Positions 1-64,000 of a stretch of DNA of 64,000 bases are shown one piece after another (position 1 is the first letter of the stretch; every line of letters starts with the position of its first letter). Origin of the DNA: an uncultured Roseburia sp. (GTDB lineage: Bacteria; Bacillota; Clostridia; Lachnospirales; Lachnospiraceae); the NCBI GenBank assembly GCA_947088345.1, contig CAMUGE010000002.1, positions 81,728 to 145,727 of the forward strand. Direction: 5' to 3'. A program made the position numbers and the translations under genes. The notes beneath the pieces were generated by a model, which was not told the origin of the DNA, did not search any database, and saw nothing but the letters and a program-made list of their open reading frames with translations.

Positions 1-204
1 TGTGGCTGTGTAATGTGCCACAATGCCCCATAATTCATTTTTAGAATGTTCAGAGTATATTTAACCGTATCATTTTCAACGCTTAAATCGGCTTGTAGCG
101 TGTCCGCAAATAGGATTCTTGCAATTGTATGTCTAAATGGGTAAAATAAATAGAAACATTGAAAACCGCATTAAACCAGTACTTTATAAAATTTTCACAC
201 AATT

Positions 205-231
205 TTAGCACTCGTCTATTGACAGTGCTAA
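205..231 (+). promoter_or_regulatory. CIRCE operator (HrcA binding site)
   Basis: TTAGCACTC, nine bases, then CAGTGCTAA. This matches the CIRCE inverted repeat (TTAGCACTC-N9-GAGTGCTAA) at 17 of 18 arm positions. CIRCE is the operator for the heat-shock repressor HrcA. It overlaps the -35 box of the clpB promoter, so bound repressor should block polymerase directly. Confidence 0.93.
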
Positions 232-247
232 CAATACGTGATATAAC
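219..247 (+). promoter_or_regulatory. Sigma-A promoter of clpB
   Basis: TTGACA at 219-224, a 17-base spacer, and TATAAC at 242-247. The -35 box lies inside the right half of the CIRCE element. Transcription would start near 254 and leave a leader of about 120 bases before clpB. Confidence 0.85.
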
Positions 248-277
248 ACAATTATCAATAAAATAAATTTGATAGAT

Positions 278-323
278 AGAAGTACTTTTCACACGATCAA
301 CCCTGATTCCGCTTCGCGGAATC
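278..323 (+). repeat. Half-copy of the AGTACTT palindromic repeat plus hairpin in the clpB leader
   Basis: Positions 278-294 read AGAAGTACTTTTCACAC, the same arm found in the repeat cluster at 3026-3245 and at 4051-4068. Just downstream, 305-323 form a perfect hairpin (GATTCCGC, TTC, GCGGAATC). Both lie in the untranslated leader between the clpB promoter and its ribosome binding site. Confidence 0.6.
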
Positions 324-373
324 TCAACCATCCGGGAAACATGCAGCCCCATTTTAAGAAAGAGAGGTATGCT

Positions 374-2965
<2,592 letters not shown>

Positions 2966-3025
2966 CAGAAGCTTATGTCAATGGGGCCAGACGAGCGCCG
3001 CAGGAAATCAAAATGCTTTATCAAG

Positions 3026-3245
3026 AGCGTGAAACTTAGTACTTGTTAGCGCGCGAACCTGTTTCGCGTTTTGCCCTTTGGCATGAGCCTTACAAGTACT
3101 TTTCACGCTAACCAACATGTCGTGGCTCTGCCGCGACTCAAATCTGCGCGGAGAATCCCCTGTTCTTGGGGATTCTCTGGTGTGAGACTTAGAACTTCTT
3201 CGCGAAGCAGCCTCTGCTGCGAGTGATTAGAAGTTCTTCTCACAC
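3026..3245. repeat. Cluster of palindromic repeats (two AGTACTT elements and two hairpins)
   Basis: Four foldable units fill the gap after clpB. Unit A has arms at 3026-3046 and 3092-3109 (GCGTGAAA and AGTACTTGT against ACAAGTACTTTTCACGC). Next is a 7-bp hairpin around 3119-3138, then a perfect 10-bp hairpin (3151-3160 with 3168-3177). Unit B has arms at 3180-3199 and 3229-3245. A and B share sequence and the same asymmetry: the left arm carries an extra CTT. Single arms of the same family lie at 278-294 and 4051-4068. This looks like a dispersed intergenic repeat family. The hairpins may also end clpB transcription, although no clear T-run follows. Confidence 0.65.
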
Positions 3246-3979
3246 TAATCTCTGACCGGAATCCGATCAAGTTCCGTTGTACAATCCAGATAAAAATTTA
3301 CCATCGTCTGCGTCAGATACGGCTTCACCCAAAGCGAGGCAATGCCAAAGGAAAAGAAAATCAGAAATCCCCACCCGAAAAAACTTAAAGCAAGAAACAG
3401 GAACCTCCTTTTATTTCCTTTCATCAACCGGCGGCACTCCAAAAAAGAATCCCACACTTTCATCTTTGGATAATCCAGAAGAAAAAAAGATACAAAATTA
3501 TAATTCAGCAGACATACGGCCACAAAAATTACTGATAACAAGATCGCCCCCGAGAGAATCCATACTGTTTTAGCGCTGAACTTTGCGAGATAGAAATAAA
3601 TTCCGCCGGCTGCCGCAGGCAGACAACTTATTACAAAAAAAAGGCTGAGCAAAAAAGCTGCTCCAAAATACCGCTCCGTACCGTTTTTCAACGGATAAAA
3701 TATCTGCGACACCGAATATGCTTTTTTTCTTGTCATATTTAAATGCATATAGATAACGCCGGTTTCCAGCACATGCGCAATTAACGCAATCAAAAACCGC
3801 GCGATCAGGTGAACCGTCAGCTGCATCGCGGACGTATCGGTTCCTGCTGACAGCAGAAAAGGAAATTCTAAAACCGCAGGGATAAGTCCTGCGGTTAAGA
3901 AAGCCCCGATCGGTATACTGTAACGGTCATTTAACAGATCGCGCGCAATTCGTTTTAATTCTTTTGATGCTCTTTTCAT
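3245..3979 (-). CDS. DUF975 family integral membrane protein
   Basis: A 244-aa protein with a short cytoplasmic N-terminus rich in Lys/Arg (MKRASKELKRIARDLL) and about five hydrophobic segments, the pattern of DUF975 proteins common in clostridia and bacilli; their biochemical role is unknown. The ATG at 3979 is preferred because AGGACTT lies just upstream; a longer frame opens at 4036 but has no ribosome binding site. The stop codon abuts the palindromic repeat cluster, and a single repeat arm lies upstream at 4051-4068. Family call is from overall pattern, so moderately sure. Confidence 0.7.
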   Translation of the reverse strand: MKRASKELKRIARDLLNDRYSIPIGAFLTAGLIPAVLEFPFLLSAGTDTSAMQLTVHLIARFLIALIAHVLETGVIYMHLNMTRKKAYSVSQIFYPLKNGTERYFGAAFLLSLFFVISCLPAAAGGIYFYLAKFSAKTVWILSGAILLSVIFVAVCLLNYNFVSFFLLDYPKMKVWDSFLECRRLMKGNKRRFLFLALSFFGWGFLIFFSFGIASLWVKPYLTQTMVNFYLDCTTELDRIPVRD

Positions 3980-4050
3980 TTTAAGTCCTGCTCCGTCTAC
4001 CCGCCTGGGCGCATAAAAAGATACCCTAACATCCATGATTTTGCTCGGTC

Positions 4051-4068
4051 AGAAGTACTTCTCACGCT
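4051..4068. repeat. Single arm of the AGTACTT palindromic repeat
   Basis: AGAAGTACTTCTCACGCT matches the right arms of the elements at 3092-3109 and 3229-3245. It sits between two minus-strand genes and overlaps the last two bases of the upstream gene's stop codon. No partner arm is visible nearby. Confidence 0.6.
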
Positions 4069-4597
4069 AGGCCGCATAATCAATATTGTTGCCGACAAAC
4101 CGTGCAGCATCCAGCGATTTCTGGTTTTTTTGATACGGGTTTGATTCATCGGAATATTTTATCATCGTATTTGTCGTTCCGCCGGCCACAAACGTACGGC
4201 CGCATTCCGGACAGATCTCTGTCTTCAGTGAAACGGATGCGCGCAATACTTTACCGTCGTTCTCTTTTGCATCGCTGTACGCATTGGAAACATGTTCCCC
4301 CTCGTGAGCGCGCACTCTTGCCCCTGCCGCTTCCGGCGCAATATGGGACGCCGATTTAAACGAAACATTTTCATCCGAACCATCCACATATTTACGGTTT
4401 TTGCATGTCTGGCATTCTTCCGGAGAAGACTTACCGGTTAAGCGCGCGGCGCCCATTTCTTCGTCTGCACCGAACGCATCTCCTCTGGGGCTGTCCACAC
4501 TCGCTGCTTTTTCATCTGTAAAAACAGAGTGGGGCATTGCGCCGATATAAAATCCTGCGGAATACGGACTGTACCCGGAAATCTGACCTGTTGGCAT
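4067..4597 (-). CDS. SprA-related putative zinc metalloprotease
   Basis: A 176-aa protein whose C-terminal half matches the SprA-related family: a CQTCKNRKYVDGS block with Cys62/Cys65, an HEGEH motif (HExxH, His98-Glu99-His102), and a second CPEC pair near residue 133 followed by GRTFVAGGTT. HExxH is the signature of zinc peptidases, and the four cysteines suggest a small structural zinc site. No signal peptide or membrane segment is seen. Start: AAAGGAGTG lies seven bases before the ATG at 4597; an upstream ATG at 4621 has no comparable site. The N-terminal 60 residues look disordered. Proteolytic activity is inferred from the motif only; the substrate is unknown. Confidence 0.72.
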   Translation of the reverse strand: MPTGQISGYSPYSAGFYIGAMPHSVFTDEKAASVDSPRGDAFGADEEMGAARLTGKSSPEECQTCKNRKYVDGSDENVSFKSASHIAPEAAGARVRAHEGEHVSNAYSDAKENDGKVLRASVSLKTEICPECGRTFVAGGTTNTMIKYSDESNPYQKNQKSLDAARFVGNNIDYAA

Positions 4598-4633
4598 ATG
4601 ATCACTCCTTTGTTTTTCCATATAATTTTGTAC

Positions 4634-4639
4634 ATTATA
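4634..4639 (-). promoter_or_regulatory. Extended -10 element for the SprA-like gene
   Basis: On the minus strand TGATATAAT gives a TATAAT box preceded by TG, an extended -10 element, about 37 bases before the start codon at 4597. No good -35 box is seen, which extended -10 promoters can tolerate. Confidence 0.45.
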
Positions 4640-4750
4640 TCACACAAACTTCTCCCGTGCACATATTTTTTGAAAATATCTTGTAATTCGGACAAAGACA
4701 TGCTAACCTGCTATTACAGCATACCGAAAACTAAAATCACGAGGTTCCCT

Positions 4751-5155
4751 ATGAAAACTGACAGACAAACTGACCGGATCTGCTATCTTGCAGGCTGGTG
4801 TATCCTTGCTTTTATTTCTCTGATCGCAATTCTGCTCAAAACCGCAGGCGTTTCTCTGACGGATTGGATAAGACCCTGCATGTTTCACCGCGTTACAGGC
4901 TTTTTCTGCCCCGGATGCGGCGGTACGCGCGCAGTCGCTGCATTTTTCCAGGGGGACTGGCTCTCGTCTTTCTTATACCATCCAATCGTCTGCTATACGG
5001 CCGTAGTCGGCGGCTGTTTTATGATCAGCCAGACCGTAGAGAAGCTGTCCAACGGAAAACTTCCGGTCGGAATGCATTACCGCAGCTGCTATCTTTGGAT
5101 CGCACTTGTAATCACGCTGCTGCATTTTGCTGTTTCAAACATCAGTCTGTTGTAA
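4751..5155 (+). CDS. DUF2752 family small membrane protein
   Basis: A 134-aa protein with three hydrophobic segments and the FFCPGCGGTRA motif (about residues 54-64), the hallmark of DUF2752. Function of the family is not known; the Cys-Pro-Gly-Cys pair could bind metal or form a disulfide near the membrane. The ATG at 4751 has a weak upstream GAGG; the longer frame from 4529 overlaps the divergent SprA-like gene and is not credible. Its last 67 bases overlap the 3' end of the convergent gene on the other strand. Confidence 0.75.
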   Translation: MKTDRQTDRICYLAGWCILAFISLIAILLKTAGVSLTDWIRPCMFHRVTGFFCPGCGGTRAVAAFFQGDWLSSFLYHPIVCYTAVVGGCFMISQTVEKLSNGKLPVGMHYRSCYLWIALVITLLHFAVSNISLL

Positions 5156-5487
5156 TCAAGTTCCATCTTTTCGTACATAAATTCCATCATTTCCTCAATG
5201 CCCCCGAAGTATACATAGGCGACGATAATAACATAAGTCATCAGCAAAAGTACAATCGCAAGGCCGATGCTCCCCATGATCAGACCGGCCCTTGATTTCC
5301 CGGTAAATGTCATTTCTCCGCCTCTCGATAACAGTGCAAAGACAATTCCCAGTGATCCCGCAACAAAAGCGGGATAAACTGCACAAACACAGGAAACCGC
5401 AATAAGTCCGCAGACAAAGGAAGCGTTTTCCATCCACTGCGAACGGCGTTTCCCTGACCCGTTTTGCCCAAACGACTGATTTTCCAT
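5089..5487 (-). CDS. Small two-helix membrane protein (DUF4190-like)
   Basis: A 132-aa protein with a polar Gln/Ser/Gly-rich N-terminus (about 18 residues), then two hydrophobic stretches around residues 24-54 and 66-94, and a charged C-terminal tail. The GSLGIVFALLSRG and AGLIMGSIGLAI segments resemble DUF4190-type proteins. GGAGGA lies just before the ATG. Its 3' end overlaps the convergent DUF2752 gene by 67 bases. Function unknown; this pairing may be a regulatory or purely positional overlap. Confidence 0.65.
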   Translation of the reverse strand: MENQSFGQNGSGKRRSQWMENASFVCGLIAVSCVCAVYPAFVAGSLGIVFALLSRGGEMTFTGKSRAGLIMGSIGLAIVLLLMTYVIIVAYVYFGGIEEMMEFMYEKMELDYNRLMFETAKCSSVITSAIQR

Positions 5488-5603
5488 TAAAATCCTCCAT
5501 CTCTGCCCAGCCCTGCAAACTTTGGGTCCCGGGCATTAAAATCCGAAACAAACCCATTGTAACACGCTCACACGAAAAAAACAACAGTCCTGTCAGGTTA
5601 ATC

Positions 5604-5632
5604 TTGAATCCCGCACACAAGTACGCTATAAT
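5604..5632 (+). promoter_or_regulatory. Sigma-A promoter of tex
   Basis: TTGAAT at 5604-5609, a 17-base spacer, TATAAT at 5627-5632. The predicted transcript starts near 5639 and carries a leader of about 80 bases to the tex start codon. Confidence 0.8.
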
Positions 5633-5718
5633 AATCAGATGCAGCCCATATTACATGCTGTCCTGTATCGGCTGTATCCAAACGGAACCAAAACGGCAGC
5701 AAAGAAACGAGGAACAAC

Positions 5719-7866
5719 ATGGACATTATCGCAAAAATCGCCGCAGAGCTTGGAATCAAAAACCAACAGGCGCTTGCGGCGGTCGAACTGATTGACGAGG
5801 GCAACACGATCCCGTTTATTGCCCGTTACCGAAAAGAGGCAACCGGAGCGCTAAACGATGAGATACTTCGAAATCTTCTGGAGCGGCTCAACTACCTGCG
5901 AAATCTGGAGGAACGCAAAGAAACAGTACTCGCAAGTATTGAGGAACAGGGCGCGCTGACCGAAGAATTGAGAGCCCAGATTGCTAACGCAGAAACAATG
6001 GTTGCTGTCGAAGACCTTTACCGCCCCTATAAACCAAAGCGCAGAACACGCGCAACCGTCGCCAGAGAAAAAGGCCTTGAACCGCTCGCTGCGCTCATCT
6101 CGCTGCAGATGATAAATACGCCCCTGAGCGAAGAAGCCGCCAAATATATTAATGAGGAAAAAGGCGTCCTAAGCGCCGAAGCGGCCATTGAGGGTGCAAA
6201 AGATATTATCGCCGAGTCTATCTCCGACGAAGCGGACTACCGCGCAAGAATACGGGAACTGACAACCAAAAAGGGCAGAATTATCTCGGCGGCAAAAGAC
6301 GAGGAGGCAGAGTCCGTCTATGAAATGTATTACACGTTTGACGAGCCAGTCGCGAAAATGGCCGGTCATCGGACGCTTGCGCTAAACCGCGGAGAAAAAG
6401 AAAAATTTTTAACGGTAAAAGTAGAAGCGCCTGTGGAAGATATTCTGCGCTATCTGGAACATAAAGTAATTACCCGCAACAACGCGCAGACAAACGAAAT
6501 ACTAAAAAGCACGGTGGAAGATGCCTACGAGCGGCTGATCGCCCCGGCCATTGAGCGTGAAATCCGAAGCGCTCTCTCGGAAAAAGCCGAGGACGGCGCA
6601 ATTAAAGTATTTGGCAAAAACTTAGAGCAGCTGCTGATGCAGCCCCCGATCGCAGGACAGGTTGTCCTTGGCTGGGACCCGGCATTCCGCACCGGCTGCA
6701 AGCTGGCCGTTGTCGATCAGACCGGAAAAGTACTTGATACCACAGTTATCTATCCGACTGCTCCGCAAAATAAAATTACAGAAGCAAAAGCCGTATTAAA
6801 AAAACTGATTGACAAACACCATATCACGCTGATTTCTCTGGGAAACGGCACCGCATCCAGAGAATCCGAGCAGATTATAGTAGATTTTATTAAGGAAAGC
6901 CATGTCGATCTGCGCTATATCATTGTAAATGAAGCCGGCGCGTCCGTCTATTCTGCCAGCAAGCTGGCGACTGAAGAATTTCCGAATTTTGACGTAGGTC
7001 AGCGCAGCGCGGCTTCAATGGCCCGACGTCTGCAAGACCCGCTTGCGGAACTTGTCAAAATTGATCCGAAATCAATTGGCGTCGGACAATATCAGCATGA
7101 TATGAATCAGAAAAAATTAAGTGAAACACTCGGAGGCGTCGTTGAGGACTGCGTGAATAAAGTAGGCGTCGATTTAAACACGGCGTCCGCATCGCTGCTC
7201 GAATATATATCCGGCATCAGCAAAACCGTTGCAAAAAATATTGTTACATATCGGGAGGAACACGGAAAGTTTACAAAGCGCGCAGAGCTTTTAAAAGTTT
7301 CAAAACTGGGCCCGAAAGCCTATGAACAGTGCGCCGGCTTTTTACGTATCCCGGATGGCGAAAACCCGCTTGACGCAACAGGCGTCCACCCGGAAAGTTA
7401 CGACGCCACAAAAAAGCTTCTGGAAAAACTGGGACTTACGCTGGATGATATCAGAAATAAACGCGCCGCCGGAATCTCCGGAAAAATTTCCGACTACGAA
7501 AAACTTGCAAAAGAACTTGATCTTGGAGAGCTGACACTTTCTGATATTGTAAAAGAACTGGAAAAACCGGCACGCGACCCGCGCGAGGATATGCCAAAAC
7601 CCATACTCAGAAGCGATGTATTGGAGATCAAAGACTTAACCCCCGGCATGCTGTTAAAAGGAACTGTACGAAACGTCATAGACTTTGGCGCATTTGTGGA
7701 TATCGGCGTTCACCAGGACGGTCTGGTACACATCTCCCAGATTTGTGACAAATTTATCAAACACCCTCTTGAAGTCGTCAGTGTCGGCGATATTGTGGAT
7801 GTAAAGGTATTAAGTGTCGATGAAAAAAAACAGCGCATTCAGCTGACAATGAAAATAAACGTGTAA
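5719..7866 (+). CDS. tex: Tex family RNA-binding transcription accessory protein
   Basis: A 715-aa protein with the full Tex layout: an N-terminal helical region opening with MDIIAKIAAELGI, an YqgF/RNase-H-like fold beginning near residue 318 (GWDPAFRTGCK), helix-hairpin-helix repeats at about 480-560 (ISGISKTVAKNIVTYR), and a C-terminal S1 RNA-binding domain from about residue 642 (GTVRNVIDFGAFVDIG). Tex proteins bind nucleic acid and associate with transcription; the exact bacterial role is still debated. GAGGAAC lies before the ATG and a strong promoter lies upstream. The next gene starts 11 bases after the stop, so the two are probably cotranscribed. Confidence 0.95.
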   Translation: MDIIAKIAAELGIKNQQALAAVELIDEGNTIPFIARYRKEATGALNDEILRNLLERLNYLRNLEERKETVLASIEEQGALTEELRAQIANAETMVAVEDLYRPYKPKRRTRATVAREKGLEPLAALISLQMINTPLSEEAAKYINEEKGVLSAEAAIEGAKDIIAESISDEADYRARIRELTTKKGRIISAAKDEEAESVYEMYYTFDEPVAKMAGHRTLALNRGEKEKFLTVKVEAPVEDILRYLEHKVITRNNAQTNEILKSTVEDAYERLIAPAIEREIRSALSEKAEDGAIKVFGKNLEQLLMQPPIAGQVVLGWDPAFRTGCKLAVVDQTGKVLDTTVIYPTAPQNKITEAKAVLKKLIDKHHITLISLGNGTASRESEQIIVDFIKESHVDLRYIIVNEAGASVYSASKLATEEFPNFDVGQRSAASMARRLQDPLAELVKIDPKSIGVGQYQHDMNQKKLSETLGGVVEDCVNKVGVDLNTASASLLEYISGISKTVAKNIVTYREEHGKFTKRAELLKVSKLGPKAYEQCAGFLRIPDGENPLDATGVHPESYDATKKLLEKLGLTLDDIRNKRAAGISGKISDYEKLAKELDLGELTLSDIVKELEKPARDPREDMPKPILRSDVLEIKDLTPGMLLKGTVRNVIDFGAFVDIGVHQDGLVHISQICDKFIKHPLEVVSVGDIVDVKVLSVDEKKQRIQLTMKINV

Positions 7867-7877
7867 AGGAGAAAGAT

Positions 7878-8462
7878 ATGGGATTATTTGGATTATTCGG
7901 GAAAAAAGAGACAGAAAGCACACTGCCGGCGAGTGACACGGAAAAATGGCTGACCGGCACTTACGCCATGTGGTCAGAATACGCCGAAGGCGACGCGAGA
8001 TATATCGCCGGCTCTGTCGAGAAAAACAAACAGGAGGGCGCTTCTATGCGCACAATGCTGCGCAGAGACTGGGGTATATCCAACAGGGAAGCGCTGATGG
8101 AACAGGTAGGCCTGCTGACCGCACTCTACGACTCAGACGACTGCGAAGAAGAAGACCTTGTGCTTGGAGCATGGGATCTGTGCCGCGCATGCCAGATCCT
8201 TGCCATGGCATATATCGGCGGTTATATAGACCGGCAGGAATTGACAAGAGAATCTGTAAACGTCGGACGGATTATGCAAAAACGTTATCATTCCTGGAGG
8301 GAGCTGTTTGACAGCTATGCAAAAGGCTACGCCGACTGGCGTAACGGCGTTGGAGACGGCGCAGCCCAGGATATCAGAGCACGAGAGCAGCTCTGTCAGA
8401 AGCAGCTGAGCAAGCCGGACGGCGCATGCGCACTGGACTGGAACATGACGCTTACCGCATAA
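7878..8462 (+). CDS. DUF1266 domain protein
   Basis: A 194-aa soluble protein, probably cotranscribed with tex (11-base gap, AGGAG before the ATG). The N-terminus begins MGLFGLFGKK, a short hydrophobic-glycine leader rather than a signal peptide. The core carries the DUF1266 pattern: a D/E-rich GLLTALYDSDDCEEED stretch followed by AWDLCRACQILAMAYIGGYI and a SWRELFDSYAKGYADWR helix. Proteins of this family occur as hypothetical proteins in many clostridia and bacilli. No catalytic motif is evident and no function can be assigned. Confidence 0.7.
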   Translation: MGLFGLFGKKETESTLPASDTEKWLTGTYAMWSEYAEGDARYIAGSVEKNKQEGASMRTMLRRDWGISNREALMEQVGLLTALYDSDDCEEEDLVLGAWDLCRACQILAMAYIGGYIDRQELTRESVNVGRIMQKRYHSWRELFDSYAKGYADWRNGVGDGAAQDIRAREQLCQKQLSKPDGACALDWNMTLTA

Positions 8463-8502
8463 TAAAACAGGTCTTCGGCCATAATTGCCAGATAAAAAGG
8501 CG

Positions 8503-8553
8503 CAAAAAATCACTGGCAGGAAACAGCAAAAAATTTGCTGTTTCCTGCCAGTG
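8503..8553 (-). terminator. Rho-independent terminator of the amt gene
   Basis: A perfect 20-bp stem (8511-8530 with 8534-8553, loop AAA). Read on the minus strand it is followed by a run of Ts (8504-8510), placing it about 90 bases after the transporter stop codon. It may also stop read-through from the plus-strand tex operon, but that side has no T-run. Confidence 0.9.
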
Positions 8554-8643
8554 AATGAGACTTTACACACCCGGCAAACGTTGCCTGCAAGCGCTCTCAC
8601 CAAATCCATTTCTGCGCCATTTGGCCTGTTATCCAATATATCC

Positions 8644-10392
8644 TTACTCCACATCCAGAAGCGCTTCCATATCAATCTCACCGGTGCGCACTTTTACTAC
8701 CTTTGCCACATCATAGACAAAGATCTTGCCGTCCCCGATATGGCCGGTATACAGAGCCTGCTTTGCCGTCTCTACAACTTTCTCCACCGGTATACTGCTG
8801 ACCACCACTTCAACTTTCACCTTTGGCAGAAGTGTTGCGTCAACCTCGACGCCGCGGTATTTCTCACCGGCTCCTTTCTGAATGCCGCATCCCATCACCT
8901 GTGTCACAGTCATACCTGTTACGCCGATTTCGTTCATTGCTTTCTTTAAAGCATCATATTTCGACAATCTGGAAACGATTACAACCTTGTAGATACCTGT
9001 CGGCGATACCGGCATTGCCTCCACCTTAACAGCTGCATTCCTTTGCGTCTCTGTCGCCGCCACATAGTCGTCTGACCCAAGATTTGTATTTTCGTTTATC
9101 TCCATTGTCATGGTATTGGAAATATCCATAATAGAAAATCCCGCATATGCGGAGACAAGTCCATGCTCTGTCGCGTCAAGACCGATGATTTCCTCCTCCT
9201 CGCTTACACGCAGTCCGATTGTCGCACGAATGGCCAAAAATGTAATTGAAATACACACAGCCGCCCATGCCCCGACTGACGCAACGCCTGCCAGCTGCAG
9301 TCCCAGCTGACGGAAACCGCCACCGTAAAAAAGCCCGATTATTGTATTGTTTCCCGGCGCGCTTGTTGTCGCAAACAAACCGACCGCTGCCGTTCCCCAG
9401 ATTCCGTTCATCATATGTACTGCTACCGCGCCGACCGGATCATCCACATGAAGTTTATAATCCAAAAGCCATACGCCAAATACAACAAGCAGTCCGGCCA
9501 CAAAACCGATAACTGCCGCTCCCAGACAGTCTGTTACGTCGCAGGGCGCCGTGATTGCGACAAGCCCGGCAAGCGATGCATTCAGGCACATAGATATATC
9601 CGGTTTTCCGAATTTTTTCCAGGTAAAGACCATACATACAACCGTCGCTGTCGCGGGCGCAATTGTTGTCGTAAGAAAAACGGAACCGAGCTGTTCGATA
9701 CTTGTACATGCCGCACCGTTAAACCCGTACCATCCAAACCATAAAATAAAACATCCAAGGCAGCCAAGCGCAAGGTTATGCCCCGGAAACGCATTGACTT
9801 TTATCACGCTTCCCGCTTTGTCTTTCTCAAATTTTCCAATACGCGGCCCAAGTATCGCCGCGCCGATCAATGCGGAAATCCCGCCGACCATGTGAATCGC
9901 ACAGGAACCTGCAAAATCATGGAATCCAAGCTGCGCAAGCCATCCGCCGCCCCAGATCCAGTGCGCCTCAATGGGATAAATCAATGCGGAAATCACTCCC
10001 GAATAAATACAGTAGGACAAAAATTTTGTGCGCTCCGCCATTGCCCCGGAAACAATAGTCGCTGTTGTCGCGCAAAACACAAGGTTAAATACAAACGATG
10101 AAAAGTCAAAATCTGCGTAAGCCGTAAAAATATCAAACCCCGGTTTCCCAATCAGACCAATCAGATCCTCTCCAAGCAGCAGCGAAAAACCGATCAGTAT
10201 AAACACCACACAACCAATACAAAAATCCATCAGATTTTTCATCAGGATATTCCCCGTATTTTTCGCTCTGGTAAATCCTGCCTCCACCATTGCAAATCCG
10301 GCCTGCATCCAGAACACCAGCGCGGTGCCGATTAAAAACCATACGCCAAACACATTGTCCGATATCAATTGCATCATAGTCTCCTCTGTCAT
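8644..10392 (-). CDS. amt: Ammonium transporter Amt fused to a C-terminal PII regulatory domain
   Basis: A 582-aa protein with two parts. Residues 1 to about 420 form an Amt/Rh channel with about eleven membrane helices and the conserved FWMQAGFAMVEAGF, GGWLAQLGFHDFAGS and HMMNGIWGT segments; it conducts ammonium inward. After a polar linker, about 465-576 form a GlnB/GlnK-type PII domain: the T-loop motif KYRGVEV with Tyr512 in the place of the uridylylated tyrosine, and the C-terminal signature TGHIGDGKIFVYDV. Separate PII proteins normally plug Amt; here the gate is covalently attached. GAGGAGGAAAG precedes the ATG. Downstream of glnN on the same strand, so both belong to ammonium assimilation. 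Confidence 0.96.
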   Translation of the reverse strand: MTEETMMQLISDNVFGVWFLIGTALVFWMQAGFAMVEAGFTRAKNTGNILMKNLMDFCIGCVVFILIGFSLLLGEDLIGLIGKPGFDIFTAYADFDFSSFVFNLVFCATTATIVSGAMAERTKFLSYCIYSGVISALIYPIEAHWIWGGGWLAQLGFHDFAGSCAIHMVGGISALIGAAILGPRIGKFEKDKAGSVIKVNAFPGHNLALGCLGCFILWFGWYGFNGAACTSIEQLGSVFLTTTIAPATATVVCMVFTWKKFGKPDISMCLNASLAGLVAITAPCDVTDCLGAAVIGFVAGLLVVFGVWLLDYKLHVDDPVGAVAVHMMNGIWGTAAVGLFATTSAPGNNTIIGLFYGGGFRQLGLQLAGVASVGAWAAVCISITFLAIRATIGLRVSEEEEIIGLDATEHGLVSAYAGFSIMDISNTMTMEINENTNLGSDDYVAATETQRNAAVKVEAMPVSPTGIYKVVIVSRLSKYDALKKAMNEIGVTGMTVTQVMGCGIQKGAGEKYRGVEVDATLLPKVKVEVVVSSIPVEKVVETAKQALYTGHIGDGKIFVYDVAKVVKVRTGEIDMEALLDVE

Positions 10393-10451
10393 ACTTCTTT
10401 CCTCCTCGTTATCCTTAACTCTTCACAGCAGTATGATCTTTTCTGTCAACT

Positions 10452-10510
10452 AAAAACAGCGGCACTTTTTCCTGTTCCCACCGCTTTGTGGTCCGAAAAA
10501 AGCGCCGCTG
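10452..10510 (-). terminator. Terminator hairpin between glnN and amt with an embedded hexaloop hairpin
   Basis: Arms 10457-10470 and 10497-10510 pair over 14 positions with one wobble or mismatch; on the minus strand a run of five Ts follows. Inside the loop a second hairpin forms at 10478-10491: CCAC, loop AAAGCG, GTGG on the minus strand. A six-base loop with A at position 1 and G at position 4 resembles loops bound by ANTAR antiterminators. It could end glnN transcripts or gate read-through into amt. Confidence 0.6.
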
Positions 10511-10511
10511 A

Positions 10512-10541
10512 ATTATAACATGATTTCTGATACAGAATCAA
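10512..10541 (-). promoter_or_regulatory. Candidate promoter for amt
   Basis: On the minus strand TTGATT (10536-10541), an 18-base spacer and TATAAT (10512-10517). Transcription would start near 10505, inside the left arm of the terminator hairpin, so a transcript from here would carry only a shortened stem. Confidence 0.5.
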
Positions 10542-10606
10542 AACCGACCTGCACACCAGAAAACTACTGCCGCAGCTAATATAAAATTAACAATGTACCG
10601 TGTCAA

Positions 10607-12721
10607 CTATACCTCAAAAATCAGATCGCCATAAGACGGCATCGGCCACATGGATTTGTCAACTAACATCTCCAGTTTGTCAATCGGCGTCCGCAATTCG
10701 TCCATTGCGCATTTCACTTCATCATTATAATAGACCGCCTGCTCCCTGCCTTCTGTCATAGCCGACGCCAAATCGGACACCTCCTGCAGTCTGACAAGCG
10801 CTTTTCTCGACTGTGCAAGCAGATCCGATACCTCTGTCAATATCTCGGTCTGTGCGCTCACATCGGCGCCGCAGGCTTCTTTTACGGCAACAATGGAATC
10901 AGCCAATACCGTCGTATATTTGATTACCGCCGGGATAATCTGCTTTGTCGCAATGTCGATCATCGCTCTGGCCTCTATATTCATCTCTTTCGCATATGTC
11001 TCGTATTCGATCTCCACACGCGAATCAAGCTCGGCTTTTGTAAATACCTTAAACTTCTCGAATAATTTTACTGATTTGTCCGTATTGAGCGCAGGAATTG
11101 CATCTACCATGCATGTGATATTCGGCAGACCGCGTTTTTCTGCTTCCTCCAACCACTCGTCAGAGTATCCGTTGCCATTGAAGACGATTCTCTGATGGTC
11201 TGTCGCATACTGTTTGATCAGATCATGCACGCCCGTCTCAAAATCTTCTGCTTTCTCCAGTATATCGCACGCTTCGCTGAATGCCTCCGCCACAATCGTA
11301 TTTAATACGACGTTCGGCTGCGCAATCGAATCCTGAGAACCAACCATACGAAACTCAAATTTATTTCCTGTAAACGCAAACGGCGACGTCCGGTTGCGGT
11401 CCGTTGCGTCTTTCATAAATTCCGGAAGCGTTTTTACGCCTGTCTCCAGCTTCTTTCCACTGATACTGTGCGTTGCGGCGCCGGTGCTGATCAGCTGTGA
11501 CAGCACATCCTGTAACTGCTCGCCCAAATATACAGAAATCACTGCAGGCGGCGCCTCATTTGCGCCAAGTCTGTGATCATTTCCGACATCCGCCGCCGAC
11601 TCGCGCAGCAGATCGGCATGTTTGTCGACAGCCTTTAAGATACAGGTGAGCACAAGCAGAAACTGTACATTTTCATGCGGCGTTTTGCCGGGTTCCAGCA
11701 GGTTGATACCGTCGTCCGTAATAATCGACCAGTTGTTGTGCTTGCCGGAGCCGTTAACGCCCGCAAACGGTTTCTCATGAAGCAGACACTGCAGTCCATG
11801 ACGTCCGGCCACCTTTTTCAGCGTCTCCATGACAAGCTGATTGTGGTCAACCGCTATATTTGCTTCCGAATAAATGGATGCAAGCTCATGCTGCGCCGGG
11901 GCAACCTCGTTGTGCTGTGTCTTTGCCGTTACGCCAAGCTTCCAGAGCTCTTTGTTGACGTCTTTCATGTACGCTGCAATCCTCTCGCGAATCGCCCCGA
12001 AATAGTGGTCTTCCATCTCCTGCCCCTTAGGCGGCATCGCCCCGAAAAGTGTGCGGCCCGTAAAGATCAGGTCTTTTCGCTGCAGATATTTCTCTCTGTC
12101 CACAATAAAGTATTCCTGTTCCGGCCCTACAGACGGAGTTACCTTTGTTGAGGTCGTATTTCCAAATAACCGGATTAAACGCAGCGACTGCTCGTTGATT
12201 GCCTCCATGGACCGCAGCAGCGGCGTTTTCTGGTCTAAGGACTCTCCTGTATAGGAACAGAATGCCGTAGGGATGCAAAGCGTTGCGCCAGCCGCATCCT
12301 GTCTTACGAACGCAGGCGATGTGCAGTCCCATGCCGTATAACCTCTCGCCTCAAACGTCGCGCGCAGACCTCCGGACGGAAACGAGGATGCATCCGGTTC
12401 GCCTTTGATCAGTTCTTTACCGGAAAAACTCATCAGCACCTTACCGTTTTCCATCGGCGCGGTAATAAAGGAATCATGCTTTTCCGCAGTCACCCCGGTC
12501 AGCGGCTGAAACCAGTGCGTATAGTGCGTCGCGCCTTTTTCGATGGCCCACTCTTTCATCTCATGCGCCACAACATCTGCTGTCTCAAGATCAAGTTCTT
12601 TTTCCTCTTTGATTGTCTCTTTCAGCTTTTTGTAAACTTTTTTCGGCAGACGCGCCTGCATGACCGCGTCGTTAAACACGTTTTCACCGAAAATTTCCGC
12701 CACATTCACAAATTCTCCCAT
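10607..12721 (-). CDS. glnN: Glutamine synthetase type III
   Basis: A 704-aa protein, the expected size of GSIII (GlnN), much longer than GSI. It makes glutamine from glutamate, ammonia and ATP. The GSIII-type N-terminus (AEIFGENVFNDAVMQARLPK) is followed by the catalytic barrel with GPEQEYFIVD, the NGSGKHNNWS loop, and NRTSPFAFTGNKFEFRMVGS; the C-terminal helical extension is typical of the class. The ATG at 12721 follows AAAGGATGG; an upstream in-frame ATG at 12799 lacks a site and would add 26 non-conserved residues. Located between fba and the Amt-PII transporter on the same strand, so ammonium uptake and assimilation genes are adjacent. Confidence 0.96.
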   Translation of the reverse strand: MGEFVNVAEIFGENVFNDAVMQARLPKKVYKKLKETIKEEKELDLETADVVAHEMKEWAIEKGATHYTHWFQPLTGVTAEKHDSFITAPMENGKVLMSFSGKELIKGEPDASSFPSGGLRATFEARGYTAWDCTSPAFVRQDAAGATLCIPTAFCSYTGESLDQKTPLLRSMEAINEQSLRLIRLFGNTTSTKVTPSVGPEQEYFIVDREKYLQRKDLIFTGRTLFGAMPPKGQEMEDHYFGAIRERIAAYMKDVNKELWKLGVTAKTQHNEVAPAQHELASIYSEANIAVDHNQLVMETLKKVAGRHGLQCLLHEKPFAGVNGSGKHNNWSIITDDGINLLEPGKTPHENVQFLLVLTCILKAVDKHADLLRESAADVGNDHRLGANEAPPAVISVYLGEQLQDVLSQLISTGAATHSISGKKLETGVKTLPEFMKDATDRNRTSPFAFTGNKFEFRMVGSQDSIAQPNVVLNTIVAEAFSEACDILEKAEDFETGVHDLIKQYATDHQRIVFNGNGYSDEWLEEAEKRGLPNITCMVDAIPALNTDKSVKLFEKFKVFTKAELDSRVEIEYETYAKEMNIEARAMIDIATKQIIPAVIKYTTVLADSIVAVKEACGADVSAQTEILTEVSDLLAQSRKALVRLQEVSDLASAMTEGREQAVYYNDEVKCAMDELRTPIDKLEMLVDKSMWPMPSYGDLIFEV

Positions 12722-12818
12722 ACTGATCCATCCTTTCTCTCTGCACACATCATCACGTTTGATTGTACTGTGTCTGTTATATGGTACGCGATTTTGCATG
12801 TAATTTCAACCGGAAAAG

Positions 12819-12854
12819 TCAAAAAGGGTATTCCAAACCTGTTGGAACACCCTT
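12819..12854 (-). terminator. Rho-independent hairpin between fba and glnN
   Basis: On the minus strand an AAGGGT-rich stem (12824-12836 with 12842-12854, one G-T pair, five-base loop) is followed by a T-run. It lies about 113 bases after the fba stop and about 100 bases before the glnN start. It can be the fba terminator or an attenuator in a glnN leader; which depends on where glnN transcription begins. Confidence 0.75.
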
Positions 12855-12966
12855 GTTCATCGCTTACCTGTCTTGTTGCTATCTAAGATAATACTTTTTC
12901 TGACGCACCGCAAGACATATTTTTCACAAATAATTTAGAAATATTTTATTTTTTTTGTGAAATATT

Positions 12967-13830
12967 TTATGCTTTTTGTACGGAACCGAACAATTCCATC
13001 TTTTCTTTTACGGTTGCCTTGATTGCTTCAGCGCCCGGCGCAAGCAGTTTGCGCGGATCAAATCCCTTGCCCTGCTGATCTTTTCCGGCCTCGATATATT
13101 TGCGTGTCGCATCGGCAAATGAAAGCTGACACTCGGTATTTACATTGATCTTTGCAACGCCAAGTGAGATCGCCTTTTTGATCATATCCTCCGGAATACC
13201 TGTACCGCCATGAAGGACAAGCGGCATATCGCCGGTCAGCTTCTGTACGGCATCAAGCGTTTCAAAGCTGAGCCCCGCCCAGTTTGCCGGATATTTTCCA
13301 TGGATATTGCCGATTCCTGCGGCAAGCATGTCCACGCCAAGATCGGCAATTTTCTTGCATTCCTGCGGATCGGCGCATTCGCCCATTCCCACAACGCCGT
13401 CTTCCTCTCCGCCGATGGAACCGACTTCCGCCTCAATAGACATACCGTTTTTATGTGCAATCTCAACAAGCTCCGTTGTCTTTGCCACATTCTCGTCAAT
13501 CGGATAATGTGATCCGTCAAACATAATGGACGAAAATCCGGCTTCCACACATTTCATGCATCCTTCGTATGTGCCATGATCCAGGTGCAGCGCAACCGGA
13601 ACCGTGATATTTAACTCGTCGATCATCGCTTTTACCATAGCCGCTACGGTCTTAAAGCCGGTCATATATTTGCCCGCGCCTTCGGATACGCCAAGGATCA
13701 CCGGAGATTTGCACTCCTCGGCCGTAAGCAAAATGGACTTTGTCCACTCCAGGTTGTTGATGTTAAACTGGCCTACCGCATAATGGCCGGCTTTTGCTTT
13801 GTCAAGCATTTCCTTTGCAGATACTAACAT
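12967..13830 (-). CDS. fba: Class II fructose-1,6-bisphosphate aldolase
   Basis: A 287-aa zinc-dependent aldolase of glycolysis and gluconeogenesis that splits fructose 1,6-bisphosphate into DHAP and glyceraldehyde 3-phosphate. Class II signatures visible: ALHLDHGTYEGC with the metal-binding His and catalytic Asp, EAEVGSIGGEEDGVVG, the GNIHGKYP zinc His, LVLHGGTGIP and KINVNTECQ for phosphate binding. The ATG at 13830 directly follows GGAGGAAAT; the longer frame from 13851 starts upstream of that site. A TATAAT box lies about 50 bases upstream on the minus strand, but its -35 is weak. Monocistronic by appearance. Confidence 0.97.
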   Translation of the reverse strand: MLVSAKEMLDKAKAGHYAVGQFNINNLEWTKSILLTAEECKSPVILGVSEGAGKYMTGFKTVAAMVKAMIDELNITVPVALHLDHGTYEGCMKCVEAGFSSIMFDGSHYPIDENVAKTTELVEIAHKNGMSIEAEVGSIGGEEDGVVGMGECADPQECKKIADLGVDMLAAGIGNIHGKYPANWAGLSFETLDAVQKLTGDMPLVLHGGTGIPEDMIKKAISLGVAKINVNTECQLSFADATRKYIEAGKDQQGKGFDPRKLLAPGAEAIKATVKEKMELFGSVQKA

Positions 13831-13970
13831 ATTTCCTCCAATCCTGCGCACATACTGCGCATTTCAAATGATATTCCTATTATAACTGAATCTTTCAGAA
13901 AAATAAAGCTTATTTTCGGTGCAAACAGACGAATCTGCCGCCTCCGTTACCGTTCGCTCGCTTCACGGCG

Positions 13971-14858
13971 CTACGACGGAACAATAATTTCAACCGCTTT
14001 GCAGATGTTTTGTATTTCAACCTCGGTATGGGCGCCGCCGTATTCTCCGTCCAGTGTCCAGGGAATCGACAACTCTGAAAAGAAACGGATATGATCGGTT
14101 TTAAACGAATACACCATATCCGTACTGTCAACTTTCTGCCGCAGCGACTGGATAATGCGGTTAAGTTCCAGCGGATTGCGCGGTTTTTTAATCAGTGTCA
14201 CCTCGAAAACACCGTCGTCTAACCTTACGTCTTTCCCGGTCATCCCCTTAAACCCGCCTACAGAGGTAGAATTTGTAATCATGCCCAGCATAAATTCATC
14301 TTCCAGACGTATATTATCGTACTCAGCCCGAATACGGTAATACGTGATATCATGCAGGCTTTTGACGCCCTCGAGCAGATAGGCGACATGCCCCAGCAAA
14401 TTCTTACGCTCCTGACTGGTCGAATAGGAAACTCCGGTAAAAAGGCCAAACGCGGCCACATAGACAAAGTGCTTGCTGCCAAACGCCCCGACGTCACACA
14501 AAAACGGAATGCCGTTGACTGCCGTATACGCCGCTTTTCCCATATCTTTCGGTATGTTCAAGGATACGGCAAAATCATTTGTGCTGCCCGCCGGTATATA
14601 CCCGATCGGGATTCTCTGTTCCCTGCGCATCATACCGTCGACCGCCTCGTCGAGCGTACCGTCCCCGCCGCTGACTACAAGAAGCTCATAGTCGCCCGCT
14701 GCATGTTCCGTTTTATTTGCCGCATCTCCGCACGACTGTGTCGGATAGATTGTCACCTCATAACCGGCTTTTACCATTGTATCTACAATCTCCAGAAGCC
14801 TGTTTTTAATCTGGGCTTTTCCGGAATATGGATTAAATATAAATAATAGCTTCCTCAT
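13971..14858 (-). CDS. Diacylglycerol/lipid kinase family protein (YegS/DgkB-like)
   Basis: A 295-aa protein of the DAGK catalytic family: MRKLLFIFNPYSGK at the N-terminus, the nucleotide-binding SGGDGTLDEAVDG motif near residue 63, and PAGSTNDFA near residue 90, followed by a beta-sandwich C-terminal domain. Members phosphorylate diacylglycerol or related lipids, recycling DAG into phosphatidic acid at the membrane; the exact substrate here is inferred. Its ATG overlaps the whiA stop by four bases (ATGA), so it is translationally coupled to whiA. Confidence 0.9.
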   Translation of the reverse strand: MRKLLFIFNPYSGKAQIKNRLLEIVDTMVKAGYEVTIYPTQSCGDAANKTEHAAGDYELLVVSGGDGTLDEAVDGMMRREQRIPIGYIPAGSTNDFAVSLNIPKDMGKAAYTAVNGIPFLCDVGAFGSKHFVYVAAFGLFTGVSYSTSQERKNLLGHVAYLLEGVKSLHDITYYRIRAEYDNIRLEDEFMLGMITNSTSVGGFKGMTGKDVRLDDGVFEVTLIKKPRNPLELNRIIQSLRQKVDSTDMVYSFKTDHIRFFSELSIPWTLDGEYGGAHTEVEIQNICKAVEIIVPS

Positions 14859-15724
14859 ATTGTGTCCCTGTTATTTCGCAGATTTTCCGCGATTTCTCCG
14901 ATTCTGCGCAACCTGTGGTTTACGCCTGATTTCCCGACCGGCGGGTTTAAATAAGTTCCAAGTTCTTTTAAAGGCGCATCCGGATATAAAAGCCTAAGAC
15001 GCGCCGTTTCTTTTAAATTGTCCGGCAGATATTCCATGCCTGCAGTCTTACGTATATAGTTAATGTCGTCAATCTGCTTTACCGCCGCTCCGACAGTCTT
15101 TGTGATATTTGCCGTCTCGCAGTTAACTTTTCGGTTGACCGTATTGCGCATTCCTTTTCGTATACGCACATTTTCCAGATTCATCAACGCCACATGCGCC
15201 TGCATAACATTTAAAATATCAATAATCTGCGCGCCCTCTTTCAGATATACGACATAATGTTTCTTTCGTTCGACAATTTTTGCATCCATCTCAAAACTGT
15301 TGACCGCATCCTGAATCTGTCTTGCCTGGGGCACGCTTCTGCAGACAATCTCAAAATGATATGATTTTTCCGGATCACTGATGGAACCTGCTATAAAAAA
15401 TGCGCCGCGTAAAAATGCACGTCTGCAGCAGGTTTTTTGTATCAAAAGTCCGTCGACAGTATCGGAAATACATGCGGCGGCGCTATTTTCGTCCCACATC
15501 TTTACCGCCCGCAATAATTTGCGGACTGTCTGTTCCGAAAAAGGATCTTCCCCGGCAAGCAGCTCTGTCGCCAGGGATTCATACTTTCGTTTTAAGAGCG
15601 GATGTTCCGTCATTGGAATATCTTTGTCAAATGCAAATAATACGGCAAGCTCCGCAAGCTGGCAGTGCCTGCCCGCCCCCATACGACCGCAGAGTTCCTG
15701 TTTTACATCACTGGAAAATGACAT
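14855..15724 (-). CDS. whiA: DNA-binding protein WhiA
   Basis: A 289-aa WhiA protein: MSFSSDVKQEL at the start, a LAGLIDADG-like N-terminal fold (RRAFLRGAFFIAGSISDPEKSYH), and a C-terminal helix-turn-helix with the conserved LNPPVGKSGVNHRLRRIGEIA. WhiA controls sporulation septation in actinomycetes; in firmicutes it affects cell division and chromosome segregation. It follows rapZ with a two-base gap and overlaps the lipid kinase gene by four bases, the classic rapZ-whiA arrangement. GAGAGG precedes the ATG. Confidence 0.96.
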   Translation of the reverse strand: MSFSSDVKQELCGRMGAGRHCQLAELAVLFAFDKDIPMTEHPLLKRKYESLATELLAGEDPFSEQTVRKLLRAVKMWDENSAAACISDTVDGLLIQKTCCRRAFLRGAFFIAGSISDPEKSYHFEIVCRSVPQARQIQDAVNSFEMDAKIVERKKHYVVYLKEGAQIIDILNVMQAHVALMNLENVRIRKGMRNTVNRKVNCETANITKTVGAAVKQIDDINYIRKTAGMEYLPDNLKETARLRLLYPDAPLKELGTYLNPPVGKSGVNHRLRRIGEIAENLRNNRDTI

Positions 15725-15726
15725 TT

Positions 15727-16602
15727 TTATTTGCCTCTCTTTGCATCTTTTTCTATATCCCGGTGTTCAATCTTAAGCCCATACCCTTTTTTCTCAGAAA
15801 GTATTTTATAGATTTCATTGGCAAGCGTAACAGAGCGGTGTTTGCCGCCGGTACAGCCTATAGAAATCACCAGCTGATTTTTTCCTTCCGCCGAATAATT
15901 CGGAATCAGAAATGTCAGCAGATCTTCGACTTTATCCAGAAACTCATGCGCCTCGCGAAACTGCAGCACATAATTTTGTATTTCCTCGTCATTCCCTGTT
16001 TTGGGGCGCAGTTCCTGTATGTAATAGGGATTCGGCAGAAAACGCACATCAAAGACAAGATCCGAATCAGCCGGAATCCCATATTTAAATCCAAACGACA
16101 ATATCGTAATAAACAGATTTTTGTAGTCCTGATCCAAAATAAAAATCTTCTCAAGCTCAGCTTTTAATTCTCTGGTCAAAAGCCTGCCTGTATCTATAAT
16201 ATAATCCGCATTGTCTTTTAAAAAAGCAAGCCTCTTACGCTCCTCATTGATACCTTTATCGACGCGCTCCCCTCCGGCCAGCGGGTGGTTTCTGCGCGTC
16301 TCCTTATAACGGCGCACCAGCACGGTATCATTGGAATCCAGAAAGAGGATTTCATAATTCGTACCTCTCCTGCGGATTCGCTCCAACACTTCCTTTAGCT
16401 CTTCAAGGGAACGTCCGTTTCGAATATCAATCCCGACCGCAACGTTTTTTAATTCTACAATCCGCTGTTCCGTCAGTTCCAGAAACTGCTCCAGCAACGG
16501 GATCGGCAGGTTATCTACGCAATAAAAACCGATGTCTTCCATTATCTTAATTGCCGTACTCTTTCCTGCCCCAGACATTCCGGTTAAAATCACAAATTTC
16601 AT
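15727..16602 (-). CDS. rapZ: RapZ/YvcJ family nucleotide-binding protein
   Basis: A 291-aa P-loop protein. Walker A GMSGAGKS occupies about residues 8-15, the central ILFLDSNDTVLVRRYKETRR segment is conserved, and the C-terminal domain ends with ISIGCTGGKHRSVTLAN. In enterobacteria RapZ guides RNase E to GlmZ; in firmicutes (YvcJ) it hydrolyses nucleotides and influences cell-wall precursor supply. ATG at 16602 follows GAGAGGAAAA; an in-frame ATG four codons earlier is less well placed. Next to murB and whiA, as in many firmicutes. Confidence 0.95.
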   Translation of the reverse strand: MKFVILTGMSGAGKSTAIKIMEDIGFYCVDNLPIPLLEQFLELTEQRIVELKNVAVGIDIRNGRSLEELKEVLERIRRRGTNYEILFLDSNDTVLVRRYKETRRNHPLAGGERVDKGINEERKRLAFLKDNADYIIDTGRLLTRELKAELEKIFILDQDYKNLFITILSFGFKYGIPADSDLVFDVRFLPNPYYIQELRPKTGNDEEIQNYVLQFREAHEFLDKVEDLLTFLIPNYSAEGKNQLVISIGCTGGKHRSVTLANEIYKILSEKKGYGLKIEHRDIEKDAKRGK

Positions 16603-16665
16603 TTTTCCTCTCATTCTGCCGCAAACGCGGCTCTTGACACTGTAGCGCCCCGACAGGCTATTACG

Positions 16666-17574
16666 CTAAAACTTGCCGATGATTTTCACTTCCGGTTCAA
16701 GTGTCACATGAAAAGCCTGTTCTACCTTTTGGATCACGTCCGCCATCAGCTGTCTGATCTCACATGCGGTAGCGCCGTCTGCATTAATCACAAACCCGCA
16801 GTGCTTTTCGGATACCATCGCGCCGCCGACGCGGTAACCCGAAAGTCCCGCATCCATAATCAGCTTGCCTGCATAGTAGCCGTTCGGCCGTTTAAACGTA
16901 CTCCCGGCGCTCGGAAACTCCAATGGCTGTTTTTCCATCCGCCTTTTCCGAAGTTCTCCCATCCTGGCCAGGATTTTCTCTCTATCACTCGAATACAGTT
17001 TCAGATCGGCGGAAACCACAATATAATGATTGGCAGGAATACAGCTGGCGCGATAGCCAAACGCCATCTCTTCCGCCGGTATCCGTTTCTCCGTTCCAAA
17101 AGCATCGAGAACCGTGACAGAGGAGACAATATCTTTCATCTCGCTTCCGTATGCGCCTGCGTTCATAGTGACAGCGCCGCCAACCGTTCCCGGTATTCCT
17201 GCTGCAAATTCCATCCCGCCAAGCGCGGCTTCTGCCGCAGCGTTAGCCGCTTTCGTCAGAAGCACGCCCGCCGGAACTGCCATAACGGTATCTTTGATCG
17301 TGATCTCCGCTTCGTCCGCTCCCATCTCAATGACAAGTCCGTCCATCCCGCTGTCGCCGACTAAAAGATTGCTTCCGTTTCCAATAATATAACTGGGTAT
17401 GCCGCACTGTCTGCAAAGCTTTAAGATATCGGGCAGCTGCTTTGTGTCCGGCCGCACAAAATATTCTGCGGGACCGCCCACGCGAAAGGTTGTATGGCGA
17501 CTCATTGGTTCGTTTTTGCAGTGGGGGGCATCCCCCGCAATTTCACTTAATTTTTGAAAAAAATCCAAACTCAC
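16666..17574 (-). CDS. murB: UDP-N-acetylenolpyruvoylglucosamine reductase MurB
   Basis: A 302-aa FAD enzyme that reduces UDP-GlcNAc-enolpyruvate to UDP-MurNAc in peptidoglycan synthesis. FAD-binding elements YIIGNGSNLLVGD and GIPGTVGGAVTMNAGAYG are present; catalytic Ser lies in PSAGSTFKRP and catalytic Glu in LEPEVKIIGKF at the C-terminus. Length and missing loop fit the type II (Gram-positive) form. Start is a GTG at 17574 preceded by GGGGGAG. First of the murB-rapZ-whiA-lipid kinase run and separated from the M18 aminopeptidase by 35 bases. Confidence 0.96.
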   Translation of the reverse strand: MSLDFFQKLSEIAGDAPHCKNEPMSRHTTFRVGGPAEYFVRPDTKQLPDILKLCRQCGIPSYIIGNGSNLLVGDSGMDGLVIEMGADEAEITIKDTVMAVPAGVLLTKAANAAAEAALGGMEFAAGIPGTVGGAVTMNAGAYGSEMKDIVSSVTVLDAFGTEKRIPAEEMAFGYRASCIPANHYIVVSADLKLYSSDREKILARMGELRKRRMEKQPLEFPSAGSTFKRPNGYYAGKLIMDAGLSGYRVGGAMVSEKHCGFVINADGATACEIRQLMADVIQKVEQAFHVTLEPEVKIIGKF

Positions 17575-17609
17575 GTTTCTCCCCCTGCTTTTTGCATTGC
17601 ACCGGGCGT

Positions 17610-19022
17610 CTATGCTTCTTTTAAAAATGCAATATAACCGCGATATGCCTCATACAAATCTACTTTGCTGATAATCTCCCACGGAGCGTGCATATTTAAC
17701 ACCGCAACACCGCTGTCAATCACATTCATACCATAATTTGCCAGAATATATGCGATCGTTCCTCCGCCCCCCTGGTCAACTTTGCCAAGCTCTGCCGTCT
17801 GGAACGACACTTCATTTTTATCCATAATATGACGAAGTTTTGCCACATATTCTGCATTTGCATCATTCGAACCGGATTTGCCTCTGGAACCGGTATACTT
17901 ATTAAAGACGAGTCCCCGTCCAAAATAGGCCGTATTGTGCTTTAACATCACCGAAGAATAGTTCGGATCAAATGCCGCTGAAACGTCGGAAGAGAGTACG
18001 TCGGAATTTTTCATGGCCCGCCGCAGGGCAAGCTCCGAGTAGCGCCCCATCGCGTCTAAAAGTTCCGCCACCGTATTTTCAAAGAAACGCGACTGCATTC
18101 CGGTTGCCCCGACACTGCCGATTTCCTCTTTATCCACAAGAAGACACACGCTCGTACGCTTTGGCTCTTTCATTTTCAGCATGGCCATAAAGGACGGATA
18201 GGCGCATACTCTGTCGTCATGCCCATATCCCATAATCATACTGCGGTCAAAACCGTAATCCCGCGCTGCGCCTGCGGGAACAACCTCAATTTCGGCTGAG
18301 AGAAAATCCTCCTCCTCAATCTCATACTCTTTCTCCAAAAGCGCTAAGATATTTGCTTTTACTTTTTCTTTCCGTTTCTCTTTGTCTTCTTTCTTTTCTT
18401 TTTCGTCCTCGGATAACGGAATGCTGCCGATCACAAGATCAAGTTTTTCCCCCTCAATCACCTTTGACGCTTTCTTTTCCATCTGTTCGCCCGAAAGATG
18501 CACAAGCAGGTCGCTGATCCCAAACACCGGATCATCCGGCTTATCGCCGATATTAACCGGAATAGCCGTCCCGTCTTTTTTGACAATCACGCCATGCAGC
18601 GCAAGCGGAAGCGTCACCCACTGATATTTTTTGATACCGCCATAGTAATGCGTGTCAAACATTGCAAAATCATTGTCCTCGTAGATTGGGTCCTGTTTTA
18701 AGTCAAGCCTCGGCGAATCAATATGCGCGCCCAGAATATTCATACCGCATTCCAATTCGTCTGTCCCGATGACAAAAAGCGCCATTCCTTTTCCCATATT
18801 GTTCGCATAAACACGGTCGCCCGGTTTTAATTTTTTATTCTCTCCAATGACTTTCTGGAGACTTACAAAGCCCTCTTTCTCGGCTTTTCTGACAAATGCC
18901 CCGACGCATTCACGCTCTGTCTTGCATTCAGATAAAAACTTGCGGTACTTCTCCGCAAACTCGTAAACGCGCTCCCGCTTTTCTCCCATAGGATACTTTT
19001 CCCAGGCATTCTTTCTATCCAT
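17610..19022 (-). CDS. M18 family aminopeptidase
   Basis: A 470-aa cytosolic metallo-aminopeptidase. Zinc ligands fit the M18 pattern: GAHIDSPRLDLK, then DKEEIGSVGATGMQSRF with the catalytic Glu pair, GYGHDDRVCAYP, and the last His in LNMHAPWEIISK. M18 enzymes release N-terminal residues from peptides, often acidic ones, and form large dodecameric complexes. A Lys/Glu-rich insertion lies at about residues 207-235. GGAGG precedes the ATG. It sits between hprK and murB; no functional link is evident beyond shared transcription. Confidence 0.93.
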   Translation of the reverse strand: MDRKNAWEKYPMGEKRERVYEFAEKYRKFLSECKTERECVGAFVRKAEKEGFVSLQKVIGENKKLKPGDRVYANNMGKGMALFVIGTDELECGMNILGAHIDSPRLDLKQDPIYEDNDFAMFDTHYYGGIKKYQWVTLPLALHGVIVKKDGTAIPVNIGDKPDDPVFGISDLLVHLSGEQMEKKASKVIEGEKLDLVIGSIPLSEDEKEKKEDKEKRKEKVKANILALLEKEYEIEEEDFLSAEIEVVPAGAARDYGFDRSMIMGYGHDDRVCAYPSFMAMLKMKEPKRTSVCLLVDKEEIGSVGATGMQSRFFENTVAELLDAMGRYSELALRRAMKNSDVLSSDVSAAFDPNYSSVMLKHNTAYFGRGLVFNKYTGSRGKSGSNDANAEYVAKLRHIMDKNEVSFQTAELGKVDQGGGGTIAYILANYGMNVIDSGVAVLNMHAPWEIISKVDLYEAYRGYIAFLKEA

Positions 19023-19046
19023 CTTTTCAATCCTCCATTCTCATTC

Positions 19047-19982
19047 TTACGCTTCGGGCTGCTTCGTCAGGTTCTCCTGCACACGGCGATACAGTTCCTG
19101 CGCCGCATTATACCCCATCTTCTTTTGTCTGTGGTTTACGGCAGCCGCCTCGCAGATTACCGCAAGGTTACGGCCCGGCCGAATCGGCAGCGACTGGCAT
19201 ACCACGCGGTTGCCCAGAAATTCAGTATATTCTTCTTCCAGACCAAGCCTGTCATACTCTTTATCCTTCTTCCAGTCTTCCAGCTTAATCACAAGATCAA
19301 TCTGCTGTTTTTCTTTTACGCCCTCTACGCCAAACAATGTCTTGATATCAATGATGCCGATGCCGCGCAGCTCAATAAAATAGCGCGTGATATCCGGCGA
19401 TGTCCCCATCAGCACATGATCATTAATCTTGCGAATCTCCACAACATCATCTGTCACAAGCCTGTGCCCTCTGCGCACCAGTTCCAATGCGGCTTCGCTC
19501 TTGCCGATACCGCTCTCGCCCATGATTAAAACGCCCTCGCCGTACACGTCTACAAGCACGCCGTGAATGGTAATACTTGGCGCAAGCTGTTCGCTCAGCC
19601 AGTAGATGAGTTCCGCCATAAATTCGGATGTTCCCCGTTTTGTACCAAAAATCGGAATCCCTTTCTCTTCCGCCAGCTTTAAAAACAGTTCATCCGGCTT
19701 TAAATCGCGGCAAATAATGACGCACGGAACATCATAACTCATAAATTCCCGATAAATACTCTCCTTTTTCTCCGCATCCAGCTGCTGTAAATACGTATAT
19801 TCCACCATTCCGATAATCTGAACCCGCGACTGCTCAAAATGTTTAAAATAACCGCTCAACTGCAGCGCCGGACGGTTGACGTCGCTGACCGTAATGCGGT
19901 GGTCTTTTAATTCCATGTCAGGCAGAAAATTATAGAGTCCCATTGCCTCTACCATTTTTGTCAGCTTTACCATATTTCCCAT
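19047..19982 (-). CDS. hprK: HPr kinase/phosphorylase
   Basis: A 311-aa bifunctional enzyme that phosphorylates and dephosphorylates HPr on Ser46, the switch for CcpA-dependent carbon catabolite repression in firmicutes. The N-terminal domain (1-130) precedes the catalytic domain with Walker A GESGIGKS near residue 156, the TDDVVEI strand, the signature IELRGIGIIDIKTLFG, and the C-terminal IRPGRNLAVICEAAAVNHR. AAAGGGGGA precedes the ATG at 19982. A strong promoter lies 185 bases upstream, leaving a long leader. Confidence 0.96.
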   Translation of the reverse strand: MGNMVKLTKMVEAMGLYNFLPDMELKDHRITVSDVNRPALQLSGYFKHFEQSRVQIIGMVEYTYLQQLDAEKKESIYREFMSYDVPCVIICRDLKPDELFLKLAEEKGIPIFGTKRGTSEFMAELIYWLSEQLAPSITIHGVLVDVYGEGVLIMGESGIGKSEAALELVRRGHRLVTDDVVEIRKINDHVLMGTSPDITRYFIELRGIGIIDIKTLFGVEGVKEKQQIDLVIKLEDWKKDKEYDRLGLEEEYTEFLGNRVVCQSLPIRPGRNLAVICEAAAVNHRQKKMGYNAAQELYRRVQENLTKQPEA

Positions 19983-20160
19983 ATAAATCCCCCTTTCTGC
20001 ACTGCGAACGCAGCCCGCATTCGCTTAATGCGCGAAGCGACTTTGTGGCAAGCCATTGATGGCCTTAAAGCGCGCAGACAAAAATCTCCGTGTGAAAAAT
20101 TTATTTTCAGAATAAAACCTCCCGGTTTTTGTGATACCGCAGATTATTACGCCTCACACT
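19983..20160 (-). promoter_or_regulatory. Long hprK leader
   Basis: About 178 bases separate the predicted hprK transcription start from its start codon. Short inverted repeats are visible (for example TCGCTT/AAGCGA around 20020-20045), but I recognise no riboswitch and see no terminator with a T-run. Confidence 0.3.
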
Positions 20161-20166
20161 GCTGCA

Positions 20167-20195
20167 ATTATAGCATACTATCTGTCTTCTTTCAA
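20167..20195 (-). promoter_or_regulatory. Sigma-A promoter of hprK
   Basis: On the minus strand TTGAAA (20190-20195), a 17-base spacer, TATAAT (20167-20172). The -35 box overlaps the uvrC stop codon. Confidence 0.8.
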
Positions 20196-22078
20196 CTCAT
20201 GCCTTTCTGTGATTGTGACTGCGCATGGAAAAACTGATACACTGCCTTTGCTGCCTGTTCGTTCATGGAGTCTGTCGCCGCAAGATCTGCTTCATCCGCT
20301 GCTTTAATCGCATCCAGAGACTGATATTTTTTCATCAGAGCTTTTCTGCGCGCCGGTCCGATGCCTGCAATATCGTCCAGTATAGAATGTACCTGCTCTT
20401 TGCTTCTTAACGAGCGGTGATACTCGATGGCAAACCGGTGCGCTTCATCCTGTACCCTTGTAATCAGCTTAAATCCCTCGCTGCGCCGATCGATCGGAAT
20501 CTCCACATTGTGATAGTATAACCCTCTTGTACGGTGATTATCATCTTTTACCATGCCGCAGACAGGAATATTTAACCGCAGTTCGTCGAGCACGGAAAGC
20601 GCAACATTGACCTGTCCCTTTCCGCCGTCCATCATAATCAGATCTGGAAAACGCGTAAAACTTCCGTATTCCTCTGAAATCTCTTTGTCGGCAAGCTCTT
20701 TTTGCTCTTTCATTCCGTGCATAAAACGGCGCATTAATACCTCATGCATAGATGCATAGTCATCAGGCCCCAGTACCGTCTTTAACTTAAATTTTCGGTA
20801 ATCACTGCGCTTAGGCTTTCCTTTCTCAAAGACGACCATAGAAGCCACTGTCTCAAAACCGTTGATATTTGAAATATCATACGCCTCGACCCGGACAAGC
20901 TGCTCTAAATCCAACAGTTTTCCAATCTCTTTCAGTGCGCCGATCGTGCGCCCCTCCTCGCGCTTGATCTTTTCTTTATCCTGCGAGAGCACAAGAAGCG
21001 CATTCTTCTCCGCCAGCTCTACCAGCTTCTCTTTCATACCTTTTTGCGGCACGCGGATATAGACTTTACCGCCTCTTTTTTTTGAAAGCCAGTCGGTTAA
21101 AATATCCTGCTCCTCAATTTCTCCCTGCAGCATAATCTCGCGCGGAATAAACGGTGTGCCCGCATAAAACTGCTTAATAAACGTCGTTAAAATCTGACTT
21201 TTGGTATCCTCGGCTCCGATTCTTATATAAAAGTGGTCACGTCCGATTAATTTGCCGCCTCGTATAAAAAACACCTGCACTACAGCGTCCTGATCGTCGT
21301 ACGCCGCAGCGATAATATCTTTGTCTTCGCCGTCCGTATTTGTCATTTTCTGCTTTTGGGCAATCTGCTTTACACTGCCAATCAGCTCACGATACCCAAT
21401 TGCTTTCTCAAACTCCATTTCCTCTGAAGCTTTCAGCATTTTCTGCTCCAGCATCTTTAAGACTCTGGCATAATTCCCGTTTAAAAATTCCGTTACCTCC
21501 GCTACCTGCCTGCGATAATCCTCCTTTGTGACATACCCCTGGCAGGGGGCGCTGCACTGATGTATGTGATAGTTTAAACACGGGCGCTCTTTTCCGATAT
21601 CTTTCGGCAGATTTCTGCTGCAGGTGCGCAGACGGTATATCTTGTTTACAAGCTCAATCGTGTCCCTGACTGCGCCCCCGCTCGTATAAGGCCCAAAATA
21701 GCGCGACCTGTCCTTTTTTTGCTGACGTGAAAAGAGGACTCTCGGGAAATCCTCCCCAAGAGTCACTCTGATATACGGATATGTTTTGTCGTCGCGCAGC
21801 ATCGTATTGTATTTCGGATGATGTTCTTTAATTAAATTACATTCCAGCACAAGCGCTTCCAGTTCCGAGTCCGTAATGATATACTCAAAACGCTCAATCT
21901 GCTTTACCATCTGCGCTTTCTTAATACCCTCGTTATGGCTTGGCTGAAAATACTGGTGGACCCGCTTGCGCAGGCTCACCGCTTTTCCGATATAGATAAT
22001 CGTGTCGCTTTTGTCGTGCATAATGTAAACGCCCGGCAAATCCGGAACTTTTTTCAGTTCTTCTCCAATATCAAACAT
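20192..22078 (-). CDS. uvrC: Excinuclease ABC subunit UvrC
   Basis: A 628-aa subunit of the UvrABC nucleotide excision repair nuclease; it cuts on both sides of a lesion. Domains in order: GIY-YIG endonuclease at the N-terminus ([19 protein letters not shown]), a Cys-rich patch ([16 protein letters not shown]), a UVR motif (about 200-235), the RNase-H-like nuclease ([20 protein letters not shown] and [12 protein letters not shown]), and a C-terminal helix-hairpin-helix ([18 protein letters not shown]). The ATG at 22078 lies inside the last codons of ftsH (eight-base overlap), so translation is probably coupled. An in-frame ATG nine codons earlier is less likely. Confidence 0.96.
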
Positions 22079-24092
22079 TGTTATTCCCCGACTCATCCGA
22101 AACAATACAATCTAACTTTTTTCCTTTATTTTCAAGATCCAGACGCGCTTCCTCAGCCTGCTCAAAAAATGTCTTTTTTTCTTCCTGCTCTTCCGGCTCC
22201 GGTATGTTTTTTAATTCACGGAAGATCGTCATAAACTCCTTCCCGGTAATTGTCTCATGATCGTACAGATATTCTGCAATCTTATCCAGAACCTCCCGGT
22301 TTTCCTTCAACAGACGCATTGCCTCGTTGTAACAGCCGTTTATGATGGAGAGTACCTCACTGTCAATCTGCGCTGCCGTATCTTCACCGCAGATCAGCCC
22401 CGCCCTGTTATCCAGATACTGATTATCAACTGTCGCAAGGCACATCATTCCAAACCTGTCCGACATTCCGTACTGTGTTACCATCGCGCGGGCAATCGCC
22501 GTTGCATTCTCGATATCGTTTGAAGCGCCGCTGGTCTCGGACGCAAACACCAGCATTTCAGCCGCGCGCCCCGCCATATAGGTTGTAATTTTTGCAAGCA
22601 GCTCGTCCTTTGTCTGCAGATACTTCTCTTCCTCGGGCGTCTGCAGCGTATAGCCAAGCGCCCCCATTGTGCGGGGTACGATTGTAATCTTCTGCACAGG
22701 TTCGGTATTTTTCTGCAGCGCAGTCACCATTGCATGGCCAACTTCATGATACGAGACAATTTTTCTCTCTTTCTCGCTCATCACGCGGTCTTTCTTTTCT
22801 TTTCCGCCGACGGCAACAAGCTCAAACGCGTGGAATAAGTCCGACTGGTTTACAAATTTTCTGCCGCTCTTTACCGCGTTAATCGCCGCCTCGTTAATCA
22901 TATTTGCAAGATCCGAACCAACCAGCCCCGCAGCGGCAAGCGCCAGCGCATCCAAATCGACCGTTTCATCCATCAGCACGCCCTTGGAATGTACTTTTAA
23001 CGTTTCAAGGCGCCCTTTTAAATCCGGTTTATCGACAATAATACGGCGATCAAACCGCCCCGGACGCAGCAGCGCCTTGTCAAGCACCTCCGGACGATTT
23101 GTCGCGGCAAGAATCAACAGACCTTTTGACGTGTCAAACCCATCCATTTCCGCAAGCAGCTGGTTTAACGTCTGCTCGCGCTCATCGTTGCCGCCGTAGC
23201 GGTTATCGCGGCTCTTTCCGATCGCGTCAATCTCGTCGATAAATATAATACATGGCGCCTGTTTCTGCGCCTCCTTAAATAAGTCGCGCACACGCGATGC
23301 TCCCACACCGACAAACATTTCGACAAAATCAGATCCCGCCAGAGAAAAAAACGGCACATGCGCTTCGCCTGCGACTGCTTTCGCCAAAAGTGTTTTTCCG
23401 GTACCGGGAGGTCCTACAAGAAGCGCACCTTTCGGAAGCTTCGCGCCGATCTCCCTGTATTTTCCCGGATTGTGCAAAAAATCCACGACTTCCTGCAGTG
23501 ATTCTTTTGCCTCGTCCTGCCCTGCCACATCTTTAAATGTAACGCCTGTCTGCCGCTCCACATAGATCTTGGCGTTGCTCTTGCCAACTCCCATCGCGCC
23601 TCCGCCCATACGGCGCATTACGATACCAAAAACAACCCAAATTAAAATAACCGGGATCAGATAACTTAATATATTGTAAATCCATGCAGACGTATTATCG
23701 GGAATGACGCCATAAATTTCGACACCGTACTGCTTTAAAATCGGAATCATTTCTTCATCCGCAACTCTGCCGCAATAATATTTGGTCTGGTGCAGCTTTT
23801 TCTCATCCGTCTCCAAAACAATATTGATCTCGTAAGCGCCGATCTCAACCGACTCTACTTTTTTATCTTTCCATTCGCCCTCCCCCTTTACCATCTGAAG
23901 AAATTCGGAGTAGGAGACTTCCTGTGTACTCATCTGGTTAAAACGGTTTGAAACCATGCTCATAATAAAAAGAGCAACCAGGGAAATCAGAATAAAGGCC
24001 ATGACAAGCTGTCCGTTATGATTATCCTTATTTCCGCGGTTCCCGTTCCCGCCGCTGTTCCCGTTATTATTTGAATTATTCTGGTTTTCCAT
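22071..24092 (-). CDS. ftsH: ATP-dependent zinc metalloprotease FtsH
   Basis: A 673-aa membrane-anchored AAA+ protease that degrades misassembled membrane and regulatory proteins. An Asn/Gly-rich N-terminal tail of about 28 residues precedes the first membrane helix ([19 protein letters not shown]); an extracytoplasmic domain and a second helix ([15 protein letters not shown]) follow. The AAA+ domain has Walker A GPPGTGKT, Walker [12 protein letters not shown] and the [23 protein letters not shown]; the zinc site is HEVGHAM. Start ATG at 24092 follows AAAGGA. Overlaps uvrC by eight bases. Confidence 0.97.
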
Positions 24093-24127
24093 CTTCTTTA
24101 TCCTTTCCTGCGGTAAGCGCTTCTTTC

Positions 24128-24156
24128 ATTATATTGAAAACACACCCTAAAAGCAA
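24128..24156 (-). promoter_or_regulatory. Sigma-A promoter of ftsH-uvrC
   Basis: On the minus strand TTGCTT (24151-24156), a 17-base spacer, TATAAT (24128-24133), about 35 bases before the ftsH start codon. Confidence 0.75.
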
Positions 24157-24318
24157 TACACAGTTGGTGAACTTTTGTTGTAATTTTATAAATTCTTTCT
24201 AAAGATCCAAAAGCAAAATGGACGATTCTTTGAAATTCCTCTGGATTTTACGCTTACTTCGTTGTATACTATATGAATTATATGATTTATAATACGCATT
24301 TGAGGAGGAAAAAAACCT

Positions 24319-25929
24319 ATGCCTGTAAAGTATGTCTTTGTCACCGGCGGCGTTGTATCGGGTCTTGGCAAGGGGATTACCGCAGCTTCGCTCGGCAGAC
24401 TTTTAAAAGCGCGCGGATACAAAGTGACCATGCAGAAATTTGATCCCTATATCAATATTGACCCCGGCACCATGAATCCCATCCAGCACGGCGAAGTATT
24501 CGTCACGGACGACGGTGCGGAAACGGATCTGGACTTAGGACATTATGAACGATTTATCGATGAGAGCCTGACAAAAAATTCCAATGTGACAACCGGTAAA
24601 ATCTACTGGTCCGTTTTGCAGAAAGAACGGCGCGGCGATTACGGCGGCGGCACTGTTCAGGTGATCCCTCATATCACCAATGAGATTAAAAGCCGATTTT
24701 ACCGTAACTTCACGTCGGAAGAAACGCATATCGCTATTATTGAAGTCGGCGGGACAGTCGGAGATATTGAGAGCCAGCCGTTTTTAGAAGCGATCCGCCA
24801 GTTTCAGCACGAAGTAGGCAGAGAAAACGCGATTCTAATCCATGTGACGCTGATCCCCTATATCAAAGCGTCCGGCGAACTGAAAACAAAGCCGACACAG
24901 GCAAGCGTGAAAGAATTGCAGGGAATGGGCATCCAGCCTGACATCATTGTATGCCGAAGCGAACAGCCGTTAGAACAAAATTTAAAAGACAAAATCGCGC
25001 TTTTTTGTAATGTACCGGGCGATCATGTGCTGCAGAACCTGGATGTAGAATACCTCTATGAAGCGCCTCTTGCAATGGAAAAAGAACATCTTGCCAGAGT
25101 CGCATGCGACTCTCTGCATTTACCATGCCCCGAACCTGATTTAAAAGACTGGGAAACTATGGTAGACGCGCTGTATCATCCAGATAAAGAGGTTACGGTT
25201 GCACTTGTGGGAAAATATATCGCGCTGCACGACGCCTATATTTCTGTTGTTGAGGCTTTAAAACACGGCGGAATTGCAAGCCGCGCAACCGTCAATATCA
25301 AATGGGTGGATTCCGAGTCAGTCAACGAAGATACGATAAACGGAATCCTGAGCGATGTCTCCGGCATAATTGTACCCGGCGGCTTCGGCTCCCGCGGCGT
25401 CGAAGGCATGATTCTTTCCGCTAAATACGCAAGAGAGCATAAGATTCCGTATCTTGGGATGTGCCTTGGCATGCAGGTTGCCATTATCGAATACGCGCGC
25501 AATGTCTGCGGCTACCACGACGCCAACAGTGTGGAACTCGACCCGAACACCACGCATCCCGTTATCGCGCTGATGCCGGATCAAAACGGCGTGGAAGACA
25601 TCGGCGGCACGCTGCGGCTTGGCTCCTATCCATGTATGCTGGATGAATCTTCCAAAGCATTTGAGGTTTACGGCACAGAACAAATTGCAGAGCGGCACAG
25701 GCATCGCTATGAGGTCAACAATGATTTCCGTACCACTCTGACCGAACACGGCATGAAACTCTGCGGCATCTCGCCGGACGGAAGAATTATTGAAATGATT
25801 GAGATTCCGAATCACCCGTGGTTTATTGCAACGCAGGCTCATCCCGAATTAAAATCCAGGCCTAACCGCCCGCATCCGCTGTTTCGCGGATTTATTGAAG
25901 CATCCATTCAAAATACAAAAATCAAGTAG
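24319..25929 (+). CDS. pyrG: CTP synthase
   Basis: A 536-aa enzyme that makes CTP from UTP, ATP and glutamine, the last step of pyrimidine nucleotide synthesis. The N-terminal synthetase begins [17 protein letters not shown] and carries [14 protein letters not shown]; the C-terminal class I glutamine amidotransferase has the nucleophile Cys in LGMCLGMQ and the His-Pro-Glu of THAQ-type end [16 protein letters not shown] precedes the ATG. The AT-rich upstream region holds TATAAT near 24283-24300 but no convincing -35, and no obvious C-rich start attenuator of the PyrG-regulation type is seen. Confidence 0.97.
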
Positions 25930-26010
25930 AGAAGATTTATCTTCCCTGCTCGCGCGCCGGACGCGGGCAGCTTTCGCTGCATATTTCCTTTCTGCGTCCG
26001 TGTGCATAAT

Positions 26011-26036
26011 AAAAAAGGGCAGGTGTTTCTGCCCTC
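26011..26036 (-). terminator. Terminator of the phospholipid operon
   Basis: GGGCAG/CTGCCC stem (26017-26022 with 26029-26034, six-base loop) followed on the minus strand by six Ts, directly after the psd stop. On the plus strand it could also stop pyrG transcripts, with a weaker T-rich tail. Confidence 0.85.
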
Positions 26037-26041
26037 TTACT

Positions 26042-26911
26042 TTATATCTGCTTTTTTCCAACCTGCTCCCCCAGACGCACCCTTGTCTCGATTCCCCGCA
26101 TTGAATTAGACAAAATATCCGAATCCGGACAGACCTGTCCTTTCTGCGTGATCAGTATTACGGTGGAACCTCCAAAAGCAAAATTTCCTTTTTCCTCTCC
26201 CCGCTGTACATAACGATTTCCGGGCCGGTTCCTGATCCTTCCTACAAGCATCGCGCCCACTTCCATCTGCAGTATTGTCCCCAACTGTTCGGATTTAAGC
26301 AGCGCATACTCTCTCGTATTCTCTTTGTAGATCGGAAAATTGTCATTGGCAACCGGATTAACCGTATGAAATACTCCCGGTATCTGCACCTCGGCGGATA
26401 CTTTTCCGCTGTCTGCATAGACATAGCGGTGATAATCCTCGACGCACAGACGAAATACCCAGAGATAACCGCCCGCATACCGTCTGGCAATCTTTTGATT
26501 TCTCACCAGACTTCCAACTGTATACGGCGTATGTTTAATCGTAACTACGCTGTTTTCTCTGACCGGATAAACGCAAAGCCTGCCGTCGCAGGGACTGATC
26601 AAAACATTCTCCGCCAACTCTGCTTTTCTTGCGCCCGATTTGATCTTTCTGGTAAAAAAATCATTGTAAGAATTATAATTCTGCTGTTCATACTCACTCA
26701 TATTAATAGAATGACTGCGAACAAACGGGCCGATCATAACTTTCGAAAACCCGGTCGAAAGCAGGGCCCCACCCATCTTTGAAAATATGGGTGCAAGAAA
26801 CGGTCTTAACAAAATCCTTCCCATCGTGTGATTGTATACCGCTTCCAGCAAACGATCCTGTATTGAATTTTCTACTGTAATATTCCCACTTCGATCAGAA
26901 ACAGAATGCAT
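26042..26911 (-). CDS. psd: Phosphatidylserine decarboxylase
   Basis: A 289-aa precursor that decarboxylates phosphatidylserine to phosphatidylethanolamine at the membrane. The self-cleavage site is FGGST: cleavage before Ser249 would make the pyruvoyl group of the alpha chain (about 41 residues). Other conserved segments include LISPCDGRLCVYP and RLCVEDYHRYVY, which hold the catalytic Asp and His. AAAGGAGAG precedes the ATG. Last gene of the PAP2-flippase-pssA-psd run and followed at once by a terminator, so it completes the PE pathway started by pssA. Confidence 0.95.
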   Translation of the reverse strand: MHSVSDRSGNITVENSIQDRLLEAVYNHTMGRILLRPFLAPIFSKMGGALLSTGFSKVMIGPFVRSHSINMSEYEQQNYNSYNDFFTRKIKSGARKAELAENVLISPCDGRLCVYPVRENSVVTIKHTPYTVGSLVRNQKIARRYAGGYLWVFRLCVEDYHRYVYADSGKVSAEVQIPGVFHTVNPVANDNFPIYKENTREYALLKSEQLGTILQMEVGAMLVGRIRNRPGNRYVQRGEEKGNFAFGGSTVILITQKGQVCPDSDILSNSMRGIETRVRLGEQVGKKQI

Positions 26912-26959
26912 TCAAACTCTCTCCTTTCCTGCCTGTGCACCTCGCAATACGACAGCTGA

Positions 26960-27628
26960 TTAAGATTTAAATAAAGAACCGAAACGAAGCAGCCGCCACC
27001 ATTCATGCCACACAAATACAATTACCACAACCGCCGCAAACACCACCGCTACGGTAATCAGTACTTCTATCGTTGTGGGCTTTCTCAGCTTAAAGTCCGT
27101 AATAAAAAGTATACCGATCACAGCAACCAGAATATGAAGAATCACCATAAATATCTGCTGACTGGGCAGCAGCGGCGAAACAACAAAAAAGATCGGCAGT
27201 GCGATTGCCATGGAAGTAATCGGAAGTCCGCGATAAAATTTCCCTGCCTCATCCGATTCACTCTGACGTTTTGCCTCCAGCACATTAAAATAGGCCAGGC
27301 GTATCAGACCGGCAAGCCCATAAAAAATCAAAATCACCATACTATATATATGAGTCATGCCCAGCTTATAGCAGATTACAATCGGAAAAACGCCAAAACA
27401 GACAACATCACAGAGAGAATCAATCTGAATGCCGAAATTTTTTTCATCCTCTGTGCGGTTCTTTTTGGTCCGCGCAATCTTGCCGTCAAACATATCGCAC
27501 AGTCCGGAGAATGCAAGGAAAAAGATCGCCCAGCGCGGCTGAACAGACAGCGCACAAAATATGCCGATCAGCGAGGACGCAAGGCTGATATATGTTAAAA
27601 CCACTGTATAATCATAAAACCCTATCAT
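26960..27628 (-). CDS. pssA: CDP-diacylglycerol-serine O-phosphatidyltransferase
   Basis: A 222-aa integral membrane enzyme that makes phosphatidylserine from CDP-DAG and serine. The CDP-alcohol phosphatidyltransferase motif D-G-x2-A-R-x-G-x3-D-x3-D is present at about residues 45-75 (DGKIARTKK and FGIQIDSLCDVV). About six membrane helices. Its ATG directly abuts the stop codon of the upstream gene (TGAATG), so translation is likely coupled, and psd follows 48 bases after its stop, giving the two-step route to phosphatidylethanolamine. Confidence 0.94.
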   Translation of the reverse strand: MIGFYDYTVVLTYISLASSLIGIFCALSVQPRWAIFFLAFSGLCDMFDGKIARTKKNRTEDEKNFGIQIDSLCDVVCFGVFPIVICYKLGMTHIYSMVILIFYGLAGLIRLAYFNVLEAKRQSESDEAGKFYRGLPITSMAIALPIFFVVSPLLPSQQIFMVILHILVAVIGILFITDFKLRKPTTIEVLITVAVVFAAVVVIVFVWHEWWRLLRFGSLFKS

Positions 27629-28702
27629 TCATTTGTATCCTTTCTTCAACTGCTGCATCCGTCCTGCCGCCACGCCGGCATCCGGACGTCTGTATGTGTA
27701 ATAAATCTGTGCCACTGCCGTAAATACTGCGCTGAACAAAAGCTGACTGTAAAATCCGATTCCTCTCGAAAGAACCATCGCCGGCAAAAGAAGCGACTGA
27801 AAAACCGTCGGAAAAATACGTAAAAATAAACTTTCACTGATCCCCATTCCGCCCGGAAACGGAAGCATATCAACTGAAATGGAAATCACTGCCTGCAGCA
27901 ATATCACTTCCCATACAGGCGTACCGGAAAGCCCAAATGCCTTATACACCGTCCATGTAACTGCAAACAGCATAAATCGCTGGACAAACGTGATCCATAC
28001 CACATTCACAATTACCTTTTTATGACTGCTTAAATATGCCGCCGTCTCACGATAAACCTGCATCCCGTCCCGAAGCTTTCGCAGACGCTCTTTCTTCTTT
28101 TTCATAAAATGCAGCTTCTCGAGAAGACGCATTCCTTTTACCAATATTTTTTCCGCCATCACCGGATGAAACAGCAGCATGGTCATAAATATAATGCAAA
28201 ACACATTGAGCAGCAGCCCTAAGTAAAATACCGGCAAGATTCCGGTCATATATTTTTGTGTAAATCCTCTGCCAAAAATGAGGATTCCGATTCCAGTCAC
28301 AACAAGCACTAATTTATAAGTAATTGTAACGACCATTAATACAACCGAGGACACCGGAATTGGTATATTTTCTTTTTTCATATAGTAAATCTGCATTGGC
28401 TGTCCTCCGGTTGCGGAGGGCGTGATATAACAGAAAAAATAATCCACTGCAGAAAACAAAAAACAGACTCGTTTTTTCACACAAATGCCAAAGGAACGCA
28501 TCAGATACCATATGATGATAGAGCCTCCCCAAATGCAGATAAGCGCAAAGAAAACTCCCGGGATCAGCCAGAATGCATTTACCTGTTTGATGGCATTTAT
28601 CATTTTGTCCAGATCTTCTCCATGAAAAACGCCGTAAATTGTCACCGCGAATATGACAATCAGAAAAACGGCATTCCCGATCATTTTCTTTTTTGACTGC
28701 AT
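27629..28702 (-). CDS. LPG-synthase-type / flippase-like integral membrane protein
   Basis: A 357-aa protein with about eight membrane helices, matching the lysylphosphatidylglycerol synthase transmembrane (UPF0104/YbhN) family: FSAVDYFFCYITPSATGGQPMQ and MLPFPGGMGISESLFL are the conserved motifs. There is no C-terminal aminoacyl-transferase domain, so it is not a full MprF; such short proteins are thought to move lipids or glycolipids between leaflets. It starts 22 bases inside the end of the PAP2 gene and abuts pssA, so it belongs to the phospholipid operon. The specific lipid is unknown. Confidence 0.85.
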   Translation of the reverse strand: MQSKKKMIGNAVFLIVIFAVTIYGVFHGEDLDKMINAIKQVNAFWLIPGVFFALICIWGGSIIIWYLMRSFGICVKKRVCFLFSAVDYFFCYITPSATGGQPMQIYYMKKENIPIPVSSVVLMVVTITYKLVLVVTGIGILIFGRGFTQKYMTGILPVFYLGLLLNVFCIIFMTMLLFHPVMAEKILVKGMRLLEKLHFMKKKKERLRKLRDGMQVYRETAAYLSSHKKVIVNVVWITFVQRFMLFAVTWTVYKAFGLSGTPVWEVILLQAVISISVDMLPFPGGMGISESLFLRIFPTVFQSLLLPAMVLSRGIGFYSQLLFSAVFTAVAQIYYTYRRPDAGVAAGRMQQLKKGYK

Positions 28703-29397
28703 TTTACGCTCCTGCCTCTCGCAAAAAATAATTTGTCCGTTCTGTCCAAAAACTTCTCATATGTTTCATATACTTTCTGCCTTTTTCCAACCCGAAAGCA
28801 GATCTCCGCCACAAAAATTCCACCAAATACATCCACGATTACATGCTGTTTTGTCGTTACCGTTGAGACAAAAACCAATATCGCAGCGAAACAGGAAAAC
28901 CTTTGATACCATACAGGGATCTGGGGCTTATTCTTAATCCCGATATAACAGAACCAGCTCACCAGGCAGTGAATGGACGGAAAGAGGTTGTCCGCTGCAT
29001 CCGTCTCATATAAAAATATCATCAATTGATTCCAAATACCGCTCGGTTCGACTGCCGGCCTTTGGTTTGTTGTCGGAAACAGCAGATAAAATACAAGACA
29101 AACTGTTTTGGAGAGAAGTTCCGCGGCAAAAAACTGGCTTACTTCCCTTTTCCCCTGACGTGCGATCAGAATATAATTTACGATCCAGAACAGATAACAT
29201 CCAAAATAGATTATAATAGAGGGCGGCCAAAATGGTATCCATGCATCCACACCGCATTCAATATTATAATGGCGCCAATCCCCGGCAATACGCCTGGAAC
29301 CGCAATAAATCAAAAAATCATACGCTACTGCAACTATCAGGGACAATAAGCCGTACGCCGGAACAATGGAAGTTACAGATTTTCGTTTTTTTGTCAT
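28681..29397 (-). CDS. PAP2 family lipid phosphatase
   Basis: A 238-aa membrane protein with about six helices. The PAP2 active-site motifs are visible: LFPSIHCLVSW and TVTTKQHVIVDVFGG (SxxTxxHxxxD pattern); the first motif (K-x6-RP) is recognisable as FPTTNQRP. It probably dephosphorylates phosphatidate, lyso-lipid or a prenyl or lipid pyrophosphate. ATG at 29397 follows AAGGTGG; a GTG nine bases earlier is the alternative. First gene of the operon, driven by the promoter at 29447-29474, followed by the flippase-like gene. Confidence 0.85.
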   Translation of the reverse strand: MTKKRKSVTSIVPAYGLLSLIVAVAYDFLIYCGSRRIAGDWRHYNIECGVDAWIPFWPPSIIIYFGCYLFWIVNYILIARQGKREVSQFFAAELLSKTVCLVFYLLFPTTNQRPAVEPSGIWNQLMIFLYETDAADNLFPSIHCLVSWFCYIGIKNKPQIPVWYQRFSCFAAILVFVSTVTTKQHVIVDVFGGIFVAEICFRVGKRQKVYETYEKFLDRTDKLFFARGRSVKCSQKRK

Positions 29398-29446
29398 TTG
29401 CTCCACCTTATTGCTTCATATATTCCCTTTTTTCAAGTACATTCAA

Positions 29447-29474
29447 AGTATATCAAATACCGTTGAAAAAACAA
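29447..29474 (-). promoter_or_regulatory. Promoter of the phospholipid operon
   Basis: On the minus strand TTGTTT (29469-29474), a 16-base spacer and TATACT (29447-29452) preceded by TG, an extended -10. About 50 bases before the PAP2 start codon. Confidence 0.6.
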
Positions 29475-29554
29475 GTCAATTTGTCATATCTTTTACAAAT
29501 ATTAAGGAAATTCTAAGGATAATCAGGGGCATACGGCTTCCTGTAAATTTCTTC

Positions 29555-29603
29555 CACAAAAAACTGCCGCATCCTGGGTTTTCACCCACGACGCGGCAGT
29601 TTT
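29555..29603 (-). terminator. Terminator of the PL11 lyase gene
   Basis: AAAACTGCCGC (29560-29570) pairs with GCGGCAGTTTT (29593-29603); a nested GTGGGT/ACCCAG hairpin forms inside. On the minus strand a T-run follows. It lies 37 bases after the lyase stop codon. Confidence 0.88.
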
Positions 29604-29639
29604 GACTGCTGTACAAATTACTGTACACAAAGCGGTTTT

Positions 29640-32600
29640 TTACTTAACTGACATTTTCTTTGTCACACCTGCTTTGGAATTAAAATATTTCTTCTTATAG
29701 CTGGATGCTTTTCCTTTTGGCATTGTAAATTTTGCATTCGATTTGATACTCTTAAATGCATTCCTTCCAACCGATTTGATCTTCTTTGACTTAATTTTAA
29801 TCGTTGCCAATTTCTTATCGCCTTTAAACGCCTCTTTTCCAATCGTTGTAAGCCCTGTTCCGATCGTCAGTTTAGTCATCCTGGAACATCCCGCAAATGC
29901 GCTTGAACCAATCTTCGTTGTGCTGTTCGGAATGGAAATATTCTTTAATGCAGCACAATTCTTAAATGCATTGTTACCGATCGTTTTTACTTTCTTACCG
30001 ATCGTCACCTTATTCAGCTTCTTATCGCCGCTAAACGCATCGTTGCCGATAGATGTGACGCCGCCGCCAATTGTTACTGTCGTAAGCTTTGTAAATCCGG
30101 CAAACTGTTTCTTGTCGATCTTTGTAATATTGTTGCCGATCTTAATGGATGTTACGTTCTTCTTGTTGCTTGCCGTAATCGCTTTTGCATCAATAGATGT
30201 TACTTTGTAAACATTTCCGTTTGCATCTTTGATCGTGTCCGGAATATCGATCTTCTTGGAAGTAGTTCCGGCAAATGCCACGGTGTTTGTCGTGCCGCTT
30301 CCTGTTACCGTGTATTTTGCATTCTTATCGCCTGTCACTGCTTTGACCGGCTGGCCTTTTGCAGGTACGGTGGATGGCACTGCCTTTACAAGAGCTGCAA
30401 TCGCATCTGTCAACGCTTTCATAGCATTATCTACTTCTGCCTGCGTAGCATTTGCGTTTGCGTTTACATTATTTGCATTTGCAAGGGCATCCGTAAATAC
30501 TTTGTAACTCTCCGCAGTGTAATCGGATGCTTTGTATACGGCCGCATCCGCAATTGCCTTTGCAAGCGCTGTCTTATCAGCCTGCGTTCCTACGCTTCCG
30601 CCTGCCTTTTTCAGACCTGCAATCGCATTAGCAAGAACTGCTGTTGCTTCGTCTACTTCCGCCTGTGCGGCATCTGCTTTCGCATATACAGCATTCGCCT
30701 TTTCAAGGGCATCTGTAAATATCTTAAAGCTGTCTGCCGTATAATCTGCCGCTTGATAAACCGCAGCTCCTGCTATCGCATTGGCGAGCGCCGTCTTATC
30801 TACAGGCTGTACATCCTCTGCCAGATTAACGGTAACAGCTGCCGTTGCAGAAAAGTCGCCCGCCTTTGCTGTGATGATTGCATCACCAGTCGCCACTGCA
30901 GTAACAACGCCGTCTTTTACAGTTGCGACAGACTCATCTGAAGACGTCCATTGGATCATGCGCGCTGTTACATCATGCGGCGCTTCCACTGTAGCTGTCA
31001 ACGTTGCCGACTTATTGTCTTTGGTCAATGTTAATTCTGTCTGATCAAGTGATATTCCTGTCACCTTGCCGGCATCAATGCTTCTGATTATCATACCGCT
31101 TAATCTGTCAGTATTGTTTCCTACCGTAAATACAAGAGAACCTTCTGTCACGTCTACTTTAACAGTCCCTGTACCATAATAGTCTACCGCATATTTTACA
31201 CTGACGCCCTGACCGTCATGGAATGTACCCGTACCTGTACCGCCTGCGGATCCGGAACCACCATAGATCACTGTTGCTTCGTATGAACCATTTGGCAAAT
31301 CTACCTTAAATTCCTGTTTGGACGCAAGCAGACAATCCCAGTATACTTCTTTCGGAATAACGCTTAATTGATTTTTCGGCTCTTTCGGTCCACGGCCGTC
31401 AATTTTTGCCTCCGGATTTGTAAAGCCCCATTTCTGTTCTGCAGTATACGCAATACCGCACTCCTGCGTTGTTTTGGACTTATCTGATGTAACCGCTGTC
31501 CATCCGGCCGGCGCATCCGTCTGCAAACCAAAATCGAATTTATAGACAGCAGGATATACCACGTTAACTACAACCGCCTCTTTTACGTTATATTCCGCAT
31601 TTGTATAAACTGCTTCGTATGAGCCTAATGTGGTCGCATCGATTCCGGACATATCCCATTCTACTTCAATATCGGCTTTCTTGCCGCTCTTAAATACCGC
31701 ATTTATTTTTGCCGGAAGTGAATCCGCCGGATCGGTCCACTGGTCAACCTCAGCGATAAATTCCGTCATAGATACGACATAATCTTCGGAAATCTTTACT
31801 GTAATACTGATAGATTTGTCTGATATATTCACCGTATCATTAGACCACTGTCCCGTTACCACGGTTTCTGCGCCAAGCGTCTTATCCACAGCGGCAACAC
31901 TCGACGCATCCCATGTAAGGTCTGCCTCCACTTTCACCGTATTCGTAAAGGTCAGTTCCATTTTCTTCGGCAGTTCTTTTGACACATCACTGGTAGTAAG
32001 AATACGTATCTCTTTTATGCTCTGATCCGCCAGTTTCGCCGCCTCAACTACCAGATCCAATTCCTGTTTTTCTGCCCAGCCCTGGATTGCGGCTGTTACT
32101 TTATATGTTCCCGGCGTATCCAGTTTTACCTTGGACACGTCCCAGGTTACGTTTGCCTGCTGCTCTTTGCCGTCCTGATCTGCAACAGTAACTGTCTTTG
32201 GAAGTAAATCCGCAACGCTCTCACACGGCGTATCCTGTACAACCGGTGCAAGCGTAATTTCCGGTACATTCTTGATGTTAACCGGAATATCAATTTCCAC
32301 AGCCCTGGACAGATAAGAATCCCGCTCTACCTTTTGACCGGCATTGACACCTGCGATCACTCCCTCTGTCTCCACAACTGCAGCAATCTGATAGCTGTAG
32401 GTTGTATTATTCTCTACAGCGGTATCTTTTAATGTATAGACGCCCTCTGCAAATGTGCATTCCAATCCATCTATCGTTGTGTTCTTACCCTTATCTACCG
32501 TATAAGCCAGTTTATATTCTCCAACTTTCCCTTCCGCTACAACTGCTCTGTAGACATTGTATTTTGTAATCTTATGCCCGTTCACACCGTCGTTTGCTTC

Positions 32601-35600
32601 CGTAAATACAATCTCCGCCTCTTTCTGATCTGAAGGCTTTGCTGTCAGCTGCGCCGTAACTACACCCTCTGACAATAAATAATCCAGATTAGCCGGCTGG
32701 TTATAACCTACGTTCTGCCATGCGATTGCTTCCCTGTAAGCAAGATTTTCCATCTGGCAGGGAACTACATAATCTGTCTGAATTGTAGTTGTATAAATAC
32801 GAACCGTATTAGCGCCATATTTATATTTTCCGTTTGCATCCAGCTCGTCTGACGTCCTTGTAATAATCTCGTCACGCCAGTCGCCCAGGATATCTGCCGC
32901 CAGTCCCACGTTTCCTTTCGTGCCGTTGTTTGTCCAGATCTCTTTGGAATATAACAGCGGTTCTGTTTTACCGTTTAAATAATCCCATTTTAATACGTTC
33001 ACACCAATTGGCACATAGCTTTCCTTTGCGAATCTGTGATCCTGAAGCTCGCTCATCAAATCTCCGTCCCAGAAAACGGTAAAGTTTGCAGGCGGATTAA
33101 AATCTTCAAGCATCTCATAATCATCTATTTCAGAATCCTCAGACCAATTACGGGTAGAAAACAGCCCGCCGCTGGTTGTGTCCCAATCCGGTTCGTCGTC
33201 GTATTGTATATTGGGTTTTGCTACTGCCCAAAATTCTGCATTTTTCATGGACGGGTCAATATCCGCCGCCACGCCGCGGCCGGTATCAACGCCGGTATAA
33301 TACCCCATCAGAATCTCACCGGTTAATGCATCATGAATCTCCACATGAACCTGAACGCCGCCATGCTCATGCACCATCATAACCTCAAGTCCCGGATGAT
33401 CCGGAATCCAGTCAGATACATGCTCTGCATCGCCATGCTCCAAACCTGTATTATTCAATACCGTACCGTCATTGTCCACAATCAGAGCGCCATAAATAAT
33501 TTCATCTCTGCCATCGCCGTCTACATCATTGATTGCAAGGGAATGCGCTCCCTGTTTGATATATGGAATTTCATCGGTAGCCGCGCCCCATTTATTGCCG
33601 GAATCAAAAATCCAGTATGTCTGAATCGTATTTTCGTACTTCCCGTTTTCACCGCTTGGCGTTTTCTCCAGATACCATGCGCTGATCGCCGTTCTGGAAT
33701 AATATCCACGGCCAAATACTGCATATGGATTCTCACCGTCGAGATAAGCAACACCCGAGAGATAACGCTCAGAACGGTTCCCCCAGTTATCCTTTCCGCT
33801 GGAATCGCCCCAGTTTTTATCCATCTCATTTGCCGGGCCGCGCTCCGGTTTGTACTCAATATCCTCTGCTGCTTTTGTACCGTCATCCAGATTGAAAATG
33901 GAGAAAAACTCCCTGCCGACAATCACATGGCCGGACTGGTTACGATAATCATACTTCTCTTCTGTCTGCTGCGTTTCAACCGGAAGCTTGCTGGCGTCTA
34001 CTGCTCCTACGTAGTCTACCATCTGCAGTTTGCCGTCGCTTCCCGGTTTATAGGTTGTCGTTCCGTCCGAGGTTTTTGCCGCCAGCTCCGCTTTGCCGTC
34101 GCCGTCGAAATCCCAAACCTGGAACTGTGTGTAATGCGCGCCGGAACGGATATTAATTCCCATATCAATACGGCTCATCAAAGTCGTTTCGCCCGTCGCA
34201 TAATTGATCTTATAAGAATCTATAAATGTTTTTCCGGTATAACCGCCTTTGGAGTTATCCTGTGCATTGGAAGGATACCATTTTACGATGAGGTCAAGAA
34301 CACCGTCGCCGTCCACGTCCCCGACGGACATATCGTTTGCGCTGTAATTGCAGGTTCCGATCTTCCCGTCCGCATCAACAGGCATTGTCTCATCTTCCGG
34401 CCTTTGAAGCGTTAATTCCAGGTACTGTTTATCCCACGGTTTTGTAGCAACCGCCTTTAAATTCTGCGCTGCATCGGTACTTCCAACTACTCTGTAAGTA
34501 TCCGCTTTTGTGCCTTCCGGGTCAATCAGGTTCGTCACTTTGATTGCCGACGCTATCTTTGTATCGCCTTTAAATACATCGAAAGTCGTGCTCAGATTAC
34601 CGTTTGCATCAAAATCTGCCGCAAAACTTCTCCAGCTTAAGTATACGCCCTTTGTATATTCCTTACCGTCCGCGTCCGTTGCGGAAACGAATGTACTGGC
34701 GCCTTTATCTCCTGCAAGGTCAATGCCCACAACCGCTCTGTCGGAATATTTTTCAAGATTTTTCTTTTCAAACTCACCGGCCGGTTCTGTCTTAAAGACA
34801 TCGGACTTTGGACTTTCTCCACGGGAATTAACCGCCGCTACTTTGTAGTAAAATTCGCTGCTCGTAACAGCTGTTGTATCCGTATATGTTGTTGTTTTGG
34901 ATTCTCCTACCTTGACAAACAAATCCTCATCCGTTGACATCTTGCCAATCTCCCAGTTCAGCCAATGTTTTGTTCCCTCCGGGAAATTGGAACGATAAAT
35001 CGCATATTTATAAACGCCCTGCTCATCTGATGCGTCCCAGGTCAGGGTTACAGCATTTTTCTGTACGCTGCCCGTCAGGTTCTGAACTTTCTTTGTGAGT
35101 TCCGGAGCAGATTCATCAATGGTTTTTATCTCTATTGATGCGCTTTTGGGCGATTCTTTCTGTGTCTCTTTATCGGTACGCGTCATACAAACCTGATAGA
35201 TATCTCCAAGTTCAAGTTCGATCTTCATATACCGCTTTCCCTTTTGCGCGGCATTGGCCGAATCCGCCTGATCCGGAGAAAATACCGGTACATACTGAGC
35301 TTCTGAAGCCGTAATTTCCCTGTATTCGGTATCTGCCGATCCCTTGCTGTACACTTTATAAGATCCTGTCGTTTCATAATCAGGATCTTCAAAAAACAGA
35401 TCTGCCGTAGCGCCATCTTCCACATCAAGCTTTAAATTGCCGACTGCGAGCTTACCCGGCGCCTCCATTGCGGGCTCGGAGAGTTTTACCTCTATTGCAT
35501 TCCAATATCCGCTGGAAGATACATTCAACTGTCCATCTTCAACCTCAACAACAGCCGTCGCCTTGCCAAGCTGTCCTTTCGATTCAATAGACGCAGCCGC

Positions 35601-36080
35601 ACTTCCCTCTGCAGTAAAAGTTGCTTTCTGACTCTTATCTGCAACTCCCACGTCGCCCATATAAAAGGTAACTTCATACTTGCCATTTTTTACATCCAGT
35701 GCAAATTCGCCGCCCGTAATCAAATCTGTCAGTTTATCTTCATCTGTAGCATCTGCATTTGCTGCATTACGCGCGCGAACACATTCGGGCCTTACTTTCC
35801 AGCCATATCCCTGATTAACATTATAATCAAGAACAGGTCCTATGCCGGTCCATCCCTCCGCTGTGGGCGATTCTCCCTTATCTGCAGCCCAGTCTTTCAC
35901 ATTGGCTACATTGAAGTCAAACTTCCACTCCGTGACGGCCTCGTCCGTTTTCAAAGATTTCTCCGCCATAACCGCCGTACTGTCCCCGCCAGTTTTCGCA
36001 AACACGGATGTATCTGCCTGACCGAGACCGGTAGTCACCATTGTAGCCGCCAATATGTACGCCACAATTTTTTTCTTCAT
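29640..36080 (-). CDS. Giant secreted rhamnogalacturonan lyase (PL11-type) with LRR tail
   Basis: A 2146-aa extracellular protein. In order: signal peptide (about 1-29, MKKKIVAYILAATMVTTGLG); beta-sandwich carrying WKFDFN (about 50-205); two fibronectin III-like modules (213-440); the PL11 catalytic propeller (about 455-1135) with calcium-type DxDGDG motifs near 590, 657 and 852 (DVDGDGVLDLI, DFDGDGKAELA, DVDGDGRDEII); another FnIII; three bacterial Ig-like modules (1268-1500); a second FDFG beta-sandwich (1510-1665); a Big_2 module; two FIVAR helical repeats (1760-1903); and a BspA-type leucine-rich region (1915-2146) with repeats such as VTSIGNDAFSG. PL11 enzymes cut rhamnogalacturonan-I by beta-elimination. 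No LPxTG anchor. AAAGGGG precedes the ATG. It faces the CE12-like gene across a small amidase. Confidence 0.92.
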   Translation of the reverse strand: MKKKIVAYILAATMVTTGLGQADTSVFAKTGGDSTAVMAEKSLKTDEAVTEWKFDFNVANVKDWAADKGESPTAEGWTGIGPVLDYNVNQGYGWKVRPECVRARNAANADATDEDKLTDLITGGEFALDVKNGKYEVTFYMGDVGVADKSQKATFTAEGSAAASIESKGQLGKATAVVEVEDGQLNVSSSGYWNAIEVKLSEPAMEAPGKLAVGNLKLDVEDGATADLFFEDPDYETTGSYKVYSKGSADTEYREITASEAQYVPVFSPDQADSANAAQKGKRYMKIELELGDIYQVCMTRTDKETQKESPKSASIEIKTIDESAPELTKKVQNLTGSVQKNAVTLTWDASDEQGVYKYAIYRSNFPEGTKHWLNWEIGKMSTDEDLFVKVGESKTTTYTDTTAVTSSEFYYKVAAVNSRGESPKSDVFKTEPAGEFEKKNLEKYSDRAVVGIDLAGDKGASTFVSATDADGKEYTKGVYLSWRSFAADFDANGNLSTTFDVFKGDTKIASAIKVTNLIDPEGTKADTYRVVGSTDAAQNLKAVATKPWDKQYLELTLQRPEDETMPVDADGKIGTCNYSANDMSVGDVDGDGVLDLIVKWYPSNAQDNSKGGYTGKTFIDSYKINYATGETTLMSRIDMGINIRSGAHYTQFQVWDFDGDGKAELAAKTSDGTTTYKPGSDGKLQMVDYVGAVDASKLPVETQQTEEKYDYRNQSGHVIVGREFFSIFNLDDGTKAAEDIEYKPERGPANEMDKNWGDSSGKDNWGNRSERYLSGVAYLDGENPYAVFGRGYYSRTAISAWYLEKTPSGENGKYENTIQTYWIFDSGNKWGAATDEIPYIKQGAHSLAINDVDGDGRDEIIYGALIVDNDGTVLNNTGLEHGDAEHVSDWIPDHPGLEVMMVHEHGGVQVHVEIHDALTGEILMGYYTGVDTGRGVAADIDPSMKNAEFWAVAKPNIQYDDEPDWDTTSGGLFSTRNWSEDSEIDDYEMLEDFNPPANFTVFWDGDLMSELQDHRFAKESYVPIGVNVLKWDYLNGKTEPLLYSKEIWTNNGTKGNVGLAADILGDWRDEIITRTSDELDANGKYKYGANTVRIYTTTIQTDYVVPCQMENLAYREAIAWQNVGYNQPANLDYLLSEGVVTAQLTAKPSDQKEAEIVFTEANDGVNGHKITKYNVYRAVVAEGKVGEYKLAYTVDKGKNTTIDGLECTFAEGVYTLKDTAVENNTTYSYQIAAVVETEGVIAGVNAGQKVERDSYLSRAVEIDIPVNIKNVPEITLAPVVQDTPCESVADLLPKTVTVADQDGKEQQANVTWDVSKVKLDTPGTYKVTAAIQGWAEKQELDLVVEAAKLADQSIKEIRILTTSDVSKELPKKMELTFTNTVKVEADLTWDASSVAAVDKTLGAETVVTGQWSNDTVNISDKSISITVKISEDYVVSMTEFIAEVDQWTDPADSLPAKINAVFKSGKKADIEVEWDMSGIDATTLGSYEAVYTNAEYNVKEAVVVNVVYPAVYKFDFGLQTDAPAGWTAVTSDKSKTTQECGIAYTAEQKWGFTNPEAKIDGRGPKEPKNQLSVIPKEVYWDCLLASKQEFKVDLPNGSYEATVIYGGSGSAGGTGTGTFHDGQGVSVKYAVDYYGTGTVKVDVTEGSLVFTVGNNTDRLSGMIIRSIDAGKVTGISLDQTELTLTKDNKSATLTATVEAPHDVTARMIQWTSSDESVATVKDGVVTAVATGDAIITAKAGDFSATAAVTVNLAEDVQPVDKTALANAIAGAAVYQAADYTADSFKIFTDALEKANAVYAKADAAQAEVDEATAVLANAIAGLKKAGGSVGTQADKTALAKAIADAAVYKASDYTAESYKVFTDALANANNVNANANATQAEVDNAMKALTDAIAALVKAVPSTVPAKGQPVKAVTGDKNAKYTVTGSGTTNTVAFAGTTSKKIDIPDTIKDANGNVYKVTSIDAKAITASNKKNVTSIKIGNNITKIDKKQFAGFTKLTTVTIGGGVTSIGNDAFSGDKKLNKVTIGKKVKTIGNNAFKNCAALKNISIPNSTTKIGSSAFAGCSRMTKLTIGTGLTTIGKEAFKGDKKLATIKIKSKKIKSVGRNAFKSIKSNAKFTMPKGKASSYKKKYFNSKAGVTKKMSVK

Positions 36081-36122
36081 ATTTTTCCCCTTTCTTTGTA
36101 AAGTTAGCCTTTATCATTCTTC

Positions 36123-36150
36123 ATTATAACATGCTTTTCTATCTTTGCAA
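36123..36150 (-). promoter_or_regulatory. Promoter of the PL11 lyase gene
   Basis: On the minus strand TTGCAA (36145-36150), a 16-base spacer and TATAAT (36123-36128) preceded by TGT, an extended -10. Confidence 0.75.
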
Positions 36151-36154
36151 GTTA

Positions 36155-36183
36155 TTTTGTACATATTTTGTACATATTTTTGT
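36155..36183. promoter_or_regulatory. Direct repeats upstream of the PL11 promoter
   Basis: TTTTGTACATA occurs twice in tandem (11-base period), followed by a partial third copy TTTTTGTC, just upstream of the -35 box. Phased spacing of one helical turn is typical of activator sites; the regulator is unknown. From here to 36522 I see no gene and only weak AT-rich sequence. Confidence 0.4.
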
Positions 36184-36522
36184 CAAATTTAATGCACATA
36201 TACAAGCCGACCGCTTCCCTCGTCTCCGTCGCATTAGCGCTTTGCACAAACGCTGTAATACGGCTCCATTCAGCGAAACCTGTCACCGATTGTCCAAAAT
36301 ACCTGTAACGCAAATATTTTCCACCTTTGCCCCACCGCACAAAATTACTCCCTGAGCATAAACTTATACCGGGGATCTTATTACATGCACCCGGAAAAGA
36401 ACCTGCCGTCTTTTCCATCGCAAAATCTTATCCCTGCCACACTACCGGCCACCTCCGCGGAAATATCCGTATCTTTTTCATGTAAATATAATCTTAATAT
36501 TAAGGAAGAAAGGTTAAAAACA

Positions 36523-37260
36523 ATGATAATAAATATCCACGCCGGACACAACCCTGACGGGAAAACTGCCTGCGGCGCAATCGGCTTTATCCAGGAATCA
36601 ACAGAGGCACGAAAAGTAAAAGATGAAGTAATCAGCCGGCTGCGGCAGATGGGCCACACCGTCTACGACTGCACCTGTGAAAACGGCGCCAGCCAGTCGG
36701 ACGTACTTGTAAAAATCGTAAATGCCTGCAATGCACACACCGTAGATCTCGACGTATCCATCCACTTTAACGCCGGCGCAAAGGGATCTGCAAAAGACGG
36801 AAAAACAACCGGCACAGAGACGCTTGTATACAGCGAATCCGGCAGAGCGAAACCATATGCGCAAAATATCTGCAACGCGATCGCGTCGCTCGGATTTCGC
36901 AACCGCGGCGTAAAAACAAACAAAAATCTCTATTTTCTGCGCAAAACAAAAGCGCCGTCATTACTGATTGAATGCTGTTTTGTCGACGACAGGGACGACG
37001 TAGCGCTCTACGACCATCAGAAGATTGCAGGCGCCATTGTATATGGAATAACAGGAAAAAACACATTGCAGTCCGGCAGCGCCGACACAGACGAAAAAAA
37101 CGCAGAAGATGCATCGTCTGCTGCAGACGAAACCCCCACCGGAAACAAAAACGCAGTCTACCGCGTACAGGTCGGGGCATATTCCGCTTCGGACAACGCC
37201 AAAAATATGCAAAAAAGACTGATCGCAGCGGGATTTGATGCAATGGTTGTAAAATCATAA
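36523..37260 (+). CDS. N-acetylmuramoyl-L-alanine amidase (Amidase_3) with partial SPOR-like tail
   Basis: A 245-aa zinc amidase that cleaves the MurNAc-L-Ala bond of peptidoglycan. Amidase_3 metal ligands are visible: His6 or His9 in NIHAGHNPDG, Glu in ESTEARKVKD, His in DVSIHFNAGAKG; the catalytic Glu is in SLLIECCFVDD. After an acidic linker (about 190-210) the last 34 residues (VYRVQVGAYSASDNAKNMQK) match only the first half of a SPOR peptidoglycan-binding domain. No signal peptide is seen from the ATG at 36523 (site GAAAGG); a longer frame from 36385 has none either. Endolysin-like or spore-related use is possible. Confidence 0.85.
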   Translation: MIINIHAGHNPDGKTACGAIGFIQESTEARKVKDEVISRLRQMGHTVYDCTCENGASQSDVLVKIVNACNAHTVDLDVSIHFNAGAKGSAKDGKTTGTETLVYSESGRAKPYAQNICNAIASLGFRNRGVKTNKNLYFLRKTKAPSLLIECCFVDDRDDVALYDHQKIAGAIVYGITGKNTLQSGSADTDEKNAEDASSAADETPTGNKNAVYRVQVGAYSASDNAKNMQKRLIAAGFDAMVVKS

Positions 37261-37268
37261 TAAAAACA

Positions 37269-37293
37269 GGCGGATTCGGAAACCGAATCCGCC
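37269..37293 (+). terminator. Perfect hairpin after the amidase gene
   Basis: GGCGGATTCGG, AAA, CCGAATCCGCC: an 11-bp perfect stem eight bases after the stop codon. The plus strand lacks a T-run, so termination here may be weak. Confidence 0.5.
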
Positions 37294-37375
37294 AAAGCAA
37301 AAGAAAACTATAGCAAATCTCATAAAAATATGTTATTTTTAAGGTAACAAATTTTATAAAAGAAAGGAGATCAAC

Positions 37376-40300
37376 ATGAAACACGCATTACACAGGAAAA
37401 TGCTGTCCTTTGGGCTCGCCCTGCTGCTTGCCATGGGCAGTGTTTTCACGGCGCCGGCCACTGAAGTATCCGCAGCTGCGAGGGCGCCGTCCAAAATCAA
37501 GCTAAGCGTTTCCAAGCAAACCATTGGCGTGGGAGACAAATTTACGCTCAAAGTAAAATCCGTCACCCCAAATACAGCCTCCAAAAAGGTAAAATTTAAA
37601 AGCAGCAACAAAAAAGTCGCAACCGTGACAGGCAAAGGCGTAGTAAAAGGCGTCAATGCAGGCACCGCCAAAATCACCGTTACTTCCGCCGCGAAAAAAT
37701 CCGTAAAGGCGACATGCAAAGTTACTGTAGCCGCTATCGTCGTGAAAGACGCCGTAAAAGGCGTTTTGACAATAGACGAAAACAAAAACATAACGCTAAA
37801 GCCCGCCATGAATCCCAAAAGCGTCAAGGTTTCGGGCTTTACCTATTCTATCAGCAACAAAAAAATTGCCACTGTTACAGCCAAGGGCAAGCTAACCGGC
37901 GTAAAATCCGGCAAGACCACCCTGACAATTAAAACAAAAAAGAAAAAGAAAGGCGACAAGGTCTATTCCTTAAAGCTTACTGTAGCAGTCAAAAGCAAAT
38001 CAGATCAGCCAAACGACACGCAGACGCCGCCAAACGACACCGGAACTACCGAAACTCCGAGCGATACCGGCAGCACCGAAACACCCGGCGGTTCTGAAAA
38101 CCCCGGCAATTCCGAAAACCCCGGCGGTTCTGAAAACCCCGGCAATTCCGAAAACCCCGGCAATTCCGAAAACCCCGGCAATTCCGAAAACCCCGGCGGT
38201 TCTGAAAACCCCGGCGATACCGAGAATCCCGGCGATACCGAAAATCCCGGCGGCATTGATATGGGCGAGGACGATCCGAATGCCATAAAGACATGGAAGT
38301 TTGATTTCGGTTCAGCAGAAGATGTTGCCGACGGTTATACGGCGGTGACGGCGGATAAAGATTTTTACGATCCCAAAAATACCGACGGATACGGCTTCCT
38401 TGGCATCAATCCGGATTCCTATCGGGCCAGCAACCGGTTTGACGGATTCGGCAATCAGCTCGGCCAGATACAGGACCTGCGCACCGGCGGCGGAAACGGC
38501 CTTTGTGATGCGATCGGATCGGTGGGCATACTCAACCGTGACGGCAGCCAGCCGGCAGAAAATAATCTTGATCCGCTCGGCGACGAATATTACCCGACGC
38601 GTTTTGCACTGAAAGTCAAAGACGATACCTATTACAGGGTAACAGCTGCAGTAACAACACTTGATCCTGCCAAAGACGCCGCCGCAACACTCTATACCGA
38701 GCGCAAGCACCCGCTTTATACGGACAAAAAGATTGCGGCCGGACAAACGGAAACAACGGTATTTACCATTCGCGTCACACCAATCTACTATGAAAAATCT
38801 GATCCGAAAGGACTGATCGCAGATGAAATGGTAAATGTCTGTGTGGCTGGCGACAACGCCGCGCTTGCAGCGCTGAAAATCGAACAGATTGAGAGCGCCC
38901 CGACACTTTGGGTACTCGGCGATTCCACCGTAACAGACGGGAATACCACGCTTCCGTTCTTCCGCCTCCAAAATTATACCGGCGTCGGCACAGGACTTAC
39001 AAAATACCTGCCAGAAAATATTGCAATGGTAAACGAAGGCGAGGGCGGACTTGCAGCCGGAGACAATAACCACTTTAATGTCGTCAAAGACAGAATCAAA
39101 GAGGGCGACTTTATGTATGTCGAGTACGGCCACAACCACAACAGCACAGAAGAATACAAATCATGCCTTGACAAGTACTTTGACGTCTGTGAGAAAGCAA
39201 AAGCAAACCTGATTATCGTAAGTCCGATCGAACGCATCAATACATTTGCAGACAATGAATACAAACATTCTCTCGACAATTATGCAAGGACAGGAGAAGC
39301 GTATGTGAAAGAGAAGCTTGCCGCCGGCAAGACAAACATAGCCTTTGTCGATCTGAATAAGACAAGTTACGAATTTTACAACCGGATCACAAAAGAAAAC
39401 GGCGGAAATCCCGATATGATCAAGTTTTATTTCTGTACAAAACGGGAGGGCACTACCGACACAACCCATCCAAACGACACCGGTGCGGAAAATCTGGCCT
39501 GGTGTTTCTTTGAAGCTGCCGCGGCAGTTACAGACGATACGCAGAAAGCAGTTCTTGGCGGACTTTTAACAGGGCTTCGCGATGAAAAACCAAACCTCGT
39601 TCCGGACTCCATTACCTCTTTAGGTTCTGCTCCAAACGACGCATGGCCCGTTTATCAGCTGCCGGTTGACGAACAATATCCGGTAGCAATTAAAGACATT
39701 CAATTTGACAGCGACGGAAACCTCTCCTCTGTCAAAGTAATGGTACAGCAGGCCCAGACAGAAATGTCTTCTTACGGGATCATTGCCGTTACCATCCGCG
39801 GCACGGACGGCGTAAAGGGAACGCTCTATGCGACAGACCAGGTAGATAATTCAACCGGATTCGGCGCGCAGATCATAAAGAACTTCCGTGCGGTAAACGC
39901 CTCCGGAACAGCCATAGACAAACTTACGCTTGCCGCAGGCGACTCATACACTGCAGTTGTGTTAAAAGCCCATAGAAACGAGCAGAACATACTGGAGCCT
40001 GACGACGGAAATATCCGGTATTCGGATGAATTTACGGCGGAAGACGTCTCAGAAGTCGATACATACCTCCTTCCGGGCGAAACCGGCGACATTGAGGACT
40101 TTAACCACTTTTCGCAGACGCAGCTTGACGGTTCCGGGAAATGGCTCTTTGGCGGCAGCAGCGACCGCGATATCTCGCTCGGCAAAGACGCTGACGGAAG
40201 AACTTACACAAACCTGACTACGACAAATGCAAAAGGTTCCTGGTGTCTTGCCCGCGCTTTCGAGAATCTGACAAATGCAAGCGGTGAAAACATCGGAACC

Positions 40301-41812
40301 GGCAATACCGGCAGCTATATGATTGATGCGGATCTGAAATATATCTCGGGTTCCAATCTAAAATTCTCATTTGTTGAGAAAACGGCAAACCGCTTTCAAT
40401 CTCCGTTTATCGAGGGAGCGATCTTAGACGCACTTGTAATCGGCTCGGGCGGCGCTTTAAGCTCACATGGAACAGCGCTCGCATCAAAATTGAAGACTAA
40501 CGAGTGGACGCATGTCAAGTATGTACTTCATATGGATTCCGGAACGGCAACCGTCACCGTGGGCAGCAATGCGCCGCAGACAGTTGAAGTACCTGAATTT
40601 GCCACACTTGAAAATGTAACTGTCAGCACGTTCCGCCACCTGGCCATCACACAGACGGCAAACCGGTCAATATTTTCCGCACAGCTGTCCAATCTGACCG
40701 TAGCGAAACTTCGGGACACCAACGCAGAGGTCACAGTAACCGCCGAAGCAGACCTTACCGGCGATGCAAACGGCGCCGTAAAAATTAACGGCCAGGAAAC
40801 GAATACTGCAAATGTCCCGCTCGCTTCCACCGTTACCGTAGAAGCTCTGCCGCAGGGCAATACCGCTTTCCTCGGCTGGTATATGGGCGATACGCAGTAT
40901 TCGACCAAACCAAAAATATCATTCCGGGCCTATAAAAATATTGACCTGAAAGCAAAATTCCTGGTCGGGGTCAAGACAGACGTAACCATAAACTTTAAAG
41001 ACAAGGACGGCGCTCCTGTCAGGGAACCTTTGACCATCTCCGCCTCGGAAGGCGTAGAACTGTACGAAGGGCAGGCATTTACGCTGGAAAATTCCTACAA
41101 GTCACAGTTACAAATTGCAGACGGCAGCCGGACAAAAGTCTACTTATACAACGAAACCGCCACCGGAAATACATCCATAGCTTCACTCGGAACCAAAGGC
41201 AGCAATGAAATTAACCTGCGCTTTGATCTGGACGGCGTATACGATGAATTTGAAGACTTTGACAAAGAAACGCTAACGCCGGAACGATGGGGATTTACAG
41301 AGGGCTCCTCCGGAAATGTGGCGTTAAAAGAAAATGCTTTAGGCATCTTCCTGAATGCGGGCGTAAAAAAAGAATCCCCCGATCACAAAACGCTCTCTTC
41401 CGCTATTGCATCGGCAAAGAAAATTACGATCCGCTATGAATGGCGATGCGATGCGGAATCCGGCAAAGGACGCTATTCTTTCTTCAATTTGAAAGATTCC
41501 GGCGGAAATATCATTTTCTCGCTTTACGGAAACGGCGCAAAAGGCGTAACTTTCGCCGCGAACGAAGCCGCGGGCGAGACAAGCATAAAAGTGGCAAACG
41601 CAGGCGAATGGATACGCGTCAAACTTGATCTTGATTTTGACACAAAAAAAATATCCGGCACGCTGCTTAACCTGGCAACAGGAACAGAAACGTCTCTTTC
41701 GGAGACTACTCTGACAAAAGCCGCAAACCTCGCAACCTTAAATGCCGAATACGGTTATTCCGCAGCTCCGCAGATACTTGACAATTTCGGTATCCGCTAC
41801 ACAGCTGATTGA
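37376..41812 (+). CDS. Secreted CE12-like rhamnogalacturonan acetylesterase, multidomain
   Basis: A 1478-aa secreted protein. Signal peptide (about 1-34, ending VSAAAR); two Big_2-type Ig modules (37-205) with very Lys-rich strands; a Pro-Gly-Ser-Glu-Asn repeat linker (237-290); a WKFDFG beta-sandwich (305-505); an SGNH esterase (about 510-720) with block I VLGDSTV (Ser near 517), block III EYGHNHN and block V DTTHPNDTG (Asp-His pair near 695-698); a beta-sandwich; a LamG-like domain (about 885-1120); an InlB-type repeat (about 1130-1190); and a final LamG-like domain from about 1285. CE12 enzymes remove acetyl groups from rhamnogalacturonan, fitting the neighbouring PL11 lyase. GGAG precedes the ATG. 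Confidence 0.88.
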   Translation: MKHALHRKMLSFGLALLLAMGSVFTAPATEVSAAARAPSKIKLSVSKQTIGVGDKFTLKVKSVTPNTASKKVKFKSSNKKVATVTGKGVVKGVNAGTAKITVTSAAKKSVKATCKVTVAAIVVKDAVKGVLTIDENKNITLKPAMNPKSVKVSGFTYSISNKKIATVTAKGKLTGVKSGKTTLTIKTKKKKKGDKVYSLKLTVAVKSKSDQPNDTQTPPNDTGTTETPSDTGSTETPGGSENPGNSENPGGSENPGNSENPGNSENPGNSENPGGSENPGDTENPGDTENPGGIDMGEDDPNAIKTWKFDFGSAEDVADGYTAVTADKDFYDPKNTDGYGFLGINPDSYRASNRFDGFGNQLGQIQDLRTGGGNGLCDAIGSVGILNRDGSQPAENNLDPLGDEYYPTRFALKVKDDTYYRVTAAVTTLDPAKDAAATLYTERKHPLYTDKKIAAGQTETTVFTIRVTPIYYEKSDPKGLIADEMVNVCVAGDNAALAALKIEQIESAPTLWVLGDSTVTDGNTTLPFFRLQNYTGVGTGLTKYLPENIAMVNEGEGGLAAGDNNHFNVVKDRIKEGDFMYVEYGHNHNSTEEYKSCLDKYFDVCEKAKANLIIVSPIERINTFADNEYKHSLDNYARTGEAYVKEKLAAGKTNIAFVDLNKTSYEFYNRITKENGGNPDMIKFYFCTKREGTTDTTHPNDTGAENLAWCFFEAAAAVTDDTQKAVLGGLLTGLRDEKPNLVPDSITSLGSAPNDAWPVYQLPVDEQYPVAIKDIQFDSDGNLSSVKVMVQQAQTEMSSYGIIAVTIRGTDGVKGTLYATDQVDNSTGFGAQIIKNFRAVNASGTAIDKLTLAAGDSYTAVVLKAHRNEQNILEPDDGNIRYSDEFTAEDVSEVDTYLLPGETGDIEDFNHFSQTQLDGSGKWLFGGSSDRDISLGKDADGRTYTNLTTTNAKGSWCLARAFENLTNASGENIGTGNTGSYMIDADLKYISGSNLKFSFVEKTANRFQSPFIEGAILDALVIGSGGALSSHGTALASKLKTNEWTHVKYVLHMDSGTATVTVGSNAPQTVEVPEFATLENVTVSTFRHLAITQTANRSIFSAQLSNLTVAKLRDTNAEVTVTAEADLTGDANGAVKINGQETNTANVPLASTVTVEALPQGNTAFLGWYMGDTQYSTKPKISFRAYKNIDLKAKFLVGVKTDVTINFKDKDGAPVREPLTISASEGVELYEGQAFTLENSYKSQLQIADGSRTKVYLYNETATGNTSIASLGTKGSNEINLRFDLDGVYDEFEDFDKETLTPERWGFTEGSSGNVALKENALGIFLNAGVKKESPDHKTLSSAIASAKKITIRYEWRCDAESGKGRYSFFNLKDSGGNIIFSLYGNGAKGVTFAANEAAGETSIKVANAGEWIRVKLDLDFDTKKISGTLLNLATGTETSLSETTLTKAANLATLNAEYGYSAAPQILDNFGIRYTAD
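38084..38245 (+). repeat. Nine 18-bp tandem repeats encoding PG(G/N)SEN
   Basis: Nine in-frame units of 18 bases encode PGGSEN, PGNSEN or PGDTEN. They form a flexible linker between the Ig modules and the FDFG domain of the esterase. Near-identical neighbouring units suggest recent slippage or recombination. Confidence 0.9.
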
Positions 41813-41838
41813 TACCCTGTATGCAGGAATGAATTACG

Positions 41839-41879
41839 AAAAAGGGCTGCCGCAATTTTCATTTGCGGCAGCCCTTTTT
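41839..41879. terminator. Bidirectional terminator
   Basis: AAAAAGGGCTGCCGCAA (41839-41855), seven-base loop, then TTGCGGCAGCCCTTTTT (41863-41879). Runs of T follow the stem on both strands, so it serves both the esterase gene and the convergent 94-aa gene. Confidence 0.93.
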
Positions 41880-41946
41880 CTACTCTTTCAGCAAATTCCA
41901 GGTGAGCTGAAAAAACGCCTGCATTACAGCACAAATCTCATTGTTC

Positions 41947-42231
41947 TTATTGTCCATAGCGGCCCCCCGCAGCAATCATTTTTTCCATCTCCTGCATGAT
42001 ATCCGGCTTTCTCGTCTCTTTCTTTTTTTGCTCCGCCCTGTCTTCCGACTGCACATTCCTGTCCGGATTTTGATTTTTATCACATTCGCCCGACAACGTT
42101 TCCGTGCATGAATTGTCTATCATTACTTTTGTCTGAAAAATTCCTTTCTTAATGCGCTCGGCCTCTTTTTTACACCGCTCCACCTTACTCATCTGCGACA
42201 GCCGAAATTCATTCATATCACCGATTACCAT
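41947..42231 (-). CDS. Small charged protein of unknown function
   Basis: A 94-aa soluble protein, rich in Lys, Glu and Arg with a predicted helical first half (MSKVERCKKEAERIKKGIF) and a charged C-terminal tail. No known domain is recognised. GGAGGAAAAT five bases before the ATG and a terminator downstream support it as a real gene. Divergent from the histidine kinase gene. Confidence 0.6.
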   Translation of the reverse strand: MVIGDMNEFRLSQMSKVERCKKEAERIKKGIFQTKVMIDNSCTETLSGECDKNQNPDRNVQSEDRAEQKKKETRKPDIMQEMEKMIAAGGRYGQ

Positions 42232-42461
42232 ATTTTCCTCCTGCCCTGTGTGATTTTTGCTCCAGATTTTTGTTCTGATTTAGTTATCGGTTTTTCTCTG
42301 TGATTACTAAGAGGAAACGAATAACTATTTGCTACAATTTTACAGCAAAAATAATTCGATTCACAACGTCCTCTTATCGTAAAACACATGATTTTCCGAT
42401 ATAATATAAGATAAGATATAGAAACGCAGCTAACACAATCATCTGGAAACAGGAAGAAAAA

Positions 42462-43850
42462 ATGCCGAATTATGCAGGATACTATAACCTCATATACGTT
42501 ACCGTACCAATCGCAGAAATCGCTCTCGCAGGATATTGTTTGAAACGGCTCCTAAATCCGTTTATGCAAAATAAGCACGGAACACTTGCCGCCGGAACCG
42601 TATATTCTCTCACGATGCTGCTATTTTATTTTTCGCCCCTGCCATTTGATCATTTTATGTCCTATTGGTTTGGAGTCTTTTTCGCTTTCCTTGTAATGTG
42701 CCTGTCTGACCGAAAAAATTATGAACAAAAAGTATTCCTTGCAGTAACATTTTTTGCTCTGCGCGGATTCACCTTTTCAATGGCAGAAATTTTGTACGAC
42801 AGGATATACTGTTTTGCAGAAAACACAGACTATATGGCGGCTCGTCCGGCAATGTTTTTCCCCCTGTACATTGGGATGTGCTTACTTTATCTTCTGGCAG
42901 GATTTGTATTTACCATGACCGGCATTCGGTGTATTTTAAAACATTACACAAAAAAACAGACGCCTATGTCAAAAAAAGAGGTTCTGGTACTGATGATTCC
43001 CTCCTTGATGGGAATCGTCGGATATGAAATTATAGGGTGCTACCGTAACTTTTATATCGGCGAGACAGGACAGATCTCGGTTTTCTATGACGTTTTGTCA
43101 CTGCTTTATTACGCGGTGGCAGTGATAACGATTGTGGTCATGATTTTGCTCTATCAAAGCATCCGGGCAGGACAGGAAGATAAACTGCAGAATGAACTGC
43201 TTGCCATGCAGCTTGCGAATGTCAGGCATCATATTAAAAAAGCAGAATTTTACTATCAGAATATCCGCAGCGTCAGGCACGATATGGCCAATCATATGAT
43301 CACACTGGAACGGCTCTATGCAAGAAACCAGACAGCAGAAACGAACGCATACCGCGAAAAACTGTTCACATTACTTGAGGAAGCGACAAGTCAGATTAAC
43401 AGCGGCAACCCCATAACCGATGTCATTTTGCAGGAAACACGAAGCGAATCAAAAAAAAGGCATATCCGCCTTGACCTGGATTTCCATTATCCTGCAAACA
43501 CAAATGTGGATGCATTTGACCTCAGTGTAATCTTAAACAATGCGCTGCAGAACGCGCTGGAATATGCCGAAGGAGATGAAAAATATGTTTCCGTTCTCTC
43601 TTACCGCAGGGACAACGCATACATGATTGAAATCGGCAACAGTTTTCACGGCAGCTTACAATGGGATACCCAAAGCGGACTTCCTGTGACCTCAAAGGAA
43701 AAATCAAATGGACATGGATATGGTCTGTCTAACATTAGAAAGGTTGCGAAAAAGTATGCCGGCGATATCGCCGTTGATTTAAAAGACGCAACATTTTTAC
43801 TTAGTATTTTATTGATGACCGAATCTCAAAAAACAGATAGCAACTATTGA
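42462..43850 (+). CDS. AgrC-like sensor histidine kinase (GHKL)
   Basis: A 462-aa membrane sensor. Six or seven hydrophobic segments fill residues 1-235; a coiled segment leads to the phosphoacceptor His273 in RSVRHDMANHM, then the N-box VILNNALQNALE and G-box SNGHGYGLSNIRKVAKK of the GHKL ATPase type used by AgrC and other peptide sensors. These kinases pair with LytTR regulators; the nearest one is at 48411-49130 on the other strand, 4.5 kb away. AGGAAG precedes the ATG. No AgrD-like peptide gene or AgrB is seen beside it; the stimulus is unknown. Confidence 0.9.
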   Translation: MPNYAGYYNLIYVTVPIAEIALAGYCLKRLLNPFMQNKHGTLAAGTVYSLTMLLFYFSPLPFDHFMSYWFGVFFAFLVMCLSDRKNYEQKVFLAVTFFALRGFTFSMAEILYDRIYCFAENTDYMAARPAMFFPLYIGMCLLYLLAGFVFTMTGIRCILKHYTKKQTPMSKKEVLVLMIPSLMGIVGYEIIGCYRNFYIGETGQISVFYDVLSLLYYAVAVITIVVMILLYQSIRAGQEDKLQNELLAMQLANVRHHIKKAEFYYQNIRSVRHDMANHMITLERLYARNQTAETNAYREKLFTLLEEATSQINSGNPITDVILQETRSESKKRHIRLDLDFHYPANTNVDAFDLSVILNNALQNALEYAEGDEKYVSVLSYRRDNAYMIEIGNSFHGSLQWDTQSGLPVTSKEKSNGHGYGLSNIRKVAKKYAGDIAVDLKDATFLLSILLMTESQKTDSNY

Positions 43851-43959
43851 TCTGACCTTACAGCAGGGTAAAAAGCTTCCAAAACAGCAGGGAAGCGTCA
43901 CCAGATACGCAGCAGAATCATAATATAAAATCAAGTGGATCTTTCTTAAAGGAAAAATT

Positions 43960-44433
43960 ATGGCATATACAGATTTGGAACCGATCACAGGTACAATAAT
44001 CAGCGTTACAAACGGCAGCGACTGCTGCAGCCAGATGATGTCTGTAAACACAAATAACGGCATTGTCAATTTTATGATTACTCCTGATACGCATGTAATA
44101 GAGAACAGGCGGCTTCGTCCCGGTCTTTTCGTCGCGGCATTTTATGACCGCACACTGCCTGTCCCGCTGATTTTCCCGCCGCAATACCAGGCTCAGATTG
44201 TCACCGTTCTGATGCGAAACGAACAGGTCATGATCGGCGAATTTGACCGAAACCTGATCGCACGCGATAATTCTTTGCAGCTCACAGTATCTCGAAGCAC
44301 CAATACCGAGACGTTAAACGGTCAAAATTTTAACTGCAGCCTCTCCGGAAGAACGCTGCTTGTCTATTATTCGACGACAACACGAAGCATTCCTCCGCAG
44401 ACAACGCCCCGTAAAATTGTTGTTCTCTGCTAG
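43960..44433 (+). CDS. Conserved-looking 157-aa protein of unknown function
   Basis: A 157-aa soluble protein, all-beta by its alternating hydrophobic pattern (GTIISVTNGSDCCSQMMSV, TLPVPLIFPPQYQAQIVTV). No signal peptide or membrane helix. It ends ...RKIVVLC with a C-terminal Cys, plus a Cys-Cys pair at about 22-23. AAAGGAAA precedes the ATG. I do not recognise the family. It stands between the histidine kinase and the restriction-modification genes, with its own weak upstream TAATAT-like sequence; whether it belongs to either neighbour is unclear. Confidence 0.6.
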   Translation: MAYTDLEPITGTIISVTNGSDCCSQMMSVNTNNGIVNFMITPDTHVIENRRLRPGLFVAAFYDRTLPVPLIFPPQYQAQIVTVLMRNEQVMIGEFDRNLIARDNSLQLTVSRSTNTETLNGQNFNCSLSGRTLLVYYSTTTRSIPPQTTPRKIVVLC

Positions 44434-44460
44434 GCAAAACAAATGTTTGGCAAAAAAAAC

Positions 44461-44489
44461 TTGAATTTACCGGGACAACTGCCTATAAT
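44461..44489 (+). promoter_or_regulatory. Promoter of the restriction-modification operon
   Basis: TTGAAT (44461-44466), 17-base spacer, TATAAT (44484-44489). A small CAGG/CCTG hairpin (about 44503-44516) sits between it and the start codon and might be a control site. Confidence 0.8.
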
Positions 44490-44536
44490 AATACGTACAG
44501 TAACAGGGTAAAACCTGATAAAACGGGGTGCATGAA

Positions 44537-47050
44537 GTGTTAAAAGATAAAACTTTGACATACATCAGTCTGTTCAGCTGTGCGGGAGTCGGCTGCTACG
44601 GATTTAAAAAAGCCGGCTTTGCATGTGTCGCTACCAACGAGCTACTGGAACGGCGCTTAAATATTCAGAAAATAAATGGGAAATGCAGCTTTGATTCCGG
44701 ATATATCTGCGGCGATATTACAAACGAAGAAATCAAACGCCGTATTTTTGAAGAAATCAAAAAATGGAAAAAACTTGGCAATGACAGGGTTGACGTATTA
44801 ATCGCCACCCCGCCATGCCAGGGCATGTCTGTAGCCAACCACAAAAAAAGCGAAAACGAAATTGTAAGAAACAGTCTGGTCGTAGATTCCATCCGCCTGA
44901 TTCAATCCATCCGTCCCCGATTTTTTTTGTTCGAAAACGTTGCATCTTTTACCAAAACAGGCTGTACGGCGCCCGACGGGACCGTTAAATACATCGGCGA
45001 TGTCATCAGCGAGGAACTTGGCAGCACCTATACCATTTTAAGCCGTATCCTCAATTTCAAAAACTATGGAGCAAACTCCTCCCGCACGCGTACTGTTGTG
45101 ATTGGAGTTGATAAATCCATGGCTGAATATATCGCACCGATTGAATTATTTCCTTCCTATACAAAAGAACTTAGTTTAAAAAAGGTGATCGGTTCTCTCC
45201 CAAAACTCAACTGGGGGGAAATCTGCCCAACCGATTTTTACCATGCATTCCGCACTTACCCGGAAGAAATGCGCTGCTGGATTCATGACCTGAAAGAAGG
45301 CGAATGCGCTTTTGACAATAAGGATGAATCCCTGCGTCCGCACCGTATGGTAAACGGCGAACGTATTCCAAATATACGAAAAAACGGCGACAAATATACG
45401 CGTCAGTGCTGGGATAAAACAGCGCCGTGCGTACATACCAGAAACGACCTGCTCGCAAGCCAGAATACGGTTCATCCGCAGGAAGACCGTGTCTTTTCCA
45501 TCCGCGAGTTAATGCATTTTATGACAATTCCCGACGAATTTAAGTGGATTGATCTGCCGCTTCCGGAACTGAACGCACTATCGGAGGACAGGAAAAAAAC
45601 ACTGTTAAAAAAGGAAGAGATGAATATCCGACAGAGCATAGGCGAGGCGGTACCCACCGAGATTTTTTATCGAATTGCCTGTTACATCCGCGATTTTCTA
45701 AATCAGGAACACTTTCCAAACGCCGCGCTGAAAAAAACAATTGCAGACAACCATCTCATCCGGACAGAAAAACTGATCCCCTTTCTCAAAGAAAATCCGC
45801 TTCATTTAGGAACCGCCACACTTGCGCGCATCGCGGAGCTGACAAATGCCGGACGGGAAAATAATGCCGCCTACTATACAAACAAATTCATTATCAATGA
45901 GATTTATAAAGAATTGCCCGTTTTTGAAAAGGATGAAATCAATATACTGGAACCGTCTGTCGGAGTCGGAAACTTTTTGCCCTTTTTATTCCGCAAATAC
46001 GAATCAATAAAAAAGGTGACGATTGACGTCGCGGACATTGACCCGAATAATTTAGAGATTCTTCAGCTATTGCTGGCCAAACAGCAGATACCGCCAAATG
46101 TCACGATGCATTTTATTCCCACGGACTCGCTTTTGTATGATTTTGGAAAACAATACGACCTTGTGATCGGCAATCCTCCGTTTTCCAAATTGAAAGCAAA
46201 AGACGCCGCCCCCTACCGCAGACAGAACCAGAACCAGCAAACGACGAATACATTTGAATTTTTTCTGGAGAAGGCAATACAAATCTCCGACTATGTGGTG
46301 ATGATTGTGCCAAAAGCCATATTAAATACACCGGAGTTTATCGAAACAAGAAAACTGCTCTCCTCCAAAAAAATAGACTGTATCCAGGATTTTGGGGAAC
46401 ATGGCTTTCAGGGCGTTCTTGTGGAGACCGTCTGCCTGTTTATTGATACAAACGGGTTGCCCAAAAAAACAAAAGTGCAGTCGCTCCCAAGAAAGCAACA
46501 CCTGCTGCAAAAACAGTCCTATATCACAGACCCTTTTTTTCCGTACTGGCTGATCTATCGAAACGACTTTTTTGATCGGATCGCCAAACAGCTGGATTTC
46601 AATAAATTTACGGTATTTCGGGACAGGCAGGTAACAAACTCCAATACGACGCAGCAAAACGATACGGACTGTCTGCGCGTGATACGCTCGAGAAATATCA
46701 GCGACGACGGCAAAGCGATCATCGATATCCCCGGTTATGATACATACATCAAAAAAAATGATGCAAAACGTTTAAGCGCTTACAAGTATGTCGGAGATGA
46801 AAACGTCTATCTGACGCCAAATATGACTTACAAACCAAGGGTTATGAAAAATGCCGGCAATATGCTGGTAAACGGATCGGTTGCAATCCTGATTCCGAAA
46901 GAAAAACTCGAACTGACCGAATCACAGATGGCATATTTTTCGTCGGAAGAATACCGGCAGTTTTACCAGATTGCGAGAAATTACCAGACGCGTTCCTTAA
47001 ATGTGGACGCTGCAAGCGTGTTTTTTTATGGCATACGAAAGGAGCAGTGA
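44537..47050 (+). CDS. Fused cytosine-C5 / adenine-N6 DNA methyltransferase
   Basis: An 837-aa protein with two methyltransferases in one chain. The first half (about 1-390) is a C5-cytosine enzyme: motif I SLFSCAGVGCYGF, the catalytic Cys in TPPCQGMS (Cys94), FLFENVASF (motif VI), SSRTRTVVIG (motif VIII) and IGEAVPTEIF (motif X). The second half (about 430-837) is an N6-adenine enzyme: SAM motif ILEPSVGVGNFLPF and catalytic NPPF near residue 546, with a C-terminal target-recognition region. Start is probably GTG at 44537 after GGGGTG; GTG at 44528 is an alternative. The HNH endonuclease gene begins two bases after the stop. Two different base modifications fit protection of both strands of an asymmetric site. 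Confidence 0.92.
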   Translation: MLKDKTLTYISLFSCAGVGCYGFKKAGFACVATNELLERRLNIQKINGKCSFDSGYICGDITNEEIKRRIFEEIKKWKKLGNDRVDVLIATPPCQGMSVANHKKSENEIVRNSLVVDSIRLIQSIRPRFFLFENVASFTKTGCTAPDGTVKYIGDVISEELGSTYTILSRILNFKNYGANSSRTRTVVIGVDKSMAEYIAPIELFPSYTKELSLKKVIGSLPKLNWGEICPTDFYHAFRTYPEEMRCWIHDLKEGECAFDNKDESLRPHRMVNGERIPNIRKNGDKYTRQCWDKTAPCVHTRNDLLASQNTVHPQEDRVFSIRELMHFMTIPDEFKWIDLPLPELNALSEDRKKTLLKKEEMNIRQSIGEAVPTEIFYRIACYIRDFLNQEHFPNAALKKTIADNHLIRTEKLIPFLKENPLHLGTATLARIAELTNAGRENNAAYYTNKFIINEIYKELPVFEKDEINILEPSVGVGNFLPFLFRKYESIKKVTIDVADIDPNNLEILQLLLAKQQIPPNVTMHFIPTDSLLYDFGKQYDLVIGNPPFSKLKAKDAAPYRRQNQNQQTTNTFEFFLEKAIQISDYVVMIVPKAILNTPEFIETRKLLSSKKIDCIQDFGEHGFQGVLVETVCLFIDTNGLPKKTKVQSLPRKQHLLQKQSYITDPFFPYWLIYRNDFFDRIAKQLDFNKFTVFRDRQVTNSNTTQQNDTDCLRVIRSRNISDDGKAIIDIPGYDTYIKKNDAKRLSAYKYVGDENVYLTPNMTYKPRVMKNAGNMLVNGSVAILIPKEKLELTESQMAYFSSEEYRQFYQIARNYQTRSLNVDAASVFFYGIRKEQ

Positions 47051-47052
47051 TT

Positions 47053-48273
47053 ATGGACGAAAAGACAATCCGGCTTTTTTTAGACAGGCATGACTACGAT
47101 ATTCGAAAAACTCACAACGCGCGATGGATCGATCAGAAATGCACAATGGATGTAGTCTGTCTGGTAGCCGACTGTATTGCGGAATACACAGGAAATCAGA
47201 CGGGCTCTGCTTTTACCGTAAAAGACATCTGGCTCAGCGGCTATACAAGCGAAAACGTAAGACAGATTTTCTGCAAACCTGACCCGGCCAGCAAAGCGTC
47301 CAATGAATACGACAAATATTTCGGCCAGCCGATCAAACTGCTGGATGCTGCCGGAATTATCCATGGCAGAAAACACGGAAACTATATTCTGTATTCTCTG
47401 AAAGAGGAAAGCATATTGGAATATATCAGTTTCAGGGAGAGAAACTCCCTGAAGTTTTTATGTCTCTACATAGAAAAAGTGTTAAAGGACAGCGGAATTT
47501 ATGATCCGTTTGAGAAATTTTTCCGACTGCAGGATAAGAACAGTTTTAAAGAATTAAAAGACGCTTTCACTGCATTTACCATCGCCCACACGCCGATCAA
47601 CGGGACATTGGAATGCGGTCGTATTTTCACAAAAGTATTAAACCCGCTGGCGTATCAATACGGGAAACGCGGAACAGAACGCGGCCATCTCTCAAAAGGT
47701 ATCATCACGCAGGACATGATCCTCTACAATCAAAAGAACTGGCGCGACATCTTATCCGAAAAACCAAAAGATATCACAAGAGTCGAACATGCCGCCGCAT
47801 TGCCCAATGGGGGAGACGACGTCGTCACGTCCTACCGGATTAACCGCGCCAAGAAAAATCTGCGCCATTTTAATGACCGGTACCGCGAAAGCAAAACCGA
47901 ATTGTCCGACCCGCGGCATATGCAGAACCCCGCAACACAGATGCACCACATTTTTCCGGTCAGCGAATTTCCGTCCATCGCTGACTGCCCGGAAAACCTG
48001 ATCGCATTAACGCCAACACAGCATTTTTCTTATGCACACCCTAACAATAATACACAGTATATCGACAGACGTTACCAGTATCTATGCCTGCTTGCAAAGA
48101 CAGATTCCATACAGGACAATCTTTTGGGCGGTCACGAAATGCCAGTGATCTATGATTTTTGCGCATACCTGACTGTGTTAAATACCGGCTTTTGTACCGC
48201 TGAATTTTCCGATGTAGCCGTTCTGGATTTCAATGGCCTGAGAAAAAAAATACAAAAATTTGATCCCCGCTGA
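47053..48273 (+). CDS. HNH-type restriction endonuclease (probable type IIS)
   Basis: A 406-aa protein. The C-terminal nuclease has the HNH beta-beta-alpha-metal pattern: His298-His299 in QMHHIFPVSEF, Asn315 in ENLIALTPTQH and His324. The N-terminal 130 residues look like a winged-helix DNA-reading domain. GGAG before the ATG; it begins two bases after the methyltransferase stop, so the two are translated together. Known HNH enzymes of type IIS such as HphI and MnlI are partnered by one C5 and one N6 methyltransferase; here those are fused. The recognition site cannot be read from sequence. Confidence 0.85.
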   Translation: MDEKTIRLFLDRHDYDIRKTHNARWIDQKCTMDVVCLVADCIAEYTGNQTGSAFTVKDIWLSGYTSENVRQIFCKPDPASKASNEYDKYFGQPIKLLDAAGIIHGRKHGNYILYSLKEESILEYISFRERNSLKFLCLYIEKVLKDSGIYDPFEKFFRLQDKNSFKELKDAFTAFTIAHTPINGTLECGRIFTKVLNPLAYQYGKRGTERGHLSKGIITQDMILYNQKNWRDILSEKPKDITRVEHAAALPNGGDDVVTSYRINRAKKNLRHFNDRYRESKTELSDPRHMQNPATQMHHIFPVSEFPSIADCPENLIALTPTQHFSYAHPNNNTQYIDRRYQYLCLLAKTDSIQDNLLGGHEMPVIYDFCAYLTVLNTGFCTAEFSDVAVLDFNGLRKKIQKFDPR

Positions 48274-48410
48274 TCGCGCGGACAAAACCAGACGCCAAAG
48301 GCGAATCGGAATCCGCCTTATTCTCATTCCTTTTCGCTTTGGTTTTAATTTCAAATAAGAGAAGACATAAGACGCTGCCCGTGACTTTACCGATGGCTGC
48401 CGCCTATAAC
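48274..48410. other. Gap between convergent genes
   Basis: Between the endonuclease and the regulator gene. An imperfect hairpin (GGCGAAT/ATCCGCC, around 48300-48318) and a short T-rich stretch might end both transcripts. No gene is seen. Confidence 0.35.
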
Positions 48411-49130
48411 TTAGCAATACTTTGTGTCAAACTCCATATATTTCTTTTCAAAATCATTTTTCTTACGACTGGAAACCAGAATTTTCTCCCCTGTGGTCAG
48501 ATGAACGACTTCTTTCTCTATTGTGCGCACCGCCCCAAGATTGACGATATACTCCTTATGGCAGCGAAAAAACAGGCGGTTATCCAGCACTTCCTCCCAT
48601 TTTTTTAACGGGACTTCACTGCGAAATTCATATTTTTTTGTATAAATCATGGTTTCGGCGCTTTCCGCCAGGATATAACAGATATCTTTCTGCAGAATTG
48701 TATGGCTTTTTCCGTCGCAATAAACATGAAGTTCGTCCGTGCCAAGCATTCGTTTTCGGACTGCATCGACTGCTTCAAACAATTCCTGCTTCATAATTGG
48801 TTTTGTCACAAAACGGAATGCGCCAATCCGAAACGCCTCTTTAAAACGCTCCGTTTTCGAAGTCAGCATAATAATCCTGTAAGAAATCTCGTTTTTCAGC
48901 AGCTGGAATGCCGCCGCGATGCCGTCGATCTCCGGCATTTCAATATCCAAAAACAAAATATCAAGATCCTTTGTCTTCTCCGCCTGCATTAACAATTCTC
49001 TTCCGGAAGAAAAATACACAAGTTTGCAGGATATGCCGCTCTTCTTTGCATACTCGGCAATATACTGCTCCAGAATAATAAAAGCCTCTATATCGTCGTC
49101 GCACAATCCCATCTTCAGACAATCTTTCAT
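48411..49130 (-). CDS. LytTR-family response regulator
   Basis: A 239-aa regulator. Receiver domain (about 5-120) with acidic pocket CDDD, phosphoacceptor Asp62 in ILFLDIEMPEIDG, Thr in MLTSK and Lys in FVTKPI. The LytTR DNA-binding domain (about 135-236) shows FFRCHKEYIVNL, the recognisable core of AgrA/LytR regulators. GAGGGGAG precedes the ATG. Likely partner of the AgrC-like kinase at 42462-43850, although the two genes are convergent and 4.5 kb apart, with the restriction system between them. Confidence 0.9.
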   Translation of the reverse strand: MKDCLKMGLCDDDIEAFIILEQYIAEYAKKSGISCKLVYFSSGRELLMQAEKTKDLDILFLDIEMPEIDGIAAAFQLLKNEISYRIIMLTSKTERFKEAFRIGAFRFVTKPIMKQELFEAVDAVRKRMLGTDELHVYCDGKSHTILQKDICYILAESAETMIYTKKYEFRSEVPLKKWEEVLDNRLFFRCHKEYIVNLGAVRTIEKEVVHLTTGEKILVSSRKKNDFEKKYMEFDTKYC

Positions 49131-49211
49131 AATCTCCCCTCTTTTGCGCCGTATGTATTTTGAGTATCCTCCGCTGCCGCCGTTTCAATTGCGGCGTTTT
49201 TAGAGAAAATC

Positions 49212-49237
49212 AAAAAAGCGCTGATAATCAACGCTTT
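49212..49237 (-). terminator. Terminator of tRNA-Ser
   Basis: GCGTTGA, TTA, TCAGCGC stem with one G-T pair, followed by six Ts on the minus strand, starting six bases after the tRNA 3' end. Confidence 0.85.
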
Positions 49238-49242
49238 AAAAA

Positions 49243-49333
49243 CGGAGACGGAGGGATTCGAACCCTCGTACCGGCTAAACACCGATAAACTGATTTCGAG
49301 TCAGCCCCGTTACGGCCACTTCGGTACGTCTCC
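49243..49333 (-). tRNA. tRNA-Ser (anticodon CGA)
   Basis: A 91-base class II tRNA: acceptor stem GGAGACG/CGTCTCC with discriminator G, D-arm, anticodon stem CTGA/TCAG around loop CTCGAAA (anticodon CGA, reads UCG), long variable arm, and T-loop GGTTCGAATCC. The CCA end is not encoded. Promoter at 49349-49376 and terminator downstream. Confidence 0.95.
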
Positions 49334-49348
49334 AATGTCCACTCACAC

Positions 49349-49376
49349 AGTATAACACATTTTTTTAAAAATGCAA
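49349..49376 (-). promoter_or_regulatory. Promoter of tRNA-Ser
   Basis: Minus strand TTGCAT (49371-49376), 16-base spacer, TATACT (49349-49354), 15 bases before the mature 5' end. Confidence 0.75.
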
Positions 49377-49392
49377 ATAAAAATGTTGCCGG

Positions 49393-49421
49393 TTGCAAAA
49401 TTCTGTGAAAAAGAGTAAAAT
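49393..49421 (+). promoter_or_regulatory. Promoter of the pfk gene
   Basis: TTGCAA (49393-49398), 17-base spacer, TAAAAT (49416-49421), about 65 bases before the pfk start codon. It may also drive dnaX-ybaB-recR. Confidence 0.7.
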
Positions 49422-49486
49422 TTATAGCATGGCAAGAAAAGTAACGGAGATATGCCTCAAATTTGAATTTACAGGAGGAAATGCAG

Positions 49487-50560
49487 ATGAAAAGAATTGG
49501 ATTGTTGACAAGCGGCGGCGACTGCCAGGCACTGAACGCCGCCATGCGCGGCGTTGTAAAAGGATTGAGCAGCAATGTAAAGGATTTGGAAGTATACGGC
49601 TTTTTAAACGGGTACAAAGGCCTGATCTACGGAGACTACAGACTTTTGACATCGGCCGATTTTTCCGGTATCCTGACAAAAGGCGGAACGATTATCGGTT
49701 CCTCCCGGCAGCCTTTTAAACTGATGCGCGTACCAGATGAAAACGGTCTGGATAAAGTAGAGGCAATGAAACATACTTATTATAAGCTCAATCTGAACTG
49801 CCTTGTGATTTTAGGCGGAAACGGCACACAGAAAACAGCAAACCTGCTGCGGGAAGAGGGTCTTAATATTATACATCTGCCAAAAACGATAGACAATGAT
49901 ATTTACGGCACAGACGTGACATTCGGATTCCAGAGCGCCATCAACATCGCAACAGACGCAATCGACTGCATTCATACAACGGCAGCCTCGCACAACCGCG
50001 CGTTTATTGTCGAAGTCATGGGCCACAAAGTAGGCTGGCTTACACTTTACGCCGGTATTGCAGGCGGTGCAGATATTATTCTGCTGCCGGAAATCCCCTA
50101 TGATATCAAAAACGTAGTCGAGGCAATCAACAACAGGACAAAAGCCGGAAAAGGCTTTACCATTCTTGCCGTTGCAGAGGGCGCAATCTCGAAACAGGAC
50201 GCCTCCCTCTCAAAAAAAGAATACAAAGAAAAACTGGCAAAGCGCAAATTTCCGTCTGTATCTTATGAACTTGCAAACCAGATTATGAATAAAGCAAATA
50301 TTGAAGTGCGCGTCACAGTTCCGGGCCACACACAGCGCGGCGGCAGCCCATGCCCCTATGACAGGGTACTATGTACCAGACTTGGCGCGGCGGCGGCAAA
50401 AGCAATTCTGGACGACGACTACGGCTATATGATCGGAATGGTAAACAACAAGACAAAGCGCATCCCGCTCAAAGACGTAGCCGGCAAATTAAAAACCGTT
50501 GATCCGGACAGCCAGATGATCGCGGAGGCAAAAAGGACCGGTATCAGTTTCGGCGACTGA
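49487..50560 (+). CDS. pfkA: 6-phosphofructokinase family enzyme (phosphoryl donor uncertain)
   Basis: A 357-aa PFK that phosphorylates fructose 6-phosphate in glycolysis. Substrate motifs: TSGGDCQALNAAMRG, GTIIGSSRQ, PKTIDNDIYGTD with catalytic Asp, EVMGHKVGWL and PGHTQRGGSP. Residues that decide the donor are mixed: Gly at the position matching E. coli 104 (GGNGT, here Gly113, ATP type) but Lys at the position matching 124 (Lys133, pyrophosphate type), and Asn112 where ATP enzymes have Asp103. GGAGG precedes the ATG at 49487. Seventeen bases before dnaX, so probably cotranscribed with it. Confidence 0.92.
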   Translation: MKRIGLLTSGGDCQALNAAMRGVVKGLSSNVKDLEVYGFLNGYKGLIYGDYRLLTSADFSGILTKGGTIIGSSRQPFKLMRVPDENGLDKVEAMKHTYYKLNLNCLVILGGNGTQKTANLLREEGLNIIHLPKTIDNDIYGTDVTFGFQSAINIATDAIDCIHTTAASHNRAFIVEVMGHKVGWLTLYAGIAGGADIILLPEIPYDIKNVVEAINNRTKAGKGFTILAVAEGAISKQDASLSKKEYKEKLAKRKFPSVSYELANQIMNKANIEVRVTVPGHTQRGGSPCPYDRVLCTRLGAAAAKAILDDDYGYMIGMVNNKTKRIPLKDVAGKLKTVDPDSQMIAEAKRTGISFGD

Positions 50561-50577
50561 TCCTGTGAGGTGAACGC

Positions 50578-52149
50578 ATGTCTTATGTAGCATTATACCG
50601 AAAATTCCGCCCGAAAGAATTTGAGGACGTAAAAGGACAGGATGCAATTGTCACAACCTTAAAAAACCAGATACGTGCAGACCGTATCGGGCACGCCTAT
50701 CTCTTTTGCGGAACAAGGGGCACCGGAAAGACAACCATCGCAAAGATATTCGCCAGAGCGGTGAACTGCGAACATCCATCCGACGGAAGTCCCTGCGGGG
50801 AGTGCGCCGTATGCAGAGCAATTGCATCCGGCGCCTCCATGAATGTGGTTGAAATCGATGCGGCAAGCAACAATGGCGTTGACAATATACGCCAGATCAA
50901 AGAAGAAGTAGAATATCGCCCGACTGAGGGCAGATATAAGGTTTATATTATCGACGAGGCGCATATGCTTTCGATAGGAGCGTTTAACGCACTTTTAAAA
51001 ACACTGGAGGAACCGCCTTCCTACGTAATTTTTATCCTCGCTACAACAGAGGTGCACAAAATACCGATCACGATTCTGTCCCGCTGCCAGCGCTATGATT
51101 TTCGCCGTATTTCACTTGACACCATCACGGCGCGTCTTTTGGAGCTGACTGACACAGAACATGTAACGGCGGAGCCAAAAGCGCTGCGGTATATCGCAAA
51201 AGCGGCGGACGGCTCAATGCGTGATGCATTAAGCCTTTTGGATCAGTGTATTGCGTTTTATATGGGGCAGGAACTGACTTTCGAAAAAGTACTGGAAACA
51301 CTTGGCGCTGCGGATACGGAAGTTTTCAGCCGGCTCTTTTGCAGCATACTGGACAAAAACGTAACCAAAGCCATCTCCGTCGTCGAGGAAATGATAACGG
51401 AGGGACGCGAACTTGGGCAATTTACGGCTGACTTTACCTGGTATTTGCGCAATCTCTTACTGATCGCATGTTCCGATGAGATGGAAGACATACTGGATTT
51501 GTCGGCGGAAAATCTTGCACTGTTAAAAAAGGAAGCTAACATGGCAGACGCCGGTATCCTGATGCGCTATATCCGAATTGTGTCAGAACTGGAAAACCGG
51601 ATGAAATATGCCGCGCAAAAACGCATTTTAATCGAGATCGCGCTGATCAAAATGTGCCGGCCGCAGATGGAGGAGGATTATTCCGCTCTTCTCGACCGAA
51701 TTGACACGGTAGAAAGAAAACTGGAAAAAGGAATTATGGTAAAGACAGCCGATGCGGCGTCTGAAATGACTCCCCAAAGCGCCGGCCCTGCATCCATCAA
51801 AAATGTACAGCTGCCAAAGGCGATTCCGGAGGATGTACGCCAAATTATCGCAAACTGGAACGTTATACTTGCAAAAGTGGGCGGACTGAGCATGAAGTAT
51901 CTCAAAAAGGCGCTGCTCTCACTCGGTCCAAACGCAGAACTCCTGCTTGTCTTTGAAGATGAAAATGCGTGTATGTACATCAAAAATAACTGCAGTGGCT
52001 GCCTTGATCTGTTAAGCTCTGTCATTGCAGAACAGACCGGAAAAGAAATAGAAATCCTGGTAAAGCAAAATCAAACGGGCCAACCGTCCGGCGAGACCTA
52101 TCCGGATCTTAGCGCCCTGATCCGGATGGAAATCGAAGAAGAAGACTGA
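50578..52149 (+). CDS. dnaX: DNA polymerase III subunit gamma/tau
   Basis: A 523-aa clamp-loader subunit. Begins MSYVALYRKFRP; Walker A GTRGTGKTT at about 45-53, zinc-binding CEHPSDGSPCGECAVC at about 64-79, Walker B YIIDEAHML, and the sensor 1 ATTEVHKIPITILSRC. The C-terminal third is tau-like, variable. GAGGTG precedes the ATG. Standard dnaX-ybaB-recR order follows. No SRP RNA gene is seen upstream, where some firmicutes have one. Confidence 0.96.
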   Translation: MSYVALYRKFRPKEFEDVKGQDAIVTTLKNQIRADRIGHAYLFCGTRGTGKTTIAKIFARAVNCEHPSDGSPCGECAVCRAIASGASMNVVEIDAASNNGVDNIRQIKEEVEYRPTEGRYKVYIIDEAHMLSIGAFNALLKTLEEPPSYVIFILATTEVHKIPITILSRCQRYDFRRISLDTITARLLELTDTEHVTAEPKALRYIAKAADGSMRDALSLLDQCIAFYMGQELTFEKVLETLGAADTEVFSRLFCSILDKNVTKAISVVEEMITEGRELGQFTADFTWYLRNLLLIACSDEMEDILDLSAENLALLKKEANMADAGILMRYIRIVSELENRMKYAAQKRILIEIALIKMCRPQMEEDYSALLDRIDTVERKLEKGIMVKTADAASEMTPQSAGPASIKNVQLPKAIPEDVRQIIANWNVILAKVGGLSMKYLKKALLSLGPNAELLLVFEDENACMYIKNNCSGCLDLLSSVIAEQTGKEIEILVKQNQTGQPSGETYPDLSALIRMEIEEED

Positions 52150-52179
52150 AAATTCATGAGAAAGGCATAGGTTATTGAC

Positions 52180-52530
52180 ATGGCAAAAAGAGGCGGATTT
52201 GGGGGCGGTATGCCCGGAAATATGACAAATCTGATGAAGCAGGCGCAAAAAATGCAGCGCCAGATGGAAGAAGCACAAAAAGAACTGGAAGAAAAAGAAA
52301 TCACGGCAAGCGCCGGAGGCGGCGCAGTCGAAGTAACCGTATCCGGCAAACACGAGATTACAAAAGTAAAATTGTCAGAGGAAGTCGTTGACCCGGACGA
52401 TATTGAAATGCTTGAAGACCTGATTATGGCTGCTGCAAATGAAGCTTTCCGACAGATGGAGGAGATCTCCGCCAGCTCTATGTCCAAAATTACAGGCGGC
52501 ATGGGCGGTCTTGGCGGCCTGCCGTTTTAG
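52180..52530 (+). CDS. ybaB: YbaB/EbfC family nucleoid-associated protein
   Basis: A 116-aa dimeric DNA-binding protein. Gly-rich N-terminus ([13 protein letters not shown]), then a helix [21 protein letters not shown] cut here to its first residues in the family consensus, and the core [17 protein letters not shown]-terminus is Gly-rich. Lies between dnaX and recR, its usual place; thought to bind DNA and assist repair or nucleoid structure. Confidence 0.95.
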
Positions 52531-52549
52531 CGGAGAGTTGGGATAAATT

Positions 52550-53146
52550 ATGGACTATTACAGCAGGCAGATCAGCAAATTAATACAGGAATTATCTGCA
52601 TTGCCGGGCGTCGGTGTAAAATCGGCGCAGCGGCTTGCTTTCCATATTATCAACATGCCGGCAGAAGATGTACGGTCGCTTTCACAGGCGCTTATCGACG
52701 CAAAAGAAAATGTGCGCTACTGCCGGGAATGTTTTACACTGACAGACGATGAACTTTGCCCGATCTGCAAAAATGAAAAGCGAAACCATGACATTATTAT
52801 GGTAGTCGAGAATCCGAGAGATCTGGCGGCATATGAAAAAACCGGAAAATATGAGGGCGTCTACCACGTTCTGCACGGCGCAATTTCACCGATGCTCGGA
52901 ATCGGGCCAAATGATATCCGTCTAAAAGAATTGATTTCGCGTCTGGCCAATGACGTGAAAGAAGTCATTATCGCTACAAACTCAAGCCTGGAGGGCGAGA
53001 CAACCGCAATGTATATCAGCAAACTGATAAAACCCGCAGGCATTAAAGTGACAAGAATCGCCAGCGGAGTACCGGTCGGCGGCGATCTGGAATATATCGA
53101 CGAGGTGACGCTTTTGCGCGCATTAGAAGGCAGAAGAGAGCTTTAA
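52550..53146 (+). CDS. recR: Recombination mediator RecR
   Basis: A 198-aa repair protein that works with RecF/RecO to load RecA. Helix-hairpin-helix [15 protein letters not shown], a four-Cys zinc finger (Cys58, 61, 70, 73), then a Toprim domain with [13 protein letters not shown] and the C-terminal Walker B-like motif. GAGAG upstream of the ATG; 19 bases after ybaB. Confidence 0.96.
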
Positions 53147-53287
53147 CAGACTATTTGTCGAAAACTTTTTTTATTTCCCGTCACAATACACTAAAAAATT
53201 CAAAAATGCTGTGCTACGATTCTTCCGAAGAAAATCATTTTCTGCGGCGGCGTCCGCGGAAGTGATGCCAGAAAGGGGAATTGCAGC

Positions 53288-55111
53288 ATGATTGAAATTA
53301 TTCGGGAAGAAGAAAGGGAAAAAGTTGCAGACAGGCAAAAGACTTTACCGAAAGATATACGTCAGATCGGCAAGCCCGATTCAGGGGACAGGATCTATAT
53401 TGAAAACCAGGTTTATCAGTTTCTGCAGTCAGAAAACCAGGCCTGCGAAAAAACCGCATATGTGCTGCTGGGAAGATTTGAGGAACTAAACGGGAAATGG
53501 TGCACTTTCGTAGAATCTGCAATCTGTCTGGAAGACATGCAGTTTGACGGAAGCCTGCCGCTTTGGACTGACCATACATGGGCTTACATATTTAAAAACT
53601 TAACGCACCAGCACGACGAGATGGCAATCACAGGATGCGCCATCGACGTCAAAGGAAGCCTGCCAAAAATGACGGTCAGGCTTGAAGCAATCCATCAGAA
53701 AAATTTCGGCGGACCGCATCAGATCATGCTGCTCATGGATTCTCTTGAAAAAGAAGAGATATTTTATTCCAATTACAACGGACGTCTGTATCGGAAAGAA
53801 GGATACTATATCTATTACGACAGAAACCTTCCTGAAAGCATGAAACTGAATATGCAAAATATGTGGCAGGATAATTATACCGTTCCAACCGGTTTCATAC
53901 CGCCTGCTGCATCGCAGATTGTACAGGAACAGCCGGCCATAAAAGACGATATGGTCGCGCTGGCCAAAACATCTTCGAATGCTGCAAACGCTTCTTCACC
54001 GGAACATACGGCAGTTAACAACGCAGCCGAAAAAAACCATGGTGCAAAAAAAGCGTCGTCTAAGGGAAAAAAGAAAAAAAACAACGGAAAAGCAAAATCG
54101 CCCGCTATGGCATCCCGCACACTAGACACAGCGGCGCCCGCTGCAAATCCGCACGACACAAAAAAAACAGTATCTTCCGAAGAACAGGCGGACATTTGGG
54201 AACAGCCTTTTTCGGACAGGACTGTTTCCGAAGAATCCTTTTCGCCGTATGATGACCGTCATGACGCAAAGCAGTTTGCGCCGAAAGAGTCACCGAAACG
54301 GCAAAACATACCTCCGCGTAATGACGCCGGGGAGGACGCATGGAGCAGACGCGTATCGGAACACGCAAAATCCGGCGGCACGCAGAGCGGGCGCTACCGG
54401 GAGCGCTTAAATGCGAAATCAAAAAAACCTCGTATCCCGTCCTACGTACCGTCTGTTGCGCTTTTGGCAATCGTATGTCTGATGGGTTTTGCGGCGTTTG
54501 AAAATCATCGTAAGGTAAACCAGATGCAGGCAAACGCAGACGACCCCAATGTGAACCAGGCTATGGCCGAGCAGAACAACAGTACGGAAGATATCAAAGT
54601 CGAAAAAGTTTCGGGAAATGTAAAACCGCTGGACGAGCCGTCCACCACAGATCCAAACGTACTACCGGACAAAGTTTCGCCGCAGAAAACTGACAGCCCG
54701 CAGACTGCAGACACGCAGTCATCCGAAGTACAGGATATTCAAAATACGCAGATCGCAGATGAAACGGTTGCGGAAAATGTTCCCGCAGACAATACGCCGG
54801 AAACGCCGGCAGGAAACGAACCTGCCGATGGCACAGCACAAAACGAACCTGCGCCCGAAGACTCGTCCGCAGAAGAAAGCGCCCCCACAGATACAGGCGC
54901 ATCGGAAGACGCTATGGCACAAAACAAAGCAGACGAAATACAGGCCTATCTGGATCAGGGCTATTATATTGTACAAAAAGGGGACAGCCTGGTCGGCATC
55001 TGCCGCAAAATATACAGAACAACGGCAATGCTCGATAAACTGTGTGAAGCGAACCAGATCGAAGACCGCGACGCGATTTACGCAGGTCAGCGCCTGACGC
55101 TTCCGAATTAA
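53288..55111 (+). CDS. Membrane-anchored LysM protein with a JAB-like cytoplasmic domain
   Basis: A 607-aa protein. The N-terminal region (about 35-190, VYQFLQSENQACEKTAYVLLG to FYIYYDRN) has the strand order of a JAB/MPN-type fold but lacks the H-x-H metal site; this fold call is inference. A long Ala/Lys/Ser-rich linker leads to one membrane helix (about 383-400, VALLAIVCLMGFAAF). Outside, a Pro/Glu/Thr-rich segment ends in a LysM domain (about 558-606, VQKGDSLVGICRKIY), which binds peptidoglycan. So a cytoplasmic domain is tethered to the wall. AAAGGGG upstream of the ATG. Followed by the DUF5711 and CvpA genes. Confidence 0.82.
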   Translation: MIEIIREEEREKVADRQKTLPKDIRQIGKPDSGDRIYIENQVYQFLQSENQACEKTAYVLLGRFEELNGKWCTFVESAICLEDMQFDGSLPLWTDHTWAYIFKNLTHQHDEMAITGCAIDVKGSLPKMTVRLEAIHQKNFGGPHQIMLLMDSLEKEEIFYSNYNGRLYRKEGYYIYYDRNLPESMKLNMQNMWQDNYTVPTGFIPPAASQIVQEQPAIKDDMVALAKTSSNAANASSPEHTAVNNAAEKNHGAKKASSKGKKKKNNGKAKSPAMASRTLDTAAPAANPHDTKKTVSSEEQADIWEQPFSDRTVSEESFSPYDDRHDAKQFAPKESPKRQNIPPRNDAGEDAWSRRVSEHAKSGGTQSGRYRERLNAKSKKPRIPSYVPSVALLAIVCLMGFAAFENHRKVNQMQANADDPNVNQAMAEQNNSTEDIKVEKVSGNVKPLDEPSTTDPNVLPDKVSPQKTDSPQTADTQSSEVQDIQNTQIADETVAENVPADNTPETPAGNEPADGTAQNEPAPEDSSAEESAPTDTGASEDAMAQNKADEIQAYLDQGYYIVQKGDSLVGICRKIYRTTAMLDKLCEANQIEDRDAIYAGQRLTLPN

Positions 55112-55143
55112 TTTCAGATCGGATAGATGACAGAGGAAAATAC

Positions 55144-56337
55144 ATGTCGGAAAAAGGAAAAAATGGGATTTTTGCCGTAAAGAATACTGATATGGCGGAA
55201 TACGAAAAAAAAATCAGACAGCACCGTCTTCGAATTGCACGGGTTACCGTAATTATTTCGACTGCAATCGTACTGGCAGTGTTTGGCTTGTATCTCTATC
55301 TGACGCTCCGCCACTATGAGGATTACGAAGTCTATTCCTCCGTGGAGCGCTCAGATACGGCTGGAACCCGTTTTGAGGAATTTTGCGGTAATATTTTAAA
55401 ATACAGCAACGACGGGGCATTTTACATTGACAGCAGCAATGAACTGATCTGGAATCAGACTTATGAAATGTCAAATCCAAGTCTGGACATCTGCGAAAAC
55501 TTTTTAACCATTTACGATAAAATGGGAACCATGCTCTATATCCTCACACCCGAAGGGCTTGCCGGCAGTATCGAGACAACGGAACCAATCGCACAGGTAA
55601 GTATTGCGGCGCAGGGCGCCGTAGCCGTGCTGACCCAGAAAGATTCCGCCGGTTATCTTTCACTCTATGACAAAACCGGGAAAAATCTTGCATCCGGCGC
55701 AATCTACGGTGAAAAAGGCGGATATCCGATCGCCATCGCACTCTCACACGATGCCATTAAGCTTGCCGTTTCCATGTTGGATTTAAGCGACGGAAATGTA
55801 AAAAGCACTGTGGCATTTTATAATTTCGGATCGGTAGGACAAAATTTCAAAGAGCACTGTATCGGAGTCTACTCATTTTCAGATACAGTGATTCCGGAAC
55901 TGGAATTTGTCTCAAACGACCGAATGATCGCATTTGCGGATACGGAGCTTGTAATTTTTGAAGGCAAACAGAGTCCTCAGATCACAAAAGAGATTACATA
56001 TGAGACGGAAATAAAAAGTATTTTCTACAACAGTAACTATATCGGACTTGTAACAGGAAATACCGAAAACATCTCAAATCACCTCACCGTTTATAACACC
56101 GCAGGTTCGAATGTCCTGGAATTGGATTTTGATATGGATTATAACAACATAGAATTTTTAAGCAGTCACGAAATCTGTATACGCAGCGATAACAGCTGTG
56201 ATATCTATACAAAACGCGGCATATACAAATTTCATTACGATTTTGACAGAGAACTCTGCAAAATAATTCCGGAATGGTACGGTCTCGGCTATACCGTGAT
56301 ATTCAACGGAGAAACGCAGAACATAAGATTAAAATAG
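55144..56337 (+). CDS. DUF5711 family membrane-anchored protein
   Basis: A 397-aa protein with an N-terminal cytoplasmic segment, one membrane helix (about 33-55, VTVIISTAIVLAVFGLYLYL) and a large extracellular region of repeated beta strands (for example LTIYDKMGTMLYILTPEG, SLYDKTGKNLASG) that looks like a beta-propeller. It matches DUF5711, seen mainly in clostridia. AGAGGA before the ATG. It is 32 bases after the LysM gene and 18 before cvpA, so the three form an operon. Function not known. Confidence 0.75.
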   Translation: MSEKGKNGIFAVKNTDMAEYEKKIRQHRLRIARVTVIISTAIVLAVFGLYLYLTLRHYEDYEVYSSVERSDTAGTRFEEFCGNILKYSNDGAFYIDSSNELIWNQTYEMSNPSLDICENFLTIYDKMGTMLYILTPEGLAGSIETTEPIAQVSIAAQGAVAVLTQKDSAGYLSLYDKTGKNLASGAIYGEKGGYPIAIALSHDAIKLAVSMLDLSDGNVKSTVAFYNFGSVGQNFKEHCIGVYSFSDTVIPELEFVSNDRMIAFADTELVIFEGKQSPQITKEITYETEIKSIFYNSNYIGLVTGNTENISNHLTVYNTAGSNVLELDFDMDYNNIEFLSSHEICIRSDNSCDIYTKRGIYKFHYDFDRELCKIIPEWYGLGYTVIFNGETQNIRLK

Positions 56338-56355
56338 AAACGACAGGAGAAACAG

Positions 56356-57054
56356 ATGAACTGGCTTTTTTTCATTGTACTACTCATATTCGCACTCTGC
56401 ATCGTCAGAGGATACAAAAGAGGTCTGCTGCGCATTGTGTATTCGATGGTTTCATGGATTATTATCTTTGTGATTGTCTCATGGGCAACGCCTTTCATCC
56501 ATACATATCTGAAAACAAACACGTCCCTCTGCACTACAATCGCCGAGAACGTAGAAGACCGATTAAAACAGGCGGCAGAAGAAGAAACGCTGCCGGATAC
56601 AGCAGATTATTCGCAGCAATTAGAATCCATCGGCATCAACCTGCCGGCCCCGCTGATGGACCAGCTGATTTCATTTGCAGCCGACTCCACAGACCAGTTT
56701 TTACAGGAGAGCGGCCTTTATTCACAAATATCAATAAGCCTTGCCGACTTTGCGGTAAAAGGCCTTTCCTCCCTGATCGCCTGGGTGTTCGCCGGACTGA
56801 TCGTATCCATCCTGTCGCAGTTCCTTGGGATCGTCTCAAAAATTCCAATTGTGCGCGGCATAAACCGCTACCTGGGCGCTGCCGCAGGCAGCCTGTACGG
56901 ACTTTTGATCGTATGGACTGTATTCTGCATTGTCGCGTTATGCGGCGCGAGCGAATTTGGACTCCAAATGATCAATTTGATTTATCATAATCAGCTTTTA
57001 ACAGCGTTATACGATTATAACCCCGTACTGGCCGTGTTATCGCATTTTTTATAG
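56356..57054 (+). CDS. CvpA family protein
   Basis: A 232-aa membrane protein with about four helices and the CvpA pattern near the start (IVRGYKRGLLRIVYSMVSWI). In enterobacteria CvpA is needed for colicin V production; in firmicutes it is linked to envelope and division functions. CAGGAG before the ATG. Convergent with the alpha/beta hydrolase gene; their stop codons are two bases apart. Confidence 0.82.
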   Translation: MNWLFFIVLLIFALCIVRGYKRGLLRIVYSMVSWIIIFVIVSWATPFIHTYLKTNTSLCTTIAENVEDRLKQAAEEETLPDTADYSQQLESIGINLPAPLMDQLISFAADSTDQFLQESGLYSQISISLADFAVKGLSSLIAWVFAGLIVSILSQFLGIVSKIPIVRGINRYLGAAAGSLYGLLIVWTVFCIVALCGASEFGLQMINLIYHNQLLTALYDYNPVLAVLSHFL

Positions 57055-57056
57055 TG

Positions 57057-57992
57057 TCAAATCCTCAATAAAATCCAATTCCGGATATCGTCGAACACAA
57101 CTGCCCGATCCGTCTCATTCAGAAGCTCATGGCGGTCTGTCCGGTAAAGCTTTAGCTGCAGATCGCTTATTCCCACTGCGCGGTAGGAGGCAAACACTTT
57201 TTTAACTCCCCTGCCGTAATCACCGACCGGATCATCCGTCCCCGCCACCATAAAAATCGGCAGATTTTTCGGTATTCTGTCATAATTTTTCTTTCTCTGG
57301 ATATAGGCAATAACGCCGAACAGCGTTTGATAACCGTCTGTTGTAAACGAGAACATACATAGTTTATCTCTGTTGTAAGCGTCTACAACAGCAGTTTCCT
57401 TTGTCAGCCAGTCATTTGCTGTACGCGGATATTTAATTTTTGCATTATATGTGCAAAAAGCCGCCTGTTTTAATAAACCGGAACGATATCTTGATCCTTT
57501 TACCATCCGAATGACCGCAGCCAGAGTTCTTGCAGCGCAAAGGCGCAAAAACGGCTGATAACCGGTTCCCATGATAATTGCGCCGTCCAGTTCTTTCCCG
57601 TAAGTCATAAGATATCTTCGCGCCATGAAAGACCCCATACTGTGTCCCAATAAAAAATAAGGGACACTGCCATATTTCTTTTTTGCATAACGCGTCACGC
57701 GATGCAGATCGGCAACAACAATCCTGCTGCTCTCGCTGCCGTATCCAAAATAACCAAAATCCCGCTGCGGCTGCGCAGAAAGCCCATGTCCCAGATGATC
57801 GTTCCCGATGACCAGTATCCCCTGCCTGTTTAAATACCGGGCAAATTCCTGATACCGCAGCACATGCTCAACCATACCATGTGAAATCTGTACAATTGCC
57901 CTGACCTTTCCCTTTGGCTCCCAAACTACAACATGCAGACGATGAAACCGGTCTGCAGAACGTATATAAATTTCTTTTGCATCTGACTGCAT
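57057..57992 (-). CDS. Alpha/beta hydrolase (lysophospholipase-like, S33 type)
   Basis: A 311-aa serine hydrolase. Nucleophile elbow GHSMGSFMAR (Ser near residue 120), oxyanion region ISHGMVEHVLRY, acid in AGTDDPVGDYG and catalytic His in TDRHELLNE complete the triad. The HGMVEH-type start is typical of lysophospholipase/monoglyceride lipase-like members. No signal peptide. Substrate unknown. The stop codon is two bases from that of cvpA on the opposite strand, so the genes share almost no spacer. Confidence 0.86.
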   Translation of the reverse strand: MQSDAKEIYIRSADRFHRLHVVVWEPKGKVRAIVQISHGMVEHVLRYQEFARYLNRQGILVIGNDHLGHGLSAQPQRDFGYFGYGSESSRIVVADLHRVTRYAKKKYGSVPYFLLGHSMGSFMARRYLMTYGKELDGAIIMGTGYQPFLRLCAARTLAAVIRMVKGSRYRSGLLKQAAFCTYNAKIKYPRTANDWLTKETAVVDAYNRDKLCMFSFTTDGYQTLFGVIAYIQRKKNYDRIPKNLPIFMVAGTDDPVGDYGRGVKKVFASYRAVGISDLQLKLYRTDRHELLNETDRAVVFDDIRNWILLRI

Positions 57993-58156
57993 CGCAATCC
58001 CCGCTTTCCTGTTATTGGAGTATTATAATACCTCTTATTTCTTAATTATTATACCACTTTTAAACTCGCTTTACTACCAAAAATAATCTGTTCAAACGCG
58101 CAGTATCTTTCGTATTCTGCACGGCAAAAAAATTCTGTCTCTTTCTGTAATTTCTG

Positions 58157-58185
58157 TTGCGAAATAGGTAAAAAACCTTTAGAAT
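58157..58185 (+). promoter_or_regulatory. Promoter of the binding protein and chemoreceptor operon
   Basis: TTGCGA (58157-58162), 17-base spacer, TAGAAT (58180-58185), about 28 bases before the start codon. The -35 box departs from consensus at two positions. Confidence 0.6.
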
Positions 58186-58219
58186 AGAGATAATTTAAAT
58201 GATCGGAGGGTATTTTCTC

Positions 58220-59530
58220 ATGAAAAACAAAACCATATTGTCATTTTTTTGTCTCATGACCTGCGCAGCAGTTTTTTCCGGCTGCGGAAACAGCACGGAT
58301 GCCCCCACAGCAGATTCTCTGGACTCCGTGACAGGAACCGAATCAAACGGGCCGACTTCATCGCCCCCGCAGGAAATCACCCCCGAAAACGGAGTGATTG
58401 AACTGACCGTCTGGTCGGAGGCAAACAATTTCGACCTGTTAAACGAAATGGCGGAAAGTTTTAAACAGGCGCATGCAGGCGAAGCAGAAATTAATATCAC
58501 GCTCGTCGAATCCGCGGACTCCGCCACAAAAAGCAATCTTCTGGGAGATGTACATAACGCCGCCGACATTTTCCCGATCGCGGATGATCAGCTGTCCGCC
58601 ATGGTAGGCGCAGGCGCGCTCGAACCTGTACCGAACGCCGATGCGGTAAGGGCTGCCAATCTGGAAGATGCTGTAAACGCAGCCACAGTGAACGACACAC
58701 TTTACGCATACCCCATGACAGCCGATAACGGCTATTTTATGTATTACAATAAGGAATACTTTACCGATGAGGATGTCAAAACATTAGACGGTATGCTTGC
58801 CAAAGCAGAAGAGGCTGAAAAAAAGATTACGATGGAATGGTCTTCCGGCTGGTATATGTTTGCATTTTTTGGCAACACCGGACTTGAATTTGGCATCAAT
58901 GAGGACGGCGTGACAAACTACTGCAACTGGAATACAACCGAAGGTAAAATAAAAGGAACAGATATCGCAAACTCCCTGCTTGCAATTGCCTCTAGTCCCG
59001 GATTTGAAAACAGGCCGGACAGTGAATTTCTCGCAGGCGTACAGGACGGTTCCGTCATTGCAGGCGTAAGCGGCGTCTGGAACGCGATGGAAATCAAAGA
59101 CGCATGGGGCGGCAATTTCGGCGCAGTCAAACTGCCGACATTTACCTGTGCGGGGCAGCAAATCCAAATGTCATCGTTTGTCGGCTACAAAATGATCGGC
59201 GTCAACGCCTACTCCAAACACAAAGAATGGGCGTTAAAATTTGCCGACTGGATCACAAACGAAGAAAATCAAAACCTCCGGTTTGCAAAGCGCGGACAGG
59301 GGCCCTCCAATATCAATGCGGCCGCATCGGAGGAAGTACAAAAAACGCCGGCAATTGCAGCCGTGCTGGATCAGTCGCAGTACGGAACACTGCAGCGCGT
59401 GGGAAATAACTATTGGACGCCATTTATGATATTCGGCGAAACTATGGCGGCCGGCAATCCAAACGGAACGGATCTGCAGGAAATTATGGATACTTTAGTT
59501 TCCGGTATCACCGCATCCACGGTGCAGTAA
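58220..59530 (+). CDS. Sugar-binding lipoprotein (ABC family 1 solute-binding protein), orphan
   Basis: A 436-aa extracellular lipoprotein. Signal sequence with lipobox VFSGC (Cys22) gives a lipid anchor; an Asp/Thr/Ser-rich linker follows; then a family 1 solute-binding fold ([45 protein letters not shown]) like maltose-binding proteins. No permease or ATPase genes lie near. Instead the chemoreceptor gene begins 20 bases after its stop, which suggests it presents sugar to that receptor. GGAGG upstream of the ATG at 58220; an in-frame ATG at 58199 lacks a site. Confidence 0.9.
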
Positions 59531-59550
59531 GAAATGGAGGAGAGAACAAC

Positions 59551-61284
59551 ATGGAAAAAAAGGGACGTATCAGCACAAAACTTATTATACTGCTTCCGGT
59601 ATTTCTGCTGGGAATCGTAACAATTTTTTCTAATGTAATCGCCGTGCGCAATGTACGCAAAGTCAATGCGAACGCCACACAGATTGTCAACGGCTATATG
59701 AACTGTATTTCCGATCTGGGCGAAATCCAGGAGGAGACACAGACCATACACCGAATGGGACTGTCACATATTGTCGCAACCGACTTAAATACAATGATCG
59801 CGCTGGTAGACGCTATCCGCTCAAAGCAAACCGTATTAGACGGTTATCTGGAAGATTTTAAAGTATATCTGACCGATGCAAACAAAAAAGACTATGACGC
59901 TTTGTGCGAAAGCTTTGAGGGTTTAAAATACGAGATTGCAAATCTGCTGGCATTCAGTGCAAACGGCGACAATGCAAAAGCTTATGCGCTCGCAAACGGA
60001 ACGATTGCAGAATATGCAGACGCCATGCTCGCAAGCATCAATTCGATGGAAACACGCGTACAGGAGAACGCAAACGACGCAAAATCGCAGCTTGCCTCCG
60101 CGTACAGCAGCTCGCTGTTCGCAAGCGGAATTGCGATTGTCATCAGTCTGTTATCGCTGGGCGCCGCATTAATCAGCGTATTACAGCTTGTTATTCTTCC
60201 GCTTGCAAAAACGCAGAAAGAAATTACGGAAATTATCACACAGATTGATAACCGCGAGGGCGACCTGACAAGACGCGTTTCGATTCTCTCCAACCGTGAA
60301 GTCGCCGCTGTCGGCTATGGCATCAATAGCTTTATGGCAAAACTGCAGAATATTTTCCAGATGATTACAAACAACTCCCAGAAAATGGAAGCCGTTGTCA
60401 ATGAAGTAATGGAAAGCGTACATACCTCCAACAACAGCGTGTCGGATCTTTCCGCCATGACAGAGGAACTGACTGCAACCATGGAAGAGATGTCGGCAAA
60501 CGCCTCGCTGATCAATTCCAACGCCAATGCCATCAAAGCGGACGTAAACCAGATCGCACAGCGCACCCTGCAAATTAACGGCTATACCAAAGATATGAAA
60601 GAACATGCAGCGTCTATGGAACGCACCGCGCGCTCCAACATGGAATCGACCGGCGTCAAAGTGAACGAAATATTAAATGTGCTGGCTGACGCCATTGCAG
60701 ACAGTGACAGCGTAAACCAGATTGACAGCCTCACAAACGATATCCTGGAGATTGCGACTCAGACAAATCTGCTCGCATTAAACGCTTCGATTGAAGCAGC
60801 GCGAGCGGGAGATGCAGGCAGAGGTTTCTCCGTTGTCGCCACTGAAATCAGCCAGCTCGCTGACGCAAGCCAGGAAGCCGCAAACCGCATCCAAAAAATC
60901 AACAGTATTGTCACTGCAGCCGTCCACAATCTTGCGGACCATGCAAACGGACTTGTCAACTACATGAACGATTCCATTCTGCCGGAATTTGAAGCATTTG
61001 TATCCTCCGGCGCCGAATACAAGAAAAAGGCTTCCTACATCGAAGAAGCAATGGATGAATTTACCGCAAAGACAGACCGTCTTAAAGATACAATGGATGA
61101 AATCGCCGGCTCTATCAATACCATCGCAAATGCGATCGAGGAGGGCGTAAACGGCGTTACCGGCGCGGCAGAAAGCACGCAGGAGCTCGTCGGAGACATT
61201 GAAAACATTTCGCGTCATATGGATGAAAATCAGTCAATCGCTCAGAATCTAAAAAGAGAGACAGAGGTATTCATAAAATTATAA
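59551..61284 (+). CDS. Methyl-accepting chemotaxis protein
   Basis: A 577-aa chemoreceptor. First membrane helix about 10-32 ([16 protein letters not shown]), an extracytoplasmic four-helix sensor domain (about 35-185), second helix about 190-220, HAMP region, and the cytoplasmic signalling coiled coil with the conserved hairpin tip [20 protein letters not shown] near residue 405. Methylation helices flank the tip. No CheR-tethering pentapeptide. GGAGGAGAG precedes the ATG. Directly after the sugar-binding lipoprotein in one operon: likely a binding-protein-dependent sugar sensor. Confidence 0.94.
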
Positions 61285-61290
61285 AACAAA

Positions 61291-61376
61291 ACCGCCGCAC
61301 CAGTGAGAGACATAACGCCGCAGGAACAGAACATTTCCTGCGGTCTGTGTTTCACTGACTGCGACGGTATTTTTTT
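61291..61376 (+). terminator. Long nested terminator after the chemoreceptor gene
   Basis: Three stems nest in line: ACCGCCGCA (61291-61299) with TGCGACGGT (61360-61368, one mismatch), CAGTGA (61301-61306) with TCACTG (61352-61357), and CCGCAGGAA (61318-61326) with TTCCTGCGG (61335-61343). A run of seven Ts follows. Confidence 0.88.
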
Positions 61377-61387
61377 GAGCCCCGCCC

Positions 61388-62011
61388 ATGTATCATATGA
61401 ACAGAACCGGACATACTGTTTTTATGAATCAGCATATTACACAGTCGAATAGGGTGCGAATGCGGCGCCCTAATCAAAAAAACAACCAAAATCTGCTCTC
61501 CCTGCTGCTCTTTTACTTTTTTACTGCATCTGCCGGCGGCTACCTCTGGGAACTGCTGCTCTTTCTGGTAAAAGACCATGCGTTTGTAAACCGGGGCTTT
61601 CTCTATGGCCCATGGCTTCCGGTTTACGGCTTGGGGGCAGTTTTCTTTTACCTGCTGCTTGGCAGACTGCAAAAGAAACCGATTCTTGCATTCTTCTGGT
61701 CGCTGCTGATCGGGACAGGCCTGGAACTTTCCGTCGGTTTCTTTTTAGAACGCGTATGGTCGCTGCACTATTGGGATTATTCCGATTATTTTCTGAACTT
61801 CCAGGGATGGATCTGTCTCTGGTCTGCCGTCGGATTTGGAACGGCAGGCATGATCTGGATCTGCGTTTTATCCGGCCCGCTCAGAACTTTCTGGTTTTCA
61901 CTGCAAAACGGATTTCGGCGCGGTCTTGCCACAATTCTGTTTCTGCTGTTTCTGACAGACTGCTGCGCCGCGCTGATCTTTCCAAATATCGGAAGCGGCA
62001 TTACTTTCTAA
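61388..62011 (+). CDS. CmpB-type membrane protein (putative ABC transporter permease)
   Basis: A protein of up to 207 aa with about five hydrophobic helices, matching PF06541-type proteins labelled putative ABC transporter permease: GGYLWELLLFLVKDHAFVNRGFLYGPWLPVYG and FLNFQGWICLWSAVGFG are the conserved segments in shortened form. The start is unsure: ATGs at 61388, 61397, 61424 and 61463 are all in frame and only the last has a site (GGGTG). Stop lies eight bases from the convergent ABC exporter gene. Actual transport role unproven. Confidence 0.72.
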   Translation: MYHMNRTGHTVFMNQHITQSNRVRMRRPNQKNNQNLLSLLLFYFFTASAGGYLWELLLFLVKDHAFVNRGFLYGPWLPVYGLGAVFFYLLLGRLQKKPILAFFWSLLIGTGLELSVGFFLERVWSLHYWDYSDYFLNFQGWICLWSAVGFGTAGMIWICVLSGPLRTFWFSLQNGFRRGLATILFLLFLTDCCAALIFPNIGSGITF

Positions 62012-62019
62012 ACGCTGTT

Positions 62020-63825
62020 CTAAAAACCTTTTACCAGTTCTTCCATCTCCTGCTCACTGAGCAGCGCACATTTCTTCCCGCGTATTGCATAGACGCTTTT
62101 GCACACGCCAAGAACCGACGGGCGATGCGTTGTTACAATGCAGGTGCGCGGATATTCATCCCGCATAATATTCCGAAGCACATTGCGCTCTGTTGCCACA
62201 TCAAGAGCGCTTGTCGCCTCATCGAGCAAAAGAATCGGAGAACGGCGCAAAAGCGCCCTTGCAATCGAAAGGCGCTGCGACTGTCCTTCCGAAAAACCGC
62301 CGCCGCGCTCCAAAACCTTACTGTTAATCCCATCCGGCAGTTTTGACACAAACTCCCATGCACATGCAAGTTTTAACACCTCACAGATCTCCTCTTCCGA
62401 AGCGTCCGGCTTGACATTACGCATATTCTCCGCTATCGTGCCCGAAAACATCGTATTGCCCTGCGGTACGTACGAAAACAGCTTTCTCGCAGACGGTGTT
62501 AACGCAATCAATTCCGCCCCCGCTTCCTCGGGTGTTTTTCTTCCCCCACACAGCACGGCGTCGCCGCCCTGCGCCTGCATCAGTGATAAAATCAACCGTA
62601 TCATCGTCGTCTTCCCCTCGCCGGACGGACCGACAAGAGCAATAACTTCATGCGGATGCGCTTCCAGCGAGGCATGTTCAAATACTTTCGTGCCGTTTCG
62701 GTAAGCATATTTTAAATCGCGCACATAAAGACTGATCCCGTCTTTTTTGTTTGCCGCAAAAAACTGTTCTACTTCCTCGCTGTGCCCGTAATCCTCGCGC
62801 GGCATTTCAACAATATCCATCAGACGCCCCGCGGACGTCGTAAGAGAAATGACAGACGGCACAAGCGACGTCATATTGTGAAGCGCTCCGGTCAGCGTTC
62901 CGGACAGACTTAAAAACATGGTCATGGTTCCATAGCTGATCGCATTGGAAAAAACACGGTAAATTCCCCATGCATAGGAAGAATAAGATACAAGAAGCGC
63001 TACCGTGGAGAGCAGGATCGACGTTCCCATCGACATTTTCTGAAAATCCAGCTTCATTGTTATATACTCTTTCTGCAGCTGCTTTAATCGTGCAATATAC
63101 AAATGGATCAGGTCAAATGCCTTGATCGTCTGAATATTAGAAAATGTCTCCTGGTTAAATCCTGACATTTTTGCGCCCATGGCAGCGCTGCGCTTATTAT
63201 TATTTACCATTCGCTTCAGCAGCGTTTTTGATAAAATCAGGCTCACCGGCATACCCAGAAACGCAAAAACTGCAAATGAAGCATCGTAATAAATTACCAT
63301 GGCAAATGCGCTGACAAAACGAAACGAATAGATGAGCGCATTTGGCACAAAATTTAACACGCCGCTTGAAATATTTGACGCGTCCGCACTCCATCTGGTT
63401 AACAGATCTCCCGTATGATAATTGGTCAGAGATTCCCATTCTGTCACAAGTATCTTGGAAAAAATATCCGCCTTGATCTCCGCATCCACTTTCATACTCA
63501 GATAGCTGGAGGCGTAATCAGACACCTGATTGAGAAATGTCGTACCGACGTTCAGACCGATCATAATCGCAAAAGTCTTTACGATTTCTCCCGTCTGATG
63601 CCCCGTGATAATATCGACAAGATCCCTTGACACCATACTGGTAAGCAGCGCGACAACAGTACCAACCATACCCAGCAGCGTATAAAAAATCATTATGATC
63701 CAATAACGCCTCGCATACTGATAGATCCAAATCGTCTGCCGCTTCATCTCCGAAAGCCGCCCCGCCTTAATCCTCCCTATAAAAAATGCGATCTTCTCTC
63801 TCATAAACAACTGTGACCCTTCCAT
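62020..63825 (-). CDS. ABC transporter, fused permease and ATP-binding protein
   Basis: A 601-aa half-transporter. The membrane domain (about 30-320) has six helices typical of the type IV (exporter) fold; the ATPase domain has Walker A GPSGEGKTT, signature FSEGQSQRLSIARAL (a degenerate form of LSGGQ), Walker B ILLLDEATSALD and the H-loop TTHRPS. Such half-transporters work as dimers, moving lipids, peptides or drugs outward; substrate unknown. ATG at 63825 follows AGGGATG; an in-frame ATG at 63804 is the alternative. Convergent with the CmpB-type gene. Confidence 0.9.
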   Translation of the reverse strand: MEGSQLFMREKIAFFIGRIKAGRLSEMKRQTIWIYQYARRYWIIMIFYTLLGMVGTVVALLTSMVSRDLVDIITGHQTGEIVKTFAIMIGLNVGTTFLNQVSDYASSYLSMKVDAEIKADIFSKILVTEWESLTNYHTGDLLTRWSADASNISSGVLNFVPNALIYSFRFVSAFAMVIYYDASFAVFAFLGMPVSLILSKTLLKRMVNNNKRSAAMGAKMSGFNQETFSNIQTIKAFDLIHLYIARLKQLQKEYITMKLDFQKMSMGTSILLSTVALLVSYSSYAWGIYRVFSNAISYGTMTMFLSLSGTLTGALHNMTSLVPSVISLTTSAGRLMDIVEMPREDYGHSEEVEQFFAANKKDGISLYVRDLKYAYRNGTKVFEHASLEAHPHEVIALVGPSGEGKTTMIRLILSLMQAQGGDAVLCGGRKTPEEAGAELIALTPSARKLFSYVPQGNTMFSGTIAENMRNVKPDASEEEICEVLKLACAWEFVSKLPDGINSKVLERGGGFSEGQSQRLSIARALLRRSPILLLDEATSALDVATERNVLRNIMRDEYPRTCIVTTHRPSVLGVCKSVYAIRGKKCALLSEQEMEELVKGF

Positions 63826-63862
63826 AACATCCCTATGCAGCTTTCGACGCCGATTTATTTAG

Positions 63863-64000
63863 CCGTGCGCCGCCGCCTTTGCGGCATTCTTCCTCTTCAC
63901 GGGGCTGTGTCTTTATCGAGTAGAGGTTCTTTTTCCTCTACTCGCCGCGCGCCCCGTGCGCCGCCGCTTTTGCGGCATTCTTCCTCTTCACGGGGCTGTG
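63863..64000. repeat. Direct repeat with nested hairpins at the right edge
   Basis: A 47-bp sequence occurs at 63863-63909 and again at 63954-64000 with one mismatch, 91 bases apart. Between them, CGAGTAGAGG (63917-63926) and CCTCTACTCG (63935-63944) form a perfect 10-bp hairpin, and CACGGGGC (63898-63905) pairs with GCCCCGTG (63951-63958) around it. Each copy also has a small GCCGC/GCGGC hairpin. The array is cut by the window end, so more units may follow. Confidence 0.85.

Follow-up and report, generated by a model that had tools for sequence, protein, structure and literature searches.

The window, by which we mean the whole 64,000-nucleotide stretch of DNA analysed here, contains two adjacent genes in the same orientation, M followed by R, with no further gene between them. 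The features of the locus, with positions counted along the window, are:

44461..44489, + strand: sigma-70-like promoter candidate (TTGAAT, 17 nt, TATAAT), 47 bases before the M start at 44537
44537..47050, + strand: M gene, a fused C5-cytosine (residues ~1-390) and N6-adenine (~400-837) methyltransferase, in a frame open from GTG 44528
47041..47055, + strand: M-R junction as read from the sequence, GGAG 47041-47044, TGA 47048-47050, two bases, ATG 47053
47053..48273, + strand: R gene, a 406-aa HNH restriction endonuclease with H298, H299, N315 and H324

The ORF translation and Pfam agree that the M product is one chain of 837 residues with both methyltransferase halves complete. On an 840-residue reading of the frame, Pfam places a DNA_methylase domain at residues 11-340 (E 2e-35) and an Eco57I-type N6 methylase at residues 538-624 (E 1.9e-12). 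We consider GTG 44537, which yields 837 residues, the likelier start, since the two relatives L019 (beginning MLKDKT..) and L076 (MLKDNT..) have an ATG at the aligned residue. The motifs FSCAG, PCQ, ENV, EPSVGVG and NPPF are all found; within the C5 half the motif-I-like FSCAG comes first, at residue 16, and GEAVP, which we take to be methyltransferase motif X, comes last. The PADLOC profile PDLC03277 matches almost end to end (955 bits, residues 5-838 on profile positions 2-820 of 823), and the two halves also match PDLC03370 (387 positions) and PDLC03382 (445 positions). The original prediction of a single polypeptide with C5 and N6 activities is thus borne out by Pfam and PADLOC alike, and the catalytic centres it had called intact are there in the form of PCQ (C5) and NPPF (N6).

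The nuclease is less conspicuous to Pfam, which returns HNH only under the cut-off (HNH_2, E 0.14), but PADLOC assigns R to PDLC03488, 'Type II restriction enzyme', with 519 bits. The frame is intact and all four catalytic residues are present: H298, H299, N315 and H324 are kept in 40, 40, 39 and 40 of 40 aligned sequences, window included (an alignment made without L016, L028, L036, L037 and L040, which were too short or broken, and without L041 and L060, from the genome of L029). An AlphaFold2 model of R (mean pLDDT 87.4) has strands at 296-299 and 316-319 and a helix at 321-328. The H-H-N-H offsets, 0/1/17/26, are identical to those of the HpyAV catalytic residues H294, H295, N311 and H320 (PMC2816704).

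Taken together with the site counts below, these features lead us to conclude, with a probability of roughly 0.93, that M and R make up a complete two-gene restriction-modification system in the HpyAV/Hin4II family, of Type II (probably IIS), with the predicted site 5'-CCTTC-3'/5'-GAAGG-3'. Note that kinship to this family rests on residue spacing, the literature and PADLOC profiles, the latter equated with REBASE proteins by length: the M profile lengths of 823, 387 and 445 are those given for M.HpyAV, M1.Hin4II and M2.Hin4II in Table 2 of Chan 2010 (PMC2816704). HpyAV of Helicobacter pylori 26695 (hp0053/hp0054, CCTTC(6/5)) shares with the window a single fused M (823 aa), the order of M before R in one direction and an HNH nuclease (419 aa) with the same spacing; it belongs to another phylum, and its proteins differ in length from the 837 and 406 residues found here. 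Hin4II of Haemophilus influenzae RFL4, which recognises CCTTC, the site predicted here, has parts homologous by profile to C5, N6 and HNH, but its M1 (387 aa) and M2 (445 aa) are separate genes where those of the window are fused. Both M and R match their profiles over full length, and the two methyltransferases for one site are joined.

The fused chain had been put forward as an unreported, economical variant, and this part of the original prediction does not hold. The design of two marks in one protein is not new: M.HpyAV, described in 2010, is a genuine fusion of C5 and N6 enzymes with CCTTC as its site (Chan 2010, PMC2816704), and passages of a 2013 SMRT study attribute to the single H. 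pylori gene hp0054 both m5C on CCTTC (91.9%) and m6A on GAAGG (96.0%; Krebs 2013, PMC3936762). Moreover, the fused form is common among the relatives collected here. These are either fused or split, with fusion at 34 of the 36 genome-contig loci where both halves were seen (a census without L028, L036 and L040, which have no M match). Two further systems are instructive. M.Nme15193I of Neisseria meningitidis (NEIS0295) methylates 98.7-99.9% of GAAGG sites to m6A and, by its locus number, probably corresponds to Chan's ORF295, which is 42% identical to M.HpyAV (PMC2816704); this suggests that specificity is kept in distant family members. Its R gene, in contrast to that of the window, carries a transposase insertion in 13/13 genomes of its study. 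MhoVII of Mycoplasma hominis, in the part of its description that we draw on, combines two fused methyltransferases for an asymmetric site with a separate nuclease, but both halves make 6mA (GATG/CATC; PMC12898733).

Enzymes of the Alw26I/Eco31I/Esp3I group also recognise an asymmetric site and place m5C on one strand and m6A on the other, and the N6 half of M does match TIGR02987 (48.3 bits, E 6.3e-13). This score, however, falls far under the 353.5-bit cut-off of that model. In addition, motifs IX-X precede motif I in the C5 enzymes of the group, which are circularly permuted according to the portion of PMC5944983 consulted, whereas in the C5 half encoded in the window the motif-I-like FSCAG stands first. 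With neither hallmark found, we reject membership in this group, whose probability we regard as next to nil.

If the HpyAV/Hin4II assignment is right, genomes that carry the system might betray its specificity through avoidance of the site. In 460 kb sampled from the window's own genome, CCTTC/GAAGG occurs 316 times against 604 expected (observed/expected, O/E, 0.524; z -14.7), the second lowest value of 512 five-mers. The 15 one-base neighbours lie at 0.87-1.19, while eight of eight one-base extensions are depleted (0.43-0.67). The sister species has an O/E of 0.504, and G147, G221, G369 and G372 have values of 0.416-0.470. Across the nine carriers sampled, six fall at 0.42-0.52, one at 0.79 (G251), one at 0.96 and one, with an R fragment only, at 0.95; ten non-carriers range from 0.831 to 1.027. 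Comparing eight carriers with ten non-carriers, the drop for CCTTC is the largest of all 512 five-mers (-0.53 log O/E, with an sd over all motifs of 0.064). CGGCC and GTCAC tie with it in the rank test (p 4.3e-4) and drop less (-0.23 and -0.19); for six-mers, the steepest drop is that of GAATTC, which is unrelated to CCTTC. Sequence flanking the loci, when pooled, behaves similarly in 15 Lachnospiraceae/Clostridia loci (0.50, lowest of 512), two Anaerocolumna loci (0.45, lowest) and three gamma/beta loci (0.57).

Several features of this sampling should be kept in mind. Non-carriers were hand-picked from listings and are non-random, and sample sizes run from 35 to 400 kb. The R-fragment genome, G140, has no M match in its locus (L028); it was left out of the eight-versus-ten comparison and kept in the list of site counts. 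Outside the site counts stand the weak carriers G081, G277 and G395 as well as G240, where R lies in two pieces near contig ends. The loci of G147, G221, G251 and G372 show R and the N6 half, with the C5 half past the locus edge and partly or not seen (L011, from the G372 genome, does have the C5 half). Genome and flank counts overlap for G372/L011 and G326/L002.

Avoidance is not universal among carriers. Apart from the partial depletion in G251 (0.793), the Blautia genome G326, which has a full-length R (L002), shows 0.957 in 100 kb, although the 9.5-kb flank of its own locus stands at 0.56, and neither the pooled mollicute flanks (0.97) nor those of Prevotella (1.00) show avoidance. Could the window's system then share family and architecture with HpyAV but have a changed site, with one half or R retuned and CCTTC no longer the target? 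Recognition-domain swaps are common in methyltransferases, and identity between R and its relatives reaches only 38-86%. Yet under this scenario we would not expect CCTTC to be the second most depleted five-mer in the host, nor depletion to spare its neighbours while extending to all eight extensions. Furthermore, conservation across 37 relatives is about the same in the recognition as in the catalytic regions (C5 TRD 54-88%, C5 catalytic 52-92%), which argues for a specificity common to them. We therefore consider a changed site very improbable, and CCTTC the likely target.

Depletion records a history of restriction at the site rather than activity today, and a second scenario is that the system has decayed, with methylation persisting and R inactive or unexpressed. 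The system is sporadic (present in 2/60 relatives, own genome included), which implies gain and loss; one terminator-like hairpin lies within R (47428-47456, -14.7 kcal/mol) and another close to where M ends (47007-47019). The R family has no match in 14 control genomes. However, the hairpin within R is not conserved among the 19 relatives folded, sister included (-0.8 to -9.0 kcal/mol), and we reject it as an attenuator. The intact R, the strong depletion of CCTTC and the retention of the whole unit at the same place in the sister species (87% nucleotide identity) likewise speak against decay, which we judge unlikely. A complete system predicted to act at CCTTC remains the preferred reading.

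By analogy with HpyAV, the CCTTC strand would receive m5C from the C5 half and the GAAGG strand m6A from the N6 half, which would leave both strands protected; the earlier proposal that the fused chain marks both strands of one asymmetric site is supported as a prediction. R would cleave a few bases downstream of sites that lack methylation (HpyAV cuts at 6/5 and prefers Mn, Ni or Co over Mg). The R start lies two bases past the M stop, just as originally noted, with a Shine-Dalgarno-like GGAG inside M, and translation of R therefore probably depends on that of M. Programmed frameshifting from M to R at a T7 run near the M end was rejected: by our reading this run is no canonical slippery sequence, and other Lachnospiraceae-type loci measured show a different frame relation between M and R. 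The R frame is open for ~82 codons upstream in both window and sister.

The 'strong promoter' of the original prediction exists as a TTGAAT-17-TATAAT sequence with 10/12 consensus matches, but its strength is weakly backed, since the regional scan returned nine promoter-like sites against 8.8 expected by chance from shuffles. The claim that a C-protein is absent is supported for the adjoining genes: by Pfam, no small HTH controller gene adjoins M or R, as Pfam matches nothing in the nearest gene upstream (43960-44433) and the nearest downstream gene, on the opposite strand, encodes a LytTR response regulator.

In the window, a stop codon keeps nuclease and methyltransferase in separate polypeptides, unlike in Type IIC/IIG systems. 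Only in the relatives L007 (272-4015; 1248 codons) and L013 (3436-7230; 1265 codons) does a single open frame run through the C5, N6 and HNH parts. The two are sister branches in the R tree (support 99/91; tree without L056, a near-copy of L055), with 76% identity across 1245 residues. The distance between the last conserved glycine codon and the start of R is 21 bases in both, against 22 in 13 of 15 other loci, 19 in L016 (taken to ATT; counting to its GTG would make it 22), 25 in L035 and 23 in window and sister. An assembly error is unlikely given the differently named assemblies, the sister relationship, the 76% identity and the shared spacing. Tentatively, and at somewhat less than even odds, L007 and L013 represent a natural trifunctional chain that arose by one ancestral base loss at the junction, with the window as a two-gene relative of that stage. 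They may yield the full chain plus free R from a retained internal start. Single-chain Type II systems have been reported mostly without site avoidance; G369, identical to L013 over 4215 bases, has a CCTTC O/E of 0.47. Free R may persist, the fusion may postdate the avoidance, or G369 may be an exception.

With this locus, a Lachnospiraceae-type lineage is seen to carry a fused m5C/m6A system whose specificity can be predicted, and the genome counts illustrate how an asymmetric-site enzyme's specificity can be read from the depletion of its site. In the part of a Nanopore study used here, GAAGG is listed as a 6mA motif of over five species from the human gut (PMC12118455), and an HpyAV-like system is a possible source of it. 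Finally, the in-frame M-R fusions in relatives offer an opening to test restriction and modification within one chain.

The system consists of a methyltransferase gene (M) and a nuclease gene (R) that run in the same direction:

44537-47050, + strand: M gene, single open frame of 837 residues (840 if counted from an upstream GTG)
47053-48273, + strand: R gene, single open frame of 406 residues

Within M, a C5-cytosine methyltransferase (residues 11-340; Pfam DNA_methylase, E 2e-35) is followed in the same chain by an N6-adenine methyltransferase (Pfam Eco57I, E 1.9e-12), and the motifs FSCAG, PCQG, ENV, EPSVGVG and NPPF are present. R is an HNH nuclease: it matches a PADLOC restriction-enzyme profile (519 bits across 403 residues), with only a sub-threshold HNH_2 match in Pfam (E 0.14); its AlphaFold2 model, at a mean pLDDT of 87.4, is confident and places strands 296-299 and 316-319 and helix 321-328 around H298, H299, N315 and H324. 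These matches and motifs bear out the original prediction of a single chain with C5 and N6 halves and an HNH nuclease behind it, separated by a gap of two bases. Inside R, at 47428-47456, lies a strong hairpin that resembles a terminator (12 pairs by the scan, -14.7 kcal/mol) and is followed by a T run; it is not kept in any of the 19 relatives folded.

PADLOC profile PDLC03277 (823 positions) matches M over almost its whole length, at 955 bits, and the halves of M match PDLC03370 (387) and PDLC03382 (445). Excerpts of Chan et al. 2010 (PMC2816704) give lengths of 823 aa for M.HpyAV, 387 aa for M1.Hin4II and 445 aa for M2.Hin4II; by length, and without direct alignment to HpyAV, the profiles would correspond to these REBASE proteins. 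The same excerpts describe M.HpyAV as a true C5 plus N6 fusion upstream of R and in the same direction, an arrangement shared with the window, and list catalytic residues H294, H295, N311 and H320, spaced exactly as H298, H299, N315 and H324 are in the window's R. Both m5C at CCTTC (91.9%) and m6A at GAAGG (96.0%) are assigned to hp0054 alone in the excerpted part of Krebs et al. 2013 (PMC3936762). The fused two-mark chain, originally put forward as a novel economical variant, thus has the arrangement already known from HpyAV: the proposed mechanism holds as far as it is testable, but the novelty does not.

Does the window's system also recognize CCTTC? In an alignment of relatives, the recognition regions are about as conserved as the catalytic regions, unlike what would be expected of enzymes differing in target. 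We also compared site counts on both strands with a maximal-order Markov expectation for the 512 strand-merged five-mers. The window's genome (459,560 bases) has 316 CCTTC/GAAGG sites where 604 would be expected (observed/expected ratio, O/E, 0.524; z -14.7), the second lowest of the 512; the lowest, CTCAG, is strongly low in several genomes lacking R as well. The eight one-base extensions of CCTTC are low in this genome (0.43-0.67) and its one-base neighbours are not (0.87-1.19), so that the avoided word is the five bases CCTTC.

Among other genomes carrying R, CCTTC O/E is 0.504 in the sister genome G032, 0.470 in G372, 0.469 in G369, 0.416 in G147 and 0.464 in G221, with weaker or no depletion in G251 (0.793) and G326 (0.957). 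It is 0.945 in G140, which holds only a fragment of R, and 0.831 to 1.027 in ten hand-picked non-carriers (four from the family, six from the genus). Comparing eight carriers with these ten, the largest drop among the 512 motifs is that of CCTTC (-0.53 log O/E; the standard deviation of the difference across all motifs is 0.064), with a rank-test p of 4.3e-4 common to CGGCC and GTCAC, whose drops are smaller. For six-mers, the largest drops fall on unrelated words, such as GAATTC. In the flanks of 15 Lachnospiraceae/Clostridia loci CCTTC is the lowest of 512 (O/E 0.50), as it is among five-mers for Anaerocolumna (0.45); values are 0.65 for Streptococcus/Ezakiella/Eggerthia and 0.57 for gamma/beta loci, both split loci included. 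Single flanks gave 0.56 (L002) and 0.45 (L007, 6 sites only), and flanks of mollicute (0.97) or Prevotella (1.00) loci show no depletion. According to excerpts of Rusinov et al. 2015 (PMC4687349), sites of Type II systems whose R and M are independent are avoided in about half of cases, palindromic or not, avoidance is more frequent for old systems, and the sites of single-chain system types are mostly not avoided. This pattern is consistent with a CCTTC system that is old in the window's lineage and perhaps recently arrived, or inactive, in some other carriers. Many sampled genomes, with or without the system, have CTCAG, GGACC and CCAGG among their most strongly depleted five-mers; these genomes include the window's own, G032, G020, G027, G035, G016 and G251.

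A pattern scan of one genome per species (84,980 species), which detects close relatives only, found R relatives at 39 loci; C5 and N6 are fused in 34 of the 36 where both halves were seen and split in two (Gilliamella, Snodgrassella). They are also split on two Acinetobacter plasmids, and fused on a Psychrobacter plasmid and two phage-labelled contigs. Counting the window's own genome, R is present in 2/36 genomes searched in the genus, 12/397 in the family (seven full-length, two partial, three weak) and 2/398 in a phylum sample, where the other match is weak. A D replaces N315 in R of L014 (Lachnotalea), the only departure from the H-H-N-H residues across 40 sequences, and activity of this protein is doubtful. 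In the sister G032 the unit occupies the corresponding position, with 87% nucleotide identity across window 43863-48261; the G032 locus is identical to that of L029, whose record carries the label uncultured Roseburia. Relative to window 48273-48411, the sister (L060:1960-7412) has about 5.4 kb extra between R and a LytTR response regulator, either lost in the window's lineage or gained in the sister; we read its open frames as a sensor-kinase-like gene plus what look like sugar ABC transporter genes. Upstream of the system, a 1489-codon open frame with bacterial Ig-like (Big_2) domains (37343-41809, + strand) probably encodes a surface protein.

At two related loci the whole system forms one open frame:

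L007, 272-4015, + strand: C5, N6 and HNH, 1248 codons
L013, 3436-7230, + strand: C5, N6 and HNH, 1265 codons

Neither frame has an internal stop, and catalytic motifs are kept. The two are 76% identical and sisters in the R tree (support 99/91), and their M-R junction measures 21 bases, against 22 in 13 of 15 other loci measured. Because the R start codon and a ribosome-site-like stretch remain within the fused frame, free R may still be made from an internal start. The L013 genome avoids CCTTC (G369, O/E 0.469), and R was not found in any of five other genomes searched of its genus. In a limited search of the open-access literature, none of the papers among the matches listed dealt with a C5-N6-HNH single chain.

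Other loci vary by addition. Behind the first nuclease, L019 (7211-8461) and L076 (5016-6260) have a second HpyAV-like one, 39-42% identical to the window's R and 64% to each other, with H-H-N-H kept in L019; these are possibly a two-nuclease variant. Of the 45 loci compared (39 genome, 5 plasmid/phage, 1 viral), nine have a member of a small-protein family, placed either between M and R or immediately after R; some of the 45 end too near to show it.

Small proteins at related loci
L002:7626-8755, longer, with HNH
L006:8034-8558
L019:5490-5987
L022:5660-5974
L024:5461-5967
L025:3899-4405
L056:3250-3612
L059:about 4120-4401
L076:4375-5001, PcrA/UvrD-tudor-like tail slightly below cut-off

Members appear to share a motif like QGAW..EGRIHF; the core has no match above cut-off in Pfam, NCBIfam or PADLOC scans. 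The family, a candidate accessory or control protein, was not found in the window.

How, then, might restriction be delayed without a C protein? By analogy with HpyAV, each half of M would protect one strand. The R start codon lies two bases past the M stop and a GGAG lies inside M, so that translation of R probably depends on that of M. Such coupling, together with M coming first in the operon, could provide the delay. A promoter candidate at 44461-44489 in front of M is plausible on position only. The system adds a further member to the HpyAV/Hin4II kind, and an independent signal across the genome supports its CCTTC specificity.
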